A DNA stretch of 63,751 bases, from NCBI GenBank assembly GCA_020723935.1, contig DYHY01000001.1, forward strand, positions 51,265-115,015. Direction: 5' to 3'. This document shows, piece by piece, positions 1-63,751 of this stretch. Below the pieces are notes generated by a model. It was not told the DNA's origin, made no database searches, and saw nothing but the letters and a program-made list of their open reading frames with translations. The stretch is from Candidatus Micrarchaeum sp. GTDB lineage: Archaea; SpSt-1190; DYHY01. Each line of letters opens with the position of its first letter. Positions within the stretch are counted from its first letter, which is position 1. The translations under genes were made by a program, and so were the position numbers.

Positions 1-268
1 GCCCGCCGATCTTCTGCGTGGCGGACGTCACGACGAGCGTCTTGTAGGACCCGGCGGAGACCGAGAAGTCGGGCGAGTTGACGGAGCTGAAGGAAGCGGC
101 GTCGCCCGCAAGGGTGATGTGGAAATACGCCGCGGAATCTCCGGTGTTGTCGACGGAAACCTAGAAAGTCCCTCCCTTCGCCGAATCGAAGGTGAAGGTC
201 CCGCCCGACGGCGAGATCCCGTAGCCGGCAAGGGAAGGGGTGAGGAGGAGGATGAAGGCAAGGAGCAT
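1..268 (-). pseudogene. Exported beta-sandwich protein, partial, amber at codon 36
   Basis: Reading leftwards from the ATG at 266-268 gives a signal peptide (MLLAFILLLTPSLAGYG) followed by a Ser/Thr/Gly-rich beta-sandwich-like stretch that runs off the left edge of the window. An in-frame TAG lies at 161-163, after residue 35 (GGTF-stop-VSVDNTG). The same frame continues open for all 53 remaining codons with the composition of an archaeal surface domain (VSVDNTGDSAAYFHI, SAGSYKTLVVTSA). One substitution from TGG or CAG would explain the TAG. No family can be named from this fragment. Whether it is a pseudogene, a sequencing error or a read-through gene cannot be decided here. The left end is cut by the window. 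Confidence 0.5.
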
Positions 269-412
269 TAGGCGCGCCGCCGGAAACGGAGGCAAGGCTT
301 GGCCATTTCTGACCGCCCTTCTTCCTAGCCCCAAATCTAACCAGCCATCCTAGCGAATGCTTATTTCACAGTGGAAACTCGGCCCCTTTTTTAGGTTTTG
401 TCAGAAAAGGGC

Positions 413-1756
413 TTAACCAGTCCTGCGCAAAATACGGATTCTCCCGACGACGGGCTCGATGACCTCCCCGGCCTGCGAATAGCTGGAAGGATCGGCATAC
501 GCCGCATAGGGGGCCTGGCCGTAATAGTAGTCGGAAACCACGAGGACGTCGGGCCTGCGCGACGGCGGGCCCGTTATCGAGACGCTTGTGGGCGTGAGGT
601 CAATCTCGCCCCCGGCGAGCGGCACGCCGGATTCGAGCGAAGCAAGGACTGCCTCCGGTGTGCCCCAGACGCTTCCGCCCGCTCCCGCCGACTCGCGCAC
701 GAGGGCCGCGATCTCAGGTAGGTGCGGCGCGCCGTCCGAGAGGAGATCGCCGCGCGCAAGCATCGCCGCGGTCGCCATCGCGAAGAGGAGCGCGAAGACA
801 GCCCCTATCCTCCGGAACCGCGAGCCCGAGAGGGCGGTTGAGGCCGAGATTGCGAGGAAAGGGATGAGGAACTGGGGCGTGTTGTTGGTCACGCCGGGGA
901 AGAGGGCGAGAAGGACGGCGCCGCAGACCGCCGCGGAGACGAACAGCGGGTCCTTGGCGCGCAGGAGGGCGACCGCGATCAGAGGGAGGGCGTAGACAAG
1001 GAGGAACGAGTAGAACACGGACGCGTTGTCTGCCCCCTGGGAGGCGCGGGCCCGTCCGATCGTCTGCGAGAGGACGGCCTGGGAGAGGAAGGCTCCGCCC
1101 GTCGCTACACCGATCAGCAGGGCGGCCGCGGCGCAGATCGCGACAGCGAGGAGAATCTCACGCGCGTTCCTGCGGAAGGCTGCAAGATATGCCGCCGCCC
1201 ATATCGCCGCGGAGAATTCCGTGAGGATCGCGGCGCAGAGGAAGAGACCGGCTGCTCGGGGGGCGCGTCTCACCTCGAGGAAATGATGAGCGAGGAGGAG
1301 GAGGAGCGAGAGGAGGGGGAGGGGGAGGGAGAGGGAATGCCAATAGAAGAAGCCGAAGGAAGCGCAGAAGAGCGCCGCTGCGAGGAGGCCCGCGCCGCGC
1401 CCTGCATAGGACGACGCGGTCTTGTAGACGACCAGGGCCGAGAGGGCAGAGAGGATCAGCGAGAGGATCTTCGAGGACAGGAGCGGGGGGAGGCCGGTGG
1501 CGAGGAGGAAAGCCGCATTCGCGTAGATGAAAGCGGGCGGATGCGCGTAGAAGAATCCCGCATAGGGGGCGGCCCCGCCGGCAATCGCCCTCGCCGCAGC
1601 GGCTCCTAGGGCCTCCTCGGCGTAGTATGTCGGGCGCAGGAAGAGGTGTGTGCGCGCCGCGAAGGAGGCGGCGATGACGTGGATGAGGGTGAGAAATGCG
1701 GCAAGATGCCCCGTCCGGAGGGGCTCGCGCGCCCCCTCTCCCCTTTCGTCTCCCAT
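413..1756 (-). CDS. GT-C type membrane glycosyltransferase
   Basis: A 447-aa protein with about ten hydrophobic segments over residues 20-340 and an extracytoplasmic soluble tail of about 100 residues. The first large loop contains YYAEEALGAAAARAIAGG followed by PYAGFFYAHPPAF. This matches the acidic-motif loop of GT-C enzymes such as the PMT/ArnT (GT39/GT83) families, which use polyprenyl-phosphate sugars to glycosylate proteins or lipids on the outer membrane face. The acceptor and sugar are unknown. It could act on the sequon-rich surface proteins at 15.6-30.4 kb, but that is inference. The frame is intact, unlike several neighbours. The short gene at 1760-1921 lies 3 bp upstream in the same direction, so the two are probably co-transcribed. 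Confidence 0.75.
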   Translation of the reverse strand: MGDERGEGAREPLRTGHLAAFLTLIHVIAASFAARTHLFLRPTYYAEEALGAAAARAIAGGAAPYAGFFYAHPPAFIYANAAFLLATGLPPLLSSKILSLILSALSALVVYKTASSYAGRGAGLLAAALFCASFGFFYWHSLSLPLPLLSLLLLLAHHFLEVRRAPRAAGLFLCAAILTEFSAAIWAAAYLAAFRRNAREILLAVAICAAAALLIGVATGGAFLSQAVLSQTIGRARASQGADNASVFYSFLLVYALPLIAVALLRAKDPLFVSAAVCGAVLLALFPGVTNNTPQFLIPFLAISASTALSGSRFRRIGAVFALLFAMATAAMLARGDLLSDGAPHLPEIAALVRESAGAGGSVWGTPEAVLASLESGVPLAGGEIDLTPTSVSITGPPSRRPDVLVVSDYYYGQAPYAAYADPSSYSQAGEVIEPVVGRIRILRRTG

Positions 1757-1759
1757 CTC

Positions 1760-1921
1760 CTATTTCTTGCCCTTTTCCGTCTTCTCTTTCCCGTCGCCGG
1801 CGCCGATCGCCTGCGCGATGCGCTCCACCGAGCCAGATATCCGCCTGAACTCCAGGTAGAACAGGAAGGCGAACACCACGAGCGGCAGCTGGCTTATCAT
1901 CACGGCGATTGACGTGTTCAT
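1760..1921 (-). CDS. Small single-pass membrane protein
   Basis: A 53-aa protein starting MNTSIAVMISQLPLVVFAFL, with one hydrophobic helix at about residues 5-22 and a charged C-terminus rich in Lys and Glu. Its stop codon is 3 bp from the start of the GT-C glycosyltransferase and the two share a strand, which suggests co-translation. No family is recognised. An N-out, C-in orientation is likely from the basic tail. It may be a small partner of the glycosyltransferase; this is only inferred from adjacency. Confidence 0.55.
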   Translation of the reverse strand: MNTSIAVMISQLPLVVFAFLFYLEFRRISGSVERIAQAIGAGDGKEKTEKGKK

Positions 1922-1962
1922 GGTGGCGGGGCGGGGCCCGAATAAAAGAATGCCGGCTTCCT

Positions 1963-2870
1963 CTACGCCGCGGGGTGGTCGAGGAGGCCGCGCCACAGCT
2001 CCAGGGTCCCTTGCAAGTAGTCCCTCAAGCGCTTCCAGCTCCTGACGGATGCGGCCGCCCGGGCGACGGACGCCGGTTTCGAATAGAACCTGCGGAACGC
2101 GCGGCGGCATGCGCCTTCCGATATTGAGGGGCGTTCTCCCGCAAGCGGCGTCCAGGGGTGCGGGATGAACACGTCGAAGGAGGCGAGGGTCGGCTCCAAG
2201 GACAGGACGAACTCCACACAGGAATCTAGGTCTGCGTCCCTCTGCCACGGGAGGCCCACTATCACGTGCGCCATTGTCTCTATGCCTGCTGCCCGGCAGC
2301 CGGCGAACGCGCGCATTATCCGGCGGATGGTAGTGCCCTTGCTCATCCTATTCAGGTCCTGCTGGAGCCCCGATTCCACGCCGAACTTGAGCATGTGGCA
2401 GCCGGCCCTCGCCATCAGGGCGAGGAGGCCGGAATCGACCGAATCCACCCTGCTGTTGGAGATCCAGGAAAGGCCCAGGCGCCGGGAGATCATCCCCTCG
2501 CACAGGTCCCTCGCGAAGGCGCGGTCGAGGGCCAGGTTCTCGTCGCGGAAGAAGACCTCCTTGAACCCCTGCGAGCGTATCTCCTCCAGCTCAGCGAGGA
2601 CGTTCCCCGCCGACCTGCGCCGGAAGGGCGTGCGCCTCGCGGTGCAGAAGGAGCACCCGTGCGGGCATCCGCGCGTCGCGAGGACGGTGGTCACGGGCTC
2701 GCGCAGGGCGATGGGGTTCGAATACATAGCATGGTCGACCAGGTCGCGGGCCGCGAAGGGAAGGGAATCGAGGTCGCGCACGTACGCCGGCTTCCTGACC
2801 GAGCGTGGCCGTGCGAGGAAGGAGGGCAGGCTCGCCTCAATGTCGCCCGCGAGGACGTAGTCGACGCCGG
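1963..2870 (-). pseudogene. Radical SAM protein fragment, 5' part missing
   Basis: About 300 codons of a cobalamin-binding-type radical SAM protein. It begins abruptly inside the end of the B12-binding domain (GVDYVLAGDIEASLPSFL). It continues through the linker (LDSLPFAARDLVD), the Fe-S motif RGCPHGCSFC (C-x3-C-x2-C) and the TIM-barrel core (NSRVDSVDSGLLALM, KFGVESGLQQ, HVIVGLPW). The catalytic core looks intact, but no start codon or N-terminal domain precedes it. Upstream it is joined out of frame to the beginning of a carbamoyltransferase. The product, if any were made, would lack about 150 N-terminal residues. Relatives in the window lie at 4423, 10923 and 59770. Confidence 0.7.
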
Positions 2871-3275
2871 CCGGAAGCCGTGCCTGGCGAGCTTGCGCGA
2901 GATTATCCCCTTGGAGGCTGCGCGGAAGAGGCCGCTGGAGCCTAAATCCCCGAGCTTGTATTCCACAAGCTTGTTCGCCGAGTCGAAGGCGGGCTTGCCC
3001 ATTGACCTTCGGGAATACGCATAGAAGCCGTCCTTCATCCCGGGAAAGACGCGCGTGAGGAAGTTCGTGAAGTCGGACGTGCATCCGGCGACGGAATCGA
3101 AGTCGGAGGGCGAAAGTTTGAGGACCGCGAGGGCAGAGAGGAGGGCCTTGTCGGGGAAGCAGTTCTCCTGCTTCCGCCTCGTGAACCGCTCCTCGTTCGC
3201 CGCGAAGAGGATTTTCCCGTCCTCCACGACCGCGACGCCCGAGTCGTGGCCGTCCCATATCCCCAGCGTGAGCAT
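2871..3275 (-). pseudogene. NodU/CmcH-type carbamoyltransferase, N-terminal fragment
   Basis: Starts at ATG 3275, about 27 nt downstream of a minus-strand TATA element at 3300-3307. The first 130 or so residues (LGIWDGHDSGVAVVEDG, AANEERFTRRKQENCFP) match the N-terminus of O-carbamoyltransferases (NodU/TobZ), which move the carbamoyl group of carbamoyl phosphate to a sugar hydroxyl. These enzymes are normally 500-600 aa. Here the match ends near KLARHGF at 2874-2894, where another frame carrying a radical SAM protein begins. The acyl-carbamate-forming C-terminal domain is absent, so this is a remnant with an intact promoter. Confidence 0.7.
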
Positions 3276-3299
3276 GCCGGCGGAGGGGCCGCGCCCCGG

Positions 3300-3307
3300 A
3301 TATAAAT
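3300..3307 (-). promoter_or_regulatory. TATA element of carbamoyltransferase remnant
   Basis: The minus strand reads ATTTATAT about 27 nt before the ATG at 3275. The spacing places the transcription start at or next to the start codon (leaderless). Confidence 0.5.
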
Positions 3308-3335
3308 CCCTCGCCCGGCCGCCCCGCGGCGCCGC

Positions 3336-4331
3336 TCAGAAATAGTTGGAAGCGTAGTGCAGGACGCTTCGCGGGTCAAGGAACAGCAGGGAGTTCCATT
3401 CTGAGTGGCAGTTGAAATAGCAGTTGCACTTGTCGTAGGCCGGGAGCCTGCGGAAGGCTTCCAGGAACCCCCTCTTCCTGCCGTCGACGGACGCCTCCTC
3501 CTTGATGAAGCACGGGGAGACCATCCCGTCCGGGAACACGTAGCAGAAGAGGAGGCCTGCGTTGCAGGGCCCGGCCTTCGTCCCGAAGAGCTTGGAGACG
3601 TACGCGCCCGACATCCGGAAGAGCTTCGGGGTCTTCTCCAGTTCCCTTTGTATGATCCCTAGCGCCATCCTGTAATTGGGATGCTTGGATGCGAACGGCT
3701 CGTAGCTGGAACTGCCGGCCAGCCTGTTGTACCGGTCGCCGTATATCGGCTGGAAAGCCACCTGGACGCCCAGCTTCCTCGAGAGCGCTATCAGCTCGCG
3801 CACGCCCCTGCAGCCGTCCGCCATGGTCGCCGGGGAGAGGACCGACATCATCGAGACGCGCACGCCCCTGCTCTTGGCGAGTTTCACGCCCGCGATCGCC
3901 TGCCTGAAGGAGCCCTTGCCGCGCATGAGGTCGTGCTCCCTTTGCGGTCCGTCGACCGAGATGCTGAGGAGGTCCAGGGCCCGGCAGGCTTCGATGTGCT
4001 CGCCCATCAGGAAGCCGTTGCTGTTGACCGAGACGGCCATCCCGAGGTCCTTCCCCCTGAAGATGACGTCGTCTATGTCGTCCTTGAGGAAGGCCTCGCC
4101 CCCGGTCATGTTCCATGAGATGCACCCGGCGCGCGCGAACTCGCCCATCATCCGGAAGGTTTCCGCCGTCGTCATCTCCTTCCTGGGTGTGCTCCAGATC
4201 CCGCAGTACTTGCAGGAGAGGTTGCAGCGGAAGGTTATGTTGTGGCCGACGATCAGCGGGGTCTTTGCTTCGGCCTTCGACATCAGGACCGCGGACGCGG
4301 CCCTTGCAAGCTTGCACAGCCTTCCCCGCAT
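3336..4331 (-). CDS. Radical SAM/SPASM domain protein
   Basis: Start chosen at ATG 4331 because a TATA element (4355-4362) lies about 27 nt upstream; this gives 331 aa. Residues 30-45 hold FRCNLSCKYCGIW (C-x3-C-x2-C), the radical SAM [4Fe-4S] motif. MTGGEAFL is the usual SAM-binding GGEP-like turn and SVDGPQREHD the following strand. The C-terminal third has spaced cysteines (GPCNAGLLFC, DGMVSPCF, CNCYFNCHSEW) typical of a SPASM or twitch domain that holds one or two auxiliary Fe-S clusters. SPASM enzymes modify peptides, sugars or lipids; the substrate here is unknown. The frame is intact. It is divergent from the rSAM gene at 4423 and shares the 90-bp promoter region with it. Confidence 0.85.
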   Translation of the reverse strand: MRGRLCKLARAASAVLMSKAEAKTPLIVGHNITFRCNLSCKYCGIWSTPRKEMTTAETFRMMGEFARAGCISWNMTGGEAFLKDDIDDVIFRGKDLGMAVSVNSNGFLMGEHIEACRALDLLSISVDGPQREHDLMRGKGSFRQAIAGVKLAKSRGVRVSMMSVLSPATMADGCRGVRELIALSRKLGVQVAFQPIYGDRYNRLAGSSSYEPFASKHPNYRMALGIIQRELEKTPKLFRMSGAYVSKLFGTKAGPCNAGLLFCYVFPDGMVSPCFIKEEASVDGRKRGFLEAFRRLPAYDKCNCYFNCHSEWNSLLFLDPRSVLHYASNYF

Positions 4332-4354
4332 GACGCCAGGAGCCCTAGGCCCAG

Positions 4355-4399
4355 TTTTATAACACTTCCAGCCGCCCCCGGGGCCGACAAGAATAAAAG
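4355..4399. promoter_or_regulatory. Divergent TATA elements between two radical SAM genes
   Basis: TTATAAAA reads on the minus strand at 4355-4362, 27 nt before the ATG at 4331. AATAAAAG reads on the plus strand at 4392-4399, 27 nt before the ATG at 4423. Both spacings predict leaderless mRNAs. Confidence 0.6.
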
Positions 4400-4422
4400 C
4401 GTCGGCAAGGGGCCCCGGCGAA

Positions 4423-5856
4423 ATGAGAGTCCTTCTCCTCAACCCGCCGCCCGTCGGCCAGCCTGCGTTCGTGCGCGAGGGCCGCTGCATGAACAGGCAG
4501 TCGACGTGGGAGTGCCTCTGGCCGCCCCTGACGCTCATGTACCTCTCGTCCGTCCTGAGGAGGGCCGGCCACGAGACGAGGATCTTCGACGGGATTGTGG
4601 AGAAGGGCGGGATCGCCGGCGTCAAGTCCGTCGCCGGGGAGTTCCGGCCCGACCTTGCGATACTGAACACGTCCACACCCACCATAGGCGGGGATCTAAA
4701 GTCCGCGCGGCTCCTCAAGGCCAGGGGCGTGAAGGTCGCCCTCGTCGGCGTGCATCCGACGGGGGAGCACCTGAGCCTCGTCAGGGACCCTGCGGTCGAT
4801 TTCGTGATAAGGAACGAGCCCGAGGAGACGGCGCGCGAGCTGGCCGGGGCGCTCTCCAAGGGGAAGCCCCTCTCGAAGGTCGCCGGGATAACCTACAAGG
4901 CCTCAGGGGGGAAGGTGAGGGCGAACGCGCCGCGCCCGTTCATAGCAGACATCACTTCCCTTCCCTGGCCCGACAGGGAGGAGGTAGACAACTCCCGCTA
5001 CAAGCTCCCCTTCTCGGGCCGCAGGTTCACGCTCATAAACACTTCCCGCGGCTGCCCGTATTCCTGCACCTACTGCACGGCTTCGGTCTACTACGGCAAG
5101 AGGTTCCGCGCGAGGGACGCGAAGAGCATCGCCGACGAGATGGCGGACGCCAAGGCCCGCTACGGGATAAGCGACTTCCTTTTCTGGGCCGACGAGTTCA
5201 CGTTCGACAGGAAGGCGGTCGTCTCGCTGTGCGAGGAGCTGATAGATCGCAAGATGAACGCGAAGTGGTTCGCCAACAGCCGCGTGGATTCCGCCGACGA
5301 GGGCCTCCTGAAGCTCATGAGGAAAGCGGGTTGCTGGATGGTGTCCTTCGGGATAGAGTCGGCGAGCCAAGAGATCCTCGACAACGTGAAGAAGGGTGCG
5401 AAGGTCGGGCGGGCCGTCGAGGCGGTGCGGGCCGCGAAGAGGGCGGGGCTCAAGACAATAGGCCATTTCATACTGGGCCTCCCCGGCGAGACGCGCGAGA
5501 CGGCCCTCAGGACAATACGCTTCGCGCGGGAGCTGGACGTGGACTATGCGCAGTTCTACGTCGCGACGCCCTACGTCGGCACGCCGTTCCACGACTACTG
5601 CGCGAGGAACGGCCTGATACTCGAGAGCGACACAGCCAAGCACGAGATAAACAACGCGGTCATACGCGAGGGTGCCCTCTCGCGAGCGGACCTCACCGCC
5701 CTCAGGAACTCCGCTTTCAAGGAGTTCTACCTGCGCCCCTCCTACATCGTGAAGACTGTGGCGGAGGCCGCGATGTCGCCGGCGACCCTCCTCGCGACGG
5801 CGGTCCAGTCGGCGACGTATCTCACGGACTGGGGCGCGAGGAAGGTCCAGAAGTAA
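4423..5856 (+). CDS. Cobalamin-binding-type radical SAM protein (intact)
   Basis: A 477-aa protein with the two-domain layout of B12-binding radical SAM enzymes. An N-terminal Rossmann-like domain (MRVLLLNPPPVG, PDLAILNTSTPT, VALVGVHPTGEHL, VDFVIRNEPEET) spans about residues 1-150. The radical SAM barrel follows with RGCPYSCTYCTAS (C-x3-C-x2-C) near residue 210, then ANSRVDSADEGLLKLM, SFGIESASQEIL and ILGLPGETRETA. Such enzymes catalyse methylations, ring formations or C-C bond formations on unreactive carbons, often in lipid or natural-product synthesis. The canonical B12-ligand His motif is not obvious, so cobalamin binding is assumed from the fold. It is the best preserved of the rSAM genes in the island and ends 8 bp from a convergent UbiA pseudogene. 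Confidence 0.85.
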   Translation: MRVLLLNPPPVGQPAFVREGRCMNRQSTWECLWPPLTLMYLSSVLRRAGHETRIFDGIVEKGGIAGVKSVAGEFRPDLAILNTSTPTIGGDLKSARLLKARGVKVALVGVHPTGEHLSLVRDPAVDFVIRNEPEETARELAGALSKGKPLSKVAGITYKASGGKVRANAPRPFIADITSLPWPDREEVDNSRYKLPFSGRRFTLINTSRGCPYSCTYCTASVYYGKRFRARDAKSIADEMADAKARYGISDFLFWADEFTFDRKAVVSLCEELIDRKMNAKWFANSRVDSADEGLLKLMRKAGCWMVSFGIESASQEILDNVKKGAKVGRAVEAVRAAKRAGLKTIGHFILGLPGETRETALRTIRFARELDVDYAQFYVATPYVGTPFHDYCARNGLILESDTAKHEINNAVIREGALSRADLTALRNSAFKEFYLRPSYIVKTVAEAAMSPATLLATAVQSATYLTDWGARKVQK

Positions 5857-5864
5857 GCCCCTTT

Positions 5865-6721
5865 CTAAGGCATGCCGCCCGGAAGAAGGACTGCTGCTGC
5901 GAGGCGCAGGAGCAGCTCCTCCCTCCCAAGGAGCCTCGTCCTCAGAGCCGAAAAGCCCGAGGGCGCGCGGGCGCCGAGGATCATAAGGAGCCTTCCCGTC
6001 CCGAACAGCAAGGAGATCGCGAGGCTCGCTCCGCGCAGGAGGAGGAGGAGGAAGGGGGGAGGAGCGCTGCGCCGAGGGCGCCGGCCTTCCCGAAGGAGGC
6101 GAAAGTCGTGAGCCTTCCCGCTCCAGCGTCCGTTTCCGCGTGGGCGATCTCATGAACGGCTTCCGACAGGACGTAGAAGGAGAGGACGCAGAGGAGGAAG
6201 GGCAGCAGGCGATCGGAGAGCGGGGGGAGGGAATTCGCGAATGCCGATTTCACGAGCACGAGGGAGAATCCTGCGACGTTGGATGCCACGTCAGCTAGCT
6301 TGCGGTTCCTGAGGCCAGAGGCGGGGCGGAATAGGCCAGGAATATCAGGAGTATCGCAAGGAGGGAGACGAATGCCGGCCCCGGGAGAAGGAGGAGGGCT
6401 CCGGCGAGGACCGCGAGGATCGCCGGGAGGAACGCGAGGAACGCCGCAAGGGGCGCGCCGTTTCTAGCCGCGAACTCCCCGACCGCGTTGTCCTCGCCCT
6501 CGATCGCCGAGTCGAAGAGATCGTTCACGGAGTAGGCGAAACAGAGCGCGAGGAACGTGCAGAGGGCGTCTGCCAGAAGGACCGTCCAACCGCTGCGGGC
6601 GCCGGCTATCGCGAAGGGCACGACGCAGAGGAAGAGTATTGGCAGGTGGTCTCGCACGCGGTAGAATTCCGGCAGGGCTGGCGCACGGCCGATGCTGTCG
6701 CTTGCGGGCTCTCCAGGGCAT
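5865..6721 (-). pseudogene. UbiA-family prenyltransferase, multiply frameshifted
   Basis: Three successive frames spell one UbiA protein. The first contains HLPILFLCVVPFAIAG and the Asp-rich motif NDLFDSAIEGEDN. The second contains RNRKLADVASNVAG and the second motif region EAVHEIAHAETDAGAG. The third gives the last hydrophobic helices. The first break (near 6305) is explained by one missing base between PPL and LRNRK. The next is in a run of six C near 6060. A further shift between ATG 6721 and codon 6657 is possible. A TATA-like box lies near 6748-6755. UbiA enzymes attach prenyl chains to acceptors; the archaeal lipid enzyme DGGGP synthase belongs here, so loss would matter for membrane synthesis. 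If that is what it is, indels from sequencing should be excluded first. Confidence 0.7.
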
Positions 6722-6763
6722 CTCGGAGGGGGATGCGGCGGCCTGCTTAATATGTGCTCCTTC

Positions 6764-8539
6764 TCAGGCCGACTGGTAGTAGTATTCGCCCGAACCCTTC
6801 TGCTCCCTGTCCAGGCGGCTCGCCTCCTTGTTGGAGCGCGGGCGCTTGGTGTCCGGGTCCCTGCGGAAGGTGACGCCCAGGTCCTTGAGGAAAGCGTTCA
6901 TCCCCTCGCGCATCGGGAGTGGGGCGCTCGCGCTGCACGAGACAGAGGGCTCGCCCGAGAAGACCATCAGGCTCTCGGAGACGTAGTCTATGAAGAGTAT
7001 GTCGTGGTCGACCACCATTACCGCGGCCCCGCGCTTCTCGTTGATGCGCCGGATGAACTTGGCGACCGAGAGCCTCTGCTCCGCGTCGAGGTTGGCGGAG
7101 GGCTCGTCAAGGAGGTAGATGTCGGCCTTCCTCGCCATCGCCGAGGCGATTGACACCCTCTGGATCTCCCCGCCCGAGAGGTTGCCCATCCTCTTCGTCA
7201 TGAGCAGGCGCAGGGAGAGGGGCTCGACGACCTCGCTCTCGAAGTTCAGGTCGCTTGCCGCCGCCGCGGCCGCGTTGAGGACGGACTTCACCGTCGCCGA
7301 CCTGTCCGGGATCTCCAGGTACTGCGGCTTGTAGGAGAGGGATTTGGGGGAGTCTATCTCGCCGGAATCAGGGGCGATTTCCCCGGCGAGCATCCTCACG
7401 AGCGTCGTCTTCCCGGTCCCGTTCTCGCCGAGGATCCCGATGAGGTCGCCCTTGTGGATCTTCCCGGCGCCGACCTTGAGGGAGAAGGCGCCCAGGCGCT
7501 TCTCTAGGGCCGAGAACGACTGCACGACCGCCCGCTTCCTGCCGTGCTCGTAGGGGGCGCGCTCGACGAACCTTATCTGCGTGCTCCTGAAGCGCACGTT
7601 CTCGTCGGGCGAATAGCCGGAGAGGTAGACGTTTATCCCGACGCGCTGGGTCTTAGGGAGGGAAACTATCCCGTATATCATCGGCTCGCCGTAGAAGACG
7701 TGCACGAGGTCGGATGCGGAGTCAAGAAGCGTGAGGTCGTGCTCGACGAGGACGACGCCCTTCCTCTTCTCCTCGGAGAGGCTGCGCAGGCGCCCGGAGA
7801 GGGCCAGGCGCTCCTTGATGTCCAGGTAAGAGGAGGGCTCGTCGAAGAAGTAGATGTCTGCCTTCCTGGAGTAGGCGAGCGCTATTGAGAGGCGCTGCAG
7901 CTCGCCGCCGGAAAGCTCGCCCATCTTCCTGTCGGATATCAGGGCGAGGCGGAACTCCGAGACCGCCCCGGGAGGGAGCTTGGAGATGACGTCGGAGACC
8001 CTCTTTTCCAGGATCTTGGGCGGAAGGTCGGAAATCATCTGGGGCTTCACGGAGACCTCCAGCTTCCCGTCCTTGACGAGGAGGAAGTGCTTCTGGACCT
8101 CCTTGCCTGCGAAGAACTTCACGACGTCATCTATCTTCGCGCCGCGGTTCAGGTTCGGCACCACCTTCCCCGAGAGGATGTCCACGACCGTGCTCTTGCC
8201 GCAGCCGTTGGGGCCCAGGAACCCTATGACCTCGCCGGCCTTGGGCAGGGGAAGGCTCGCCCCGTAGAGCGCGAAGCCGTTCCTCCCGAACCGATGGAGC
8301 GGCTCGTCGAGGGCCTTGGGCAGGTTGACGATGGAAATCGCGTCGAATGGGCACGTCTTTATGCACAGGCCGCAGCCTATGCAAGTCTCCTCCTCTATTA
8401 TGATCTTCTTGTTCTCGGGGCTGGCCGATATCGTGTTCTTGCCGCTCCTTACGGGCGGGCAGACCTTGATGCACAAATACGGGCAGTCGGTAGGCGCCTT
8501 GCACTTGTCCAGGCGCACTATCGCTATTCTCCTAACCAT
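6764..8539 (-). CDS. ABCE1/RLI1 ribosome recycling ATPase
   Basis: A 591-aa protein with the full ABCE1 layout. Two N-terminal [4Fe-4S] ferredoxin motifs have cysteines at 13, 19, 23, 27 and 53, 56, 59, 63 (ETCIGCGLCIKTCPFDAI). NBD1 has Walker A GPNGCGKST near 109 and signature LSGGELQRLS. NBD2 has GENGTGKTT, LSGGEIQRVS and YLLDEPSANLD. ABCE1 splits terminated 70S-type ribosomes together with aRF1 or aPelota and joins initiation on the 30S subunit. It is intact among decayed neighbours, as expected for an essential gene. The start ATG at 8539 is chosen because the family begins with RIAIV. A TATA-like AATAAAAAG lies about 55 nt upstream (8591-8600), so a short 5' leader is possible here. Confidence 0.97.
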   Translation of the reverse strand: MVRRIAIVRLDKCKAPTDCPYLCIKVCPPVRSGKNTISASPENKKIIIEEETCIGCGLCIKTCPFDAISIVNLPKALDEPLHRFGRNGFALYGASLPLPKAGEVIGFLGPNGCGKSTVVDILSGKVVPNLNRGAKIDDVVKFFAGKEVQKHFLLVKDGKLEVSVKPQMISDLPPKILEKRVSDVISKLPPGAVSEFRLALISDRKMGELSGGELQRLSIALAYSRKADIYFFDEPSSYLDIKERLALSGRLRSLSEEKRKGVVLVEHDLTLLDSASDLVHVFYGEPMIYGIVSLPKTQRVGINVYLSGYSPDENVRFRSTQIRFVERAPYEHGRKRAVVQSFSALEKRLGAFSLKVGAGKIHKGDLIGILGENGTGKTTLVRMLAGEIAPDSGEIDSPKSLSYKPQYLEIPDRSATVKSVLNAAAAAASDLNFESEVVEPLSLRLLMTKRMGNLSGGEIQRVSIASAMARKADIYLLDEPSANLDAEQRLSVAKFIRRINEKRGAAVMVVDHDILFIDYVSESLMVFSGEPSVSCSASAPLPMREGMNAFLKDLGVTFRRDPDTKRPRSNKEASRLDREQKGSGEYYYQSA

Positions 8540-8625
8540 TTTCGTCGTTCGGGCCGCGCGCTTCTTCCTCCCGCGCAAGCCCCTTTTGCCCTTTTTATTA
8601 CTAGTTTCCCGGCTCCAGGGAAGGG

Positions 8626-8633
8626 TTTTTATT
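8626..8633 (+). promoter_or_regulatory. TATA element of NMN adenylyltransferase gene
   Basis: TTTTTATT sits about 28 nt before the GTG at 8658. The spacing supports a leaderless message starting with GTG. Confidence 0.45.
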
Positions 8634-8657
8634 GGGCGTCTGGCGGTCCCCTGTCCC

Positions 8658-9155
8658 GTGAGGACGATACTCGTCGTCGGCCGCTTCCAGCCGCTGCACC
8701 TGGGCCACCTGTACCTCCTCAGGCGTCTTTCGAGGCGCAACCGCAACCTCCTGAAAATCGTGATAGGCTCAAGCAACGAGAAGGGGACAAAAAGCAACCC
8801 TTTCCCGGCGGCCGTGAGGGGGCGGATGGTGAAGCGCGCCCTCGCGGCGGTCGGCGTGAGGGCCTATTCCCTGTTCTTCATACCCGACGTGCACAACGAC
8901 GCCAAGTGGCTTGACCTCCTCCTGAGGCGCGCCGGAAAGTTCGACTACGCCGTATCGGGGAACGACTGGGTGCTCGGGATACTGCGCAGGGCCGGCCTCG
9001 AAGCCAGGGGCCACGCCTACTTCAGGAAGAGGACGTACAACGGGACGAGGATCAGGGGACTCATGTCGGCTGGGGGGAGATGGCAGGGCCTCGTCCATCC
9101 GGAAGTCGCTAGACTCATCGGCAAGGTTCCGGCCAAGAAGCGACGGAGGGGGTGA
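8658..9155 (+). CDS. Nicotinamide-nucleotide adenylyltransferase
   Basis: A 165-aa protein starting at GTG 8658. GRFQPLHLGHLYLLRR at residues 7-22 is the nucleotidyltransferase HxGH motif, and GSSNEKGTKSNPFPAAVRGRM matches the second archaeal NMNAT segment. YNGTRIRGLM near the C-terminus is the third phosphate-binding segment (normally the ISxT/STxxR type). The enzyme makes NAD from NMN and ATP in the cytoplasm. Archaeal NMNATs are 165-180 aa, so the length fits. ABCE1 is divergent on the other side. The sulfatase remnant begins 22 bp downstream on the same strand. Confidence 0.92.
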   Translation: MRTILVVGRFQPLHLGHLYLLRRLSRRNRNLLKIVIGSSNEKGTKSNPFPAAVRGRMVKRALAAVGVRAYSLFFIPDVHNDAKWLDLLLRRAGKFDYAVSGNDWVLGILRRAGLEARGHAYFRKRTYNGTRIRGLMSAGGRWQGLVHPEVARLIGKVPAKKRRRG

Positions 9156-9177
9156 GGGGGACACGGCCGCCTCCGAC

Positions 9178-10230
9178 GTGACGGTCTTCGCTGCGGCGTG
9201 CGCGGCCGCAGTCGTCCTCCTCGTTCTCCTGGCGTCGTCCGGCAGGGGGAACGCGATCGGGACGTGCGCGGGCTGCAACATCCTAATCGTCGAGATAGAT
9301 CTCTGAACCCGTCCCACATCGGCGCGTACGGCTACGCCCGCAACACGACGCCCAACATTGATTCGATCGCATCCCGAGGCGTGCTCTTCGAGCAGGCATA
9401 CTCTCCCGCCAAATACACGTTCGAGGCCAACCTGTCCATCTTCACCGGGAGGAGACCCTCGGAGCACGCCAGCTCCTTCATCTACTACAACGAGACGTTC
9501 TACAAGCGGCGCCTCGGGGCGTCGGAGGAGACCCTTGCAAAGAGCCTCGCCGCCGCCGGTTACAGGACGGCTGCTTTCACGACCTCCGAGGTATACGACG
9601 AGGAGGATGTGTGTCTGCTGGGCTTCGGCGAATCCGCGCTCTACGACCGCAGGCCCTACGACGAGGAGGAGCACCCGATGCGCGACGCGCAGAGATGGAT
9701 AGGCGCGGGCGGCAGCGGCAAGCCGCCGTTCTTCGCATTGGTGCACGACGTCAGCATCCACTATCCCTGAAAGGGGGCAGGCGAGCACGCGTTCGATCCC
9801 AGATACTCCGGTCCTGTGGACAACCTGAGCCTGATGTGGGGCGCGGCGTACAACGAAGTGACGCGGGGCGAAGACGGCGCGTATTACTATTCGGGATCCG
9901 ACCTGAACGGCTCCAGAATCCGCCTTTCCGGGGCCGACGTGGCGCACATAACATCCAACTACGACTCGAGGCTGCGCAGGGCGGATGCGTTGCTTGGCGA
10001 ACTCCTGGGTTTCCTCAGGAAGGAGGGGCTCATGGAGAACACTGTGATAGCCTTCACGGCCGAGCACGGCACCGTCGTCGGGGAGGAGGACGCGTACATG
10101 TTCAGGAACAACTGGCTATGGAGGGAGAACTTCGCCGTCCCGCTGATATTGAGCATCCCGGGAGGAAGGAACGCGAGGGTCGGCGGCGGGAAATTCTCGA
10201 CAATAGAGCTCAAAGATTCCCTGCTCTCGA
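9178..10230 (+). pseudogene. Membrane-anchored or exported sulfatase, broken
   Basis: A GTG at 9178 starts an N-terminal hydrophobic helix (VTVFAAACAAAVVLLVLLASS) and CNILIVEID, the first strand of an alkaline-phosphatase-superfamily sulfatase. One base is missing near 9302; the next frame continues HIGAYGYARNTTPNIDSIAS, with the normal sulfatase spacing. TGA at 9769-9771 then interrupts the frame after DVSIHYP. Beyond it the same frame continues with FTAEHGTVVGEEDAYMFRNN (the metal-binding D/E-H-G region) and STIELKDSLLSIVGLP. The match ends near 10230, where a radical SAM sequence starts in the same frame. The Cys/Ser that becomes formylglycine would lie in PAKYTFEANLSIFTGRRP; no C/S-x-P-x-R motif is seen there, so the protein may be a phosphoglycerol or phosphoethanolamine transferase-like relative. 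Confidence 0.75.
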
Positions 10231-10870
10231 TCGTCGGCCTCCCGTACTACGCGGCCGCCCGGGTCGAGCAGATGGGCCGCGAGGTGGCGGGGCTCCTTTC
10301 CCGGAGCGGATGCGCCAACCTCGACATAGGGATAGAATCCGGGAACGAGCGGCTGAGGAGGAACGTCCTCAAGAGGAACTACACGAACGCGACGGTCGTC
10401 AGGGCCTTCGGCAACGCGGCGAAGGCGGGCCTGAGGACGAGCTCGGAGAACATCATAGGCATACCCTACGAGACGCCGGAAAACGTCATCGAGACGATAA
10501 AGCTCAACGCGAAGGTCTCGCCGTTCAAGAGCTCGGTGAACATCCTCTACCCATTCAAGGGGACGGAGCTAGCGACCTCTGCTACCGGAACGGGTGGGTG
10601 GACGAGGGGGCGCGGGAGGGGGCGGTCCTCGCGTACATGACGTCCGTCCTGAGGCTCCCGACGATAAGCTGCAGGCAGATAGAGTACTTCCGCTACAACT
10701 TCCACGCTCTGCAGAACTTCTACGCGGGGAGGCATGGGAGGATGCTGCGCTACAAGCTGATAAGCGACGTGAAGACGTTCCTCAACGAGGGGGGCATGAC
10801 GAAGATGGGGCGCATAGGCTCGATACTCCCCCTCTGGCGCGCGGTCGGCAGGTTCTTCTGGCATTTCTAG
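10231..10870 (+). pseudogene. C-terminal half of a radical SAM protein, fused to sulfatase
   Basis: From about 10230 the reading frame is homologous to the C-terminal half of the neighbouring rSAM gene (10923-12385). ARVEQMGREVAGLLSRSGC aligns with SRVESVDSEAVSLLSGSGC, then IGIESGNERLRRNV with MGIESGNEWIRRNV. The cysteine motif and N-terminal domain are absent. At about 10571 the string GAGCTAGCGACC lacks one G relative to GAGCTAGGCGACC in the paralogue, so the protein continues in another frame (DLCYRNGWVDEGA to RAVGRFFWHF) to the TAG at 10868. It is therefore a doubly broken remnant. Confidence 0.8.
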
Positions 10871-10886
10871 GCTGCCGGAGGAAGCA

Positions 10887-10894
10887 ATAAAAGC
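10887..10894 (+). promoter_or_regulatory. TATA element of rSAM pseudogene
   Basis: AATAAAAG about 30 nt upstream of the ATG at 10923, directly after the stop of the preceding remnant. Confidence 0.5.
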
Positions 10895-10922
10895 GGGCCG
10901 GCGGGGGTGGGACCCGACACAG

Positions 10923-12385
10923 ATGCCCTTGAAGGTCCTCTTCGTGCTCCTGGATTTCTACATGGAGGGCCGCAGGCCTCACAACGGCCTCGCCGCCCTT
11001 TCCGCCAGCCTCAAGGCCGCCGGGCACAGGACGGCACTCTGCCACGTCTGGCTCTCGGACCACAACAGGTTGAGGGGGATGATCTCCTCAAAAGTGGCCT
11101 CGTTCAAGCCGGACGTCGTCGCGTTCTCCTGCACGGAAGTGGAGCACCGGCTCCTCTCCGACGCAGCTAGGTTCGTGCGCGAGGAGTTCCCGCATATCCC
11201 GGTGGTCGTCGGCGGGGCGTACGCGACCCTCGCGCCCGAGGAGGTCCTCGCCGCGACCGGCGCGCACTGCGTCTTCGTGGGCGAGGCCGATGTCAGCTTC
11301 CCGGAGTTCCTGAGGAGAATGGAGGAGGCAGGCAGGCCCCCGGCGGACGTGCGGGGGACGTGCGCCATCAGGAACGGGAAGCTGGCGCGCATACCTCCGG
11401 CGAGGCTCCCGGACCCGTGCACTCTGCCCGAGCCCGACCTCTCCCTCTTCGACAAGTCGTCCGTCGTCTTCGACGCGAGCCGCGGCGGCATGAGCAGGCG
11501 CTCCATCTATTTCGTCGCGAAGCGCGGCTGCCCCTTCCAGTACACGTACTGCGTAAACAAGCACGCGGCGGCCCTCCACGACAGGAGCGGCTCCTATCTC
11601 AGGAGCCTGGAGGTCGGGCGGGTGATAGGCGAGATAAGGCGCCTGAAGGAGCGGTACTCCTTCAACGAGATCGTCTTCAACGACGAGGTCTTCACGGGCG
11701 ACCGCGAGTGGCTGCGGGAGTTCTCGGCGGCGTACCGGCGCGAGATCGCGATCCCCTTTTTCGCCTCCTCGAGGGTCGAGTCCGTGGATTCCGAGGCAGT
11801 CTCCCTCCTCTCCGGGAGCGGGTGCAAGTGCCTGGACATGGGGATAGAGTCCGGGAACGAGTGGATAAGGAGGAACGTGTGATGGGCCGGCGGTATTCGA
11901 ACTCCACCGTCATCAAGGCCTTCTCGAAGGTCAAGGGCGCCGGGATGAGCACGAGCTCGGAGAACGTGATAGGCGTCCCGCACGAGACGGTGCGCTCGAT
12001 GCTCGAGACGGTGAAGCTCAACGCGAAGGTTGATCCCCTCAGCGCGAACGTCAACGTCTTCTACCCGTTCAGGGGGACGGAGCTAGGCGACCTCTGCCAC
12101 AAGAACGGATGGGTGGAATCGGACCTCAGGAAGATAGCCCTCTTCCCGTTCACCTCGTCGATACTGCGGATCCCGACCGCCTCCAAGGGCCAGATAGACT
12201 TCTTCTGGAACAACTTCCACGCGATGCAGAGCTTCTATTCCGGGAGGCACGGGAGGATGCTGCGCTACAAGATATCTGCGAGCGTCAAGGAAGCTCTCGG
12301 AAGCACGGGCTTCTCGGAGTTCGGCAGGTTCCAGGCCTTCGCGGGGCCCTGGAACAGAGTCAGGGCCGCGTTCAGGACGAGGTGA
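10923..12385 (+). pseudogene. B12-type radical SAM protein, frameshift and lost Fe-S cysteine
   Basis: The first 318 residues carry a B12-binding-like domain (MPLKVLFVLLDFYMEG, PDVVAFSCTEVEH, PVVVGGAYATLAPEEVL, CVFVGEADVSFPEFL) and the start of the radical SAM barrel. The cluster motif reads RGCPFQYTYC instead of RGCPFQCTYC: the middle cysteine is Tyr (TAC at 11541-11543, one G-to-A change from TGC). At about 11878 the frame is shifted by two extra bases relative to the paralogous segment at 10369. The rest (SNSTVIKAFSKVKGAG, NVFYPFRGTELGDLC, SFYSGRHGRMLRYK) follows in another frame to a TGA at 12383. Both lesions would abolish activity. It is directly followed by Trm1. Confidence 0.85.
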
Positions 12386-12396
12386 GGCAGGGGAAG

Positions 12397-13479
12397 ATGG
12401 GAACGACCGGCGCAGGGGAGGAGACGTCTGAGATACGCGAGGGCGAGACGACTCTCGTCGTCCCCGCCGTCGCAAGGCCGGAGGAGGGCGAAGTCTTCTA
12501 CAACCCGGTGCAGCGCCTCGCCAGGGACGTCTCCATCTGCGTCTACAAATGCCTTGCGCCCGAGACATTGTGCGATGCCCTGGCCGCGAGCGGCGCGAGG
12601 GGGGTGAGGATAGCAAAGGAGGTCGGCGCGCGTGTGACATGCTGCGACAGGAGCGAGGCCGCATGCAGCCTCATCCGCAGGAACGCTGATCTCAACGGCG
12701 TCGAGGTGGAGGTCGTGCGCTCGGACGCAAGCGCCGCTCTCTCGGCCGGCCACTGGGACGCGGTCGATGTCGACCCGTTCGGAAGTCCGGTCGGGTTCTT
12801 CGATCTCGCCGCCCGGGCGGCGAGGAGGCACCTTGCAATAACCGCGACCGACCCGGCGGCGCTCTGCGGGGTGTATCCGCGCGTGACGCGCAGGAGGTAT
12901 CTTGCGGACGTCGTGAAGACGGAGTTCTACCACGAGGTCGGCGTGAGGATCCTCGCCGGCTTCGCCGTGCGCACCGCCGCCAAATACGACGTCGCGCTCA
13001 GGCCGATCTTCGCCCATTCCTCCGACCACTACTACAGGATCTATTTCTCCAAGGAGACTGGCGGAAGGCGCGCGGACGCCGCGCTCGAAAGCCTCGGGAC
13101 GCTGCGCTGGTGCAGGAAGTGTCTCGCAAGGGGCCTCGGGGGCACCGGCTGCTCGTGCGGGGCGGACGCCCCAATAGGCCCCTTATATGCGGGCGAGCTC
13201 TTCGACTGGGACCTCGCGCGGCGCGCCCTCGCGGAGGCGCAGGCAAGGGGCTTCTCGGAAGCAGCGGGGCTCCTGGGCGCCATAGCAGGCGAGAGCAGGA
13301 TGCCGGCCTTCCACTACGACCATCACGCGCTCTGCAAGGCGAAGGGCGTCCCCCCCAGGAAGCTCTCCAAAGTCCTCGCCGCCCTCGCGGCAGCCGGCTT
13401 CCGGGCCGGGAGGACGCATTTCTCCGAGACGGGCTTCAGGACCGACGCCGCGCTGTCCGAGATAATGAAGGCGGTCTAG
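12397..13479 (+). CDS. trm1: tRNA (guanine26-N2)-dimethyltransferase Trm1
   Basis: A 360-aa protein from ATG 12397. It contains FYNPVQRLARDVSI near residue 35, the SAM-binding region GARGVRIAKEVGARV followed by CCDRSEAAC, and the catalytic motif DVDPFGSP at 124-131, hallmark of Trm1. The C-terminal half has HSSDHYYRIYF and a Cys cluster CRKCLARGLGGTGCSCG that probably binds zinc, then a winged-helix-like tail (FHYDHHALCKAKGVPPRK). Trm1 methylates G26 of tRNAs using S-adenosylmethionine. Length and motif order are normal for archaea (about 380 aa). It begins 11 bp after the rSAM pseudogene and converges with TFB, 12 bp apart. Confidence 0.95.
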   Translation: MGTTGAGEETSEIREGETTLVVPAVARPEEGEVFYNPVQRLARDVSICVYKCLAPETLCDALAASGARGVRIAKEVGARVTCCDRSEAACSLIRRNADLNGVEVEVVRSDASAALSAGHWDAVDVDPFGSPVGFFDLAARAARRHLAITATDPAALCGVYPRVTRRRYLADVVKTEFYHEVGVRILAGFAVRTAAKYDVALRPIFAHSSDHYYRIYFSKETGGRRADAALESLGTLRWCRKCLARGLGGTGCSCGADAPIGPLYAGELFDWDLARRALAEAQARGFSEAAGLLGAIAGESRMPAFHYDHHALCKAKGVPPRKLSKVLAALAAAGFRAGRTHFSETGFRTDAALSEIMKAV

Positions 13480-13491
13480 CAGCGGGCGCGT

Positions 13492-14466
13492 TCACTCTTC
13501 GATCTGCAGGTTCGTGAGGGTCTTGAGCTCGCGGACCAGCTCCTTGTAGCGGTTCCTGATGGTGACTTCGGTGACCCCGGCGATGTCGGCGACCTGCCTC
13601 TGCGTCCTCTTCTCGCCAACCATATAGGCGGCGATGTAGAGCACCGCCGCGGCGACGCCCGTCGGGCCCCTGCCGCTCGTGAGCTCCTTCTCCTTGGACT
13701 GCTTGAGGATTTCAAGGGCCTTCGTCACAACCACGCCCGAAAGCTGCAGCTGCGAGGCGAAGCGCGGGATGTAGTCGGCGGGATCTGTCGGGAGGATCCG
13801 CAGGCCCACCTGCCTTGCGAGGAACCTGTAAGTCCTGCCTATCTCGCGCTTGGGGACGTGGGAGACCTCCGATATCTCGTCAAGCGTGCGGGGCGTGCCG
13901 TGCTCGCGGCAGGCCGCGTAGAGGGCGCCCGCGATGACCGATTCCATGCTCCTGCCGCGCACGAGCTCCTTTGCGACCGCCTTCCTGTAGAGGAGGGCTA
14001 TTGTCTCCTCGACGGAGTGCGGGAGGTTGAGGAACGAGGTGTAGCGCTTGAGCTCGGCGAGGGCGTACTTGAGGTTCCTCTCGGTCGCCGTCGATATCCT
14101 CTGCTGCCATTTCTTCAGGCGGAAGAACTTGGGCCGCTTGCTCGCCGGGAGCTTGAAGATGTCGGAGTAGCCCATCCCTATCTCCGTCGAGATGCCCTTG
14201 TCGTGGCGGGCGAGGGATATCGGGGCGCCGGAGCGCCTCTTCTTGTCGCTGTCGCCCGAGTCGAACTCGCGCCATTCCTGGGAGAAATCCACCATGTCGT
14301 CCTCAATGACGAGGCCGCAGGACGCGCAGACGACCTCGCCGCGCGTCTTGTCCTTGAAGATCTTCTTGCTTCCGCATTCGGGGCACTCGAGAGTCCCCTC
14401 CATGTCTTTCTCTAGGAGCACCCCGGTCGAAGCGGAGCCGCCACCTGTCGCGTTGAGAGCGGGCAT
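13492..14466 (-). CDS. tfb: Transcription initiation factor TFB
   Basis: A 324-aa protein. The N-terminal zinc ribbon has C28, C31, C47 and C50 (CPECGSKKIF and EVVCASCGLV). A B-finger/linker region (SQEWREFDSGD, RRSGAPISLARHDKG) follows, then two cyclin-fold repeats (about 115-210 and 215-320). The second repeat contains the helix-turn-helix QVADIAGVTEVTIRNRYKEL that reads the BRE. TFB recruits RNA polymerase to TBP-bound TATA boxes. Unlike most genes here it has an untranslated leader with a Shine-Dalgarno GGAGGT (14478-14483 on the plus strand as ACCTCC), 11 nt before the ATG. A TATA box is at 14516-14526. This leader suggests separate translational control of TFB. Confidence 0.97.
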   Translation of the reverse strand: MPALNATGGGSASTGVLLEKDMEGTLECPECGSKKIFKDKTRGEVVCASCGLVIEDDMVDFSQEWREFDSGDSDKKRRSGAPISLARHDKGISTEIGMGYSDIFKLPASKRPKFFRLKKWQQRISTATERNLKYALAELKRYTSFLNLPHSVEETIALLYRKAVAKELVRGRSMESVIAGALYAACREHGTPRTLDEISEVSHVPKREIGRTYRFLARQVGLRILPTDPADYIPRFASQLQLSGVVVTKALEILKQSKEKELTSGRGPTGVAAAVLYIAAYMVGEKRTQRQVADIAGVTEVTIRNRYKELVRELKTLTNLQIEE

Positions 14467-14477
14467 TCGTTCTTGCT

Positions 14478-14526
14478 ACCTCCACCAAAAAGTATTAATA
14501 TCGAAAGGAAAACCTCTTTTTAAATA
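14478..14526 (-). promoter_or_regulatory. TFB promoter with leader and Shine-Dalgarno
   Basis: On the minus strand AATATTTAAAAAG (TATA region, 14516-14526) is followed by a leader of about 27 nt that carries GGAGGT 11 nt before the TFB ATG. Most other genes in the window look leaderless, so this leader is notable. Confidence 0.55.
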
Positions 14527-14562
14527 TTGCGTAGCTGATAAAAAGCTAAGTTAGGCCCTTAT

Positions 14563-15660
14563 TCAGGTCTTCTTTTCCAGGTCGTCGGCTATCTTTGAGA
14601 TTTTGATCATTGTCTTCTTGAGGGCGGCGATCCTCTCCAGGGTGGAAAGGCTCCTTGGCGCCTCGCGCGAAACGGGGACCCTTGTCGGGACGCGGCCCAG
14701 CACCCTGTCGCGTATGCCTTCTGCCTCGGGAAGGCTCTGGATAGGGGCTGCCTGGGGCAGGAAAGAAGAGGGCGCGACGGGCTGCTGGGGCGCCGGCTGC
14801 GGCAGGTATTGTGCCTGCGCCGGCTGCCGGCGCGGCGGCAGGGAGGAGACCTTCCTGACTGCGAATATCACGAGGAGGATCCCGGCCAGGCCCAGCAGGA
14901 TTCCGCCTGCGATCGGCCCGTACTGCTGGAGCAGGCCCTGCCCTGTCTCCGGCGAGCCGAAGATGAGGTCTCCCAGGTCCATCCCGCCGGCGGTCGTCTG
15001 CGTCGCGCAGGCGCTGCAGTCGGCCGAGCACGTCGCGCAGGACTCGTTTCCGCCGCACGTCCCGTCGCCGCAGGTCTGCGTCCAGCAGACCCCGCAGTCC
15101 TTGGGGCACGCGGAGCATGATTCGGCTCCGGCGCACCTGCCGTCGCCGCAAACCGCGGCCTCGGCGGGCGGGCCTATCCTGATTGCAGTCGTCTTCGAAT
15201 TGAAGCCGCCGGGATAGATCCAGAGCGTGACGACGCTGTGCTCCGAGCCGTTCTGGGCGCCGGAGGGGATGGAGAGCTGATAGGAAAGGACGATCGAATT
15301 CGCGAACTCCGATGAGAACTTCCAGTGGTAGGCGTTGTAGACCTTCCCCTGGTATGAGCGGCTCCTTGTGTCTATGCTGATGTGGTCCTTGGGGTAGCCC
15401 GAAATTGACCAGTTGGTTATCGTCCATCCGGACGGGACGAACTCGGCGAGGTCGAAGGCGGAGAGGGGGCTGTCCCCGGCCGATATTGTGAAGGCCACAG
15501 GGAAGGAGGATCCGGGGAGGTTTGCGACCTGCCCGCTCCTCTCGACGGCCGGGTCGGCGAAGGCCGGGGCGCAGAGGGCGAGGACCGCTGCCAGGGCTAG
15601 GGCCAGGGCTAGCGGGAACGGCGCGCGCGCTGGAAGCTTATCAGTTAGAGTTAGCGGCAT
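14563..15660 (-). CDS. Exported Cys-rich protein with membrane anchor and cytoplasmic tail
   Basis: A 365-aa protein. Signal peptide at about residues 15-36 (PLALALALAAVLALCAPAFA). A beta-rich ectodomain follows (about 37-170), then two tandem cysteine-rich repeats, each of the form CGDGxCxGxESC followed by CxxDC (around 175-220). A transmembrane helix (GGILLGLAGILLVIFAV) leads to a Pro/Gln-rich cytoplasmic linker and a C-terminal coiled-coil-like segment (LSTLERIAALKKTMIKI). The CGDG repeats occur in surface proteins of many uncultivated archaea and are likely disulfide-bonded. It is the last gene of the surface operon; its ATG overlaps the end of the preceding gene by 20 bp. Function unknown; it could anchor or sense the surface layer. 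Confidence 0.8.
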   Translation of the reverse strand: MPLTLTDKLPARAPFPLALALALAAVLALCAPAFADPAVERSGQVANLPGSSFPVAFTISAGDSPLSAFDLAEFVPSGWTITNWSISGYPKDHISIDTRSRSYQGKVYNAYHWKFSSEFANSIVLSYQLSIPSGAQNGSEHSVVTLWIYPGGFNSKTTAIRIGPPAEAAVCGDGRCAGAESCSACPKDCGVCWTQTCGDGTCGGNESCATCSADCSACATQTTAGGMDLGDLIFGSPETGQGLLQQYGPIAGGILLGLAGILLVIFAVRKVSSLPPRRQPAQAQYLPQPAPQQPVAPSSFLPQAAPIQSLPEAEGIRDRVLGRVPTRVPVSREAPRSLSTLERIAALKKTMIKISKIADDLEKKT

Positions 15661-17353
15661 AGTAGGAAGTCAGGGCGTCGAGGACCCTCCAGAAATCGAC
15701 GCCGGGCTCGCGGTTGTAGTAGCGCTCTATCAGGGATATTATGTCCCAGAAGGCGGTCCTCTGCTGGCCGGTTATCGCGAAGAGCGAGAGGCCCGGAGAG
15801 CTTGACCTAAAGTAATAGTATGTCGCATTCTCCCCGGCCGCGGTCGTCTCGAGCGGCTGCCAGGATCCGCCCGAGAACCTGAAGAGGGCAATCGTCGAGA
15901 CGTCAATGTTGTTGTCCCGAATCCAGGCCTTCGTCACGCGGAAGTCCAGCCTCACCGGCGGGATTATCTGCGAGTCCAGTATCTTCTCGTGCGTCACGTT
16001 GTCGTACTGGTAGAGCATCCCGGGCGGCGCGGGCGTGAAGTTCCCCAGGTTCAACTTCACGATGTATATGGTCGCGTTCGCTATGAACTGCCGGTAGCTG
16101 AAAAGTATTGTCGTTATCGCCTGCCTGCTCGCGTTGAAGCCGAAGCTCACCTGCGCGTTCACAGGGACCTGGCGGTAGGAGACGTCGGCGTCGGCGGGGA
16201 TCACCGTCCTGTTGGACGGGGGGATTCTGACGTCTCCAGGCCCGCCTCCGGAGCTCGTGCTGGTCGTGGTTACTGGCACAGCTATCGTCTGGCTGGAGTT
16301 GGAAACCTGCTCGCAGTTGTTCGGGAGGAGGCAGCTACTCGTGTAATAGACCAGGACGTCGCTTACGTTGAACGAGCCCAGGTACACCGAGTGGCTCGCC
16401 GAGAAGAGGCCGTCGCTGGCGTTCTGTATGGGGCCGCCGTTGAGGGCGTAGAAGAGTGTGGAGTTTGAGGACATATGGGTCGTCCAGCTGGCGGTGATGT
16501 TGGTCGTGGGCGCGGTCGTGCTGAAGGACACGCCCGACGCGCTGAAGCCTATCGTCGCGTTGATCGTCTGGTTCTCGCACGCGCCGTTGAGGCAGGAGCC
16601 CATGACGAACGACACGTTCTGCGTCGCGTTGAAGGCGGCGGAGGTCGCGGAATGGTTGAACGCCATTGTTGCGTTCCCGGCCGACCCAGCCCCCCAGTAG
16701 AGCGTCGCGTTCATGGCCGCGCGGGTGTTCCAGGTGGCGTTGACAACGTCGCCCGTCCTCGGGGACGCGGGCGAGAGGGCGGGCGAAAACATCGCCGGAC
16801 CGACCACGGGCGTTATCGTGCCGTTGGCCTGCGCCGTCGAGTTGACGCATATAGAAGTCGTCGTGTTGCAGCTCTTCACGAAGATCTCCATCTGGCAGCC
16901 GGAGGGCGGGCAGGTGTCGGGGGAGTAGGAGAAGGGCCCTATCTGAATGAGGTGGTTTTCCGAGACGGTCGCGTTCTGCACGAGGAGGACCTGCGTGCCG
17001 TTGGAGAACTTGCGCCACACCGAGGAGTTCAGGGGGTAGGGGTCCGTCCCGTTCGTCGTCGTGAACCACGTCACGTTCGACAGGACCCCGGTCACGAAGC
17101 CGTCGTTTATCCCGTTCGCCGGTGCAGCCATCATGTTGAGGATGCCGACGCCATCGACAGTGAGGTTGGGGCCCTGGCCGCACGTCCCGAGCGAGAGGCA
17201 TGCAGGGATGACCTCGAAGAGGCCCGGAAAAGTCTCGGCCTTCGCGACGTAGATGGCGAAGAGGAGGACGAGGAGGAGCGCAAGGGGCATGGCCAGAGCG
17301 AGCGCCAGCCTCATCGCCTTGCCTTTGCCCAAACGTCTCTCCGTTCCCATCAT
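15641..17353 (-). CDS. Exported glycoprotein with PGF-pre-PGF-like C-terminal domain
   Basis: A 570-aa protein with a signal peptide (LALALAMPLALLLVLLFAIY), a Ser/Thr/Asn-rich body with very many N-x-S/T sequons and paired cysteines (about 45-370), and a Thr/Ser/Gly linker (TTTSTSSGGGPGD). The C-terminal domain resembles PGF-pre-PGF: HEKILDSQIIPPVRLDFRV, then WIRDNNIDVSTIALFRF, GGSWQPLET and GLSLFAITG. That domain is common in archaeal cell-surface proteins, usually before a PGF-CTERM anchor. No anchor helix is seen after it; residues 530-570 are amphipathic (WDIISLIERYYNREPG). Probably an extracellular, N-glycosylated surface protein. AGATAAAAAGG at about 17369-17379 may be a local promoter, so it can be transcribed with or apart from the giant genes. 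Confidence 0.8.
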   Translation of the reverse strand: MMGTERRLGKGKAMRLALALAMPLALLLVLLFAIYVAKAETFPGLFEVIPACLSLGTCGQGPNLTVDGVGILNMMAAPANGINDGFVTGVLSNVTWFTTTNGTDPYPLNSSVWRKFSNGTQVLLVQNATVSENHLIQIGPFSYSPDTCPPSGCQMEIFVKSCNTTTSICVNSTAQANGTITPVVGPAMFSPALSPASPRTGDVVNATWNTRAAMNATLYWGAGSAGNATMAFNHSATSAAFNATQNVSFVMGSCLNGACENQTINATIGFSASGVSFSTTAPTTNITASWTTHMSSNSTLFYALNGGPIQNASDGLFSASHSVYLGSFNVSDVLVYYTSSCLLPNNCEQVSNSSQTIAVPVTTTSTSSGGGPGDVRIPPSNRTVIPADADVSYRQVPVNAQVSFGFNASRQAITTILFSYRQFIANATIYIVKLNLGNFTPAPPGMLYQYDNVTHEKILDSQIIPPVRLDFRVTKAWIRDNNIDVSTIALFRFSGGSWQPLETTAAGENATYYYFRSSSPGLSLFAITGQQRTAFWDIISLIERYYNREPGVDFWRVLDALTSYYAANSN

Positions 17354-17398
17354 CTTCGCTTTCCTTTTTATCTGTTTAGTAGAGTCCTTCCCCGCCCA

Positions 17399-20300
17399 TC
17401 ACGGCCATACCGCCAGGATCTGCGCGATAGCGGTCGCGTTCCAGTTGCCCGCCGTGTCGTTGGCCCATACCTGCCAGCCTATGAACGTGTTGTTGGCGAC
17501 GCCCGTGGAGTTCGTCCAGGTGAAGTTGGACCATCCGCCTGTGAAGCCCTGCGTCGCGCCGGTGTAGTTGACCCACGCGCCCGTCTCGTTCGTTGAGAGG
17601 AAGCTTGAGCCCAGCGCCAGGTTGTCGATCCAGGAGGAGGAGAAGAGGACCGCATCGCCCGCCGAGGCGTTGAACTCCGTCACGTTCTGCGCGTAGGACG
17701 TGAACTGCGGGGCGACCGTGTCCAATGTTACCGTGCGCACGGAGGAGTCGACGGCGTTCTGGGCCTCGTCGGTGATGCTGACGAAGTACGTGTAGAGGCT
17801 GTTGGGCTGGCCCGTGACGTTGAAGAAGCAGTAGTTGTTCGCCGGCGGAGCCTTGGTGAGCGCCATCGTGTAGTTGGTCATCGCGTTGAACTGGAGGACG
17901 CAGGAGGCGGGGTTCGCCTCTGCGAAGGTCATGTTGACCTCGACGTAGGTCCTCGGGACGCTGGAGCCGTTCGCGAGCGTCGGGGCGACGTATGTCAGGC
18001 CTGCCGGGAAGATCGTGTCGACGAGGAACGTCCTGTTGGCCGAGAACGCCGGGTTCCCTGTTGTGTCGTTGGCGAATCCGGCCCAGACGTACCAGCCGTC
18101 TGCCAGGGCCGCCAGGGTCGTCCAGATGGAGTTGTTGTAGGGCGTTGAGTTGAGGACCTTGAGGCCCCAGCCTCCGGACCAGTTGCCGTAGACGGCCAGG
18201 GCGGAGAGTGCGAGATTGTCGGTAGCGCTCAAGGAGAACGAGACCTGTGAGGAGCTGATGTTCGCGAAGGCCGCCGGGGCGAAAAGCGTGACGAGCGGGC
18301 CCGTCGTGTCGGTGACAGTCACGTTCGTCGTGTTGGCGCCGGGCGACGCGGGGGGGGAGATTGTTGCCGGAAGGCCGGTGTTCCCGTCGATTGCCGAGGC
18401 TATGAAGGCTGACAGGGAGTCGTTGGACGAGAGCGGGGCAGTGACGTTGAACACCGCCGTCGCGGTCTGCCCGCTGTAGATCTGGGATATCGTGAAGGTC
18501 GGCGGATACACCGGCATTCCCTGGGCAGTGGTTAGGTTCACAACAACGTCGTCGGCGGTCGCTCCCAAGGGGGAGGACTTGACAGTGACGTAGGCGGTGT
18601 AGTTGGCCCCCGTCCCTGGGCTCGCCGGGAATATCGAGAGCCCGGTTATCGAGACGTTGGCTTTGGAGAGGTTGTGGGCGCCGGCCAGCCAGCTGTAAGT
18701 CCCGTTGTACTTCCCGACGGGGAGGCCCTCTGGGACGAGGAAGTTGAGGTAGACCGTCTGGTCGCGCACGTATGCAGTCGTCAGGTTGTCGTCGCAGAAC
18801 GTCGCCGGGGTGTCGCTAGTGGCCATCGAATCCCTCACCTGGGAGATCTGGTTCCCGCCCGAGAAGCAGTGCGCCTGGTCGCGGTAGACGAGGCCCGCCC
18901 AGCTGTTGATGAAGAACTGGTCGCAGTCGAAGCAGTCGGTGTTGTTGAGGTTAGATGAGGTGAGCTTGGAATAGTCGCCCTTCACCGACATGTCGAAGCG
19001 AACGAGGAAGTGGTCGGTGCCGGTCCCGTAGGCCGTCTGCTTGGAGATTGAGACTGCCGTCTCGTTGAAGCCGGGCCGGGAGAGGATTGACGCGTTGGAG
19101 GAGTTCAGGTTCCCCGATACGTCGGATGTATTGACGAGCGCAAAGAGCGTCCCGACGGGGAGGTTCGCGCCGTCGATCCCCGACATTTTGCAGGACGATC
19201 CGGCGCATCCGGACAAGGGGGCTGCAGCGCGCACTGTCTGGCCGGCCGAGTCCACTATTTTGTAGGCCGACGCGGTGAAGTTGACGCCCGAGGAGTCCAC
19301 CCCGTACTGCTCGTCGAAGGAGACGCTCAGGTTGAAGGTCTCGAAGCCCACGTAGCTCGTGCCGTTGTTGCCGCTGACGGAGACGAGGACCAGGGGAGCG
19401 ACATTGTCCTGCAAGTAGAGGAGGAAGCTCTGTGCGGTGGACGAAGTGAAGGCGAGGTTCGTCGCGTTCGGGGCGTAGCCGGCCTTGCTCGCGTTCAGGA
19501 GGAGGGGCGTCCCGTCGGATGTCTCGCTTCCCGAGACGAAATAATCAGACCCCGAGGGAGCGGCTGTATAATTGGGGATGAATGTGGCCACCCCCTCCGA
19601 GTCTGTCGAATTTGTCGCGATGGCTATTCCTGACGAGAGGAGCTTGACCGTCGCCCCCTGTACCGGGGCGTTCGCCCCCCAGGCCTGGCGCACCGTCACA
19701 TTTATCTTGGCCCCTATCTTGATTGTCCCGAGGTTGAGCGGCGCGGTGGCGTTCTCGGCGGCCTGGTAGGTGTAGTTGATGGGGTTTGACACCATCTCGC
19801 CGAAGGACTGCTTGCTCGTGACGAGGAACACCTTGCTGGCGTTCGTGAGCTCCGTGTTGTTGAAGAAGCCGTCGGATGGCGTGCTCTGCCCGTTCACGGA
19901 GAGGAAGTCGCAGCCCGAGGAGGTCGTGACGCACGAGGCGACGGGCGCCGAGAGGGTGTTGTTGTAGAGCGTCAGGAGGACGCCGCTGACGGCCGTCCCG
20001 GACCAGTCCGACACTGCCGCGTGGACGTTCTGGGCGTGGAACGTGAAGTTAGCGGCCTGCGTCAAGGAGGAGAGCGCCATCCCAGTCAGGCCGACCGTGT
20101 TGTAGCCGGACTTTGACACTATCGCGTTCACCGCCGGATACGCCGTCGGGTCAACGTCGAAATACGCGATGTTCGAGGCGTCGGAGAGGACGATCTGCGA
20201 TGCCCCGGACGTCGTCTGGCCGCTTATTGTGATGGTTGTCCCGTTGAGCGGCAGGCCACCCCAGTCACGGGAAGTTATCTCCAGGGTGTAGGGCAGGTTC

Positions 20301-23300
20301 ACCGTGAGCATGGTCTGGTTGTTCGGGTACGTCGTGTTGACGGCTATCGTCGGCGTGTTCATGGTCACGAACCCGGGCCTTGCGACGGAGGCGAGGTGGA
20401 AGCCCGTCGGGAGGTTGAGATAGTAGAGGGATTTGCCGACGTCCTGGACGACCTGCGCCGTGGCGTTGGGAGTCACCACGACGGATGTCGCTATCGGGAC
20501 CCCGTCCTTGCTCCTCACGTCCAGGCGCACGCCGAAGTCTAGGGCCTGGAAAGAGGTCGTCTGGGAGGAGGCGCTGGAATTGACGTCTGCCTTGCGCTCG
20601 ACATACCCAGTCTTGTTGATTATCACCGACCAGGGGCCGGCGGGCAGGGCGAAGTAGTAGGTGTTGTTGAGGGAGACCTCCGGGACTAGGGGTGCGCGGT
20701 CGGAGAAGTTGAAAAAGCCGACGCCCGAGGACATCTCCGCCATGGACTCTGCGTTGTTGGGGAAGCGCCTCACGTCGAAGATGATGGAGTACTGCGGCGC
20801 GCTCGCGTCGCTTGTGTTGAAGTAGACGGTCGTCTGGCTCTCCTGATCCACGCCGCTAGCGGTCTTGGACTTGGTGACGAAGCCGCTCTTTGAGACGGTT
20901 ATCTGTGGGCTTGCGACGGCCGGGTCGCAGAAGTAGTGGTGGCCCAGCTGGCCGGCGACGGAGCCGCACCACACCGAGGTGTTGGAGACCGATAGGACCG
21001 CGCTAGTGAGGTTGGCGCCGAGCTCGTCGTTCACTATCACCCTTAGGGAGAAGTCGCTTGAGCCGTTTAGCACGAACTGCGGCCCAGCGGGGGAGGGCGA
21101 GGTGGCGGCGGCCGAGGTGAAGGCCACGAAGCCGGGCTTGGAGATCGTCGCTGCGGCGAAGGTCCCCGACGGGGAGGGGCAGCCCCAGTCGTATATGCGC
21201 GAGGAGCTGTTGACGCACGACGTGGTGCCGAAGGATATGGCGCCCCCGTTCCTGAGGTCGCGCAGCACCCCGTAGGCATCGTACGTCTTCACGAGGATCG
21301 TGAAGCTGTTGGAGCTGCTGATTGCTAGCTGGCTCCCTGTGGTCGCCGGCGAAACGAACGACGAGTTGAAATCTACGTATCCAGAGAGCCCGACCGTCGC
21401 CCAGGAGGACGTCGACGCAGGGACGGGGCAGAACCAGTCGCTGAAGCTGGAGTTTGTGCAGGGTCCTGCGGAGAACGTCGTCAAGACCCCTGGGACATTC
21501 AGGAGCGCGCCGAACTCGGACTTTGCGTTCACCCTGACGGTGTACCTGTTGGCGGAGGTGTTCGTTATCTGCGGGCCCGCGACGGTCGCCGGCACCGTCT
21601 GCCCGAAGAAGTAGTAGTTGAGGCGTCCGCTCGAAGCAGCGGGGTTCACCGAGACCGCTGCCGGGGAGGTGCCCGGCGCGACGGGGCAGCCCCAGACAGC
21701 CGAGTTGTTCTTCACCTGGCAGGGCACCAGGCCGAAGGAAACCGTGGAGACGTTCCCGCCGACGAGGTCCAGGCCGAGCTCGTCCTTCGTGAAGATCTTG
21801 AGGGAATAGGGCAGGGGCACGAACGCGGTGGACTGGAAGTTGGGGTTGAATGGTATTATCGGGCTCGTCAGGCTGAGGTAGCCGCCCGAGGGGTTCGCGG
21901 TGATTATTATCCCGGGGGATTCGTCGCCGGAGACGGCGGGGCAGCCCCACTTCATGCCGCTCGCGGTGCAGTTCCCGGAGAGGAGCTTGACCATCGAGAC
22001 CTCGGAGGCTGTCAGGGTTGTCTCGTTGAACTCGTTCCTCGCGTACACTATGAGGTCGAAGAGGCTCGTAGAGTTCATCACGACCTGCGGGGCGGAGGTG
22101 TTCGCGGGCGGGACGGTCCCCTGGAAGAGGAGCGTGACGTAGCCGGGCTTTGCGACCGTGAGGTTCCCGCCCGACGCGAGGCCCATTGTGAGGTTGACGT
22201 CCTCGGCGACCGTCGGGACGGGGCAGCCGTACTGCGAGAAGTTGCCCTGGTTCTGCCTGCAGAAGATCGTGGCGTTCTTGTGCGCGAAGGAGACCGCCCC
22301 CGTCGAGGTGTTTATGAACTGGCCGAACTCGTTTGAGACCTTGAGGAAGATAGTGAAGTTGGCGGTGATGTTTATCGCCGCCTGGGTTATGTTGTTGGGG
22401 CTCACCCCCGCCTGCTGGACCATCAGGTAGCCGGGGTTGGTGTGGCTGAGGTTCGCGTTGAAAGAGATCGTGAAGGGGCTGGTGTGCATGCTTATGTCGA
22501 GGGGGAAGATCAGCACCCCGTCGGCGGTCCCGTTGTGGTCCATCGGCGTCCCGTCCTGGAAGTTCTTCTGCCAGGGCGTGACGGCCGAGTCGCGCACGGT
22601 GATGTTCGCGAACGGCACCTGGTTCCCGAACTGGTCGGTGACGACGACCTTGGTGTTCGGGTCAAGGAGGATGTTTGCGTTGTTCGCGCCCCCCGCGGGG
22701 AGGGTCGCGTTGCACGACGAGACGGTCCCGGAGCCCACGCACATCCGCGACGCGTCCACTGTCACGTTGTTCCTCACGTAGGCCGGCGAGAAGGCGGTTA
22801 TGTTGACTATCGTCCCGAGGGGCACCGGACAGAGGTGGCTGTTTGTCCCTGCGCGAACGGTGCACTGCCACTGGCCGGCCCCGGAGGTGTTCTGGGCGTA
22901 GACGGTGGCGTCGGAGAGGTCGGGCCCGCTCTTTATCTGGTCGCCGTTGAGCTTGTCGGTCGTGTTGACCACGAGGGTGTAGATCACGACGTCCCTGCTG
23001 CCCGTCCCGAGGTTGCCAACGGCGTCGGGGATGGAGACGACGAGGGGCTCGGTCCCGAAGAGCGACACGTCGTTGGGGACCAGGACGTTCCCCGAGCAGG
23101 CCCCGGACGAATACGAGACGTTGAGGGCCGTAGGTATCCCGCCGACCGTGACGGTGCACTGCGTGTCGCCCACCCCAGAGGACGTGTCAAAGACCGTCGC
23201 GTTCACGAACACAGTCTCGCCCTGCCTGAAGTGGCTGTTGCTCTGGGGCGATATCACGGTTATCGAGGGCATCGTGTTGTCGACCGTGAAGAGCGTCGCG

Positions 23301-24499
23301 TTGTTCCCTGTGGTGAGGGGCTGGCCTATCCCGGAGATCCCGTCGAAGTACGAGACGGACACGTTCCCGAACCGCGGCCCCTCCGTCGCCCCGCTCGCCG
23401 TGACGTCGAATGTCAGAGTCTCGAGGGCGCCGCCGCCTATCTGGACGACGGAATCCGTGTCGACTATGACGTACTGGCTGCTCAGGTTCGCGCCCTGGCC
23501 GTTCACGATGTAGAGGTGCTTGCTCGTGAGGTTGGCGGGCGCAGTCGTGCTCGAGCTGCCGGCGTTCTGCACCTGGACGGTGACCCGCGCCGTCCTGAAG
23601 TTGGGGTTGTTGGAGAGGAACGTGACGTTGGAGACCGTGGATGCAACCGTGAGGCTGGGCGGGTTGAGGACGGTCGAGAGGGAGGTCATGGGGTTGGACG
23701 TCGTGTTGAGCTGGCTGTTCTGGTCGGTGGCGTTCGCGGAGAAGGACACTGTGAGGGGCCCTTGGGTGGTGTTGGCGAGGACTGTGAAGGAAACGTTAAA
23801 GTCGCCGGAGCCTCCGCCCGCGATCGACCCGATCGTCGCCGGGAAGACGGCCGCCGGAAGCACCTGGTTGGCCGCCTGGACCGCCACGCTCGGTATCACG
23901 TTGAGCGCCGTGGCGCCGCCCTGGTTGACGATCCTGAACAGGGCCCATACGTTCGTTTGCCCCTTGGAGACCTGCACGGGAATCGGGGTCACGACGCTGG
24001 CGGCGAGCTGCACCTTCGCCTGTATCTGGACGGACGCAGTCGTGTTCACCGTGAAGTTGGTCGCGTTCAGGCTGAAGACGGGTATCGCCGCGGTCCCGGG
24101 GGCGGCGGGCGCCGACGTGAAGTTGAAGCGGATTATGGCCGAGGAGAGGGGGGCGAGCGTCCCGTTGTAGCAGCTCAGGAGGAGCGGGGGGGCGCCGCCG
24201 CCCGGGCTCGTCAGGCTGTAGAGCGGGAGGGACGCCGGGCAGGCTATGCTGTCGGAGACTATTGAGCCGCCCGAGTTGAAGGGCGACAGGTCTATCTTGA
24301 CGGCTGTTATGCCCTCCCCGCCGGTGTTGGTCACGTTGAAGATGAAGGACACGTTCTGGTCCGTGCTGACGATCGTCGGGGAGACCGAGGCGGTGTGGGC
24401 GGTCGCTGCGAAGGCAGGGGAGAACACCAAGAGCAGCGCGGCTAGGAAAAGGAGATGCCTTGCTGCTGCGGGCGGCCGGATGCGCCTGCTCATGGCCAA
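17399..24499 (-). CDS. Giant exported surface protein, 2366 aa, tandem Cys-pair modules
   Basis: Signal peptide at about 1-32 (HLLFLAALLLVFSPAFA), then CARDB/Ig-like beta domains with repeats of SxGQTNVW and FSANATDQNSQL type. From about residue 480 to 1300 there is a series of modules of about 90-100 residues. Each starts with a strand such as FTILVKTYDAYG or YTVRVNAKSEFG, carries one Cys, then a W-x-C-P turn (WGCP, WFCP), and ends near a GYV/GFV strand. They resemble carboxypeptidase-regulatory-like folds; the Cys pair may be a disulfide. The C-terminal 450 residues are Ig-like domains (DTTGPLVTLFAPAAF, LVDTIFPAGLTYVAP). There are very many N-glycosylation sequons and no C-terminal anchor helix. 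It is a paralogue of the upstream gene, whose end it overlaps by 10 bp. Likely an S-layer or adhesin component. Confidence 0.85.
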   Translation of the reverse strand: MAMSRRIRPPAAARHLLFLAALLLVFSPAFAATAHTASVSPTIVSTDQNVSFIFNVTNTGGEGITAVKIDLSPFNSGGSIVSDSIACPASLPLYSLTSPGGGAPPLLLSCYNGTLAPLSSAIIRFNFTSAPAAPGTAAIPVFSLNATNFTVNTTASVQIQAKVQLAASVVTPIPVQVSKGQTNVWALFRIVNQGGATALNVIPSVAVQAANQVLPAAVFPATIGSIAGGGSGDFNVSFTVLANTTQGPLTVSFSANATDQNSQLNTTSNPMTSLSTVLNPPSLTVASTVSNVTFLSNNPNFRTARVTVQVQNAGSSSTTAPANLTSKHLYIVNGQGANLSSQYVIVDTDSVVQIGGGALETLTFDVTASGATEGPRFGNVSVSYFDGISGIGQPLTTGNNATLFTVDNTMPSITVISPQSNSHFRQGETVFVNATVFDTSSGVGDTQCTVTVGGIPTALNVSYSSGACSGNVLVPNDVSLFGTEPLVVSIPDAVGNLGTGSRDVVIYTLVVNTTDKLNGDQIKSGPDLSDATVYAQNTSGAGQWQCTVRAGTNSHLCPVPLGTIVNITAFSPAYVRNNVTVDASRMCVGSGTVSSCNATLPAGGANNANILLDPNTKVVVTDQFGNQVPFANITVRDSAVTPWQKNFQDGTPMDHNGTADGVLIFPLDISMHTSPFTISFNANLSHTNPGYLMVQQAGVSPNNITQAAINITANFTIFLKVSNEFGQFINTSTGAVSFAHKNATIFCRQNQGNFSQYGCPVPTVAEDVNLTMGLASGGNLTVAKPGYVTLLFQGTVPPANTSAPQVVMNSTSLFDLIVYARNEFNETTLTASEVSMVKLLSGNCTASGMKWGCPAVSGDESPGIIITANPSGGYLSLTSPIIPFNPNFQSTAFVPLPYSLKIFTKDELGLDLVGGNVSTVSFGLVPCQVKNNSAVWGCPVAPGTSPAAVSVNPAASSGRLNYYFFGQTVPATVAGPQITNTSANRYTVRVNAKSEFGALLNVPGVLTTFSAGPCTNSSFSDWFCPVPASTSSWATVGLSGYVDFNSSFVSPATTGSQLAISSSNSFTILVKTYDAYGVLRDLRNGGAISFGTTSCVNSSSRIYDWGCPSPSGTFAAATISKPGFVAFTSAAATSPSPAGPQFVLNGSSDFSLRVIVNDELGANLTSAVLSVSNTSVWCGSVAGQLGHHYFCDPAVASPQITVSKSGFVTKSKTASGVDQESQTTVYFNTSDASAPQYSIIFDVRRFPNNAESMAEMSSGVGFFNFSDRAPLVPEVSLNNTYYFALPAGPWSVIINKTGYVERKADVNSSASSQTTSFQALDFGVRLDVRSKDGVPIATSVVVTPNATAQVVQDVGKSLYYLNLPTGFHLASVARPGFVTMNTPTIAVNTTYPNNQTMLTVNLPYTLEITSRDWGGLPLNGTTITISGQTTSGASQIVLSDASNIAYFDVDPTAYPAVNAIVSKSGYNTVGLTGMALSSLTQAANFTFHAQNVHAAVSDWSGTAVSGVLLTLYNNTLSAPVASCVTTSSGCDFLSVNGQSTPSDGFFNNTELTNASKVFLVTSKQSFGEMVSNPINYTYQAAENATAPLNLGTIKIGAKINVTVRQAWGANAPVQGATVKLLSSGIAIATNSTDSEGVATFIPNYTAAPSGSDYFVSGSETSDGTPLLLNASKAGYAPNATNLAFTSSTAQSFLLYLQDNVAPLVLVSVSGNNGTSYVGFETFNLSVSFDEQYGVDSSGVNFTASAYKIVDSAGQTVRAAAPLSGCAGSSCKMSGIDGANLPVGTLFALVNTSDVSGNLNSSNASILSRPGFNETAVSISKQTAYGTGTDHFLVRFDMSVKGDYSKLTSSNLNNTDCFDCDQFFINSWAGLVYRDQAHCFSGGNQISQVRDSMATSDTPATFCDDNLTTAYVRDQTVYLNFLVPEGLPVGKYNGTYSWLAGAHNLSKANVSITGLSIFPASPGTGANYTAYVTVKSSPLGATADDVVVNLTTAQGMPVYPPTFTISQIYSGQTATAVFNVTAPLSSNDSLSAFIASAIDGNTGLPATISPPASPGANTTNVTVTDTTGPLVTLFAPAAFANISSSQVSFSLSATDNLALSALAVYGNWSGGWGLKVLNSTPYNNSIWTTLAALADGWYVWAGFANDTTGNPAFSANRTFLVDTIFPAGLTYVAPTLANGSSVPRTYVEVNMTFAEANPASCVLQFNAMTNYTMALTKAPPANNYCFFNVTGQPNSLYTYFVSITDEAQNAVDSSVRTVTLDTVAPQFTSYAQNVTEFNASAGDAVLFSSSWIDNLALGSSFLSTNETGAWVNYTGATQGFTGGWSNFTWTNSTGVANNTFIGWQVWANDTAGNWNATAIAQILAVWP

Positions 24500-27400
24500 G
24501 GCGGGGAGGGACCTCCGTCGAAATCGTATGTCGCGGTGTAATTGTCAGATATCGTGCCGGCGGGGACAGCGACCCTCAGGATAACGGACTGCTCCCTCGC
24601 GTACTGGGTGGAGAGGTTCTGGTCGCAGATCGGCTCGGTGAAGACGCCGGTCGTGTAATTGTTAAGGATGGTGAAGCTCCTGTTCCCTTCCGCGCCGGCG
24701 GGCCCGCAGCTCGTGGAGTTGAAATATGCCAGGGTCGCGCAGAAGCCGCCGGGGCAGGAGGCATCCGTTATGTTGAGCTCGTTTCCGGGGTTGAACACCC
24801 CCTTGAAGTTGGAGAGGAGCATCCTCAGGGAGGTCCCCTTGAGCGTCACGTTGAGCATTATCTTCCAGACGTCGAAGCCGTTGGAGAACGCGTGGTAATC
24901 AAGGAAGGCCACGGAGTTCTTCCTGACGCCCGGGCGGGAGTTAAGGTCTATAGCCGTGACGTTCTGGTTGCCGACGACGTCGGAGCTGTTCACCTTCAGG
25001 AAGAGGTGGCCGGTCGGGAGGTCCAGGCCGCTGATCGCGAGCACCGAGCAGTTGGCGGCCCCGGTGCAGACGTTAGTCCAGTTCCTGACGGGGAAGCCAG
25101 TCAGGTTCTCTATCCGGTAGTAAGTCCTGTTGGTGTTGAGGCCGCTCCCGTCCGCACCGTAGGGGTCGCTCGTGCTGAAGTTGAGGTCGAAGCTGTTGAG
25201 AGTGAAAGCGGTGGCGTTCGCCGGGGTCGCGACAACTATCATCGGCGGCTCGTTGTCCGAGAGGCTCCTATTGAGGAGCGCGGGCGCCGAGCTGTTGAAG
25301 GAGAGGCTCGTGGAGTTCATGGCGTATCCGGCCTTCTGGACGAAGAGCGAGTAGGGCGAGAAGTCCGGGAGCTCCGAGGGGGCGATCTTTGCGTCCGCCG
25401 CCGAGGCCTCCGCGTAGAAGTCGGGGCTGATGATCGCGTAGCCCGAGGAGTTGGTCGTGACTTTCCCGACCGTCGCTGCGGTCGCGTTCGTGATGTAGAC
25501 CGAGGCGTTGGCGAGCGCTAGGAGCGATCCCCAGGACTGGAAGGCGTAGACGCGCACGTTCCCGCCAATCCTCACGTTCCCGGCGTCGAAGGGCGGTGTC
25601 GCGTTCTGGAAGTAGTACGTCCCGTCCGCCTTCTGCACGGGGCCGAAGTCCGTCTTGCTCGCGCCGACCACAAGGGTGTCGCCCTCGGAGAGCTCGTTAG
25701 AGTTGAAGATGGAATCGTCCGGGGTCGTCGGCCCGTAGGACGAGTTGAAGGTGCATATGCCCGAGGCGGGCGTGACGCATTCGGCGAACTTGCTCAAAGT
25801 GTTGTTCCTGAAGAGCTCGATCTTTGCGCCCGCCACCGCAGACAAGTGCCAATCGGTGAGGTTCACGACGATGTTCTGCGCGTGGAAGGATTCCCATTCT
25901 CTCGGCGAGGCTGAGGACACGGGGCTAGGGCCCAGCGAGAAAGTGTTGTAACTGGCCTTGGCGACGTTTGCCGAGAGGCTCGGGTATGTCAGGGGGTCTA
26001 TCTCGAAGTACGCGGTGTTGGCGTTCCCTTCCAGGGTGACGGAGTAGAGGAGCGTCCCGTTGGGGGCCTTGATGTTCACCGTCGTGGCGTTGAGCGCCTT
26101 TCCCCCGAAGTCGAGGGAGGATACCTTCACCGTGTGCGGGAGGCGGAGGACGTATTGGGACTGGCCCGACGGATAGGTGCCGTTCGCGGCGACGGGCGTG
26201 GAATTGGTGACGAACCCCGTGCGCGACGCGGTGACGGTGGCGGCGCCGTTCGCGAGCGGGAAGAAATAGCTTGAGGTCGACCCGTTCTGGAAGAAGGGTG
26301 TGGGGGAGAAGGAGGCGCCGGAGACTATCGCCGAGCCGTTGTCCGAGAGAAGGGTCACCTTGACGGTGAACTGGAGGTCCGCCGAATCGATGTACGGGGT
26401 GGAGGGGGCAGTGGAGAAGGAGAAGAGCTTGTCGACGTAGCCCGACTTCCTCGCTATCATCGACTGCGTGCCCGTTGGGAAAGCGAAATAGAAGATGTTG
26501 GAGCTTGAGGCGGAGGGTGCCACGGGCGAGCCGCTCGTGAAGTTGACAAAGGAGACGCCCTGCGACATCTGGGTCGCGTTGTTTGCGACCTCCCTGGCGA
26601 CGCTTATCTTGGCTGTGAAGGGCAGGCCGAAGCCGGTGTTGTTGGTCATCTGCAGGAGGACCTGGGGGCCCGCGGAGGACATCCCGGAGGCCGGCGCGGA
26701 GGTCGTGACGTAGCCGGTCTTTGACACGGAGACTGTGCTTGAGTCGGTGGAGACGGCGCAGTAGTATCTGTTGGAGTTTGCGATGCACGATGGCTGGGAG
26801 AGGCCGATAGGGGAGATTGTGGCTCCGGAGAGGTCAGATCCGAGCTCGTCTGTGAGGACGACTTTCAGGGTGTAATTGTTTAACGACGTCACATGGGTCT
26901 GCGGGCCGGCGGAGGAAGGGGTGGAGATGCCCGTGGCGTTCCAGTCTATGAAGCCGAGGCCGCGGACCGAGACGTTCCCGGCCGAAGACCAGGCCGCCGG
27001 GCAGCCCCACTGGGACGGGGTGCTGTTGGAAAACACACACTGCAGGCTGTTGAACGTGACGTTCCCGCCCGCGGTGATGTTCGGGTAGTTCCCGAGCTCG
27101 TCCCCGGTGCTCACCATGACGGTGAACTGGTTGCTGGAGTTCTGCACGAGCTGCGGGCCGAAGGAGTTGGGGGCGGTCACCGGCTGCGGGGTGTCGACGT
27201 AGCCGTTGGCGCTCGCCGTGACCGTCGTGGAGACGGGGAGCGATATCGGGCAGTGCCATTCGTAGAGCGTCGAGTTCATGCATGCGACAGTCGTGCTGCC
27301 GGAAGCAAACCTCACCGACACGCCCTGGAAGTTGAGGGGCTCCTGGAACTCGTCCGTCGCGAGGACCTTTACCGAGTATTTGTTGGCCGAGACCGCGACC

Positions 27401-30400
27401 GCCGAATAGGACGCGTTGATCTCGGTTGGCGGCGTGACGCTGGGCGTTATGTGGTTGATCAGGTATCCGGCAAGGGAGGTGTTCACGTGCACCGGCGAGG
27501 AGTTCGTCCCTATTGGCACGGCGCAGCCCCACGCCCAGCCCAGGGTCGCGTTGGGGTTCTGGACGCAGGAATATGTTATCGGCCCCGCGAACGTGACCGA
27601 GGAGATGTTCCCGGTCACGTTGCTCCCGAGCTCGTCCTTGGCGAAGAGCTGCACTGTGAACAGGTTCGCCGACTGATTCCTCTGCTGGAAGCCGTCGGAG
27701 GGGGCGAGGGCGAACGTGTTCTGCAGGAAGCCGCTGGAGTTCTTCGGGGTGACTGTTGCGTTCAGGTCTATCCCCGGCACCGCCGCGCAGCCCCACAGGT
27801 CCCCGGACGCCTTGCACTCGCCCGTCACGGGTAGCGTGACGGAGCTTATCATGGCAGATGTCAGGCTCCGGTTGTAGGAATCGCGCGGCTCCACTATTAT
27901 CGTGAAGTTGCTCACCGTGGTGTTCAGGACCTGGGGGCTTGAGGGGTTGACGGGCGGGGAGATCCTCCCGGTCAGCAGGTTGACGTAGCCCTGCTTTATG
28001 ACCGTGAGCCTCGCTCCGTTCGTCGCGTTGTAGCTTGAGTTCCCGATCTCGGCGGACGTCGGGATCTTGCATCCGTAGACGTTGTAGTTAGTGCCGTTGG
28101 ACTGGCACGCCACGGGCGGGAAGCCGAACTCGCCGTCGAGGTTGTAGATGACGGAGCCTCCGGAGATGTTTATTACGTCCCCGAACTGGTTCTTCGTGTT
28201 GATGATCATCGCGAACTTCACAGTCTTGTTTATCACCGTCTGCGTGAAGTTGTTGGGGTTTATCGGCCCCGTCTCCCAGGAGAGCATGCCGCGGTTGTTG
28301 AACGTGTTGTTGAGATTGAACCAGGCGAAGAACGGCGCGACGTGCTTTGTGGTGTCAAGGGGCATTATTATCATCCCGTTGAGTGTGCCGTCCTTGTCTC
28401 GCTCCTTCCCCTCCGTCACGTCCGTCTGCCAGCTGTCCGTGCTCGCGAGGGTGATGTTGAAGCCTAGGAGCGGGTTCCCGAACTCGTCGATCACGCGCAG
28501 GATGGTGTTGGGCTGGAGCGCTATCCCCTTGCTCACGAACCCCCCTGTGGGGGTCGCGGCCGAGCAGGACACGAGGGAGGGGAATTCGGGCCCGACGCAG
28601 GCGCGGTACTGGTCGAGGCTCGCGTTGTTCCTGACGTACGCAGGCGAGTAGGCTGTAATGTTCACGATCGTCCCGGGCGGCACGGGGCAGTAGTGGTCGA
28701 GCGTCTTGTTGACGAAGCAGGTTATCGGCGCGCCCACGCCCGACGTGTTGACCACGACGACTGTGGAGTCTGATATCTCCGGGGAGTCCTGGATCGCCTC
28801 GCCCGTCAGGGCGTCGGTCGTGTTGACGAGGAGCGTGTAGATGATGATGTCGCGGCTGCCCGCCCCCCCGGCGGGGGGGTTGTTTGCAACCCTGTCCGGG
28901 ACGAAGACGCGTATCGTCGTGAAGTCGTAGAGGGACGGGTCCGAGGGGATCGTCACGTTCCCGCTGCAGGCGCCCGAGACCGGCGTCCCCGCGTAGGAGA
29001 GGTTGGTTGACGTCTGGATGGGCTGGCCGGCGGCCTGGAAAGTGACGGTGCAGTAGCTGGCCGTGACTCCGGCGAGGTTGTCCGTGACGGTAGCGTTTAT
29101 GAAGAGCTGCTGGCCCTGCCTCGCGTACAGGTTGCTCGCGGGGACCGCCACGGCGACGTTGGGCGCGGCGGTGTCGTAGCTGAAGAGTGTCGCGTTGTTC
29201 CGGGTCGCTGCGAGGTATTCTATCCCGCTCGCAGGATCGATGTAGCTTATCGTCGTGTTCCCGTAGAAGAGGCCGTTAGCGAGCTGCTGGCCCGTGACCT
29301 CGAAGATGATGCTGGCGGTCTGGCCGGAGATGATCTGCGAGACGGAGTCGAGGGTCTGGATCGAGAAGTACGGCGCGGAGTTGCCCTGGGCGTCCGTCAC
29401 GACGAGGTTCTTGGAAGTTATGCTCGCCGGAGCCTCCCCCCAGTTCCTCACCTGGACTGTTATGTTGACCTTGTTGTTGAGCGCCTCGTCGGATATGAAC
29501 GGGGTGCTGTTGGCCACGGAGAGTATGGTGAGGTTGGGCGGCGCCAGGACATAGGTGCCGTTCTGGGCTGTCGTGGAGTCGTACGAGAGGAGGCTGTTGA
29601 GGTCGGTTGCCGTGAAGTTGAAGGTGTGTGTGAGGGTGCCGTTGGCGGCGTTCGCGGGGATCGTCAGGAAGAACGTGTACGTGGCGTCGCTGGAGACCCC
29701 GTTGTCGCTGAGCATCGGCGGGCTCCCCATTCCGTTTATCACGGGGGAGGGGCTCGGGATGATGTTTCCTGCCGCATCGACTATCCTGCTGACGAAGGAG
29801 GCGACCTGCGAGGGGGCGAGGGGGGAGTTGGCGTTGTTGCGCAGGCGGAAGGTCACTGGCACGTTCGGCTGGCCCTTGGAGACGTTCCTCGGATACGGGG
29901 AGAAAAGGCTCGAGTTGAGGACGGGCTTGAACTGGACCGTCACAGGCGCCCCGCGGGCGCTCTGGTTGCCCTGCGCGTCCCTCAGCGCGACGGAGACGTT
30001 TATCGGGGTGGCGCTCCCAAACGACTGCGCCGCGTCGAAGGAGACTGCGACGACTAGGGACGTGCCGCTGGGCGCGCCCAGGAACCCGTCCCTGCGGAAG
30101 CACACGAGGCGCGTGTTGTTCTCTATTCTGTAGGCGCTGAGGTCCCATCCGGCCCCGCTGGGGCAGTCGGGCGCGGGCGAGGTGAGTATCGCGCCCGACG
30201 GGTTGAAGCCGCCGAAATCCACAGTTATGTTCTCTATCGCGGCGTCGGATGTCATCTGGTCCGTCGAGAATCCGAAGCGCACGACCTGGTCTGTGCTCAC
30301 GATGTCGGAGACGCGCAGGCCGCCGGATATGACTGTCGAAGTGAAGTTGGGTGGTCCGGCGAGGGCGGGCGAGGCGAGGAGGGCCAGGGCGAGGAGCGGT

Positions 30401-30441
30401 AGCAGGAGGGCGAGGGCCAGCGCGCGTCTACTTCCTCTCAT
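24490..30441 (-). CDS. Giant exported surface protein, 1983 aa, paralogue of next gene
   Basis: Signal peptide (ALALLLPLLALALLASPALA). The same domain order as the 2366-aa protein follows: N-terminal CARDB-like domains, the segment with ACVGPEFPSLVSC, and then tandem modules with a W-x-C-P turn (LWGCAAVPG, WAWGCAVPIG, EWHCPISLP, QWGCPAAW). The two align almost end to end, for example REQSVILRVAVPAGTISDNYTATY here and RDQTVYLNFLVPEGLPVGKYNGTY there. This protein stops just after that point (YDFDGGPSPPWP), so it lacks the about 450-residue C-terminal Ig-like region. Many sequons. Its 3' end overlaps the start of the downstream paralogue by 10 bp, so the shorter end may be an old truncation by the duplication. 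Probable surface-layer or adhesion role, inferred from export and composition. Confidence 0.85.
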   Translation of the reverse strand: MRGSRRALALALLLPLLALALLASPALAGPPNFTSTVISGGLRVSDIVSTDQVVRFGFSTDQMTSDAAIENITVDFGGFNPSGAILTSPAPDCPSGAGWDLSAYRIENNTRLVCFRRDGFLGAPSGTSLVVAVSFDAAQSFGSATPINVSVALRDAQGNQSARGAPVTVQFKPVLNSSLFSPYPRNVSKGQPNVPVTFRLRNNANSPLAPSQVASFVSRIVDAAGNIIPSPSPVINGMGSPPMLSDNGVSSDATYTFFLTIPANAANGTLTHTFNFTATDLNSLLSYDSTTAQNGTYVLAPPNLTILSVANSTPFISDEALNNKVNITVQVRNWGEAPASITSKNLVVTDAQGNSAPYFSIQTLDSVSQIISGQTASIIFEVTGQQLANGLFYGNTTISYIDPASGIEYLAATRNNATLFSYDTAAPNVAVAVPASNLYARQGQQLFINATVTDNLAGVTASYCTVTFQAAGQPIQTSTNLSYAGTPVSGACSGNVTIPSDPSLYDFTTIRVFVPDRVANNPPAGGAGSRDIIIYTLLVNTTDALTGEAIQDSPEISDSTVVVVNTSGVGAPITCFVNKTLDHYCPVPPGTIVNITAYSPAYVRNNASLDQYRACVGPEFPSLVSCSAATPTGGFVSKGIALQPNTILRVIDEFGNPLLGFNITLASTDSWQTDVTEGKERDKDGTLNGMIIMPLDTTKHVAPFFAWFNLNNTFNNRGMLSWETGPINPNNFTQTVINKTVKFAMIINTKNQFGDVINISGGSVIYNLDGEFGFPPVACQSNGTNYNVYGCKIPTSAEIGNSSYNATNGARLTVIKQGYVNLLTGRISPPVNPSSPQVLNTTVSNFTIIVEPRDSYNRSLTSAMISSVTLPVTGECKASGDLWGCAAVPGIDLNATVTPKNSSGFLQNTFALAPSDGFQQRNQSANLFTVQLFAKDELGSNVTGNISSVTFAGPITYSCVQNPNATLGWAWGCAVPIGTNSSPVHVNTSLAGYLINHITPSVTPPTEINASYSAVAVSANKYSVKVLATDEFQEPLNFQGVSVRFASGSTTVACMNSTLYEWHCPISLPVSTTVTASANGYVDTPQPVTAPNSFGPQLVQNSSNQFTVMVSTGDELGNYPNITAGGNVTFNSLQCVFSNSTPSQWGCPAAWSSAGNVSVRGLGFIDWNATGISTPSSAGPQTHVTSLNNYTLKVVLTDELGSDLSGATISPIGLSQPSCIANSNRYYCAVSTDSSTVSVSKTGYVTTSAPASGMSSAGPQVLLQMTNNTGFGLPFTAKISVAREVANNATQMSQGVSFVNFTSGSPVAPSASSSNIFYFAFPTGTQSMIARKSGYVDKLFSFSTAPSTPYIDSADLQFTVKVTLLSDNGSAIVSGASFSPTPFFQNGSTSSYFFPLANGAATVTASRTGFVTNSTPVAANGTYPSGQSQYVLRLPHTVKVSSLDFGGKALNATTVNIKAPNGTLLYSVTLEGNANTAYFEIDPLTYPSLSANVAKASYNTFSLGPSPVSSASPREWESFHAQNIVVNLTDWHLSAVAGAKIELFRNNTLSKFAECVTPASGICTFNSSYGPTTPDDSIFNSNELSEGDTLVVGASKTDFGPVQKADGTYYFQNATPPFDAGNVRIGGNVRVYAFQSWGSLLALANASVYITNATAATVGKVTTNSSGYAIISPDFYAEASAADAKIAPSELPDFSPYSLFVQKAGYAMNSTSLSFNSSAPALLNRSLSDNEPPMIVVATPANATAFTLNSFDLNFSTSDPYGADGSGLNTNRTYYRIENLTGFPVRNWTNVCTGAANCSVLAISGLDLPTGHLFLKVNSSDVVGNQNVTAIDLNSRPGVRKNSVAFLDYHAFSNGFDVWKIMLNVTLKGTSLRMLLSNFKGVFNPGNELNITDASCPGGFCATLAYFNSTSCGPAGAEGNRSFTILNNYTTGVFTEPICDQNLSTQYAREQSVILRVAVPAGTISDNYTATYDFDGGPSPPWP

Positions 30442-30613
30442 TTCCTCCGATCCTCTCCATCTGAATCTTCCCGTTGCTCACTAGGTCAAGGAGCCTCCTC
30501 AGGAGCTCCGACTTGGAAATGCGCCTGGCGGTGGGCTTGTCCTTGTTGTAATTGAACAGAATCTCGTCTACGGAACGCATTTTTTCGTCCGCGTAGTCGA
30601 AACTAGCGCGCAT
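30428..30613 (-). CDS. Small basic protein heading the surface operon
   Basis: A 61-aa cytoplasmic protein (MRASFDYADEKMRSVDEI, SKSELLRRLLDLVSNGKI). No signal peptide or membrane helix. The C-terminal half could form a helix-turn-helix-like pair of helices (RRISKSELLRRLLDLVSNG), but I do not recognise a family. It starts 25-30 nt after a TATA element (30638-30645) and overlaps the start of the 1983-aa gene by 14 bp, so it is the first gene of a long surface-protein operon. It might be an autoregulator; this rests only on position and a weak secondary-structure impression. Confidence 0.6.
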   Translation of the reverse strand: MRASFDYADEKMRSVDEILFNYNKDKPTARRISKSELLRRLLDLVSNGKIQMERIGGNERK

Positions 30614-30637
30614 TGTCCATTTTTCGGCCGAATCCCC

Positions 30638-30645
30638 TTTTAAAT
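30638..30645 (-). promoter_or_regulatory. TATA element of the surface-protein operon
   Basis: The minus strand reads ATTTAAAA about 28 nt before the ATG at 30613. It is the only clear promoter before the two giant genes. Confidence 0.6.
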
Positions 30646-30653
30646 CTTTCGTA

Positions 30654-30721
30654 CCTCACTCAAATAAGTGGTCATTTCTTTCAGTGAGTAATTGAGGTGT
30701 TGAGCAATTGAGTGAGTGAGG
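30654..30721. repeat. Inverted and direct repeats next to surface-operon promoter
   Basis: CCTCACTCAA at 30654-30663 has its inverted counterpart in TTGAGTGAGTGAGG at 30708-30721. Between them are GTGAGTAATTGAGG and GAGCAATTGAG, giving repeated ATTGAG and GTGAG units. The block sits just upstream of the TATA element of the surface operon and just after the Maf stop codon. It could be an operator for the operon or a transcription end for Maf. Confidence 0.5.
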
Positions 30722-30725
30722 CACT

Positions 30726-31343
30726 CTACGGGCGCCTTCTTCGCGGCCCAGCCCGCGGCCGGATGCCGAACCCGCGCAGGAAGCGCATCGTCTCGCGCTT
30801 GGGGAGGCCTATTATCGCGGAGCGCGACCCGCGCACGCAGAGCGTGCGCACGCCCCGCGCGTGGACGGTCCCTTTTATGGCGTACGATCCGGCCTTGTCC
30901 AGGGGCTCGCCAGTCGCGACGTAGCGCGCTATCTCGCCGGGGGAGAGGTGCGCGATCCTCACGGAGCACGAGACGCACGCGGTGCGCGACCTGCCGCTCC
31001 CGGTGTCTAGGACCGTGACGCCCGTGTGCGTCCTGTTCGTCCTGCCCGAGAGCATCGCAAGCGTCCTTCGCGCGTCGGCGGCATCCTCGGGCTTCCCCAG
31101 TATCTTCCCGCGGAAGGAGACGACGAGATCCGCCGCGACGATGACCGCCGGGCCGCCCGCCTTCCTCGCCGCGGCCTTCGCCTTGAGGACCGAGAGCCTC
31201 TTCACGAGCTTCCTTGGGTCCCTCTCGCCGATGTCCTCGGAAATTCCGGGCGGGACTACGTCGAAGCCGTGCAAGCCCCAGCTGCGCATGAGCGCGAGGC
31301 GCCTTGGTGAGGAGCTGGCGAGGACGAGCCTGGGCCTATCCAT
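30726..31343 (-). CDS. maf: Maf-type nucleoside triphosphate pyrophosphatase
   Basis: A 205-aa protein. LVLASSSPRRLALM at residues 6-19 is the Maf N-terminal signature (S-x-S-P-R-R). VIVAADLVVSFRGKILGKP carries the catalytic Asp region and LSGRTNRTHTGVTV the conserved SGxxH/T motif. Maf/YhdE enzymes hydrolyse dTTP, UTP and modified nucleotides to monophosphates. The C-terminus is extended by a short Arg/Pro tail. The start overlaps the end of the MFS gene by 8 bp, so the two are co-transcribed. Confidence 0.92.
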   Translation of the reverse strand: MDRPRLVLASSSPRRLALMRSWGLHGFDVVPPGISEDIGERDPRKLVKRLSVLKAKAAARKAGGPAVIVAADLVVSFRGKILGKPEDAADARRTLAMLSGRTNRTHTGVTVLDTGSGRSRTACVSCSVRIAHLSPGEIARYVATGEPLDKAGSYAIKGTVHARGVRTLCVRGSRSAIIGLPKRETMRFLRGFGIRPRAGPRRRRP

Positions 31344-32451
31344 AGTTGTGCCTCTCCTTTATCGCGAGGAAGACGAAGAAGTAGAGGAACGCGCACAGGG
31401 CGAGGGCGCGGTAGTACGATGCGAAGTCCTTCGCAAGTATCAGGGGCATGAAGATCATGAGGTGCGCGACCCTTCCGGAGTTGAGCGCCGCCTCGCGCAT
31501 CGCTATCATCATCGGATGGTGCTTCTTCTCGTACTCGTCGGCGTAGAGCGCGTCCCCCGTCCTCATCAGGGCCTGCGAGGCTCCGGAGAAGACGGACATC
31601 CCGACGACGGAGGAGATTGTCCTGGCTATGGAGAGCGAGAAATGCCAGAGCGCCTGGAGGGGGACGGAGAGGAGGAGGAAGAGCCGCCTCATCTTGAGCC
31701 GGTCCGAGAGGGCGCCGACGACGGGGAACATCGCGGCAGTGACAAGGGTCACCGACGCGGAGGCTAGGCCCATCTTGGAGGTGCTGCCGGCGGCGAGGGC
31801 CGAGAGGAAGAGTGTGTAGACGAGCCAGCCGGAGTCCGTGAGGCCGTTTATGAAATAGCTCCCGAGGAAGAGGAGGAGGTTCTTGTCGGCGAACCTCACG
31901 TGCCTGTCAACCTCCCCGCCCTCCTCGTCCGGGGCGAGGGACGCCCTGGAGAAGAAGCACATTGCGAGGAAGAACGACGCGAAGTAGACGAGGGAGGATA
32001 TCATCACGAGCCTCGAGAGGCCCAGGACGGAGGCGAGGAACCCGCCCGCTACGACCCCAACTATCGGCGTCGCGGTCATTATCGCGGATATGTAGCCAAG
32101 GAACGACGCGCGGTTCTCCGAATCCGTCATCTGGTAGCAGAGCCGGTGGTACGCTGGCCAGAAGAAAGCCATGGACAGGCCGTACGTCACGCCTATCATC
32201 ACAGGGTGCGCCGTGCGCGCGAGGAGGTAGAAGGCGGAGTAGAACATGAGGCCGAGGGCGAGGGTGTTTTTCCCCATGAAGAGGAAGGGGACGCTTCCTA
32301 GGACCGCGAAGGTCACGCAAAGGAGGAGGATCACCCCCGACAGAGGTATCCCGCGCGAGAGGTAGAAGAGCGGGAGGAAGATCCTGGACGTTGAGCTTGC
32401 CAGGGAGAAGAGGAACGTGAGGACAAGTATCGCCTTCTTCTGAGAATCCAT
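31336..32451 (-). CDS. Major facilitator superfamily transporter
   Basis: A 371-aa protein with about eleven to twelve hydrophobic helices. N-terminal half: ILVLTFLFSLASSTSRIF to GFLASVLGLSRLVMI. Charged central loop: SLAPDEEGGEVDRHV. C-terminal half: ASVTLVTAAMFPVVGALSDRLKMRRLF, which holds the MFS loop motif (G-x-L-S-D-R-x-K/R-R-R). Substrate unknown. It is compact compared with the usual 400-450 aa. Coupled to Maf by an 8-bp overlap. Confidence 0.85.
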   Translation of the reverse strand: MDSQKKAILVLTFLFSLASSTSRIFLPLFYLSRGIPLSGVILLLCVTFAVLGSVPFLFMGKNTLALGLMFYSAFYLLARTAHPVMIGVTYGLSMAFFWPAYHRLCYQMTDSENRASFLGYISAIMTATPIVGVVAGGFLASVLGLSRLVMISSLVYFASFFLAMCFFSRASLAPDEEGGEVDRHVRFADKNLLLFLGSYFINGLTDSGWLVYTLFLSALAAGSTSKMGLASASVTLVTAAMFPVVGALSDRLKMRRLFLLLSVPLQALWHFSLSIARTISSVVGMSVFSGASQALMRTGDALYADEYEKKHHPMMIAMREAALNSGRVAHLMIFMPLILAKDFASYYRALALCAFLYFFVFLAIKERHNYG

Positions 32452-32512
32452 CCCTTTCCGAGCCCCGTCAGGGTCCCCCCGGGCCGTTTAAAAAGAATTC
32501 CGGCGGGCGGCC

Positions 32513-33442
32513 CTAGCCGAAAACCGCGATCACGTCGCCGTCCCTGAGGGAAAAATCCAGTCCCACGCGCGAGCCCGAATGGGGCGAGTTCCTCCTCCAG
32601 ACGCGGGCGAAGCGGAAGGTCTCCAGGAAATCCTTGTGTATCATCCTCACCGCGTCGCGCACGGTGGAGTCGGGCTCCATCACCATCGGGCGCCTGTCGG
32701 TGTTCTCGCCCTTCCTCGTGTAGACGCGGATCTTCCCAAGGGACGCCCAGACCATTTCCGCGAGGCCCTCCAGGCCCCGCGCCTTGGAAGCCGAGGCTTT
32801 CAGGACCGGGAAGGGGCAGCTCTCCATGTGCAGCGACGATATGAGGTCGCACTTGTTGGCGACGACGAAGATGGTCTTCCCGGCGAGGCCCGCCTTGCGA
32901 AGCTCGTCCATGAGGCCTGAGAACTGCTCGGGAGCCTTCCTCGCGTCGACGACAAGGACTATGCACTCGGCGTTCCTCGCGCACCCGAAGAGCTCGCCCG
33001 CCTTGCCGGAGTCGTAGGTCCCGGGGACGATCGCGGGGAGCTCGACCATCTGGAAGTCCATCTCCGAGAACTTGAGAGCCCCTATCTGGGGCACCTTCGT
33101 CGTGTAGGGCGTCGGGGACACTTCCGGCCGCGCGTTCGTCAGCGCCGCGAGGACCGAAGACTTGCCCGCGCTCGGGTAGCCGACGAGGACGACCTGCGCG
33201 GGGCCCGTCTTCCTTATCGCGTAGAGGCTCGCCTTCCCTCCCCGCTTCTTCGCTGCGACTATCTGGGCGGCCTTGAGCTCCGCGAGCTTCTTCTTGAGCT
33301 GCCCGCGCATCTTCTCGGCGCCCTTGTGCGTCGGCGCGGCGCTTATGAGCTCCTCGAGGGCCGCGATCTTTTCCGCCGGCATCTTCGCCCGCTCGTATCT
33401 GTCCTTGGCGACGAAATAGGCGGCGTCGGCGTTGATCGGCAT
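32513..33442 (-). CDS. DRG/OBG-type GTPase with TGS domain
   Basis: A 309-aa protein from ATG 33442. An N-terminal helical hairpin (ALEELISAAPTHKGAEKMR) matches the DRG N-terminal region. The GTPase domain has G1 GYPSAGKSS (about residue 85), G3-like VELPAIVPG in place of the usual D-x-x-G, and G4 NKCD. A C-terminal TGS domain (IRVYTRKGENTDRR to FSLRDGDVIAVFG) follows. DRG proteins associate with translating ribosomes. The start sits 27 nt from a TATA palindrome shared with the divergent transglutaminase gene. Confidence 0.88.
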   Translation of the reverse strand: MPINADAAYFVAKDRYERAKMPAEKIAALEELISAAPTHKGAEKMRGQLKKKLAELKAAQIVAAKKRGGKASLYAIRKTGPAQVVLVGYPSAGKSSVLAALTNARPEVSPTPYTTKVPQIGALKFSEMDFQMVELPAIVPGTYDSGKAGELFGCARNAECIVLVVDARKAPEQFSGLMDELRKAGLAGKTIFVVANKCDLISSLHMESCPFPVLKASASKARGLEGLAEMVWASLGKIRVYTRKGENTDRRPMVMEPDSTVRDAVRMIHKDFLETFRFARVWRRNSPHSGSRVGLDFSLRDGDVIAVFG

Positions 33443-33465
33443 TGCACTGGGGAGCGCAGGGCCTG

Positions 33466-33473
33466 TTTTAAAA
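33466..33473. promoter_or_regulatory. Palindromic bidirectional TATA box
   Basis: TTTTAAAA reads identically on both strands. It lies about 27 nt from the DRG-type GTPase ATG (33442, minus) and 27 nt from the transglutaminase ATG (33497, plus). One element can serve both leaderless genes. Confidence 0.6.
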
Positions 33474-33496
33474 AGAAGCGCGGGGGGAGGTTCCTT

Positions 33497-35539
33497 ATGG
33501 AAGGAAGGGGGAAGGGCCCGGGGGTCGCCCGTCTTGTCCGGGGCGCTTCGGTCTTTGCTGTGCTCGTCTTGGCCCTCCTCGCGCATCCGGCCCTCTCGGC
33601 GGACGGGGCGCCGTCCGTCTCCGACGCGTCCTCCCTTGTCCTCGGGATATCCTTCAGCGGGACCGCCTCCGTCTCCGGCGCGCCCTTCGAGACGATGGAG
33701 TTCACAACCAAGGCAGTCCCGGCGACGGACGAGAGACAGCAGGCCTCGTGCAGCGTCGCGACGTCCGGGGGGATCGCGAGATTCTCCTGGGAAGGCGACT
33801 CCCCGGCGCCGGCGTTCTCCTACTCCTGCAACGTCTCCGCCGGCCGCATAGGCGCGCGCTTCGACGGCACAGAGAAGTTCCCGTTCCAGGCCCCGCCCGA
33901 AGTGGCAAAGTTCGTCGGCGGCTCGGAGAAGGTGAGGCTTTCCCCGGAAATAGTGTCCCTTTCCAGGGAGACCGTCGGCAACACGGAAAGCGAGTTCGAG
34001 GCCCTCGAGCGGATAGGCGCCTGGGTGCACAAGAACATCAAGTACGACTCGTCGTATTTCGGGAGGAGCCTCCCGAGCGACCAGGTCCTCCGGGAGCGCG
34101 CGGGCGTCTGCGAGGAGTTCGCGCACCTCTTCATAGCGATGGCGCGCTCCGTCGGCATCCCGACGCGCTACGTCTACGGATACGTCTGGGGCGTCTCCCA
34201 GGACAGGAGCCTGGGCGAGTCCTTCGGCCCGCACGGCTGGGCGGAGGCCTATTTCCTGGGCAGGGGATGGGTGCCGTTCGACCCGACCTTCGGGCAGTTC
34301 GGGTATGTTGATGCCAGCCACGTCAAGTTCTACACGTCAATGGACTCGGCGGAGTCCGAGGGGCAGCGCAAGTTCACGTACACCGGGGAGGTCCCGGACA
34401 TAAAGTGGAGCGTCGCGCATCCGGCCTTCTCCGTGCTCTCGCGCGGCGCCGACCAGATGGACGCGGCGGTGACGTCGGTCTCCGCGACCCCCGACAAGGC
34501 GAACGCCGGGGAATACGTCCTCGTTTCCGCGACGGTGAAGAGCTCGGTCGGGATACCCTCGTCGCCGCAGATGGGCCTCACCTACAAGGCGGGCAACGTC
34601 CCGGAGGACGAGAACATGCAGCTCGTCTACGACGGAAGCGGCGGCCTGATCCTCGCGCCCTCGGGGACGGGCGAGGCGAGGTACGTCCTCCAGGCGCGCG
34701 GGGCGGGGTACATCTTCCCGGTGATGGTAGGGGTCCTTGGCAGGGGCAAGGGCATGGAGACGGAGATAGAAGTCCACGACAAGCCCCCGCGGGCGACCGC
34801 TTCGTTTTCCGGCGGGAAGGTAGCGGTCCGCGGCCCGGCCGGCTCCTACCAAATAGTGGGCCTCTCCGACGGCAGGCGGGCGGGCTTCTCGATAGGCTCC
34901 TCGGGGTATTCCGAGATACCCCTCGCTGGGTTCTACGGGCCGGTGTTCCTCACGACCGGGAACTACCTCGAAATACCCAAGCCCACGGAGACCGTCTCCA
35001 TAGAGGTCCCGCAGTTCGTCTACGAGGGCGAGATAAACGCGACGATATCGTCCTCCGGGGGGACGGCGGTGTCCGGCAGGACGGACGGCCAGACCTTCAC
35101 CGTCCCCGGCGGCTCGAGCAGGACCATAACTATCAAGGCGCCCTCCAGCGGCGTCGTGGAGTTCTTCGTCGGCGGGGCGGGCGGGGCGGAGAGGAAGATC
35201 ACGCGCGCCGTGCAGAGGATACCCAGGCCCGACGCGTCGGTGGACCTCCCGGAGACTGTGGACCCAGGGACTGTGCGGCTCTCCGAGATCGTCAAGGTGG
35301 CCAACGGGCGGCTCGTTTCCGCGAGCTTCGAGTCCGATTCCGGGTCAAGCGAGACGAACGACCTCGTGCTTTCCGCCGGATCCTGCAAGGACATCTCGGT
35401 CGCCTATACGGTGAGCTACGAGGACCTCGGCGGGCGGCCGCAGTACAAGGAGGGCGTCTCCGTTGTCAGGACCTGGTGCAGCGGCGGGTTTTTGGACATC
35501 CTCGCCCGCTTCTTCGAATGGCTGTTTGGGAAAGGCTAA
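33497..35539 (+). CDS. Exported transglutaminase-like protein
   Basis: A 680-aa protein. Signal peptide at about 12-34 (VRGASVFAVLVLALLAHPALS). The transglutaminase core has the catalytic triad in order: Cys in RAGVCEEFAHLFIAMARSVG, His in FGPHGWAEAYF and Asp in WVPFDPTFGQFG. C-terminal beta domains follow (about 330-650), then a short hydrophobic/aromatic C-terminus (FLDILARFFEWLFG) that may associate with the membrane. Archaeal members of this family act outside the cell, as cysteine peptidases or cross-linkers; substrate unknown. Start ATG 33497 has a purine-rich GGGGAGG about 8 nt upstream and a TATA box 27 nt upstream. Confidence 0.88.
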   Translation: MEGRGKGPGVARLVRGASVFAVLVLALLAHPALSADGAPSVSDASSLVLGISFSGTASVSGAPFETMEFTTKAVPATDERQQASCSVATSGGIARFSWEGDSPAPAFSYSCNVSAGRIGARFDGTEKFPFQAPPEVAKFVGGSEKVRLSPEIVSLSRETVGNTESEFEALERIGAWVHKNIKYDSSYFGRSLPSDQVLRERAGVCEEFAHLFIAMARSVGIPTRYVYGYVWGVSQDRSLGESFGPHGWAEAYFLGRGWVPFDPTFGQFGYVDASHVKFYTSMDSAESEGQRKFTYTGEVPDIKWSVAHPAFSVLSRGADQMDAAVTSVSATPDKANAGEYVLVSATVKSSVGIPSSPQMGLTYKAGNVPEDENMQLVYDGSGGLILAPSGTGEARYVLQARGAGYIFPVMVGVLGRGKGMETEIEVHDKPPRATASFSGGKVAVRGPAGSYQIVGLSDGRRAGFSIGSSGYSEIPLAGFYGPVFLTTGNYLEIPKPTETVSIEVPQFVYEGEINATISSSGGTAVSGRTDGQTFTVPGGSSRTITIKAPSSGVVEFFVGGAGGAERKITRAVQRIPRPDASVDLPETVDPGTVRLSEIVKVANGRLVSASFESDSGSSETNDLVLSAGSCKDISVAYTVSYEDLGGRPQYKEGVSVVRTWCSGGFLDILARFFEWLFGKG

Positions 35540-35590
35540 TAACCCAGCCAAGGCAGCCGTGGAGCAAGGGAATGAAGAGCGCAAACGAAA

Positions 35591-36361
35591 ATGGCTGATT
35601 CATCTGATCCTCCGGCGGCGGCTCGATCCGCGCCCGGCATCGGGATAGATTTCGTCGAGCTCGCCCTCTCGGAGCTGGAGAAATGGGACTCGCAGCTCGT
35701 GGAGCTCGTGAAGGAGTCCAAGATCAACCCCTGGGACATCGACATAACGGTCCTCACGTCCCGCTACCTCGAGCGCATAAGCGCGATGCAGCGCCTGGAC
35801 TTCCGCATCCCCGCCAAGGCGCTGATAACCGCCGCCGTCCTCCTCAAGCTCAAGAGCGAGAAGCTCTTTGCCGAGGAGCGGGTGAGGACGGAGCGCGAGG
35901 CGCGGGCGGAGGAGAGCGTCATCCCGATAAACATGCTCAAGGTCCCCGACCTCTTCCCGGTGAGGCGCATCGTCGAGAGGAAGATAACGATCGTCGAGCT
36001 CGTCGACGCCCTGAGGGGCGCCTTCGAGGTCGAGAAGAGGAAGCTCCTCCGGAAGAAGAGGATCGGGCAGATAGTCAAGATCGACACGACCAACATCGAG
36101 CGCGTTATGCAGGACCTGCGCGTCGTCCTCGACGACCTCTTCTACGCGCGTGAGACGATAGAGCTCTCGGATCTCGTGAAATACAAGGAGTTCTCGCTCC
36201 TCTTCATAACGATCCTCTACCTCGCGCACCGCGGGGAGATAGACCTAGAGCAGGAGGACTGGAACGGGCCTGTCAAGATACGCCGGCATCTGATCATCGC
36301 GGAGGAGGCGCGCGGGCAGGATGGCGCAGGAAGCCAAGCAGCCGCAGCAGCCGACGCGTAA
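35591..36361 (+). CDS. scpA: Segregation and condensation protein ScpA
   Basis: A 256-aa protein. LVELVKESKINPWDIDITVLTSRYLERI near residues 37-64 is the ScpA kleisin N-terminal signature. AALITAAVLLKLKSEKLF follows, and the C-terminal winged helix includes KEFSLLFITILYLAHRGEIDL. ScpA bridges SMC heads and binds ScpB in chromosome condensation. The 3' end overlaps scpB by 41 bp. An eight-codon reading frame starting at ATG 35571 ends across the scpA start (see findings). No smc gene is present in the window. Confidence 0.92.
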   Translation: MADSSDPPAAARSAPGIGIDFVELALSELEKWDSQLVELVKESKINPWDIDITVLTSRYLERISAMQRLDFRIPAKALITAAVLLKLKSEKLFAEERVRTEREARAEESVIPINMLKVPDLFPVRRIVERKITIVELVDALRGAFEVEKRKLLRKKRIGQIVKIDTTNIERVMQDLRVVLDDLFYARETIELSDLVKYKEFSLLFITILYLAHRGEIDLEQEDWNGPVKIRRHLIIAEEARGQDGAGSQAAAAADA

Positions 36362-37145
36362 GGCCGAGGACGGGAAGGCCAAGCCCCCTGAGGGGACGGC
36401 GAGGCCCGCAGTCGACCTCCACAGGAAGCTTGCGGAGGCGGCGCTCTTCATGGCCGGCCGCGCCCTCACGGTAAAGGAGCTCCTGCGCGCGGTCCCGGGG
36501 ATAACGCCCGCGAGGGCGAGGAACGCCCTCGAGGACCTGGCCTCCTCGGCCAATCCCGAGAGCGCCCTGGAGATCGTCCGCGAGGGGGGCGAGGCGGGGG
36601 AGTCTTACAAGATGAAGGTGAAGGACGAGTTCCTCTCCCAGGTGCGGCGCCTCTCCAACGTCACGGACCTCTCGGACGGAGAGACGAAGACCCTCGCGGT
36701 CATCGCGTTCTACCAGCCGATAAAGCAGAGCGAGATAGTCAAGATCCGCGGCAACCGCGCCTATGAGCAGGTGAGAAACCTCGCCGAGGGCGGCCTCATA
36801 GTCGCCGAGTCGCGCGGGGTGACGAAGATCCTGACGACGACCGACAGGTTCAAGGACTATTTCGGCGAGCCCATCACGGCGCTGCGAGACAAGCTGGACC
36901 CGCGCGACAAGGCGATAATCGACGGGGAGCTCTCGCGCGTCTCGGCGGAGGTGGCGCGCGAGGAGGAAAGGGAAAGGGGACGGGCCGGGAAGGCTCCGGC
37001 CGCTCCGGCTTCTGCGGCCAAGGAAGAGGGAGGGAAGGGCCCGCCTCCTGCCGGGGAAAGCGAATCCGAAGAGGATGAGGGCGCAGGCGACCCGGCGGAA
37101 GGAGAAGATGGGGGGGAAATTGAGGAGGAAGATGAGGAGAAATGA
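36321..37145 (+). CDS. scpB: Segregation and condensation protein ScpB
   Basis: A 274-aa protein. Two winged-helix domains cover about residues 35-200 (KLAEAALFMAGRALTVKELL, TKTLAVIAFYQPIKQSEIVKIRGNRAYEQVRNLAEGGLI); the second is the ScpB signature with AFYQP and RGNRAYEQV. The C-terminal 75 residues are a low-complexity acidic tail rich in Glu, Pro and Gly. ScpB dimers bind ScpA in the SMC complex. It overlaps scpA (41 bp) and the next gene (4 bp, ATGA), so the three are translationally coupled. Confidence 0.92.
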   Translation: MAQEAKQPQQPTRKAEDGKAKPPEGTARPAVDLHRKLAEAALFMAGRALTVKELLRAVPGITPARARNALEDLASSANPESALEIVREGGEAGESYKMKVKDEFLSQVRRLSNVTDLSDGETKTLAVIAFYQPIKQSEIVKIRGNRAYEQVRNLAEGGLIVAESRGVTKILTTTDRFKDYFGEPITALRDKLDPRDKAIIDGELSRVSAEVAREEERERGRAGKAPAAPASAAKEEGGKGPPPAGESESEEDEGAGDPAEGEDGGEIEEEDEEK

Positions 37146-38092
37146 ACAGCCTCGACTTCTTCCTCGCGTGCGAATGGCTTTCGAAGAACCTTCCCGGCTC
37201 GCGCGTGCAGAAGGGGATATGGATTTCCGAGGAGATGGGAGCGGTCGCCCTCGAGCTCTATTCGCAGACCCTGGGCGGGAAGAGGATACTCCTCGCCGCG
37301 AAAGGGACACTGGGCTTCCTGGAGGGCAAGCCCGCGGAAGGGATGAGAACGTGGACCGCGGGGCGCGCGCTCCTCGGGGGGAGGATAGTCGGGAGGTGCG
37401 GCCAGACGGGCTTCGACAGGATCCTGCGCGCGGACTTTACCGACGGCACCTCGCTCGTCGCGGAGGTCTTCGACGGCAATCTCCTCGTCCTGAAGGACGG
37501 GGTGATAAGATACTGCGCCAACCAGCGCGAATGGTCGGGAAGGAAGCTCCTCCTAGGCGAGAAATACCTTCCTCCCAGGGGCCCGGCAAAGTCGCCCGGG
37601 GAGCTCTCCGCAGCTGACATGGCGGGAAGGGATGTCCCCCTGGGGAGGCTCCTTGCGGTCGAGCTCGGCTTCGGGCCGGAGGTTTCCGGGGTCATATGCG
37701 AGGGGGCGCATGTCGCAAAGGACGGGGTGCGCCTTTCGGGCGCAGAGGCGCAGGCAGTCGTCTCGGAGATATCACGGCTCTTCTCGCGCCCGCCCGGCTC
37801 TCCCCCGGCAGCAGTCCCGGCGGCCGGCGGCGGAGGGGGCGCGGCGGAAAGGACGGCCGCCGAGAGGGAGAAGCGAAAGAGGGAGAAGGTGGAGCGCTCC
37901 ATCGCGGAGTCCGAGAAGGAGGCAGCGAGGCTCGCCGCCGCCGGGGAGGCGATACTTTCGAACCTTCAGGCGGTCGATTCCGCGATAGCGTCCGCGCGCG
38001 CCGGCGCGTGGAAGCCAGGGGGGATCGTCAAGGCTGTCAGGAAGGTGGAAGGGAAACTGGTCCTGGCGCTTCCCAAGGAGCCAAATAGATAA
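37142..38092 (+). CDS. NFACT-N domain protein (RqcH/NEMF-like), truncated form
   Basis: A 316-aa protein. Residues 1-180 resemble the NFACT-N domain of RqcH/Rqc2: MNSLDFFLACEWLSKNLPGSR, RILLAAKGTLGFL, then GQTGFDRILRADF, VFDGNLLVLKDGVI and GEKYLPPRGP. Residues 230-300 form a charged coiled coil (AEREKRKREKVERSIAESEK), ending with KVEGKLVLALPKE, where RqcH proteins enter the NFACT-R domain. That RNA-binding domain is missing; the usual length is about 600-700 aa. RqcH recruits tRNA to stalled 50S subunits for C-terminal tailing. Whether a half-length version works is unknown. No stop or frameshift signs are seen, so the short form may be natural. Coupled to scpB. Confidence 0.7.
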   Translation: MNSLDFFLACEWLSKNLPGSRVQKGIWISEEMGAVALELYSQTLGGKRILLAAKGTLGFLEGKPAEGMRTWTAGRALLGGRIVGRCGQTGFDRILRADFTDGTSLVAEVFDGNLLVLKDGVIRYCANQREWSGRKLLLGEKYLPPRGPAKSPGELSAADMAGRDVPLGRLLAVELGFGPEVSGVICEGAHVAKDGVRLSGAEAQAVVSEISRLFSRPPGSPPAAVPAAGGGGGAAERTAAEREKRKREKVERSIAESEKEAARLAAAGEAILSNLQAVDSAIASARAGAWKPGGIVKAVRKVEGKLVLALPKEPNR

Positions 38093-38096
38093 AAAG
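38088..38096 (+). promoter_or_regulatory. TATA element of membrane protein gene
   Basis: GATAAAAAG overlaps the stop of the NFACT-N gene and lies about 26 nt before ATG 38118. It supports that ATG over the upstream GTG at 38103. Confidence 0.55.
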
Positions 38097-38117
38097 CGGG
38101 GCGTGAGGGGTCCCCGC

Positions 38118-39422
38118 ATGATGATGGAAGACCAGCCCATCGAGCACAGATACTACAGCAGGTTCATTGGCCCCATTTCGCGTGAGGCGACGTACCACTG
38201 GCGCGCCATAATGGTGCTCTCGCTCATCCTCCTCGTGGGCGGCATCTTCGCGGTGTCGGATCCCATCTACAGGACGCAGGGCGGGAAGGCTGTCACTCTC
38301 TTCTTCACAATACTCTTCGGCCTCGCGGTGCTCCTCACTGTGATGCTCAGGAGCTTCAGGAAGGCGTCCACCGTCCTCTATCCGGCGGTCCTCGCGGCCT
38401 CGCTCGTCCCGGCCCTGGCCTGGCTCCTCAAGGAGACAATATCTCCCCTCGAGGGAATCTACGCGTCCATCGTCCTCGCCACGGCCGCCGGTGTGAACTA
38501 CAGCCTCGTGAAGAAGTACATTGACGAGAGGCGCAAGCCCGCGACGGCAATGACGAGCGTCTTTGACTCGTTCTCAAAGCTCAGCAAGACGGTCGCAGGG
38601 GTCTACATCCTGGAGACGTTCACGTTCCTCGCGATTGCGGCGTTCACCGCCGAGATCACGGGGCTCCTTGGGATCTACGTCGCGGCGGGCCTCGTCGCCG
38701 CCCTGATGTGCACGATACTCGTCCTCCCCGCAAGCCTCTTCCTCTACGAGCACACGATGTCCTCGCGGGCGCTCACGGAGAAGGAGTCCAAGGTCCTAGG
38801 CTACACCCGCTCGTTCGGCGCGCACAAGAAGCACCATCCGATAGTCGCCGGGTGGCTCGGGATAGCTGTCTCGGAGGTGGAGACGGCGGTCGAAAGCCTC
38901 AAGGCCAAGGGCTTCCTCGGGAGCCATTTCTTCGCGATAGACGATCCCCTAGTGTGGTTCCTGCTCTTCGGGACTTACGTCCTCGGAGCCCTCTTCAGCC
39001 TGACCGCGCTCCCATCGGCCGTCTCGGTCTGGTACGACCTGGGCCTCGCGTTCCTCGTGACGGTGGGGATATGCCTCCTCTCGCCCCAGGCCCTGCAGGG
39101 GATACCCAAGTCCCTCAGGCGCTTCCTCGGCGTCCTCATAATAGGGATCACGCTCGTCCTCGCGGTAAGGACGTCCGTCCTCCTCACGGAGATAATCGCG
39201 ACGCTCCTCGTCCTCGGGATAATATCGCTCTACTTCGGCTCGAGCGGCGCGTGGCTCGTCGGGAACGTGGCAGTCTCGATATACTTCGCCCTGATCTTCC
39301 TGCTCGGGTGGCTGCAGTTCGACACCCTCTCCGCGCTCCCGAAGCTGTGGACCGTGGGGATAGGCGCCGTCCTGTTCCTCATGCAAATGGTTATGGAGGA
39401 AGAGGCTTACATCACCCTTTAG
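38118..39422 (+). CDS. Polytopic membrane protein, MMPL/RND-like half
   Basis: About 434 aa with roughly ten membrane helices. Residues 30-200 (AIMVLSLILLVGGIFAV; YPAVLAASLVPALAWLL; VLATAAGVNYSLVKKYIDERRKPATAM; VAGVYILETFTFLAIAAF) resemble one membrane half of MMPL/RND transporters, where a GxxY helix precedes a loop with a family of small residues. A cytoplasmic loop (HTMSSRALTEKESKVLGYTR) separates five more helices. The large extracytoplasmic loop of true RND proteins is absent. Substrate and function are unknown. Its 3' end overlaps the convergent HAD gene by 11 bp. Confidence 0.65.
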   Translation: MMMEDQPIEHRYYSRFIGPISREATYHWRAIMVLSLILLVGGIFAVSDPIYRTQGGKAVTLFFTILFGLAVLLTVMLRSFRKASTVLYPAVLAASLVPALAWLLKETISPLEGIYASIVLATAAGVNYSLVKKYIDERRKPATAMTSVFDSFSKLSKTVAGVYILETFTFLAIAAFTAEITGLLGIYVAAGLVAALMCTILVLPASLFLYEHTMSSRALTEKESKVLGYTRSFGAHKKHHPIVAGWLGIAVSEVETAVESLKAKGFLGSHFFAIDDPLVWFLLFGTYVLGALFSLTALPSAVSVWYDLGLAFLVTVGICLLSPQALQGIPKSLRRFLGVLIIGITLVLAVRTSVLLTEIIATLLVLGIISLYFGSSGAWLVGNVAVSIYFALIFLLGWLQFDTLSALPKLWTVGIGAVLFLMQMVMEEEAYITL

Positions 39423-40044
39423 GGGCGCGCAGGCGGCGAACCGACCTGATCTTCGCCGCGGCAGGGAACTCCTGGTAGCGGGCTTCCTCCGAATAGTGCC
39501 TCGCCCCCCTGACGAGGAGGAACTCCACCGGGCAGCCGCATGCGCGCACGAGCATCCGCGAGAACCTCCAGTCCTCCGTCGTGTCCCCGAAGAAGACGGC
39601 CGACGAGGGTTTGAGCCTCCTTGCGATCATCCTCGCGCCGGCCGGATCCTTGCGAAAGCCCGGCGTCTCGAAGGAGAACCAGCCCGCTGGGACGAGGCCG
39701 AACCTCGCGAGCTTCGGGGCCTGGAACTTCCTGAACGCGCTCGTGACGACAAACACGCGGTTCTTGCGCATCAGCTCCCGCGCGCCGGGCATCAGGCGGA
39801 GGCTCGCCGAGAACCTCCTGACGAGCGGCGCGTAGCGCGGGAGGCCGAGGGAAGAGAGGGCGACGTCGTAGTCGGGGTCCTTCCCCGGCGAGAAGAAGAT
39901 GCCTGAGACAATCCTCCTCGCGCGGGCGCGCGATATCCCCTTGGCTACGAGACGCGAGACGAGGAGCCTCTCTACCTTCCTATGCGCAGCTATCTGGTCG
40001 ACGAGCGTCCCGTCTATGTCGGAGAGTATTATCCGCCCGCCCAA
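39412..40044 (-). CDS. HAD-superfamily phosphatase
   Basis: A 210-aa protein. SDIDGTLVD (D9, D11) is HAD motif I, VFVVTSAF carries the motif II Thr/Ser, a Lys in FETPGFRKDP is the likely motif III, and AVFFGDTTEDWR is motif IV. A helical cap lies at about 25-90. The substrate cannot be predicted; such enzymes often act on small phosphometabolites. It is followed upstream by the DUF3467-like gene (6 bp gap, same strand), so both are probably one transcript from the promoter near 40441. Confidence 0.85.
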   Translation of the reverse strand: MGGRIILSDIDGTLVDQIAAHRKVERLLVSRLVAKGISRARARRIVSGIFFSPGKDPDYDVALSSLGLPRYAPLVRRFSASLRLMPGARELMRKNRVFVVTSAFRKFQAPKLARFGLVPAGWFSFETPGFRKDPAGARMIARRLKPSSAVFFGDTTEDWRFSRMLVRACGCPVEFLLVRGARHYSEEARYQEFPAAAKIRSVRRLRAPKG

Positions 40045-40050
40045 AGGGTA

Positions 40051-40416
40051 TCAGCCGAACATCCTCATCGAGCTTGCGGCGGTCGATCCCGCCGCCGCGG
40101 AGGCGCCCGCGCCCTTCTTCTGCTGGGGCTCCTTGCTCTGCTCGCCGGGGAGCTCTATCTTCCTCACCTTCTTCTCGAAGTCCTTGACGAGGTTGTCGAG
40201 CCAGTTCCGGAGCTCCTTTGCCGCTATCGGCGAGAGCGTGACCTCCACCTTGGCCTCGGGCTGGAACCGCCCCGCATCGAAGAAGAGGATCCTGAAATCG
40301 TAGGGTGTGAAGCCCCCCGCGGCGCCTATTGCATAGACCTTCTGGAGGCTCTCGGGTATCTTCATCTCGCGTGAGGAGGCGCGGCCGGGCGCGGCCGCCT
40401 GGTTCTGGTTTTCCAT
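40051..40416 (-). CDS. DUF3467-like protein
   Basis: A 121-aa protein. The core (ESLQKVYAIGAAGGFTPYDFRILFFDAG, VEVTLSPIAAKELRNWLDNLVKDFEKKV) matches the small DUF3467 family, in which a beta hairpin precedes a helix with SP-x-x-AK. The C-terminus is a low-complexity Ala/Ser/Gly tail ending in SSMRMFG. No enzymatic role is known. The ATG at 40416 lies about 25 nt from a TATA-like GTTTAAAAAC at 40437-40446. Confidence 0.6.
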   Translation of the reverse strand: MENQNQAAAPGRASSREMKIPESLQKVYAIGAAGGFTPYDFRILFFDAGRFQPEAKVEVTLSPIAAKELRNWLDNLVKDFEKKVRKIELPGEQSKEPQQKKGAGASAAAGSTAASSMRMFG

Positions 40417-40436
40417 GCGCCGAGGGGGCCGGATAA

Positions 40437-40446
40437 GTTTAAAAAC
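40437..40446. promoter_or_regulatory. TATA-like element between DUF3467-like gene and FKBP gene
   Basis: GTTTAAAAAC is nearly symmetric. It is 25 nt from the minus-strand ATG at 40416. On the plus strand the FKBP starts (40511 or 40553) are 70-110 nt away, so a leader would exist there. Confidence 0.4.
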
Positions 40447-40552
40447 AGTGCCTTCCGGCTCCCGATGCCCACTTTCTCAGGCGGCACATATGCGGCTTAG
40501 TTGGCCCAATATGGCGCCGGAGGAGGGCGGGGCGAGAGGAGAGAATCACACG

Positions 40553-41230
40553 ATGGCACAGGATGGCGAGGGCGCGATAAGGAAGGGAGAATTCGTATCG
40601 GTGAGCTACACGGGCCGCGTCGTGGACACCAAGGAGATCTTCGACCTCACGGACGAGGCGGCCGCGAAGGAGGCGGGCCTCTTCAGCGAGAGCGTGATAT
40701 ACGGCCCGATGGTCGTCGCGGTGGGCGAGGGCCAGATGCTGGCGGGCCTGGAGGAAGCCGTCGTCAGGATGGCTCCCGGCGAGAGGAAGACCGTGACTCT
40801 TACGCCCGAGCACGCCTTCGGGCAGAGGGATCCTGGGAAGGTCCAGACGGTGCCCGAGAAGGCGTTCCGTGACAGGGTCCCGAAGCCCGGGATTGTCCTC
40901 AACATCGACGGCCTCCTCGGGAAGGTCCAGTCCGCGAGCGCCGGGCGCGTCATGATCGACTTCAACCACCCCCTCGCGGGCAAGACGGTGGAATACGAGG
41001 TCACGCTCGAGAAGATCGTCACGGACCCCAAGGAGAAGTTCCTCGGGATCCTCCGCCTCCACTCCAGGAAGGGGCAAAACGACGCCGTGTCTTTCCCCTC
41101 CGAAGGCGAGGCGCTGGTCGCCCTCCCCGAGGCGCACCCGATGCCCCCAGAGGTCATGAAGAAGGTTGCCGGCGAAGCCAAGCGCCTGGTCCCGCAGATA
41201 AGAAGCGTTAAATTCGTATATTCGTTCTAG
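40553..41230 (+). CDS. FKBP-type peptidyl-prolyl isomerase (long, SlyD-like)
   Basis: A 225-aa protein from ATG 40553 (an in-frame ATG at 40511 would add 14 residues). FVSVSYTGRVVDTKEIFD begins the FKBP domain. GPMVVAVGEGQMLAGLEEAVVRMAPGERKTV and PEHAFGQRDP are typical; an insert-in-flap domain follows, then MIDFNHPLAGKTVEYEVTLEKIV. The C-terminal 70 residues (LGILRLHSRKGQND to IRSVKFVYSF) form the extra domain seen in long archaeal FKBPs. It catalyses proline isomerisation and acts as a chaperone. FtsZ starts 6 bp after its stop, so the two may be co-transcribed. Confidence 0.9.
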   Translation: MAQDGEGAIRKGEFVSVSYTGRVVDTKEIFDLTDEAAAKEAGLFSESVIYGPMVVAVGEGQMLAGLEEAVVRMAPGERKTVTLTPEHAFGQRDPGKVQTVPEKAFRDRVPKPGIVLNIDGLLGKVQSASAGRVMIDFNHPLAGKTVEYEVTLEKIVTDPKEKFLGILRLHSRKGQNDAVSFPSEGEALVALPEAHPMPPEVMKKVAGEAKRLVPQIRSVKFVYSF

Positions 41231-41236
41231 CCCGCC

Positions 41237-42406
41237 ATGATGAAGGGAATAATCCAGGCAGCGATCGGCAGGGCCGAGCAGCAGCAGCAAAAACAAGAGG
41301 GCGGCGGCGACCCGGACGAAACCCTCCTCAGCCACCGGGCAGTCATCAAGGTTGTGGGCTGCGGCGGGGCCGGGGGCAACAGCGTCGACAGGATGATGGA
41401 GGTCGGGATCCAGGGGACGGACACGATCGCCGTCAACACCGACGCGCAGGACCTCCTCAAAATAAAGGCAAACAGGAAGATACTCATAGGGAAGGAGGTC
41501 ACGGGGGGCCTGGGTGCCGGCGCGGACCCGGCCCTGGGCGAGCAGGCGGCGCGCGAGAACGAGCAGGACATCAGGGAATCCCTCTCCGGGGCGGACATGG
41601 TCTTCATAACGTGCGGCCTGGGCGGCGGCACCGGGACGGGGAGCGCTCCGGTCGTCGCGGAGATAGCGAAGAAGCTGGGCGCCCTGACAATAGGCGTCGT
41701 GACGCTGCCCTTCGAGATGGAGGGGCAGGGCAGGTGGACCAACGCGACCGGGGGCCTCACGAAGCTGGAAACGACCGTCGACACGCTGATAGTCATCCCC
41801 AACGACAAGCTCCTGCAAATAGTCCCAGACATCCCGATAGCGACCGCCTTCAAGGTCGCAGACGAGATACTTGTGAACGCCGTCAAGGGGATAGCGGAGC
41901 TGGTGACGCGCGCAGGCCTCATCAACCTGGATTTCGCCGACGTGCGCGCGATAATGAGGAACGGCGGCCTCGCGCTCATAGGCCTCGGCGAGAGCGACAC
42001 GGACAATCGGGCCGCGGAGTCGATACAGCGCGCGGTGAACAACCCGCTCCTGGACGTGGACATCACCGGCGCAAAGGGGGCCCTTGTCAACGTCATGGGC
42101 GGGCCGGACCTCACGCTTGAGGAGTCGCGCGAGATAGTCTCGGTCGTCTCGGAGAAGCTTGACCCGGACGCCAAAGTCATCTGGGGCGCGAGGGTTGAGG
42201 ACAACATGAAGGAGACGATAAAGGTGCTCCTGATAGTCACCGGGATACAGACTTCTCAGATACTCGCGCGCGGGAAGATCTTCGAGCAGAAGAGGAAGAG
42301 CAAGATGGAGAAGGAGCTCGGGATATCGTTCGTCGCCGGCGGGACGGGCGCGGGGAATAAGGAGGAGAAGAGCCTTGCTGAAGGAAAAATTAAGAGACTA
42401 TCTTAG
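41237..42406 (+). CDS. ftsZ: Cell division GTPase FtsZ
   Basis: A 389-aa protein. VVGCGGAGGNSVDRM is the T1 loop, CGLGGGTGTGSAP near residue 125 the tubulin signature T4, and LINLDFADVRAIM and NPLLDVDITGAKGALV lie in the T7 and C-terminal domain region, where the catalytic Asp residues sit. FtsZ polymerises with GTP to form the division ring. A Gln-rich N-terminal extension (AEQQQQKQEGGG) and a short basic tail flank the core. The TAG stop lies inside the overlapping secE start. It heads the conserved archaeal ftsZ-secE-spt5-L11 order. Confidence 0.97.
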   Translation: MMKGIIQAAIGRAEQQQQKQEGGGDPDETLLSHRAVIKVVGCGGAGGNSVDRMMEVGIQGTDTIAVNTDAQDLLKIKANRKILIGKEVTGGLGAGADPALGEQAARENEQDIRESLSGADMVFITCGLGGGTGTGSAPVVAEIAKKLGALTIGVVTLPFEMEGQGRWTNATGGLTKLETTVDTLIVIPNDKLLQIVPDIPIATAFKVADEILVNAVKGIAELVTRAGLINLDFADVRAIMRNGGLALIGLGESDTDNRAAESIQRAVNNPLLDVDITGAKGALVNVMGGPDLTLEESREIVSVVSEKLDPDAKVIWGARVEDNMKETIKVLLIVTGIQTSQILARGKIFEQKRKSKMEKELGISFVAGGTGAGNKEEKSLAEGKIKRLS

Positions 42407-42539
42407 GGTCCTGAAGGTCGCCAAGCGGCCGACCTGGAAGGAATACTGGCAGATAGCGAAGCTCACGGGCCTCGGGAGCGTGCTGATAGGCGCGATCGGC
42501 CTCATAATAACGCTCGTGTTCACGCTGGTCGGATTGTAG
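42375..42539 (+). CDS. secE: Protein translocase subunit SecE (Sec61 gamma)
   Basis: A 54-aa protein. KEKLRDYLRVLKVAKRPTWKEYWQIAKL is the amphipathic helix typical of Sec61 gamma, followed by the single membrane helix GLGSVLIGAIGLIITLVFTLVG. The start is probably TTG at 42375 (or CTG 42378); no ATG exists. A strong GGAGGAGAAG Shine-Dalgarno lies just upstream, inside the ftsZ end. The 32-bp overlap with ftsZ implies translational coupling. SecE clamps SecY in the membrane channel. The non-ATG start and small size explain why such a gene is easily missed. Confidence 0.92.
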   Translation: MLKEKLRDYLRVLKVAKRPTWKEYWQIAKLTGLGSVLIGAIGLIITLVFTLVGL

Positions 42540-42567
42540 GAAGAAGGGGAAAACGGTGAATTGAGAA

Positions 42568-43041
42568 ATGACGGTAATATACGCTGTAAGGACGACTGTG
42601 GGGCGCGAGGAAGGGGTCCTCGAGAAGATAGACGCCGTGATGGCGGCGGGCCACTACAAGGTGAAGGCGGTCCTCCTCCCGAAGGAAATCAAGGGCTACA
42701 TGCTCGTGGAGGCGGACAACGTCTCGGAGATCGAGAACGCGGTGCAGGGCATAAACCACGTGCGCGGGATAGTGCGCCAGCTCATTAAGATAGACGAGAT
42801 TAAGCGTTTCCTGGAATCCAAGCAGACGAAGGTGCAGATAGACAAGGGCGACATCGTTGAGATAGTCTCGGGGCCGTTCAAGGGCGAGAAGGCGAAGATA
42901 ACGCGCGTTGACTCGGGCAAGCGCGAGGTCACGATCGAGTTCCTGGAATCCGCGGTGGCGATCCCGGTGACGGTCGCCCTCGAGGCGGTGCGCGTGATCC
43001 AGCACCTGAACAAGTCCGACGAGGGGAAGACGCAGCAATAA
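42568..43041 (+). CDS. spt5: Transcription elongation factor Spt5 (NusG family)
   Basis: A 157-aa protein. The NGN domain occupies residues 1-85 (IYAVRTTVGREEGVLEKI, PKEIKGYMLVEADN) and a KOW domain about 88-145 (KGDIVEIVSGPFKGEKAKITRVD). Together with Spt4 it binds the polymerase clamp and promotes processivity. The length is normal for archaea. It begins 28 bp after secE and in other archaea is followed directly by L11; here a broken GNAT gene intervenes. Confidence 0.95.
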   Translation: MTVIYAVRTTVGREEGVLEKIDAVMAAGHYKVKAVLLPKEIKGYMLVEADNVSEIENAVQGINHVRGIVRQLIKIDEIKRFLESKQTKVQIDKGDIVEIVSGPFKGEKAKITRVDSGKREVTIEFLESAVAIPVTVALEAVRVIQHLNKSDEGKTQQ

Positions 43042-43106
43042 CGGCCCGTTTTCCTCTTTTTGGCCCTTATTTGTTTCGTCATTCAGTTTGGCTGTTGGTC
43101 TGTTCA

Positions 43107-43117
43107 TTTTTATAAAG
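43107..43117 (+). promoter_or_regulatory. TATA element before GNAT pseudogene
   Basis: TTTTTATAAAG in the 160-bp A/T-rich spacer after spt5. It would place a transcription start near 43140, ahead of the coding signal that begins about 43142. Confidence 0.45.
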
Positions 43118-43204
43118 TTCATCATTCGGACGTAGTAGAACTTTATTAAGCCTGAAAGCCCTAAATATCGGAGGTCAAAGCGCAAGTTCGATTCGAATCA
43201 GGAC

Positions 43205-44044
43205 GTGATAATCACGAGGATCACCAATCCCGACAATCCCCTTCTCAAGCGGGCGCACTACAAGCTCAACAGGGACTTCTCGGTCGGGGACCATACAAGG
43301 GTGTAGTCGGGGGAGCTGGAAGGCAAAGCCAAGATGCGCGAATACGTCGCGGAGGAATTGGAGAGCGGGGACAACGCGTATGTCTGGGTCGTCGCCCAGA
43401 GGAAAGGGGTGGACGGGCGCGCGGGGAACGTCGTGGGCACCGCGGTCTTCGAGCGCTATTCGGGTGCGGATTCGGCATCACGGGACGTGGACCTGTTCTC
43501 GTACGTGGGGGTCCAGGACGGGAAGCGCGACTACCGCCGCAAGGGCGTGGCTACCACCCTCGTCGACGCCGGGAAGAGGGAGCTTGCGGCGGCGGCGGCA
43601 GGCTCCGACGTGAACTCGTATTCCACTCATCTGGTGACCGAAGTCGAGCCGGTCTCCCGCGGCGAGACCGCGAACGGGATAAGCAAGGCGGGACGCGCCC
43701 GCTTCCACGAGAGGCTGGGCGAGAGGATCGTGGCGGTGAGGACGGGCGACGGAAGGCTCGTTGCTGCGCCCTATTTCATCCCGGACCAGAACAACCCTTC
43801 GAAGACGTACAAAATGGACTTCTACGAGGTGAACACAGGGGAGCTTCGCACCGTCGGCGACGTCAGGAGCGCGATAAGGACCGTCCATGAGAACGGGTAC
43901 GAGGGAATAAACAACACGGCAGTCAAGAGGAACGCCGTGGCGTACGGAGGCTTTGCGAAGAGCGCAGTGACCGACAGCTCGCCCATCAAGTGGGTGACGC
44001 CGACGGAGCTGTACGGAAAAAAGGTTTCCGAGGCGAAGAAGTAG
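43205..44044 (+). pseudogene. GNAT-family acetyltransferase with in-frame amber
   Basis: From the GTG at 43205 the frame reads VIITRITNPDNPLLKRAHYKL, the typical GNAT N-terminal strand and helix. It meets TAG at 43307-43309 (GDHTRV-stop-SGELEG) and continues open for 245 more codons. The rest has the acetyl-CoA site VGVQDGKRDYRRKGVATTLVD, then a Lys/Asn-rich tail to TAA at 44044. A possible restart is ATG 43334, which would lose the first strand. Substrate unknown. Gene order shows an insertion between spt5 and L11. The TAG is one base from TGG or another sense codon. Confidence 0.6.
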
Positions 44045-44095
44045 GCAAGCCCCGTCCGAAGGCTCCGGAACCCCCAAGAAACCCTTAGGGAAACC

Positions 44096-44104
44096 AATAA
44101 AAAG
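44096..44104 (+). promoter_or_regulatory. TATA element of L11 gene
   Basis: AATAAAAAG lies about 29 nt before ATG 44129. L11 therefore has its own leaderless promoter and need not depend on the ftsZ operon. Confidence 0.55.
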
Positions 44105-44128
44105 CCGCGTTTTCGGGGCTTTCCCGCA

Positions 44129-44608
44129 ATGGCAACATCGAAAATCAGGCTTCTAGTTGATGCGGGAAAGGCTACCGCCGGACCGCCCCTCGGGCCGGCT
44201 CTCGCGCCCATGGGCGTCAACCCCGGGCAGGTCGTCGCGCAGATAAACACGCAGACCAAGCAGTACGACGGGATGACAGTCCCGGTGACGATAGTCGTCA
44301 ACACCTCCGACAAGAGCTTCGCCCTTGAGATAGGGATGCCTCCCACTAGCTCCTTCATCAAGAAGGCGATAGGGGTGGAGCTCGGCGCCAAGGGCGAGGC
44401 GGAGAAGGGCCAGGAGACTGTCGGGAACATCACGATGAAGCAGATCCACGAGCTCCTCGAGAAGAAGGAGACAGTCCTCCTCTTCAAGAACAAGAAGAAC
44501 GCGGTGAAGCAGTTCATCGGGACGTGCGTCTCGATGGGGGTCACTGTCGAGGGCCTGCCTGCAAAGAAGGCCTTGAAGAGCCTGGAAGACGGCTCGCTTT
44601 CACTCTAG
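44129..44608 (+). CDS. rpl11: 50S ribosomal protein L11
   Basis: A 159-aa protein. The N-terminal domain has DAGKATAGPPLGPALAPMGVN and QINTQTKQYDGMTVPVTI. The C-terminal rRNA-binding domain spans about residues 80-159 (GNITMKQIHELLEKKE, FIGTCVSMGVTVEG). L11 binds the GTPase-associated centre of 23S rRNA. Length and sequence are normal. The usual downstream neighbours L1 and L10 are absent; a broken gene follows instead. Confidence 0.97.
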   Translation: MATSKIRLLVDAGKATAGPPLGPALAPMGVNPGQVVAQINTQTKQYDGMTVPVTIVVNTSDKSFALEIGMPPTSSFIKKAIGVELGAKGEAEKGQETVGNITMKQIHELLEKKETVLLFKNKKNAVKQFIGTCVSMGVTVEGLPAKKALKSLEDGSLSL

Positions 44609-44669
44609 ACTGGGTGTCCTGCGTCGGGAAAGGTTCATTTTTATAAAATGGTAATTATCCCCCGAAGGA

Positions 44670-45326
44670 ATGGGGACTTACTTCTTCGTCCGGCGGCATA
44701 ATCGTCCATTCGTCCCCGCTTCTTGAGCCCATAGGCTTCTACCAGGAGGAGGGGGCGCTCACCGAAATCCTGGACACGCGCTACGCAGCCGGCCGCCCCG
44801 ACGGCTTCTATCTCGTGGACAATTTCACCTGCTTCACGGGCGGGGCGATGCGGTGCCCAAGGCGATAGAGGCGCTTAACATCTAGGAGCTGAGGCTTTCC
44901 GAGGAGATGAAATGGATCGCGAAGAAAGGGAGGCGCGCCAAGATCCCCGACGCGCAGGACGCCCTCGTCTTGGGCGCGATGGTGGGCGTCGCGGAGGACT
45001 TCGTCGGCTGGTACGCCGCCCTCGCGGGCATCGCGCCGGAAGCCCCGAAGGTCGCCGCCGACCCGCAGACGGGGATCGTGCGCGTCTGGCCGCCGCAGGA
45101 AGTCACAAGCTATGTCCAGCTCTTCCCGACCGCCGAGAAGGCTGCGGAGTTCTTCCTCCTAGAGCGCTACTGTATCGGCGGGATGTTTGACGTCTTCCGG
45201 CCGGACGACTCCGTGGCGGATCTCATGGGGCCGCTCATCGGATACCACGACTCGGCGATAAGGCGCGACTTCGGCGTGGCGCCTCCAGTGATCGCCGAGC
45301 CGTTCTGGATAAAGCCCGTCAAGTAA
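44670..45326 (+). pseudogene. Unrecognised cytoplasmic protein, two frameshifts and an amber
   Basis: A TATA element (44638-44648) points to ATG 44670 (MGTYFF), but this frame soon ends. Two further frames supply a continuous protein-like sequence. SSGGIIVHSSPLLEPIGFYQ to DNFTCFTGGAM needs a shift near 44680, and DAVPKAIEALNI needs another near 44850. In-frame TAG at 44883-44885 then splits EALNI from ELRLSEEMKWIAKKG. From there the frame runs cleanly to TAA at 45326 (VAADPQTGIVRVWPPQ, LLERYCIGGMFDVFRPDD). I cannot assign a family. Three lesions in 220 codons argue for a decayed gene. Confidence 0.65.
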
Positions 45327-45382
45327 GAAGCGAGTGAGGCTGGGGCGTAGACCGGGCCTCCGATGAGGCCCCGTTCACTGGC

Positions 45383-46051
45383 TTAGGGCGTAGCGCGGGT
45401 TATCTGGAAATAGGTGGTGTCCCCTTCCCCGTCGACCACGGCGAGCCACAGGATCTTCCTCACCGAATGCGAGAGGCGCACGAACCGCGACAGCTCCGCG
45501 ATACTGTACACCGCGGACTCGGGTATCCCGTGCGCGAGGAACTTGGCGTGCTCCCACTCTTCCCTCTCGCCGCGCTTGGGCTTGACGCCGCGGTCGTACA
45601 CGCGGAAGTGCGTGCCGTACTTGAGGCCGCTCCTCACCACGTAGCCGCGGTCGCGGAGGTCCGCGTACACCTGGAAGCGTATGTATATGTCGGGGAGGAC
45701 GCGGGTCATCCTCGAGAGGAGCTCGTCGATCGTAGCCGCGCTCTTCCCGTCCTCCGTGACTATTGAGAGCTTTCCCTTCTTGAAGAGGTAGAGCGCCTCC
45801 TCGGCGGAAAGCTCGGTCTCGGCGCCCTCCTCGGCCGTCGGCTCGCCGAAGCCCCCGCGCTCATAGAAGAAGATCCCGTCCGGGACGAGAACCTTGTCGC
45901 CCCGCAGGCGCCCGGCCCTCTGGGAATCCCCCAGGTCCGAGGGGACCAGCCCGTCCTCAATTTCCACGGGCTCGACGGAGATCCTGTCCCCGTCGTCCTC
46001 TTCCCCCTTCCCGGAACCCCGCCCGCCGAATGAACGCGAAACCTTCGCCAT
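45383..46051 (-). CDS. endA: tRNA-splicing endonuclease EndA
   Basis: A 222-aa protein. The C-terminal half is the endonuclease domain: YADLRDRGYVVRSGLKYGTHFRVYDRG, then EHAKFLAHGIPESAVY and SHSVRKILWLAVVDGEGDTTYFQI. The three catalytic residues are Tyr in FRVYDRG, His in EHAKFLAH and Lys in VRKILWL. It cleaves introns from pre-tRNA at bulge-helix-bulge motifs. The N-terminal 60 residues are a charged disordered extension (GEEDDGDRISVEPVEIED). Size is compatible with homotetramer or homodimer-type archaeal enzymes. It lies alone, convergent with the broken gene at 44670. Confidence 0.92.
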   Translation of the reverse strand: MAKVSRSFGGRGSGKGEEDDGDRISVEPVEIEDGLVPSDLGDSQRAGRLRGDKVLVPDGIFFYERGGFGEPTAEEGAETELSAEEALYLFKKGKLSIVTEDGKSAATIDELLSRMTRVLPDIYIRFQVYADLRDRGYVVRSGLKYGTHFRVYDRGVKPKRGEREEWEHAKFLAHGIPESAVYSIAELSRFVRLSHSVRKILWLAVVDGEGDTTYFQITRATP

Positions 46052-46103
46052 CTCGCAGGGGGGAGCCCGGCGCCCTATTTAACGGTTGACTGCCGAGGGA
46101 ACG

Positions 46104-46574
46104 CTACTGCACGACGAAGGTGCGCTTCACGAGGATGAACGTCTTGTCCGCCTCGTTGTAGCCGACATACCCCTTCTCGACTGCGCCCTTGAGCCTGTTG
46201 AGCAGCGTGTCGCGCAGGCCCTCGTCTATCCTCCTCGTCGCCTTGAGGTAGGAGTTCACCTGGTCCAGGGTCGATGACTTGTCTATTTCCTTGAGCGCCA
46301 TGCAGACCGTGAGCTCGCGCTCGGTGAGCGGCTCGCTCTCGTCTTCCTGCTCGGCTGGCTTCGCGGGTGCGGCCGAAACGGCGGCGGCTGCTGCCGCGGC
46401 CGGAGCAGCCTGGCGCGCGGACCTGTCCGCCACATCCATCCTTTCCTCCAGGTCCTCCATCCTTTTCCAGAGCTCCTGGAGCTTGTGGACCCAGTAGGTC
46501 CAGTAGTTCGCGTCCGTCGGGGATACGGTAGGTGACGCCGCCGCGGTCGCGGCGGGCGGGGGCTGGTCTGCCAT
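46104..46574 (-). CDS. Coiled-coil/winged-helix-like protein of unknown function
   Basis: A 156-aa protein: an Ala/Pro-rich N-terminus, a helix (WVHKLQELWKRMEDLEERMDVA) likely to coil, an Ala-rich linker, and a C-terminal 75-residue domain with helices and a hairpin (ELTVCMALKEIDKSSTLDQ, RDTLLNRLKGAVEKGYVGYN, TFILVKRTFVV) that could be winged-helix. No family is recognised. ATG 46574 lies 29 nt from a symmetric TATA element shared with the gene at 46634, so it is probably transcribed divergently and leaderless. Confidence 0.6.
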   Translation of the reverse strand: MADQPPPAATAAASPTVSPTDANYWTYWVHKLQELWKRMEDLEERMDVADRSARQAAPAAAAAAAVSAAPAKPAEQEDESEPLTERELTVCMALKEIDKSSTLDQVNSYLKATRRIDEGLRDTLLNRLKGAVEKGYVGYNEADKTFILVKRTFVVQ

Positions 46575-46599
46575 CGTGCGGCTACGTGGAGCTCCCGTC

Positions 46600-46608
46600 T
46601 TTTTAAAC
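46600..46608. promoter_or_regulatory. Bidirectional TATA element
   Basis: TTTTTAAAC, almost palindromic, lies 29 nt from the minus ATG at 46574 and 29 nt from the plus ATG at 46634. It is a second example of one box serving two divergent leaderless genes. Confidence 0.55.
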
Positions 46609-46633
46609 AGTCGGGCCGGCTATAAAATCCGAA

Positions 46634-46900
46634 ATGGCGGCAGCAACGCTTTCGCTCTCGCTCGCCCTCGTCGGCGCCGCGCTCCTCGGGATGGAGAGGG
46701 CGAACCCGACGAAATACCTGGGCCCCATAGGCTTCGCGTGCCTAGCCTCCGCCCTCGCATCCTTCCTCGGAGCCGGCCCGGCATTCCTGTTCGCGCTCTT
46801 CCTGGCATCGTCCCTGGCCGCGCTCCTCTTCTGGCGCGCCGTGCGCCCCGGGCGGGGAATGCGTTTTAAACGGCCCGGGAAGGCGGTGGGCCCCAGATGA
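46634..46900 (+). CDS. Small membrane protein upstream of signal peptidase
   Basis: An 88-aa protein with three hydrophobic segments (LSLSLALVGAALLG, YLGPIGFACLASALASFLG, PAFLFALFLASSLAALLFW) and a basic C-terminus (RPGRGMRFKRPGKAVGPR). No family is recognised. The ATGA junction with the signal peptidase gene (4-bp overlap) shows translational coupling, so it may cooperate with the peptidase in the membrane. The start agrees with the bidirectional TATA box 29 nt upstream. Confidence 0.6.
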   Translation: MAAATLSLSLALVGAALLGMERANPTKYLGPIGFACLASALASFLGAGPAFLFALFLASSLAALLFWRAVRPGRGMRFKRPGKAVGPR

Positions 46901-47490
46901 GCGGCGCGGAAAAGAAGAAGGGCCCGGCGTTCAAAATGGGCCCGCTCGTGGAGGAGATAAAGGAGTGGGCGGTCTGGATAGGCCTCGCAGTCATCCTCTC
47001 CTTCGTCATCGGGAACGTCCTCAACATCGCCCTCGGGAACACGACGCCCCTCGTCGCCGTCATGAGCGGCAGCATGGTCCACGACGCGACCCTCGAATCC
47101 AGCCACTACTCCTACCTCTCGGGCCTCGGCTTCTCGCGTTCCGACATTGACGCCTTCCCCCTAAAAGGGGGCTTCAACAAGGGCGACGTCCTCGTCATCA
47201 AGGGCGAGCGGCAGGAGACTCTCAAGATAGGCGACGTCATCGTCTTCAACGCGCCCGGGGCGCACTACCCGATAATACACAGGCTAATTGGCGTCCAGAA
47301 GGATTCGGCGGGGGCCGCCCACTACAGGACGAAGGGCGACCACAACCCGCAGGCCGACCCGTGGCTCACGCCCTACAAACAGGTGCAGGGGAGGGCGGTG
47401 CTGCGCATACCCTTCATAGGATACGCCAAGGTGATCCCCCTGGAGTTCTGCACGAGCATCGGCTTCTGCGCGAGGCTGTTCGGCGGCTAG
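46897..47490 (+). CDS. Signal peptidase I (archaeal, S26B)
   Basis: A 197-aa protein. N-terminal membrane helix at about residues 24-45 (EWAVWIGLAVILSFVIGNVL). VAVMSGSMVHD places the catalytic Ser at 59. YPIIHRLIGV provides the catalytic His (128), and GDHNPQADPW the Asp residues (148, 154). This Ser-His-Asp layout is the archaeal and eukaryotic Sec11 type, not the bacterial Ser-Lys type. It cleaves signal peptides from exported proteins such as the transglutaminase and surface proteins here. A second hydrophobic stretch is at the C-terminus (VIPLEFCTSIGFCARL). Coupled to the upstream small membrane protein. Confidence 0.93.
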   Translation: MSGAEKKKGPAFKMGPLVEEIKEWAVWIGLAVILSFVIGNVLNIALGNTTPLVAVMSGSMVHDATLESSHYSYLSGLGFSRSDIDAFPLKGGFNKGDVLVIKGERQETLKIGDVIVFNAPGAHYPIIHRLIGVQKDSAGAAHYRTKGDHNPQADPWLTPYKQVQGRAVLRIPFIGYAKVIPLEFCTSIGFCARLFGG

Positions 47491-47507
47491 GCGCCCGCGG
47501 GACAAGG

Positions 47508-47516
47508 TTTTTAAAC
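47508..47516 (+). promoter_or_regulatory. TATA element of tfs
   Basis: TTTTTAAAC lies about 28 nt before the ATG at 47541. It supports a leaderless start. Confidence 0.55.
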
Positions 47517-47540
47517 GGCTGGAAACGTCCCCCGAACCGG

Positions 47541-47873
47541 ATGAAATTCTGCAAAAAGTGCAGAGGGCTCATGCTTCCCGTCGACGAGGGCAAGGACGGC
47601 AAGATCAAGATCGCCTGCAGGAAGTGCGGGGCCAAGGACGTCTCCAGGGACGGCTTCACGACGACCAAGAGCTTCTCGCAGGCGGAGAGCGCGATACCGG
47701 TCGTGGACTCCGAGCGCGAGATGAAGAACGTCTCAAAGATCGCGGTCGAGTGCCCGCGCTGCAAGAACATCGGGGCGATCTGGTGGATGCTCCAGACGCG
47801 CGCGGCCGACGAGGCGGCGACGACGTTCTACAAGTGCATCAAGTGTAGCTACACTTGGAAGGCGTACCAGTAG
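47541..47873 (+). CDS. tfs: Transcript cleavage factor TFS
   Basis: A 110-aa protein. The N-terminal zinc ribbon (C4, C7, C26, C29; KFCKKCRGLM) is like RPB9. The C-terminal ribbon (C71, C74, C99, C102; ECPRCKNIGAIWWMLQ) is like TFIIS, with the acidic pair D90-E91 in RAADEAATTF that stimulates RNA cleavage in the polymerase active site. TFS rescues backtracked RNA polymerase. Length and motifs are standard for archaea. Confidence 0.95.
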   Translation: MKFCKKCRGLMLPVDEGKDGKIKIACRKCGAKDVSRDGFTTTKSFSQAESAIPVVDSEREMKNVSKIAVECPRCKNIGAIWWMLQTRAADEAATTFYKCIKCSYTWKAYQ

Positions 47874-47892
47874 TAGGGGCAGGGCGGACGCT

Positions 47893-49329
47893 TCAGTCTT
47901 TCCCGGAAAGATAGCGGGCGAGGAGCCGCACCCCGAAGCCGCTAGCGCCGGCGGAAAGATACGCGCCCCCCTTTGGGGCGGCATCCATCCCGGCGATGTC
48001 AAGGTGCGCCCAGCGCGCCCCGCCCGACACGGCGGTCCTCAGGAACTCGGCGGCAAGTATCGCGTCCTCGTCCCTCGTCCAGGAGGCGTTGGAAATGTCC
48101 GCGACATCGCTCTTTATCCCCTCCGCGTAGTCCGGCCAGCCGAGGGGGAGCTCCCAGAGCCGCTCGCCGCTCTCGAGGCCCGCTCGGTAGAGATCCTTCG
48201 CCAGGGCCTCGTCGTTGGAGAAGAGGCCCGCGGCGACGTCGCCCAAGGCGACGACGCACGCGCCGGTGAGCGTCGCGAGGTCTATCACAACGTCGGGCTT
48301 GTGGTCCTTGCACGCGAAGGCGAGAGCGTCGGAGAGGATGAGCCTGCCTTCCGCGTCGGTGTTGAGTATCTCTATTGTCTTCCCCGAATAGGATTTCACG
48401 ATGTCCCCGGGCCTCGTCGCGGTCCCCGAGGGCATGTTCTCGACGGCCGGGACGATCGCGACGATGTGCATCGGGAGCTTTAGGAGCGCCGCGAGGCGGA
48501 CGATGGCGAGCGCTGCCACCCCTCCGTTCTTGTCGAACTTCATCTCGTCCATCGCCTTGGCCGGCTTGATGGAGATGCCGCCGGAATCGAAGCACACGCC
48601 CTTGCCGACGATCGCGACCTTCCTCTTGGCGATCCCGGACTTGGGGACGTATTCGAGGACTATGAGCTTCGGCTCCTCGGCGCTGCCCTTGGCAACCGCG
48701 AGCATCGCGCCGAAGCCTATCTTCTCCAGCTCCTGGCGCGAGTACGCTTTGTAGGAGAGGCCCAGGACCTTGGCTTCCCTGGCCGCGACGAGCGAGAGCA
48801 TCGTGGGCGTCGCGACGTTCGCCGGCTCGTTCTGGATCTCCCTCGCCCAGTTCGTCCCCTCGGCGACGGCTTTCGCCGTGACAATCTCGGGCGAGCTCGG
48901 CACCGGGAGGTGGACCGTCTTGAGGAACACCTGATCCTTACCGTTTCCGTTCCCGCCGCCAGAGGCGCCGTCGCTGGAAGTCTTGTATTTCACGAAGGAG
49001 TAGGACGCGAGGATCGCGCCCTCGACGAAGGCGGCGACGAGCCTCCTGTCGGAGAGGACCGCCCTTGCGGTGTCGCCCGAGAGGCGAAGGCTCCCCTTGC
49101 CGAGGGCCGCGCGCGCATAGGTGACGGCCTTTCCCGCCGCGCGCCTCACGGTCTCAGCGTCCAGCCCCTTGCGCGGGCCCAGGCCCACCGAGAACGAAAG
49201 CCTGCCCGTGGGAAGGACCCTTAGGAGCTTTCCGTGCTCGCCGGATTCCTCAAGAAGGACGAGGCGCGCGCAGGGGCCGGGCGACGGGGGAGAAGAGCGC
49301 CCTGCCTTTGCGAAGGAGACGTCCACCAT
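47893..49329 (-). CDS. pepA: Leucyl aminopeptidase (M17), copy 1
   Basis: A 478-aa protein from ATG 49329. A divergent N-terminal regulatory domain (about 1-130) is followed by the M17 catalytic domain. VGKGVCFDSGGISIKPAKAM supplies the metal-binding Lys and Asp, NTDAEGRLILSDAL is the PepA signature, and TGACVVALGDVAAGLF follows. It cleaves N-terminal residues of peptides with two metal ions. The middle 861 bp is identical in sequence to the tandem copy at 49359-50804, whereas both ends are only about half identical, a sign of gene conversion. Its start is 29 bp past the stop of copy 2; both are probably one transcript. Confidence 0.95.
   Translation of the reverse strand: MVDVSFAKAGRSSPPSPGPCARLVLLEESGEHGKLLRVLPTGRLSFSVGLGPRKGLDAETVRRAAGKAVTYARAALGKGSLRLSGDTARAVLSDRRLVAAFVEGAILASYSFVKYKTSSDGASGGGNGNGKDQVFLKTVHLPVPSSPEIVTAKAVAEGTNWAREIQNEPANVATPTMLSLVAAREAKVLGLSYKAYSRQELEKIGFGAMLAVAKGSAEEPKLIVLEYVPKSGIAKRKVAIVGKGVCFDSGGISIKPAKAMDEMKFDKNGGVAALAIVRLAALLKLPMHIVAIVPAVENMPSGTATRPGDIVKSYSGKTIEILNTDAEGRLILSDALAFACKDHKPDVVIDLATLTGACVVALGDVAAGLFSNDEALAKDLYRAGLESGERLWELPLGWPDYAEGIKSDVADISNASWTRDEDAILAAEFLRTAVSGGARWAHLDIAGMDAAPKGGAYLSAGASGFGVRLLARYLSGKD
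48145..49005. repeat. Perfect 861-bp internal repeat, copy 1
   Basis: Every base I compared from 48145 to 49005 matches 49620-50480 at an offset of 1475. The first mismatch on the left is 48144 (G against C) and on the right 49006 (C against T). It covers the catalytic half of the first aminopeptidase. It implies very recent conversion or an assembly collapse. Confidence 0.9.
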
Positions 49330-49358
49330 TTCCCGGGCGCCGGAGGTCCTCCCGTTCC

Positions 49359-50804
49359 CTACTTGGCCTTGCCGGCGGATTCCTGCAGGTATCTCGTGAC
49401 TATCCGTATCCCGAAGCCGGTCGCGCCCTTGGAAAGGTAGGGCTTGGGCGACGTCGCCCAAGCCGTGCCCGCGATGTCAAGGTGGGCCCATTTCCGATCG
49501 TCTATGAATGCCTTGAGGAAGCTGGCCCCCGCCGTGGCGCCGGCCTGGCCCTCCTGGCCCAGGTTCTTGAGGTCGGCGATGTCGCTCTTCACCTTCTCGT
49601 CGTAGTCCTTCCACATGACGGGGAGCTCCCAGAGCCGCTCGCCGCTCTCGAGGCCCGCTCGGTAGAGATCCTTCGCCAGGGCCTCGTCGTTGGAGAAGAG
49701 GCCCGCGGCGACGTCGCCCAAGGCGACGACGCACGCGCCGGTGAGCGTCGCGAGGTCTATCACAACGTCGGGCTTGTGGTCCTTGCACGCGAAGGCGAGA
49801 GCGTCGGAGAGGATGAGCCTGCCTTCCGCGTCGGTGTTGAGTATCTCTATTGTCTTCCCCGAATAGGATTTCACGATGTCCCCGGGCCTCGTCGCGGTCC
49901 CCGAGGGCATGTTCTCGACGGCCGGGACGATCGCGACGATGTGCATCGGGAGCTTTAGGAGCGCCGCGAGGCGGACGATGGCGAGCGCTGCCACCCCTCC
50001 GTTCTTGTCGAACTTCATCTCGTCCATCGCCTTGGCCGGCTTGATGGAGATGCCGCCGGAATCGAAGCACACGCCCTTGCCGACGATCGCGACCTTCCTC
50101 TTGGCGATCCCGGACTTGGGGACGTATTCGAGGACTATGAGCTTCGGCTCCTCGGCGCTGCCCTTGGCAACCGCGAGCATCGCGCCGAAGCCTATCTTCT
50201 CCAGCTCCTGGCGCGAGTACGCTTTGTAGGAGAGGCCCAGGACCTTGGCTTCCCTGGCCGCGACGAGCGAGAGCATCGTGGGCGTCGCGACGTTCGCCGG
50301 CTCGTTCTGGATCTCCCTCGCCCAGTTCGTCCCCTCGGCGACGGCTTTCGCCGTGACAATCTCGGGCGAGCTCGGCACCGGGAGGTGGACCGTCTTGAGG
50401 AACACCTGATCCTTACCGTTTCCGTTCCCGCCGCCAGAGGCGCCGTCGCTGGAAGTCTTGTATTTCACGAAGGAGTAGGATGCGAGGATCGCGCCCTCGA
50501 CGAAGGCGCAGAGGAGCTGCCTGCTCGCGAGGAGCTTCTTGGAGCTCTTGGGCGAGAGGACGAGGTCCTCCTTCTGGAGGACGGACTGGGCGTACGTCAC
50601 CGCCTTTCCCGCCGCGCGCCTCACGGCCTCCGCGTCAAGGCTCTTGGCATCCCCAAGGCCCACGGAGAACTCGTGGGGCCCCAAGGGGGTGATTTTCAGG
50701 GCCTTCCCGGCGTCCGCCGACTCCTCGTGCAGGACGAGCGAGACGAGGGGATTCTTGCCTTTCGCAGCGGAAGCCTTCCTTTCCGAGAAAACCAGGTCAA
50801 CCAT
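49359..50804 (-). CDS. pepA: Leucyl aminopeptidase (M17), copy 2
   Basis: A 481-aa protein starting at ATG 50804, 26 nt from a bidirectional TATA box. The M17 catalytic motifs are the same as in copy 1 (CFDSGGISIKPAKAM, NTDAEGR). The N-terminal 135 residues (NPLVSLVLHEESADAG, LKITPLGPHEFSVGLGD) and the last 90 (VMWKDYDEKVKSDIADL, YLSKGATGFGIRIVTRYLQES) differ clearly from copy 1. M17 enzymes form hexamers, so mixed assemblies of the two copies are possible. It is upstream of copy 1 in the operon. Confidence 0.95.
   Translation of the reverse strand: MVDLVFSERKASAAKGKNPLVSLVLHEESADAGKALKITPLGPHEFSVGLGDAKSLDAEAVRRAAGKAVTYAQSVLQKEDLVLSPKSSKKLLASRQLLCAFVEGAILASYSFVKYKTSSDGASGGGNGNGKDQVFLKTVHLPVPSSPEIVTAKAVAEGTNWAREIQNEPANVATPTMLSLVAAREAKVLGLSYKAYSRQELEKIGFGAMLAVAKGSAEEPKLIVLEYVPKSGIAKRKVAIVGKGVCFDSGGISIKPAKAMDEMKFDKNGGVAALAIVRLAALLKLPMHIVAIVPAVENMPSGTATRPGDIVKSYSGKTIEILNTDAEGRLILSDALAFACKDHKPDVVIDLATLTGACVVALGDVAAGLFSNDEALAKDLYRAGLESGERLWELPVMWKDYDEKVKSDIADLKNLGQEGQAGATAGASFLKAFIDDRKWAHLDIAGTAWATSPKPYLSKGATGFGIRIVTRYLQESAGKAK
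49620..50480. repeat. Perfect 861-bp internal repeat, copy 2
   Basis: Identical to 48145-49005 (see that entry). The outer parts of both genes differ at many positions, so the identity stops sharply at both ends. Direct orientation, 1475 bp apart. Confidence 0.9.
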
Positions 50805-50826
50805 GGCGCGGGGAGGGGGGGAACCA

Positions 50827-50834
50827 TTTTAAAC
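50827..50834. promoter_or_regulatory. Bidirectional TATA element
   Basis: TTTTAAAC is 26 nt from the aminopeptidase ATG (50804, minus) and 26 nt from the GTG at 50856 (plus). This equal spacing is the reason for choosing the GTG start of the OB-fold gene. Confidence 0.55.
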
Positions 50835-50855
50835 TTTGCCGCAAACCCGCCTGGC

Positions 50856-51266
50856 GTGGCCGAAGGCGAAGAGGAGTCATCAGGAAGCGGAATGAGCGAC
50901 GGTTCCCAGTCCCAGCAGATGAAGAGGCGCAATCCCGCCATCCACAGGAAGATAAGGGGCATCTCCCCGGCGGGTGATCGGCGCGTCCGGCTCGTCGGGA
51001 CGGTTTCCAAGAAGGCGGGGAACGGGGCGATCGTCCTCGACGACGGGTCGGATGGCAAGGCCGAGGTCTTCTTCGACAACCTTGACCTCATCGAGAGGAT
51101 AGAGAAGGAGTATTCGGTCGGCGACTACATCCTCGTGACGGGCCTCGTGGTCCCGCGCGACGGCGGGTCCTTCGACATAAGCGGCGAGATAATCAGGAAG
51201 CATCCCAAGACGGCCCTACCGCAAGACTTAATAAAGCGGGCGGAGAGCCTCCTCGGAGGCAACTAG
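50856..51266 (+). CDS. Small OB-fold nucleic-acid-binding protein
   Basis: A 136-aa protein if GTG 50856 is the start; an internal ATG at 50892 would give 124 aa. DRRVRLVGTVSKKAG, AIVLDDGSDGKAEVFFD, then VGDYILVTGLVVPRDGGSFDI show the five-strand OB-fold pattern found in tRNA-anticodon/RPA-like proteins. The C-terminus has a helix (LPQDLIKRAESLLGG). Binding to single-stranded nucleic acid is inferred. It ends 3 bp before PCNA, so a role near replication is plausible from the context. Confidence 0.7.
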   Translation: MAEGEEESSGSGMSDGSQSQQMKRRNPAIHRKIRGISPAGDRRVRLVGTVSKKAGNGAIVLDDGSDGKAEVFFDNLDLIERIEKEYSVGDYILVTGLVVPRDGGSFDISGEIIRKHPKTALPQDLIKRAESLLGGN

Positions 51267-51269
51267 AAG

Positions 51270-52049
51270 ATGGTTGAAGGAGCCACCGTCCTGTTCGAAG
51301 GGAAGCTCAAGAGCGCGGGCCTGCTGAAGGACGCGATAGCTGCGGTCTACGAGATAGTCAAGGAGGACGTGTCATTCAAGCTCACGAAGGACGGCCTGTT
51401 CCTCTCGGCGATGGACCCGGCGAACGTGAGCATGGTGATATTCAAGTTCCTCGTCCCGGCCTTCGAGACGTACAGCCTCAAGGACGAGACGCTCGTGGGC
51501 GTGGACATGGAGCGCCTCATGCAGGTGATGAAGCAGGCGGGCTCCTCGGACGCCGTCACGATAAAGATGGAGAAGGGCGCGGCGAACGTCTCCCTCGTCT
51601 TCAGGGACAACAGCACGAGGCGGTTCCAGATCCCCCTCCTCAACAACCCGTCCGAGGGGAGGAAGCCTCCCAACATCACGTTCGAGGCCACGGCGGTCCT
51701 CAGGAGCGACGTCCTCGCGCAGGGCGTCTCCGACGCGGAGGTGTTCTCCGACTCGGTGATCCTCATGGCCGACAAGACCAGGTTCTCGATGGAGACGGCC
51801 GGCGAGATGGGCAAGTCGACGCTGGAGCTGGAGAAGGGGCGGGATGACGCGCTCGTCGAGATCTCCGCGGAAGCCCCGGCCAAGGCGCGCTACGCCGTCG
51901 ACTACCTCAAGAAGATGCTCAAGGGGGCGAAGCTGGCGGAGAACGTGCGGCTCCAGTTCAAGACCGACTTCCCAATACAAGTCGAGTACGCCGTCACGGA
52001 CACGCTGCAGCTCAAGTTCGTGCTGGCGCCCAGGATCGAGACCGACTAG
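51270..52049 (+). CDS. pcn: DNA polymerase sliding clamp PCNA
   Basis: A 259-aa protein. Two-fold repeat structure: FKLTKDGLFLSAMDPANVSMVIFKF in the first half, and the linker and second half with TLELEKGRDDALVEISAEAPAKARYAVDYLKKML, ending in LKFVLAPRIETD. It forms a trimeric ring tethering polymerases. It is the only PCNA in the window. The OB-fold gene lies 3 bp upstream, and the amber-containing gene 11 bp downstream. Confidence 0.97.
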   Translation: MVEGATVLFEGKLKSAGLLKDAIAAVYEIVKEDVSFKLTKDGLFLSAMDPANVSMVIFKFLVPAFETYSLKDETLVGVDMERLMQVMKQAGSSDAVTIKMEKGAANVSLVFRDNSTRRFQIPLLNNPSEGRKPPNITFEATAVLRSDVLAQGVSDAEVFSDSVILMADKTRFSMETAGEMGKSTLELEKGRDDALVEISAEAPAKARYAVDYLKKMLKGAKLAENVRLQFKTDFPIQVEYAVTDTLQLKFVLAPRIETD

Positions 52050-52060
52050 GGGGATGCGCG

Positions 52061-52450
52061 GTGGTCCCCGACATCCTCTTCGGCAGCATCATCGGCGCGT
52101 CCGTCGCCCTCATCGGGGTGGTCGGGTCGATAGGCTACTAGGAGTACTCCTTCAGGCGGGCCCGCGCGAGGGAGACTGCCAGGTCGCGCCTGGGGAAGAT
52201 CTACGGGCCGCTCATGCTCGTACTCAAGACGAACAAGAACTCCGGCGAGGACACCTTCAGGTGGACGGCCGAGGAGGGGAAGGCCATAGACGCGATACTC
52301 CTGGACAACTACTACCTCATCGAGGACAGGTACAGGGAGGCGCTCTCCGACCTCTACAGCCACAAGAAGTTCAGCACCGGCAAGGAGCGCGAGATCGTGT
52401 GCTCGATAAGGGAAGGCTTCGAGGACAACGAGCGGCTCCTCAAGAAGTGA
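52061..52450 (+). pseudogene. Single-pass membrane protein with in-frame amber at codon 27
   Basis: GTG 52061 starts a membrane helix (VPDILFGSIIGASVALIGVVGSIGY). TAG at 52139-52141 follows exactly at the membrane/cytoplasm border, before a basic segment EYSFRRARARETARSRLGKIYG. The frame continues without stops to TGA at 52448 with a helical cytoplasmic domain (DAILLDNYYLIEDRYREALSDLY). Membrane helices of this kind often have an aromatic residue at the border, so TGG changed to TAG is likely. The later part could start at ATG 52214. Function unknown. Read-through cannot be excluded. Confidence 0.6.
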
Positions 52451-52499
52451 CCTGCAAAGATTAACTTATTAAAGAGAAAAAGGAGGGGTGTGCGCGGCA

Positions 52500-52775
52500 A
52501 TGGATGAATCTTCGCAGGCCCAGCAGCAGCAGCAGCAGCAAGCACAGGAACAATCCCAGGGCGGGGCGCCGCAGGCTCCCGGCGCAGGGCAGCCCCAACA
52601 GCAGCCCAAGAAGATAATCCCGAGCAGCCCCCTGTCGCTTCCCGTCATCCTCATGGTCCTCGGGGGCATCCTCGCTGTCTTCCCGTGGGCCCTCGGGGGC
52701 GGCTTCCTCTTCAAGGCGGGGCTCTTCGCGGCGGGCCTGGTCCTCCTCGGCGTCGGGTTCATGACGTCCAAATAG
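52500..52775 (+). CDS. Gln-rich small membrane protein
   Basis: A 91-aa protein from ATG 52500, with GGAGGGG 13 nt before it. Residues 1-40 are a polyglutamine and Gly/Pro-rich segment (QAQQQQQQQAQEQSQ). Two membrane helices follow (LPVILMVLGGILAVFPWAL and FKAGLFAAGLVLLGVGFM). Similar short proteins with a disordered head and paired helices occur in archaeal membranes, but no function is known. Confidence 0.6.
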   Translation: MDESSQAQQQQQQQAQEQSQGGAPQAPGAGQPQQQPKKIIPSSPLSLPVILMVLGGILAVFPWALGGGFLFKAGLFAAGLVLLGVGFMTSK

Positions 52776-52824
52776 GCCCTTGGAAAAACTTTAAGAAGGG
52801 TCAGAGGAGGGCTTGCGCCGAATC

Positions 52825-53754
52825 ATGGCAGGACCTAGGTATGTGCTTTTCGCGGCCCTTGTGGCAGTCCTAATCGTCGCGCTCGTCGCGGCGCCGGCGT
52901 TCCCCGCGGGTGACGAGCCGGGCAGGGTGCAGGTCAGCGTCTACATCCTCAACATCGGCAAGTACAGCATAGAGAACGGGGCTTTCTCGGCCGACTTCTA
53001 CCTGGGCTTCAAGTGCCCCGCAGGCGACTGCAAGGACCTGAGGTTTGAGTTCATGAACGGCAAGGCCGACAGCATGGACAAGATGATAGACAAGGACAAC
53101 GAGACGTTCTACCGGGTGCAGGCGAGCCTCGTCACCCCGCCGGACCTCAAGAAGTTCCCGCTCGACAGCCAGAGGATCGAGATGCTCATCGAGGAGAAGA
53201 ACAGGGACAGCACCGAGGTCCTCTTCGAGCCCGACACGGCGGAGAGCGGGATAGACCCTGGGATCGCCTTCACCGGCTGGAAGATATCGGGCTGGAACGC
53301 CACGACCCGCGACCACGACTATCCGGTCTACGGCCAAACGTACAGCCAGTACGTCTTCTCAATAGGCCTCACGCGCATAATAATGAGCGCCGTCATGAAG
53401 ACGTTCCTACCCGTCCTCTTCATCCTCTTCTCGGCCTCCTTCGCCTTCCTCCTTGACCCCAAGGACGCGTCGACCAGGCTCACCGTCGCGATGTCCAGCC
53501 TCGTCGCGAGTGTCATGTACCACATATCGATATCGAGCCAGCTCCCGCCCGTGAGCTACCTAACGTTCGCGGACAGGTTCATGCTCGTCACGTACGTGAT
53601 ACTTATCCTCACCCTCCTCAATAGCATCGCCCTCCTGAAGGTGAGCAAGGAGAAGGACGACGAGAAGACGAGGAAGTTCGACCTCGCGACGAGGTACGTT
53701 TTCATCTTCCTCGCGCCCCTCGCGTACGCGCTGCTCTTCGTCTTTTTCAGATGA
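52825..53754 (+). CDS. Pentameric ligand-gated ion channel homologue
   Basis: A 309-aa protein. Signal peptide at about 1-28 and an extracellular beta domain at 31-185 with VQVSVYILNIGKYS, DFYLGFKC, FPLDSQRIEMLIEE (the pLGIC FPxDxQ motif at 111-116) and AFTGWKISGW. Four membrane helices follow at about 190-210, 217-233, 250-272 and 289-308. The M1-M3 region is characteristic: FLPVLFILFSASFAFLL, DASTRLTVAMSSLVASV, then LPPVSYLTFADRFMLVTYVI, corresponding to the PxxSYLTxxD segment. A C64-C69 pair (CPAGDC) may form a disulfide, but the Cys-loop spacing is not present. Prokaryotic relatives (GLIC, ELIC) are proton- or amine-gated cation channels. Ligand unknown. Coupled to the next gene by an ATGA overlap. 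Confidence 0.8.
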   Translation: MAGPRYVLFAALVAVLIVALVAAPAFPAGDEPGRVQVSVYILNIGKYSIENGAFSADFYLGFKCPAGDCKDLRFEFMNGKADSMDKMIDKDNETFYRVQASLVTPPDLKKFPLDSQRIEMLIEEKNRDSTEVLFEPDTAESGIDPGIAFTGWKISGWNATTRDHDYPVYGQTYSQYVFSIGLTRIIMSAVMKTFLPVLFILFSASFAFLLDPKDASTRLTVAMSSLVASVMYHISISSQLPPVSYLTFADRFMLVTYVILILTLLNSIALLKVSKEKDDEKTRKFDLATRYVFIFLAPLAYALLFVFFR

Positions 53755-54497
53755 AAGGACGGCGCGGCGGCATAGTCGCGATAGGCGGCGGGGACCTTGG
53801 GAAGCTAGAGACCCTTCCAATAGACAGGAGGATCGTCGGGCTCTCGCGCAAGGCGCGGCCGCGCGCGCTCTTCGTGCCCACCGCCAGCGGCGATTCCGAA
53901 GGCTACTGGGAGGCGTTCAAGCAGGTGTATGGCGGGCGGCTGGGCTGCAGGACGGACGTGCTGTTCCTCCTGGGGAAAAGGAGGCCCGCCAGGAAGGAGA
54001 TCGGGCGGAAGATTTCCATCGCGGACATAATCTATGTCGGGGGCGGCAACACCCTCAGGATGATCAGGCTCTGGAGGCGCCTGGGCATCGACGTGCTCCT
54101 TGCCGGGGCGCTGTCGAAGGGATGCGTCCTCTGCGGCCTTTCCGCCGGGGCGATATGCTGGTTTAGGTACGGGACGAGCGACTCGAGGAAGTTCTGGGCG
54201 AAGCCCAGCAGCAGGGCGATGCGCGTCTCGGGCCTCGGGTTCGTGTGGGCGACTTTCAGCCCGCACCACAGGCGCGAGAAGGTGTGGAGGGACCGGGCGA
54301 TCGCAAGGACAATTGGAAGGACGCCGGGCGCGGGCCTGGCGGTCGACGACTGCGCGGCGATAGAAATCTCGGGCAGTAGGTACAGGATCCTGCGCTCAAG
54401 GAAGTCGGCGCGCGTCTTCAAGGTGATGCGCCGCGGACGGAAGATTTCCCGGACGAGGCCGCCCGGGAGCGGGGCCCTCGCGGATCTCCTGTCCTAG
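53751..54497 (+). CDS. Peptidase S51 family (cyanophycinase/dipeptidase E-like)
   Basis: A 248-aa protein. GGIVAIGGGDLGK near the N-terminus, IIYVGGGNTLRMIRLW, the nucleophile elbow LCGLSAGAICWF (catalytic Ser), and a downstream His region (FSPHHRREKVW) match the S51 fold of peptidase E and cyanophycinase. Substrates would be Asp-containing dipeptides or a polypeptide polymer; the exact one is unknown. The C-terminus is basic (RGRKISRTRPPGSG). The 4-bp overlap with the channel gene and convergence with topoisomerase IB (4 bp) leave no room for a separate promoter, so it shares the channel transcript. Confidence 0.85.
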   Translation: MKGRRGGIVAIGGGDLGKLETLPIDRRIVGLSRKARPRALFVPTASGDSEGYWEAFKQVYGGRLGCRTDVLFLLGKRRPARKEIGRKISIADIIYVGGGNTLRMIRLWRRLGIDVLLAGALSKGCVLCGLSAGAICWFRYGTSDSRKFWAKPSSRAMRVSGLGFVWATFSPHHRREKVWRDRAIARTIGRTPGAGLAVDDCAAIEISGSRYRILRSRKSARVFKVMRRGRKISRTRPPGSGALADLLS

Positions 54498-56269
54498 GGC
54501 GCCTCGTTCCTTTCACGCCGGGGCTTCTTCCCCTTCTTTTCCTGGGGCCTGAGCTCGGGAAGCCAGGAGAACTTCTTCTGGAGGGACGCTGCGTAGAGCT
54601 TCCTCGGCTCCATGCCCATCGCCTTGGCCCAGGCGGAGTAGACGCGCGGGTCGATGTAGTTCCTCAGGGACGTGTTCAGGTTGTAGTCGCGCACGGCGAC
54701 GGAAAGCTCCAGCTCCCGCTTCACCCTGCCTATCCGCTTCGCTGCCTTCTTCCCCGCCGGCCCCTTCTCGAGGCCCGCGAGCTTCTCCCTCTTCTTCGCG
54801 AGCGCATCCTCCCACCCCTTGGGCGGCGTGCGCTTGTGGTTGCACACCTTCGCGGCGTCAAGGTTCGCCATCCTGCCCCAGTAGATCTTCTCGAACTCCG
54901 GAGCGGACCTGTCGACTGGCGCCCTGGCGAGGGACTCCCGGACGGTGCTCGTCGCGTGGAACGTCCTGAAGACCTTTGCAGACAGGCCCTTGGCGCAGGA
55001 CGAGAGGAAGCGGTTGACGCGCGAGGACGTGACACCGTCGAAGAGCGGGTCCTGCGGCCTCTTGCGCGAGAGCGCCTCCCTCAGGTAGGCTTCGAGGAGC
55101 CCGTCCTCTTCGGTCACGACCGATATCTCCTTCTGCCAACGCACGGAATCCTTCCCCAGGAAATCGAAGAGTATCTTCCCGCCGGAGAGCGAGACGTGCT
55201 CGGCGCGCAGGGTGGATGCGCCGACGGTGTCCGCCTCGTCCTTCTCCTTCTCGTCGCCGACGCGCATCGCCAGGCGGTCTATCAGGTAGGCGACGGCGGC
55301 AAGCTTCCTCGTCTCGGCATCCCTGGAACGCAGGGACCCGCTTATCGCGGAGCGCACCTGGGCGATCTTCTTGGAGAGCAGGCGGGCCTTGTCGTACTTG
55401 GCCATCTCGTTCTCCTGGCGGATCCGCGAGAGCTCGGATAGCCACATGTACTTCTCCTTCCCGGTGAGGCCGTCGATCCATGACGCGAGCCACGTCGACG
55501 TGTGATCGTGGACGACCGCCTTCCATTTCCCGGGCGGGACGGGCGCGCCCTCCCCGAGGTTGAGTATTATCTCCTCCGCGCACGCCTGGGGTTTCCAGCG
55601 CCCGCGCAGGGGATGCTGCCCGCGGCCCATGAAGAGCCCCGCGGGCTCCACGACGTATCCCGCACGCTCGACCCTCTGGCCGTCAACCTGCGCCCAGCCG
55701 TACCTCTCCTTGAGCTTCTCGCGGGCGGCCTTCCTTTCGGCGGCGATCGCCTTCTTCTCCTCCTTGGTCACCGCCGCTGCCGCGGCGCGCTCCTCGGCCT
55801 GCGCCCTCTCGATTTCAGAGATGTTCATCTCGCCGATCCCCAGGCCCTGCTGGAGTTCCGGCGGGAGGGTCTTTGCGAAATCGGAAAGGAAATTGTCGAC
55901 GAACGCGGGGTCGTCGCAGTAGGGCGTGCCCTTCTTCCTCGCAAAGGAAGCGAGCATCTCCTCCTGGAGGGGCGAGAGCTTGAATTGCTTCCCGCGGATT
56001 TTGACAAGGAAGCCGCGGAAAGCATAGGGCGGAGGGAATGCGACGCCCGCGTGGACAAGGGTCTTCCAGCGCGGCTTCTTGGAGGGGGCTTTGGGCGCGC
56101 CGGCTCCTGCGGCTCCTGCGGCTCCTGCGGCTCCTGTGGCTCCTGCGGCTCCTGCGGCTCCTGTGGCTCCTGTGGCTCCTGTGGCTCCTGTGGCTCCTGT
56201 GGCTCCTGCGGCTCCGCCGTCCTTCTCCTCCCTGCGCGCATCCTCTGCGGGGGTGTTTTCCGAAGACAT
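54494..56269 (-). CDS. DNA topoisomerase IB
   Basis: A 591-aa protein. N-terminal collagen-like Gly-Ala-Thr/Ala triplets (about residues 20-60). The eukaryote-type core N-terminal domain follows ([33 protein letters not shown]), then the catalytic domain: [21 protein letters not shown] (Arg), [13 protein letters not shown] (Lys), [11 protein letters not shown] (Arg/His) and [14 protein letters not shown], where Tyr 538 is the covalent nucleophile. It relaxes supercoils through a 3'-phosphotyrosine. In archaea the IB type is known from Thaumarchaeota and few others. A TATA element (56295-56302) is 29 nt from ATG 56269. The basic linker and tail ([11 protein letters not shown]) are typical. Confidence 0.93.
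56102..56214. repeat. 9-bp tandem repeat in topoisomerase IB N-terminus
   Basis: About twelve units of GGCTCCTGC/T on the plus strand encode Gly-Ala-Ala or Gly-Ala-Thr triplets on the minus strand. All units differ only by the last base. Such arrays change copy number easily by slippage without breaking the frame. Confidence 0.9.
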
Positions 56270-56294
56270 CGTCGTCGGATGCGCCCGGCCGCGC

Positions 56295-56302
56295 CTTTAA
56301 AT
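56295..56302 (-). promoter_or_regulatory. TATA element of topoisomerase IB
   Basis: The minus strand reads ATTTAAAG about 29 nt before the ATG at 56269. Confidence 0.5.
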
Positions 56303-56364
56303 TAGTTTTTCGCGCTCTTCTCCTCCCGCCGTTCCCCGGCAGGACGCCCTGGCAAAGCCGGTAA

Positions 56365-56565
56365 ATGGCGCCTCGCAAGCCCATTCAGGGCCATGAAATA
56401 AAAGGGGCGGGCGCGGCCAATGGGGGGAGAAGGGGGAAGATAGCGGACATAGAAGCAATCAAGAGGGCGGCTTTCGCGGCCCTTGCGGCAGGCTGGCGGG
56501 AGGAGGCGTCCGGAGCGCAGGCGGCTCCCTGCGAGCCGGAGGGATTCCCCTCGACGGAAAGATGA
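56365..56565 (+). CDS. Possible small protein, low confidence
   Basis: A 66-aa open frame (MAPRKPIQGHEIKGAGAANGG, IADIEAIKRAAFAALAAGW) in the 353-bp space between topoisomerase IB and the aldo/keto reductase. The central helix looks protein-like, but an AATAAAAGG box at 56395-56403 falls inside the frame, which argues against this start. No other gene is evident in this interval. Confidence 0.25.
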   Translation: MAPRKPIQGHEIKGAGAANGGRRGKIADIEAIKRAAFAALAAGWREEASGAQAAPCEPEGFPSTER

Positions 56566-56589
56566 GGTCGCCCCCGGGGCGGCAATAAC

Positions 56590-56599
56590 AGTTAATAAT
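56590..56599 (+). promoter_or_regulatory. TATA-like element of aldo/keto reductase gene
   Basis: GTTAATAATC lies about 28 nt before the ATG at 56623. Confidence 0.45.
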
Positions 56600-56622
56600 C
56601 CGGCCAGCGAGCGGACGGGGGC

Positions 56623-57585
56623 ATGGAAAGGCGCGCTCTCGGAAGGACCGGCCTGAAGGTCTCGGAAATCGGCTTCGGCTGCTGGGGGATAGGCAAGGGG
56701 ATGTGGAAGGCCGAGGACGCGACGTCGCGCCTCGCCCTGCAGGAAGCCCTCGGGTGCGGCATGAACTTCTTCGACACCGCCTTCGTCTACGGGAACGGCC
56801 ACAGCGAAAGCCTCGTCGCCGCCGAGACCGCCGGCGAGAAGGGCGTCGTCATAGCCTCCAAAGTCCCGCCCAAGAACAGGGAGTGGCCCGCACGCCTCGA
56901 CGCGCCCATAGGCGAGGTGTTCCCTGAGGAATACGTCTACGAGATGGGGATGCGCTCCTTCGAGAACCTGGGCCGGCGCAAGATGGACATTCTCCAGCTG
57001 CACGTGTGGAGCGACAGGTGGACGGACGAGCCGGCGTGGCGCAGGGCCTTCGCGCGCCTGAAGGACGAGGGCGCATGCGACTTCTTCGGCGTCTCGGTGA
57101 ACGACCACGCGCCCGGGACGGCGGTGAAGCTCGCAAAGAGCGGCTTCGTCGACAGCCTGCAGGTGATATACAACATCTTCGACCAGTCGCCGGAGGACGA
57201 GCTCTTCGACGCGGCGCGCGAGAACGGCGTCGGGATAATCGCGCGCGTGCCTCTGGACGAGGGCTCGCTTTCGGGGAAGTTCACCGAGGGGACGCGCTTC
57301 GACGACTGGAGGAGCCGCTACTTCACGCCCGAGCGGATGCCGGAGGTCGTGAGGCGGGTGGAGGCGCTGAGGAAGCTTCTGGAGAAGCCGGGAAGGACGC
57401 TCCCCCAGGCGGCCCTTGCGTTCTGCCTCTCCAACAAGGCCGTCTCGTCGGTGATACCGGGCATGAGGACCCTGGAGCACGTTAGGGCCAACGCGGCCGT
57501 CTCCGGGATGAGGCTTTCGAAGGGCGAACTCTCGGAAATCAAGAAGCACAGGTGGGACAGGAATTTCTACGGCAAGGACTACTAG
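56623..57585 (+). CDS. Aldo/keto reductase
   Basis: A 320-aa protein. The (beta/alpha)8 pattern starts MERRALGRTGLKVSEIGFG. DTAFVYGNGHSE carries the catalytic Asp and Tyr, IASKVPPKN the Lys and DILQLHVWSD the His. The C-terminal NADP-binding stretch is VSSVIPGMRTLEHVRANAAV. It reduces an unknown carbonyl, or acts on sugars, with NADPH. Length and motifs are standard. The GT2 gene follows 37 bp downstream on the same strand. Confidence 0.93.
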   Translation: MERRALGRTGLKVSEIGFGCWGIGKGMWKAEDATSRLALQEALGCGMNFFDTAFVYGNGHSESLVAAETAGEKGVVIASKVPPKNREWPARLDAPIGEVFPEEYVYEMGMRSFENLGRRKMDILQLHVWSDRWTDEPAWRRAFARLKDEGACDFFGVSVNDHAPGTAVKLAKSGFVDSLQVIYNIFDQSPEDELFDAARENGVGIIARVPLDEGSLSGKFTEGTRFDDWRSRYFTPERMPEVVRRVEALRKLLEKPGRTLPQAALAFCLSNKAVSSVIPGMRTLEHVRANAAVSGMRLSKGELSEIKKHRWDRNFYGKDY

Positions 57586-57622
57586 GTCCGGCGGCGGGAG
57601 AAAGGCGGGGCCGCGCGGCAGG

Positions 57623-58582
57623 ATAGCAGTCATCGTCCCCGCTTTCAGGGACGAGGCGACGATAGGGAAATGCCTGCGGGCGGTTCTCTCTCAGAAGAAT
57701 GCCCCGCCGTTCTCCGTCTTCGTCGTGCTCGCGAAGGGGGCCAGCGAAGGCACCGTGCGCGAGGCGGAGGGGCTAGGCGGGCGCGTGAGGACGGTGAGGA
57801 CGAACAAGTCCACCGTTTCGGGCCAGCGCAACTTCGCCCTCGGCCTGGACGAGCGCAAGTACCCCCTCGTCGCATACACCGACCCAGACTGCATACCGGA
57901 AAAGGGATGGCTTTCAAGGCTTTCAGGAGAGCTTCCCGCCGACGCATCCGCGATCGGCGGCTCGGACCCATTCGAGGAGTTCCCGGGCAGGGCGTTCAAC
58001 GAGTTCGCGAGGGCGGACTGGAAGGGCAGGGTCTCGCCCAGGGGCTACACGAAGTGGCTGGACAGCAACAACCTGCTCCTTCGCACGGCCGACCTGAAGG
58101 CTGCGCGCGGCTTCGACGAGAGCTTCTCGTTCTGCTCGGACAGCGAGCTCTCCGCCCGGCTCGTGCGCTCCGGAAGGCGGCTCTATTTCGACCCGGCCGT
58201 GACATCCCAGCACCTGAAGAACTATACTGCGAGGTCGTTCGCGCGGGAGGCTTTCAAGTACGGCAGGAGCCACGCGATACTCTTCCTCTCGGGGCGCACG
58301 CACGGCGGCACGACTTCAGTCCATCCGGGCCTGTTCCTCGCGCTCCAGCCGGTCGCGATATCCTGCGCCGCCCTCCTCTGCGCCTTCGGGATGCGGGCCT
58401 GGGCGGCGGGAATCCTCGCGGTCCTTTCGATGGGGTGGCTCGCGTCGGCCGCCAAGGCGGGCCTGGGTCCCCGGAGATGGCCCGGGTTCCTCGCCCTGTC
58501 CGCGATGCGCTCGCTCATCTGGACGGCCGGCGGCCTTTCAGGCTCCCTAGAATTCGCCTTCCGGCGGCTTCATAGAAAATGA
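57623..58582 (+). CDS. Family 2 glycosyltransferase, start codon unclear
   Basis: The coding signal begins with AVIVPAFRDEATIGKCL, the standard GT2 first strand. VLAKGASEGTV and AYTDPDCIPEKGWLSRL (D-x-D-like motif) follow, then LDSNNLLLRTADLKAARGFDESF and LRLYFDP-like segments. C-terminal hydrophobic helices lie around 225-300 (ISCAALLCAFGMRAWAAGIL). No ATG, GTG or TTG precedes the conserved strand in this frame; the first is GTG 57725, which would delete it. The codon at 57623-57625 is ATA, just where ATG would be expected, so the start may have been lost by one G-to-A change, or ATA may be used. About 319 aa otherwise intact. It may add sugars to lipid carriers. Confidence 0.75.
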   Translation: MAVIVPAFRDEATIGKCLRAVLSQKNAPPFSVFVVLAKGASEGTVREAEGLGGRVRTVRTNKSTVSGQRNFALGLDERKYPLVAYTDPDCIPEKGWLSRLSGELPADASAIGGSDPFEEFPGRAFNEFARADWKGRVSPRGYTKWLDSNNLLLRTADLKAARGFDESFSFCSDSELSARLVRSGRRLYFDPAVTSQHLKNYTARSFAREAFKYGRSHAILFLSGRTHGGTTSVHPGLFLALQPVAISCAALLCAFGMRAWAAGILAVLSMGWLASAAKAGLGPRRWPGFLALSAMRSLIWTAGGLSGSLEFAFRRLHRK

Positions 58583-59735
58583 CGCACGCGGCAGTCAGGC
58601 TGAAGGCGGCCGTAGCCAGGCGGGACGTCGCCGGCGCCTCGAACTTGAGCACCACGCGGCGAGGCGTCGGGGAGAACTATTTCCGTGAATATGTCCCCTG
58701 CCGCCGGCCCCACCGGGAGATCATTCCCGTCCGAATCGCGCGCCCTCCACTGCGGGGAATAGCGGGAGAGGACAACGAAGCTGTTCACGCCTCCGGACGA
58801 GAGGAATTCGAAGCGCCCCGCCTGCGCGCTCAGCGTGGAGACGCTGTCGGCGGGCCGCGCGTAGTTCTCCTCCGCGCCCCTGAGGACGAACCCGTAGATC
58901 CTCGCCTCGCCCCCCGCGGGGCTTTCGAAGAACTCCTCGAACGCTGGATCCGCCGAAAGGGCGTCCCTGAACTGGCCGCTCCAGACGTAGAGATATTTCA
59001 CGTTCGCCTTCCCGATCTCGGCGGAAAGCTCCCCGGGGGAGAAGGAGCTCACGGGGCGGCCGAAGACGGTCCCGTCGTAGGAGTTGGCGATCCTTCCCGT
59101 CCCTATGACCATCGAGGCCATCGGCCCCCCGAGGACCCATTTCCCAGTCAGGGTCGGGACGAGCGGGATCTGCCAGCCGCCGTAAATCTCCCTGGAAGAA
59201 TCCTCGAAAAGCACCTGGTAGTTCCCGGCGGGAAGGGACGCGACTGATTTGAGCGCCGAGCCGAAGGCCGCGTCCGGATGGGCCGCGAAGATCCCGTCCC
59301 GGGGCGAGACGTTCCCGTACCACGTCCCGAACACGCCCTTCCAGCCAGTCTCCGGCGGGGAGTTCACGTCGTCGAAGAGACCGTCCCCGCAGGCGGACGG
59401 GCAGCGCCAAGCGGACAGGAGGTATATTGAGAAGAACGCCGCGAAATACGCGACCGGGAGGATCGCCACGAACCTGGAGGCCGCGCGCCGCGAAGAGGAG
59501 ATCATCTTGTCCAGGAAGAGGACCGTGACGAAGGCGAGGCCAGGGAGTATCGCTAGGAACACACGCTCCAGGACAGCGAGCTTGAATATGACAGAAATGT
59601 CGAGCGCCTGGGCCACCGCTATGGCAGCGGCGGAGACGAACACGGCGAGGACCCCGAGGGCCGCCTCCTCGCGAAGAAGGCTGCCGAGAGGGCCGCGAGG
59701 AGGACGAAGCTTGCGTACGTCGGGAGCCAGACCAT
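58515..59735 (-). pseudogene. C-terminal fragment of a GT-C membrane glycosyltransferase
   Basis: Begins with SPHQMVWLPTYASFVLLAAL, a sequence typical of the middle of GT-C enzymes (normally FSPQYLLWLLP), so the N-terminal half with the acidic catalytic loop is missing. One base is lacking near 59660 (FFAR to EAALGVLAVFVSAAA). Four membrane helices and a large soluble beta domain follow (WYGNVSPRDGIFAAHPD, KWVLGGPMASMVIGTG). A shift near 58660 separates EIVLPDAS from VVLKFEAPATSRLATAAF, after which a final helix and tail run past the end of the convergent GT2 gene. It directly abuts the radical SAM gene at 59770. Confidence 0.7.
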
Positions 59736-59769
59736 CTGGTGAGGGGAGGGCGGACGCACGCCTTTTAGA

Positions 59770-61236
59770 TTATTTCCTTCCCGGGGAGCGGGCGAGCGCC
59801 CCCTTGACGAAGATTCCGGCGGCTTCCGCGGCCTTCCTCGCGTAGAAGGCCGCCATCCCGGGGTTGAAATTCCCCCCCGAAAGGAGGGCGCGGCCCTGCA
59901 AGGACATCGCCTCCTTCTTCACCCGCAGAATCTCGGCCTCGGTTATCCCGGGAAGTCTGAGGACCGGCTCGTGGGAGGTCGAGCGGCGGTAGTCGTCGTC
60001 CGAATACAAGTGGAGGCAGTGCCTCTTCGCGATGAGGTAGAGCTCGGAGGCGGGATAGGGCGTCGGGATGGAGAAGGTGAAGTAGTCTATGAGCTTCTCG
60101 TCCAGGAGCTTCCCGATGAAGCGCAGCGTCGAGTGCGACTCCGCGACGCCCTCGTAGCGCAGCCTGCCCCGCTCCTCCCACACGTTGAAGCCCATGAAGA
60201 ACCCGAGGACCTTGACGCCGTTCCTCTTGAGCTTGCGGCAGGCGGAGATGATCTGGCGGACCGTTACCTGCTTCCTTATCCCCCGCAGGGTCGCCGGGTT
60301 CCCGCTCTCCATCCCGACGTTGGCGAGCCAGAAGCCTGCGGCCTTCATCTCGCGGGCGAGCTCCTCCGTCATCAGGTCCGCGCGGAACTGGGATTTGAGG
60401 GCGACGTCCAGATTGCGCGAGCGGATCTCCCTCAGCATCTCGACCGCCTTCTTGGGCACGAGGTTGAACTCGTCGCACCAGTCGTAGATCTCGCGTATTT
60501 TGTACTCCTTCGCGAGGATCTCGATCTCGTCGGCGACGTTCCCCGCGCTCCTCGGGCGGTAGACGGGGTTTCCCGAATCCCATGTCTTGGAGCAGAAGGT
60601 GCATTTGTACGGGCAGCCGCGCGAGGACATGATGGAGGTCTCGGGCTTTCTCAGGGCGTAGTAGTAGCCCGGATAGGACCTGATGTCCATGAGGTCGCGG
60701 GCGGGGAAGGGGAGGAGGTCGAGGTTTTTGATGAATTCCCGCGGTCGGTTGATGCGGACAGCGCCCTTCCCGTCCTTCCATGCGAGGCCGTCGATCCCGC
60801 CGAGGCGCGGGACGGGCTTGGAAATCTCGGCAAGGAGGGCGGGGAAAGTCTGCTCGGCCTCGCCCATCACGGCGTAATCGAACTCGCCCTTCGAGAGGGT
60901 TTCGCGCGGAAGGTAGGACGGGTGCGTGCCGCCGGCGATGAGGACGGCGCCGGGAAGGTCGTCCTTCAGCATCCGCGAGACGGCGAAAGCGTCGCCGGAG
61001 AAGAGGCTCTGGAAGGAGAGCCCTATGGCGTCGGGGGAGAATGAGCGCGCCTCGGAAAGGAACCGCTTGAGCCCGGACTTTTGGCCGTCGATCACCCTCA
61101 CCTCCCAGTCGGGGAGCCTCGCGCGGATCAAGGCCGCGAGATAGAGTATCCCCAGGGGCGGGTAGATGGGGGGATACGCTGTCACGCCCCCGCGGTCTAC
61201 CGCCGAGGGCGCCGTCGCAAGGAGGATTTTTCGCAT
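59770..61236 (-). CDS. Cobalamin-binding-type radical SAM protein (intact)
   Basis: A 488-aa protein from ATG 61236. N-terminal B12-binding-like domain: ILLATAPSAVDRGG, then PPLGILYLAALIRARLPD, AIGLSFQSLFSGDAF, VLIAGGTHPSYLP and YAVMGEAEQTFPALL. Radical SAM motif: RGCPYKCTFCSKTW (C-x3-C-x2-C), then DEFNLVPKKAVEML and NVGMESGNPATLRGI. The C-terminal part has a helical extension (ILRVKKEAMSLQGRALLSGG). The substrate is unknown. The frame is clean, in contrast to the paralogues at 1963 and 10923. A TATA element at about 61264-61272 (AGATAAAAGC on the minus strand) lies 30 nt upstream. Confidence 0.85.
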   Translation of the reverse strand: MRKILLATAPSAVDRGGVTAYPPIYPPLGILYLAALIRARLPDWEVRVIDGQKSGLKRFLSEARSFSPDAIGLSFQSLFSGDAFAVSRMLKDDLPGAVLIAGGTHPSYLPRETLSKGEFDYAVMGEAEQTFPALLAEISKPVPRLGGIDGLAWKDGKGAVRINRPREFIKNLDLLPFPARDLMDIRSYPGYYYALRKPETSIMSSRGCPYKCTFCSKTWDSGNPVYRPRSAGNVADEIEILAKEYKIREIYDWCDEFNLVPKKAVEMLREIRSRNLDVALKSQFRADLMTEELAREMKAAGFWLANVGMESGNPATLRGIRKQVTVRQIISACRKLKRNGVKVLGFFMGFNVWEERGRLRYEGVAESHSTLRFIGKLLDEKLIDYFTFSIPTPYPASELYLIAKRHCLHLYSDDDYRRSTSHEPVLRLPGITEAEILRVKKEAMSLQGRALLSGGNFNPGMAAFYARKAAEAAGIFVKGALARSPGRK

Positions 61237-61302
61237 TCCTGTCGCGGCAGCTCGGAGTGCGGCTTTTATCTCTTTTCGGGGGAAAGAAGCGGCGGGCCTC
61301 TT

Positions 61303-61908
61303 TCAGTTGGGCCCTTCCATGTAGGAGGGGAGCTCGTCCATCGTCTCCCAGGTCTGGACCTCGCCCTCAACGTCGAGGGCGACCTTGTACTTCTTGCCGA
61401 TGCCGTCCTTCAGGTAGACGTTCCAGAGCTTGAACTCCTTCTCGCTGGCGATGATCTTGAGGCCGGGCGGGTTGAACTTGCGCTTGACGGTGTCGAGGGC
61501 TATCTTCTCGGCGTCCTCGATCTTTATCCCCTTGCGCACGCGGGTGATGTAGTCGCGGCGCTCCTCCTCAAGGCCCAGGAGCTCCTTCTTCTTGAGCTTC
61601 TGGAGGATCCAGTCGACGACTATGAAGGCGACGCCGAAGATGACGAGCCAGAGAGCGAACTTGAGGAAAGTCTCCTTGGCGATGGCGGCCGTGAAGAGCT
61701 TGTAGACCCCGCTCTGGGCCACGACGAAAAGGAGGGCGCCGAGGACTATCATCGTCGCCCCGAAGCCCTTCGCCCCCGATTCCTTCAGGTAGGTCGCGTA
61801 TTTCCTGACGCGGATGGAGAGGTAGAATAGGCCAAAAAGAATGGCCAAAATGACAAGTATCTTCTCGATCGAAAAGCTCCCAAAGAGAGGAAGTCCCGCC
61901 CAGAGCAT
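61303..61908 (-). CDS. Membrane protein with PepSY-like C-terminal domain
   Basis: A 201-aa protein with three hydrophobic helices (ILVILAILFGLFYLSI, MIVLGALLFVVAQSGVYKLF, FLKFALWLVIFGVAFIVVDWIL). A soluble C-terminal domain follows (KIEDAEKIALDTVKRKFNPPGLKII, YKVALDVEGEVQTWETM) that resembles PepSY modules, which inhibit or regulate membrane peptidases. The function is not known. It is separated by 1 bp from rpoH, so it is transcribed with the RNA polymerase gene. Confidence 0.6.
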   Translation of the reverse strand: MLWAGLPLFGSFSIEKILVILAILFGLFYLSIRVRKYATYLKESGAKGFGATMIVLGALLFVVAQSGVYKLFTAAIAKETFLKFALWLVIFGVAFIVVDWILQKLKKKELLGLEEERRDYITRVRKGIKIEDAEKIALDTVKRKFNPPGLKIIASEKEFKLWNVYLKDGIGKKYKVALDVEGEVQTWETMDELPSYMEGPN

Positions 61909-61909
61909 A

Positions 61910-62323
61910 CTAGATGCTCTTCACGACCAATCTATAATAGTATGCTTGGCCCGCAGTGGGGCTTTTCCTGCATATCCTCACGACGTTGCTCGCCTTGGCT
62001 CCGATCTTGAGGCACATAGGGTCCGTGTCAAACATCCTGGGGAAGTCCGATATCTTGCAGTGGTGCTCGGCGAGGACTTGGGAGACCTCGTCTGGCTTCA
62101 TGATCTCGTGCTTGGGGACGAAATCGTGTTCGGCGATGTCGACTTTTATTCCCTTGGCCCCCTTGAAGAACTTGCGGATGTCCTCCTCGTCAACCTTCTC
62201 CAGGATTGCTGCTATGAGCTTGGCTTTGTTGCCTTTCGCCTCGAGCTTCTGGTCCTTCCCGAGCTGGATTATCTCGTTGTAGCGCAGCTTCTCAAGGAGG
62301 TGCTCCACCTCGGAGTCAGCCAT
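61910..62323 (-). CDS. rpoH: RNA polymerase subunit RpoH (RPB5) with N-terminal SAP-like domain
   Basis: A 137-aa protein. Residues 62-137 are the RPB5 C-terminal domain: HDFVPKHEIMKPDEVSQVL, DFPRMFDTDPMC and VRICRKSPTAGQAYYYRLV. Archaeal RpoH is normally only about 80 aa. The extra N-terminal 55 residues (EVEHLLEKLRYNEIIQLGKD, AKGNKAKLIAAILEKVDEED) match the helix-extended loop-helix pattern of SAP DNA-binding domains. RPB5 contacts downstream DNA in the polymerase jaw, so an extra DNA-binding head is mechanistically sensible. The 3' end of the CBS gene overlaps its start by 8 bp. Confidence 0.9.
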   Translation of the reverse strand: MADSEVEHLLEKLRYNEIIQLGKDQKLEAKGNKAKLIAAILEKVDEEDIRKFFKGAKGIKVDIAEHDFVPKHEIMKPDEVSQVLAEHHCKISDFPRMFDTDPMCLKIGAKASNVVRICRKSPTAGQAYYYRLVVKSI

Positions 62324-63368
62324 GGCGGACCCTCCTTTCGAGCGTTCTTAAAGCTTCCGATGTCGCCGAAAGGGGGTCGAAGCCTGACGCGCCGACGCTC
62401 GTCTTCCTCCCGTCCGTCTGCTCGAGGGAGAGCTTTATCTCCCAGCCCTTCGCTATCCTCTTGAAGACGACCTTGGTCGTGGACGGGCCCAGGGACTTGC
62501 CGAGCTTCCTCATGCTGTCGAAGATGAGCGCGTTGATGGACGCCCTCTCGAAGGACTCGAGACCCACGAGGCCGACTATCTGGACGGAGATCCCGCTCGT
62601 CGGCATCTGCGCGTCCAGGTACTTCCTTATCAGGTGCTTGCATTCTATCTCCCCGATGAGGCGACCGCCGTCGGCGACCGCTACGGCCTGCACGCCGTGC
62701 TTGACCATCGCTGCGACCGCCTTCTTCAGGGGGTCTGAGGGGGACACAAAGAAGACGTCGTGGAACATCACTTCGGAGACGCGCCTCTCGTCCTTCCTCT
62801 GGAAGGGCTTGGAGAGGATGGCGCTGTGCGTGACGACCCCGGAAAGGTCCCCCGATGGGGCGACGACGTAGACGCGCCTCACCCTCCCGCGGCTCATGAG
62901 CTCGCGCAGGTCCGCGACCTTGGAGGAATCGCCGACCGTGTACGGATGCCTGTTCATGACCTCGTCCGTCGTTATTCTGGAGAAGTCCAGCGCGGAGAGT
63001 ATCGTCGTCACCTTCACCTCGCCTACGAGGTTCCCCTTGTCGACGACCGGGAGCTCCTGCAGGCCGGAGGATGCGAAGAATTCCAGGGCGTCCTTGACTG
63101 TGGACGTCGCGGAGAGGACCGGCGGGCTGAACGCGATGGTCTTCGCCTTCTCCCCGGGCTCGGCGAGGAGGATTGCGCTCTCCAGGACCATACCGTAGAA
63201 CTTCTTTTCATCCGTCACGACGAAGAAGTTCCTGCCCTTCCTCGCGACCGAGGACACCGACTCCTTGGCGTCTATCGCGGAGGGCTTCCCTGAAAAGCCC
63301 GGAAAAACTTTGCCTGAAAGCTGGACTGTGCCCGCCTGCGCGCGCGCCGTTGTCGTAGTGGTTGCCAT
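62316..63368 (-). CDS. CBS-domain protein with C-terminal HPF-like domain
   Basis: A 350-aa protein. Four CBS units occupy about residues 25-245 (RKGRNFFVVTDEKKFYGMVL, SSGLQELPVVDKGNLVGEVKV, RRVYVVAPSGDLSGVVTH, VQAVAVADGGRLIGEIE). The C-terminal 95 residues (ISVQIVGLVGLESFERASI, VVFKRIAKGWEIKLSLEQ, GFDPLSATSEALRTLERRVR) have the strand-helix-strand pattern and final helix of HPF/RaiA-type ribosome hibernation factors. CBS pairs bind adenine nucleotides, so a ribosome-silencing factor gated by energy charge is a reasonable inference. TATA-like element at about 63397-63402, 30 nt before ATG 63368. Transcribed with rpoH. Confidence 0.75.
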   Translation of the reverse strand: MATTTTTARAQAGTVQLSGKVFPGFSGKPSAIDAKESVSSVARKGRNFFVVTDEKKFYGMVLESAILLAEPGEKAKTIAFSPPVLSATSTVKDALEFFASSGLQELPVVDKGNLVGEVKVTTILSALDFSRITTDEVMNRHPYTVGDSSKVADLRELMSRGRVRRVYVVAPSGDLSGVVTHSAILSKPFQRKDERRVSEVMFHDVFFVSPSDPLKKAVAAMVKHGVQAVAVADGGRLIGEIECKHLIRKYLDAQMPTSGISVQIVGLVGLESFERASINALIFDSMRKLGKSLGPSTTKVVFKRIAKGWEIKLSLEQTDGRKTSVGASGFDPLSATSEALRTLERRVRHG

Positions 63369-63388
63369 GTCGGTCCTCCGGCGTGATT

Positions 63389-63751
63389 TCAGCCCGATTT
63401 AAGCCTTTTTGTCATGTAGGGGCCGTCCCTGGAATAGCCCAGCTTCGCGTAATAGCCGCGCACCCCGACGCCGCTAGTTATCGCAAGCTTCCGGAAGCCC
63501 GCCTCAAGGGAGAGTTCCTCGGCCCGCAAAAGGAGACCCTTCCCGAAGCCCCGGTGCTGGAACCCGGAAGCTGCCATCTGGCTGTCGGACGCCGCGCCAG
63601 AGACGGGGAGGGACCAGCCGTAGACGTGCAGCTCGCGCACGATTGCCGCGCCCTCGAGCTCGCGGCGCAGGGGCCGCTGCGGCATCCTCAGGCGCAGGAG
63701 GCCGACGAGGAGGACGTGCCCCTGCTCCGGGCAGAGCAGGAGCGCCGCGAA
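63389..63751 (-). CDS. Elp3 family tRNA-uridine modification protein, C-terminal part
   Basis: Partial: the gene enters from the right edge of the window. About 120 residues of the C-terminal GNAT domain are visible: IVRELHVYGWSLPV, FQHRGFGKGLLLRAEELSLEAG and ITSGVGVRGYYAKLGYSRDGPYMTKRL. The QHRGFGKGL motif binds acetyl-CoA and GVGVRGYYAKLGY is the Elp3 signature. Elp3 combines radical SAM and acetyltransferase domains and forms cm5U derivatives in tRNA wobble position 34. The radical SAM part is outside the window. Confidence 0.9.
   Translation of the reverse strand, partial: FAALLLCPEQGHVLLVGLLRLRMPQRPLRRELEGAAIVRELHVYGWSLPVSGAASDSQMAASGFQHRGFGKGLLLRAEELSLEAGFRKLAITSGVGVRGYYAKLGYSRDGPYMTKRLKSG

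Follow-up and report, generated by a model that had tools for sequence, protein, structure and literature searches.

Gene conversion between paralogues that share an operon has been described in Archaea for mtrA-1 and mtrA-2 of the Methanococcales and Methanomicrobiales, whose shared functional domain is homogenised (PMC4632066). Similarly, the release factors RF1 and RF2 exhibit conversion confined to their functionally shared domain, while the parts that determine specificity stay different (PMC4530459), and tuf, like other prokaryotic genes in concerted evolution, undergoes a long-lasting, recurrent homogenisation of paralogues within the genome (PMC6053082). Peptidases do not appear in the main text of the last of these studies, and the titles and abstracts retrieved for M17 combined with gene conversion contained nothing on topic. 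The tandem M17 leucyl aminopeptidase genes reported here, which we call U (upstream) and D (downstream), resemble mtrA-1/mtrA-2 in being archaeal and in having an apparently homogenised core with other parts kept different. However, mtrA conversion recurs in many species, and mtrA-2 has, through a fusion, acquired a distinct membrane segment, whereas our locus involves one genome, one visible event, and no fused domain. As with RF1/RF2, the putative conversion is domain-limited and between paralogues, but the release factors are bacterial, separate genes of distinct function, for which old events were detected by phylogeny, while U and D are tandem, archaeal, and share a tract without any silent change. 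As with tuf, paralogues appear to have been homogenised within one genome, although recurrence of the mtrA or tuf type was not seen, as the other sampled genomes of the class have no second M17 gene. As we read it, the locus is a tidy example of an already known process, and its interest lies chiefly in how clean and recent the tract is; if real, it provides a fresh conversion tract with clear limits, from an archaeal lineage that has small genomes and few sequenced relatives.

Both genes lie on the reverse strand of the window (the whole 63,751-nucleotide stretch analysed). Gene U (49359..50804; an open reading frame of 481 aa) matches the catalytic domain PF00883 (E 1.2e-116) and the N-domain PF02789 (E 6.4e-10), and gene D (47893..49329; 478 aa) matches the same two models (E 3e-112 and 2.6e-8, respectively), all above the Pfam cut-offs. 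The listed open reading frame of D is longer, extending to a TTG start at 49461, and we placed its start at the ATG at 49329, which aligns with that of U. Only 29 bp (49330..49358) separate the genes, which probably form one transcription unit, and a TTTAAA on the same strand (50828..50833), 24-29 nt upstream of the U start codon, is a possible archaeal TATA box. Like typical M17 enzymes (PepA), the products align with solved PepA/LAP structures and conserve the metal ligands and the catalytic Lys and Arg, whose roles we assume to be those established for bovine LAP; unlike them, they occur as a tandem pair, and D is altered at nearly invariant C-terminal positions. Both reading frames are intact, and both genes look functional.

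Codons 109-395 of U (49620..50480) are identical, base for base, to the corresponding part of D (48145..49005). The match is as an earlier note on this DNA had described. In this draft assembly its longest uninterrupted run is exactly 861 bp, with the copies offset by 1475, and the 1.14-Mb genome holds these two copies of the tract, both on the same contig. The similarity extends slightly beyond the length given in that note. At codon 108, there is a single silent mismatch (GCA in U, GCG in D), followed by 27 further matching bases, such that 27 of the 28 bases at 50481..50508 in U (codons 100-108 plus one base) equal those at 49006..49033 in D, with the flank beyond being much less identical. 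Hence, the original tract probably spanned ~889 bp and underwent one later silent change; alternatively, its upstream boundary may lie at codon 108, inside a locally conserved stretch. Both ends fall at homologous codons of the two genes, and chance is not a possible source of the identity. Outside the tract, codons 61-67 of the two genes are also identical in DNA (49129-49149 and 50604-50624), which is perhaps what a small conversion of earlier date left behind, or else a coincidence within a conserved motif. A mobile element or diversity-generating origin of the tracts was considered and rejected, given that merely the C-terminus of U, 29 bp, and the N-terminus of D lie between them.

Beyond the tract, the two genes are strongly diverged. 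Over codons 1-108, U and D share 62% of DNA and 53% of protein positions, and over codons 396-481, 57% and 45%; the prior description of the gene ends as about half identical is thus right. By the Nei-Gojobori method, dS is 0.95 and dN 0.51 in the N-terminal flank, and 1.01 and 0.57 in the C-terminal flank, while within codons 109-395 all 212 silent and 649 non-silent sites are unchanged. Even with the codon-108 change included (codons 100-395), dS is 0.005. A tract far more alike than its flanks, silent sites included, is what interlocus gene conversion leaves behind, and near-saturated silent divergence on both sides of an unchanged tract points to conversion long after duplication. The earlier note had offered two options, a very recent conversion or the merging of the copies by an assembler, and these are indeed the right ones to weigh. 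The N-domains, at their 53% identity, are sisters in the N-domain tree (97/89), so that the duplication is older than the homogenisation. A tree built from the catalytic domain only would misdate this duplication as very recent, while the flanks reveal its old age.

The simplest account, and in our judgment the probable one, is that two tandem duplicates of long standing recently underwent gene conversion. An M17 gene would have been tandemly duplicated long ago, giving rise to U and D, which drifted down to ~50% protein identity. The neighbours would then have become misaligned, with RadA-type strand invasion and repair copying leading, in a single recent event, to one gene being overwritten along ~861-889 bp by homologous sequence of its neighbour. 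Spared by this event, the N-domain and the final 86 residues would have kept their differences, with both genes still in frame and presumably still functioning. The genome encodes RadA (split across two contig ends) and a second Rad51-family gene. Counting against conversion, a search of the genome, which is 91% complete, did not recover the Holliday-junction resolvase Hjc, and direct repeats this long and this close would be expected to be lost by deletion over time. Prokaryotic conversion tracts range from a few hundred bases in bacteria up to several kilobases in Haloferax volcanii (PMC8223754), making the length observed here ordinary.

Other histories could yield the same arrangement, beginning with an error of assembly, to which we assign a small but appreciable chance. 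Truly different tracts could have been merged by the assembler, or one copied into the other at gap closing; in an in-R-M-R-out loop, the contig can be routed twice through the collapsed repeat, rendering the copies identical by construction. In line with this, the genome is a draft of 47 contigs, and a contig break interrupts RadA. No other long exact repeat turned up in the ~96 kb of the contig that were scanned. The tract begins and ends within locally conserved sequence, which is also where a chimeric path would be expected to join, and other genes of the window carry frameshifts or resemble chimeras. However, assemblers merge near-identical sequences only, and clearly different copies stay apart. 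Merging would therefore require copies that were already nearly identical, accounting for only a few differences, and recent homogenisation would be needed even in that version. A gap-filling error is the version that could, in principle, overwrite a quite different tract and abolish the finding. Against it, U and D are connected in a normal gene order by the sequence that separates the tracts, both frames are undisturbed, and the silent edge difference was retained, although this last is compatible with both readings.

Two further scenarios concern the history of the pair itself. Unequal crossovers between the copies, with an expansion to three genes and a subsequent deletion that left one copy's tract in both, are permitted by the same-strand tandem arrangement and would leave an end product indistinguishable from that of conversion. 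Yet they need at least two events and a lost intermediate, and no third copy or remnant is seen, such that we consider them very unlikely. That the duplication itself is recent, and that it is the flanks rather than the middle that were replaced or evolved extremely fast, could draw on the failure of the C-terminal flanks to group in the tree and on the long branch of the D flank (1.26). We give this virtually no credence, as the N-domains are sisters with far-diverged silent sites, protein-level selection does not speed up silent sites, and replacement of both ends from distant homologues is the less simple account.

Under the conversion that we favour, the direction of transfer can be tentatively addressed, with U weakly favoured as the donor and D as the recipient. 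In the C-terminal flank tree, U clusters with the very Micrarchaeota that the tract joins (89/97), while D does not, although an AU test did not reject D joining U there (p 0.10). Among flank columns conserved at 90%, U keeps 18 of 18 and D 15 of 18, while at 80% conservation the two are tied (21 of 24 each). Codon usage in U fits the tract slightly better, with a log-likelihood difference of 6.3 against a bootstrap SD of 6.8. Identity to homologues is a weak guide to the donor, as are codon usage, conserved columns, and the tree.

With regard to the enzymes, the tract sets in shortly before the N-domain ends and breaks off within the catalytic domain, such that its ends do not match domain borders; it covers the N-domain end, the linker, and the greater part of the catalytic domain. 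Judging from motif positions and from alignment to solved M17 structures, all metal ligands and catalytic residues lie inside it, including the motifs KGVCFD, SIKP, MKFD, and NTDAEGR (U 243-329). The N-domains and the last 86 residues still differ. The inhibitor-binding residues listed for bovine LAP include I421, A451, and M454 (PMC7180978). Counted along the structure alignments, all three positions come after the tract: I421 corresponds to L415 in U and A415 in D, M454 corresponds to A448 in U and D448 in D, and A451 is kept in both. The last 86 residues are predicted to line part of the S1 pocket. At position 448, D carries an Asp where 27 of 29 representatives carry Ala, and it deviates from U at nearly invariant C-terminal positions (G422D, A448D, and T462S in U numbering). 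These differing pocket positions may bear on specificity. If real, the conversion made chimeric enzymes with a core common to both and a different, specificity-related end. One could further hypothesize that the tract ends are maintained by selection: either U and D form mixed hexamers, or conversion keeps a common core uniform, and differences in the N-domains and along the C-terminal rim of the S1 pocket (L415/A448 in U, A415/D448 in D) are retained to provide two substrate preferences; we regard this as rather doubtful.

The deeper origin of the pair can be approached through its relatives. The only other genome sampled from the family keeps the genes on either side of the site in order, with a ZIP transporter and an unknown ORF between them, and no M17 gene was found in that genome, which is 84% complete. 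Each of six other class members carries just one M17 gene, and in the tract tree those genes cluster as a separate clade (100/99). The U/D tract, by comparison, joins Micrarchaeota with moderate support (89/91) and stands apart from the other M17 genes of the class, so that lateral gain followed by tandem duplication is likely. At 93 homologous loci, the sampled surrounding DNA held no second M17 gene. A scan of genome contigs for closer relatives gave a best match of 51% identity, and a plasmid search returned only distant pepA genes.

The assembly and the neighbouring DNA offer several observations in their own right. Nearby genes for PCNA and a tRNA splicing endonuclease identify this draft genome as archaeal, and some of its contigs are masked with N. 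RadA is cut by a contig break at which the end of contig C9 and the start of contig C33 overlap by 9 bases, and the starts of contigs C9 and C20 share 43 bp; these contig-end overlaps bear no clear k-mer signature of the assembler type. Frameshifted and apparently chimeric genes lie on the same contig as U and D, and its quality therefore deserves a check. Specifically, a sulfatase-family gene (9198-10640, forward strand) switches from one frame to a second near 9770-9816 and continues directly into the C-terminal half of a radical SAM protein, the rest of which is read in another frame. A second radical SAM gene (10923-11882) is broken by a frameshift near 11870, and neighbouring paralogous radical SAM stretches (10293-10756 and 11805-12271) are 72% identical over 479 bp. 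At 1963-3275 on the reverse strand, a carbamoyltransferase N-terminus, comprising about the first 60 domain residues, abuts a radical SAM gene whose frame overlaps with it; this looks like a broken or chimeric gene. A repeat of ~106 bp, 91.5% identical, has two copies ahead of the window, ~7.7 kb and ~0.1 kb from its start, the second of which ends at a run of N. Finally, a 9-bp unit (CGGCTCCTG) is repeated ~12.8 times at 56101-56215, with 96% matches.
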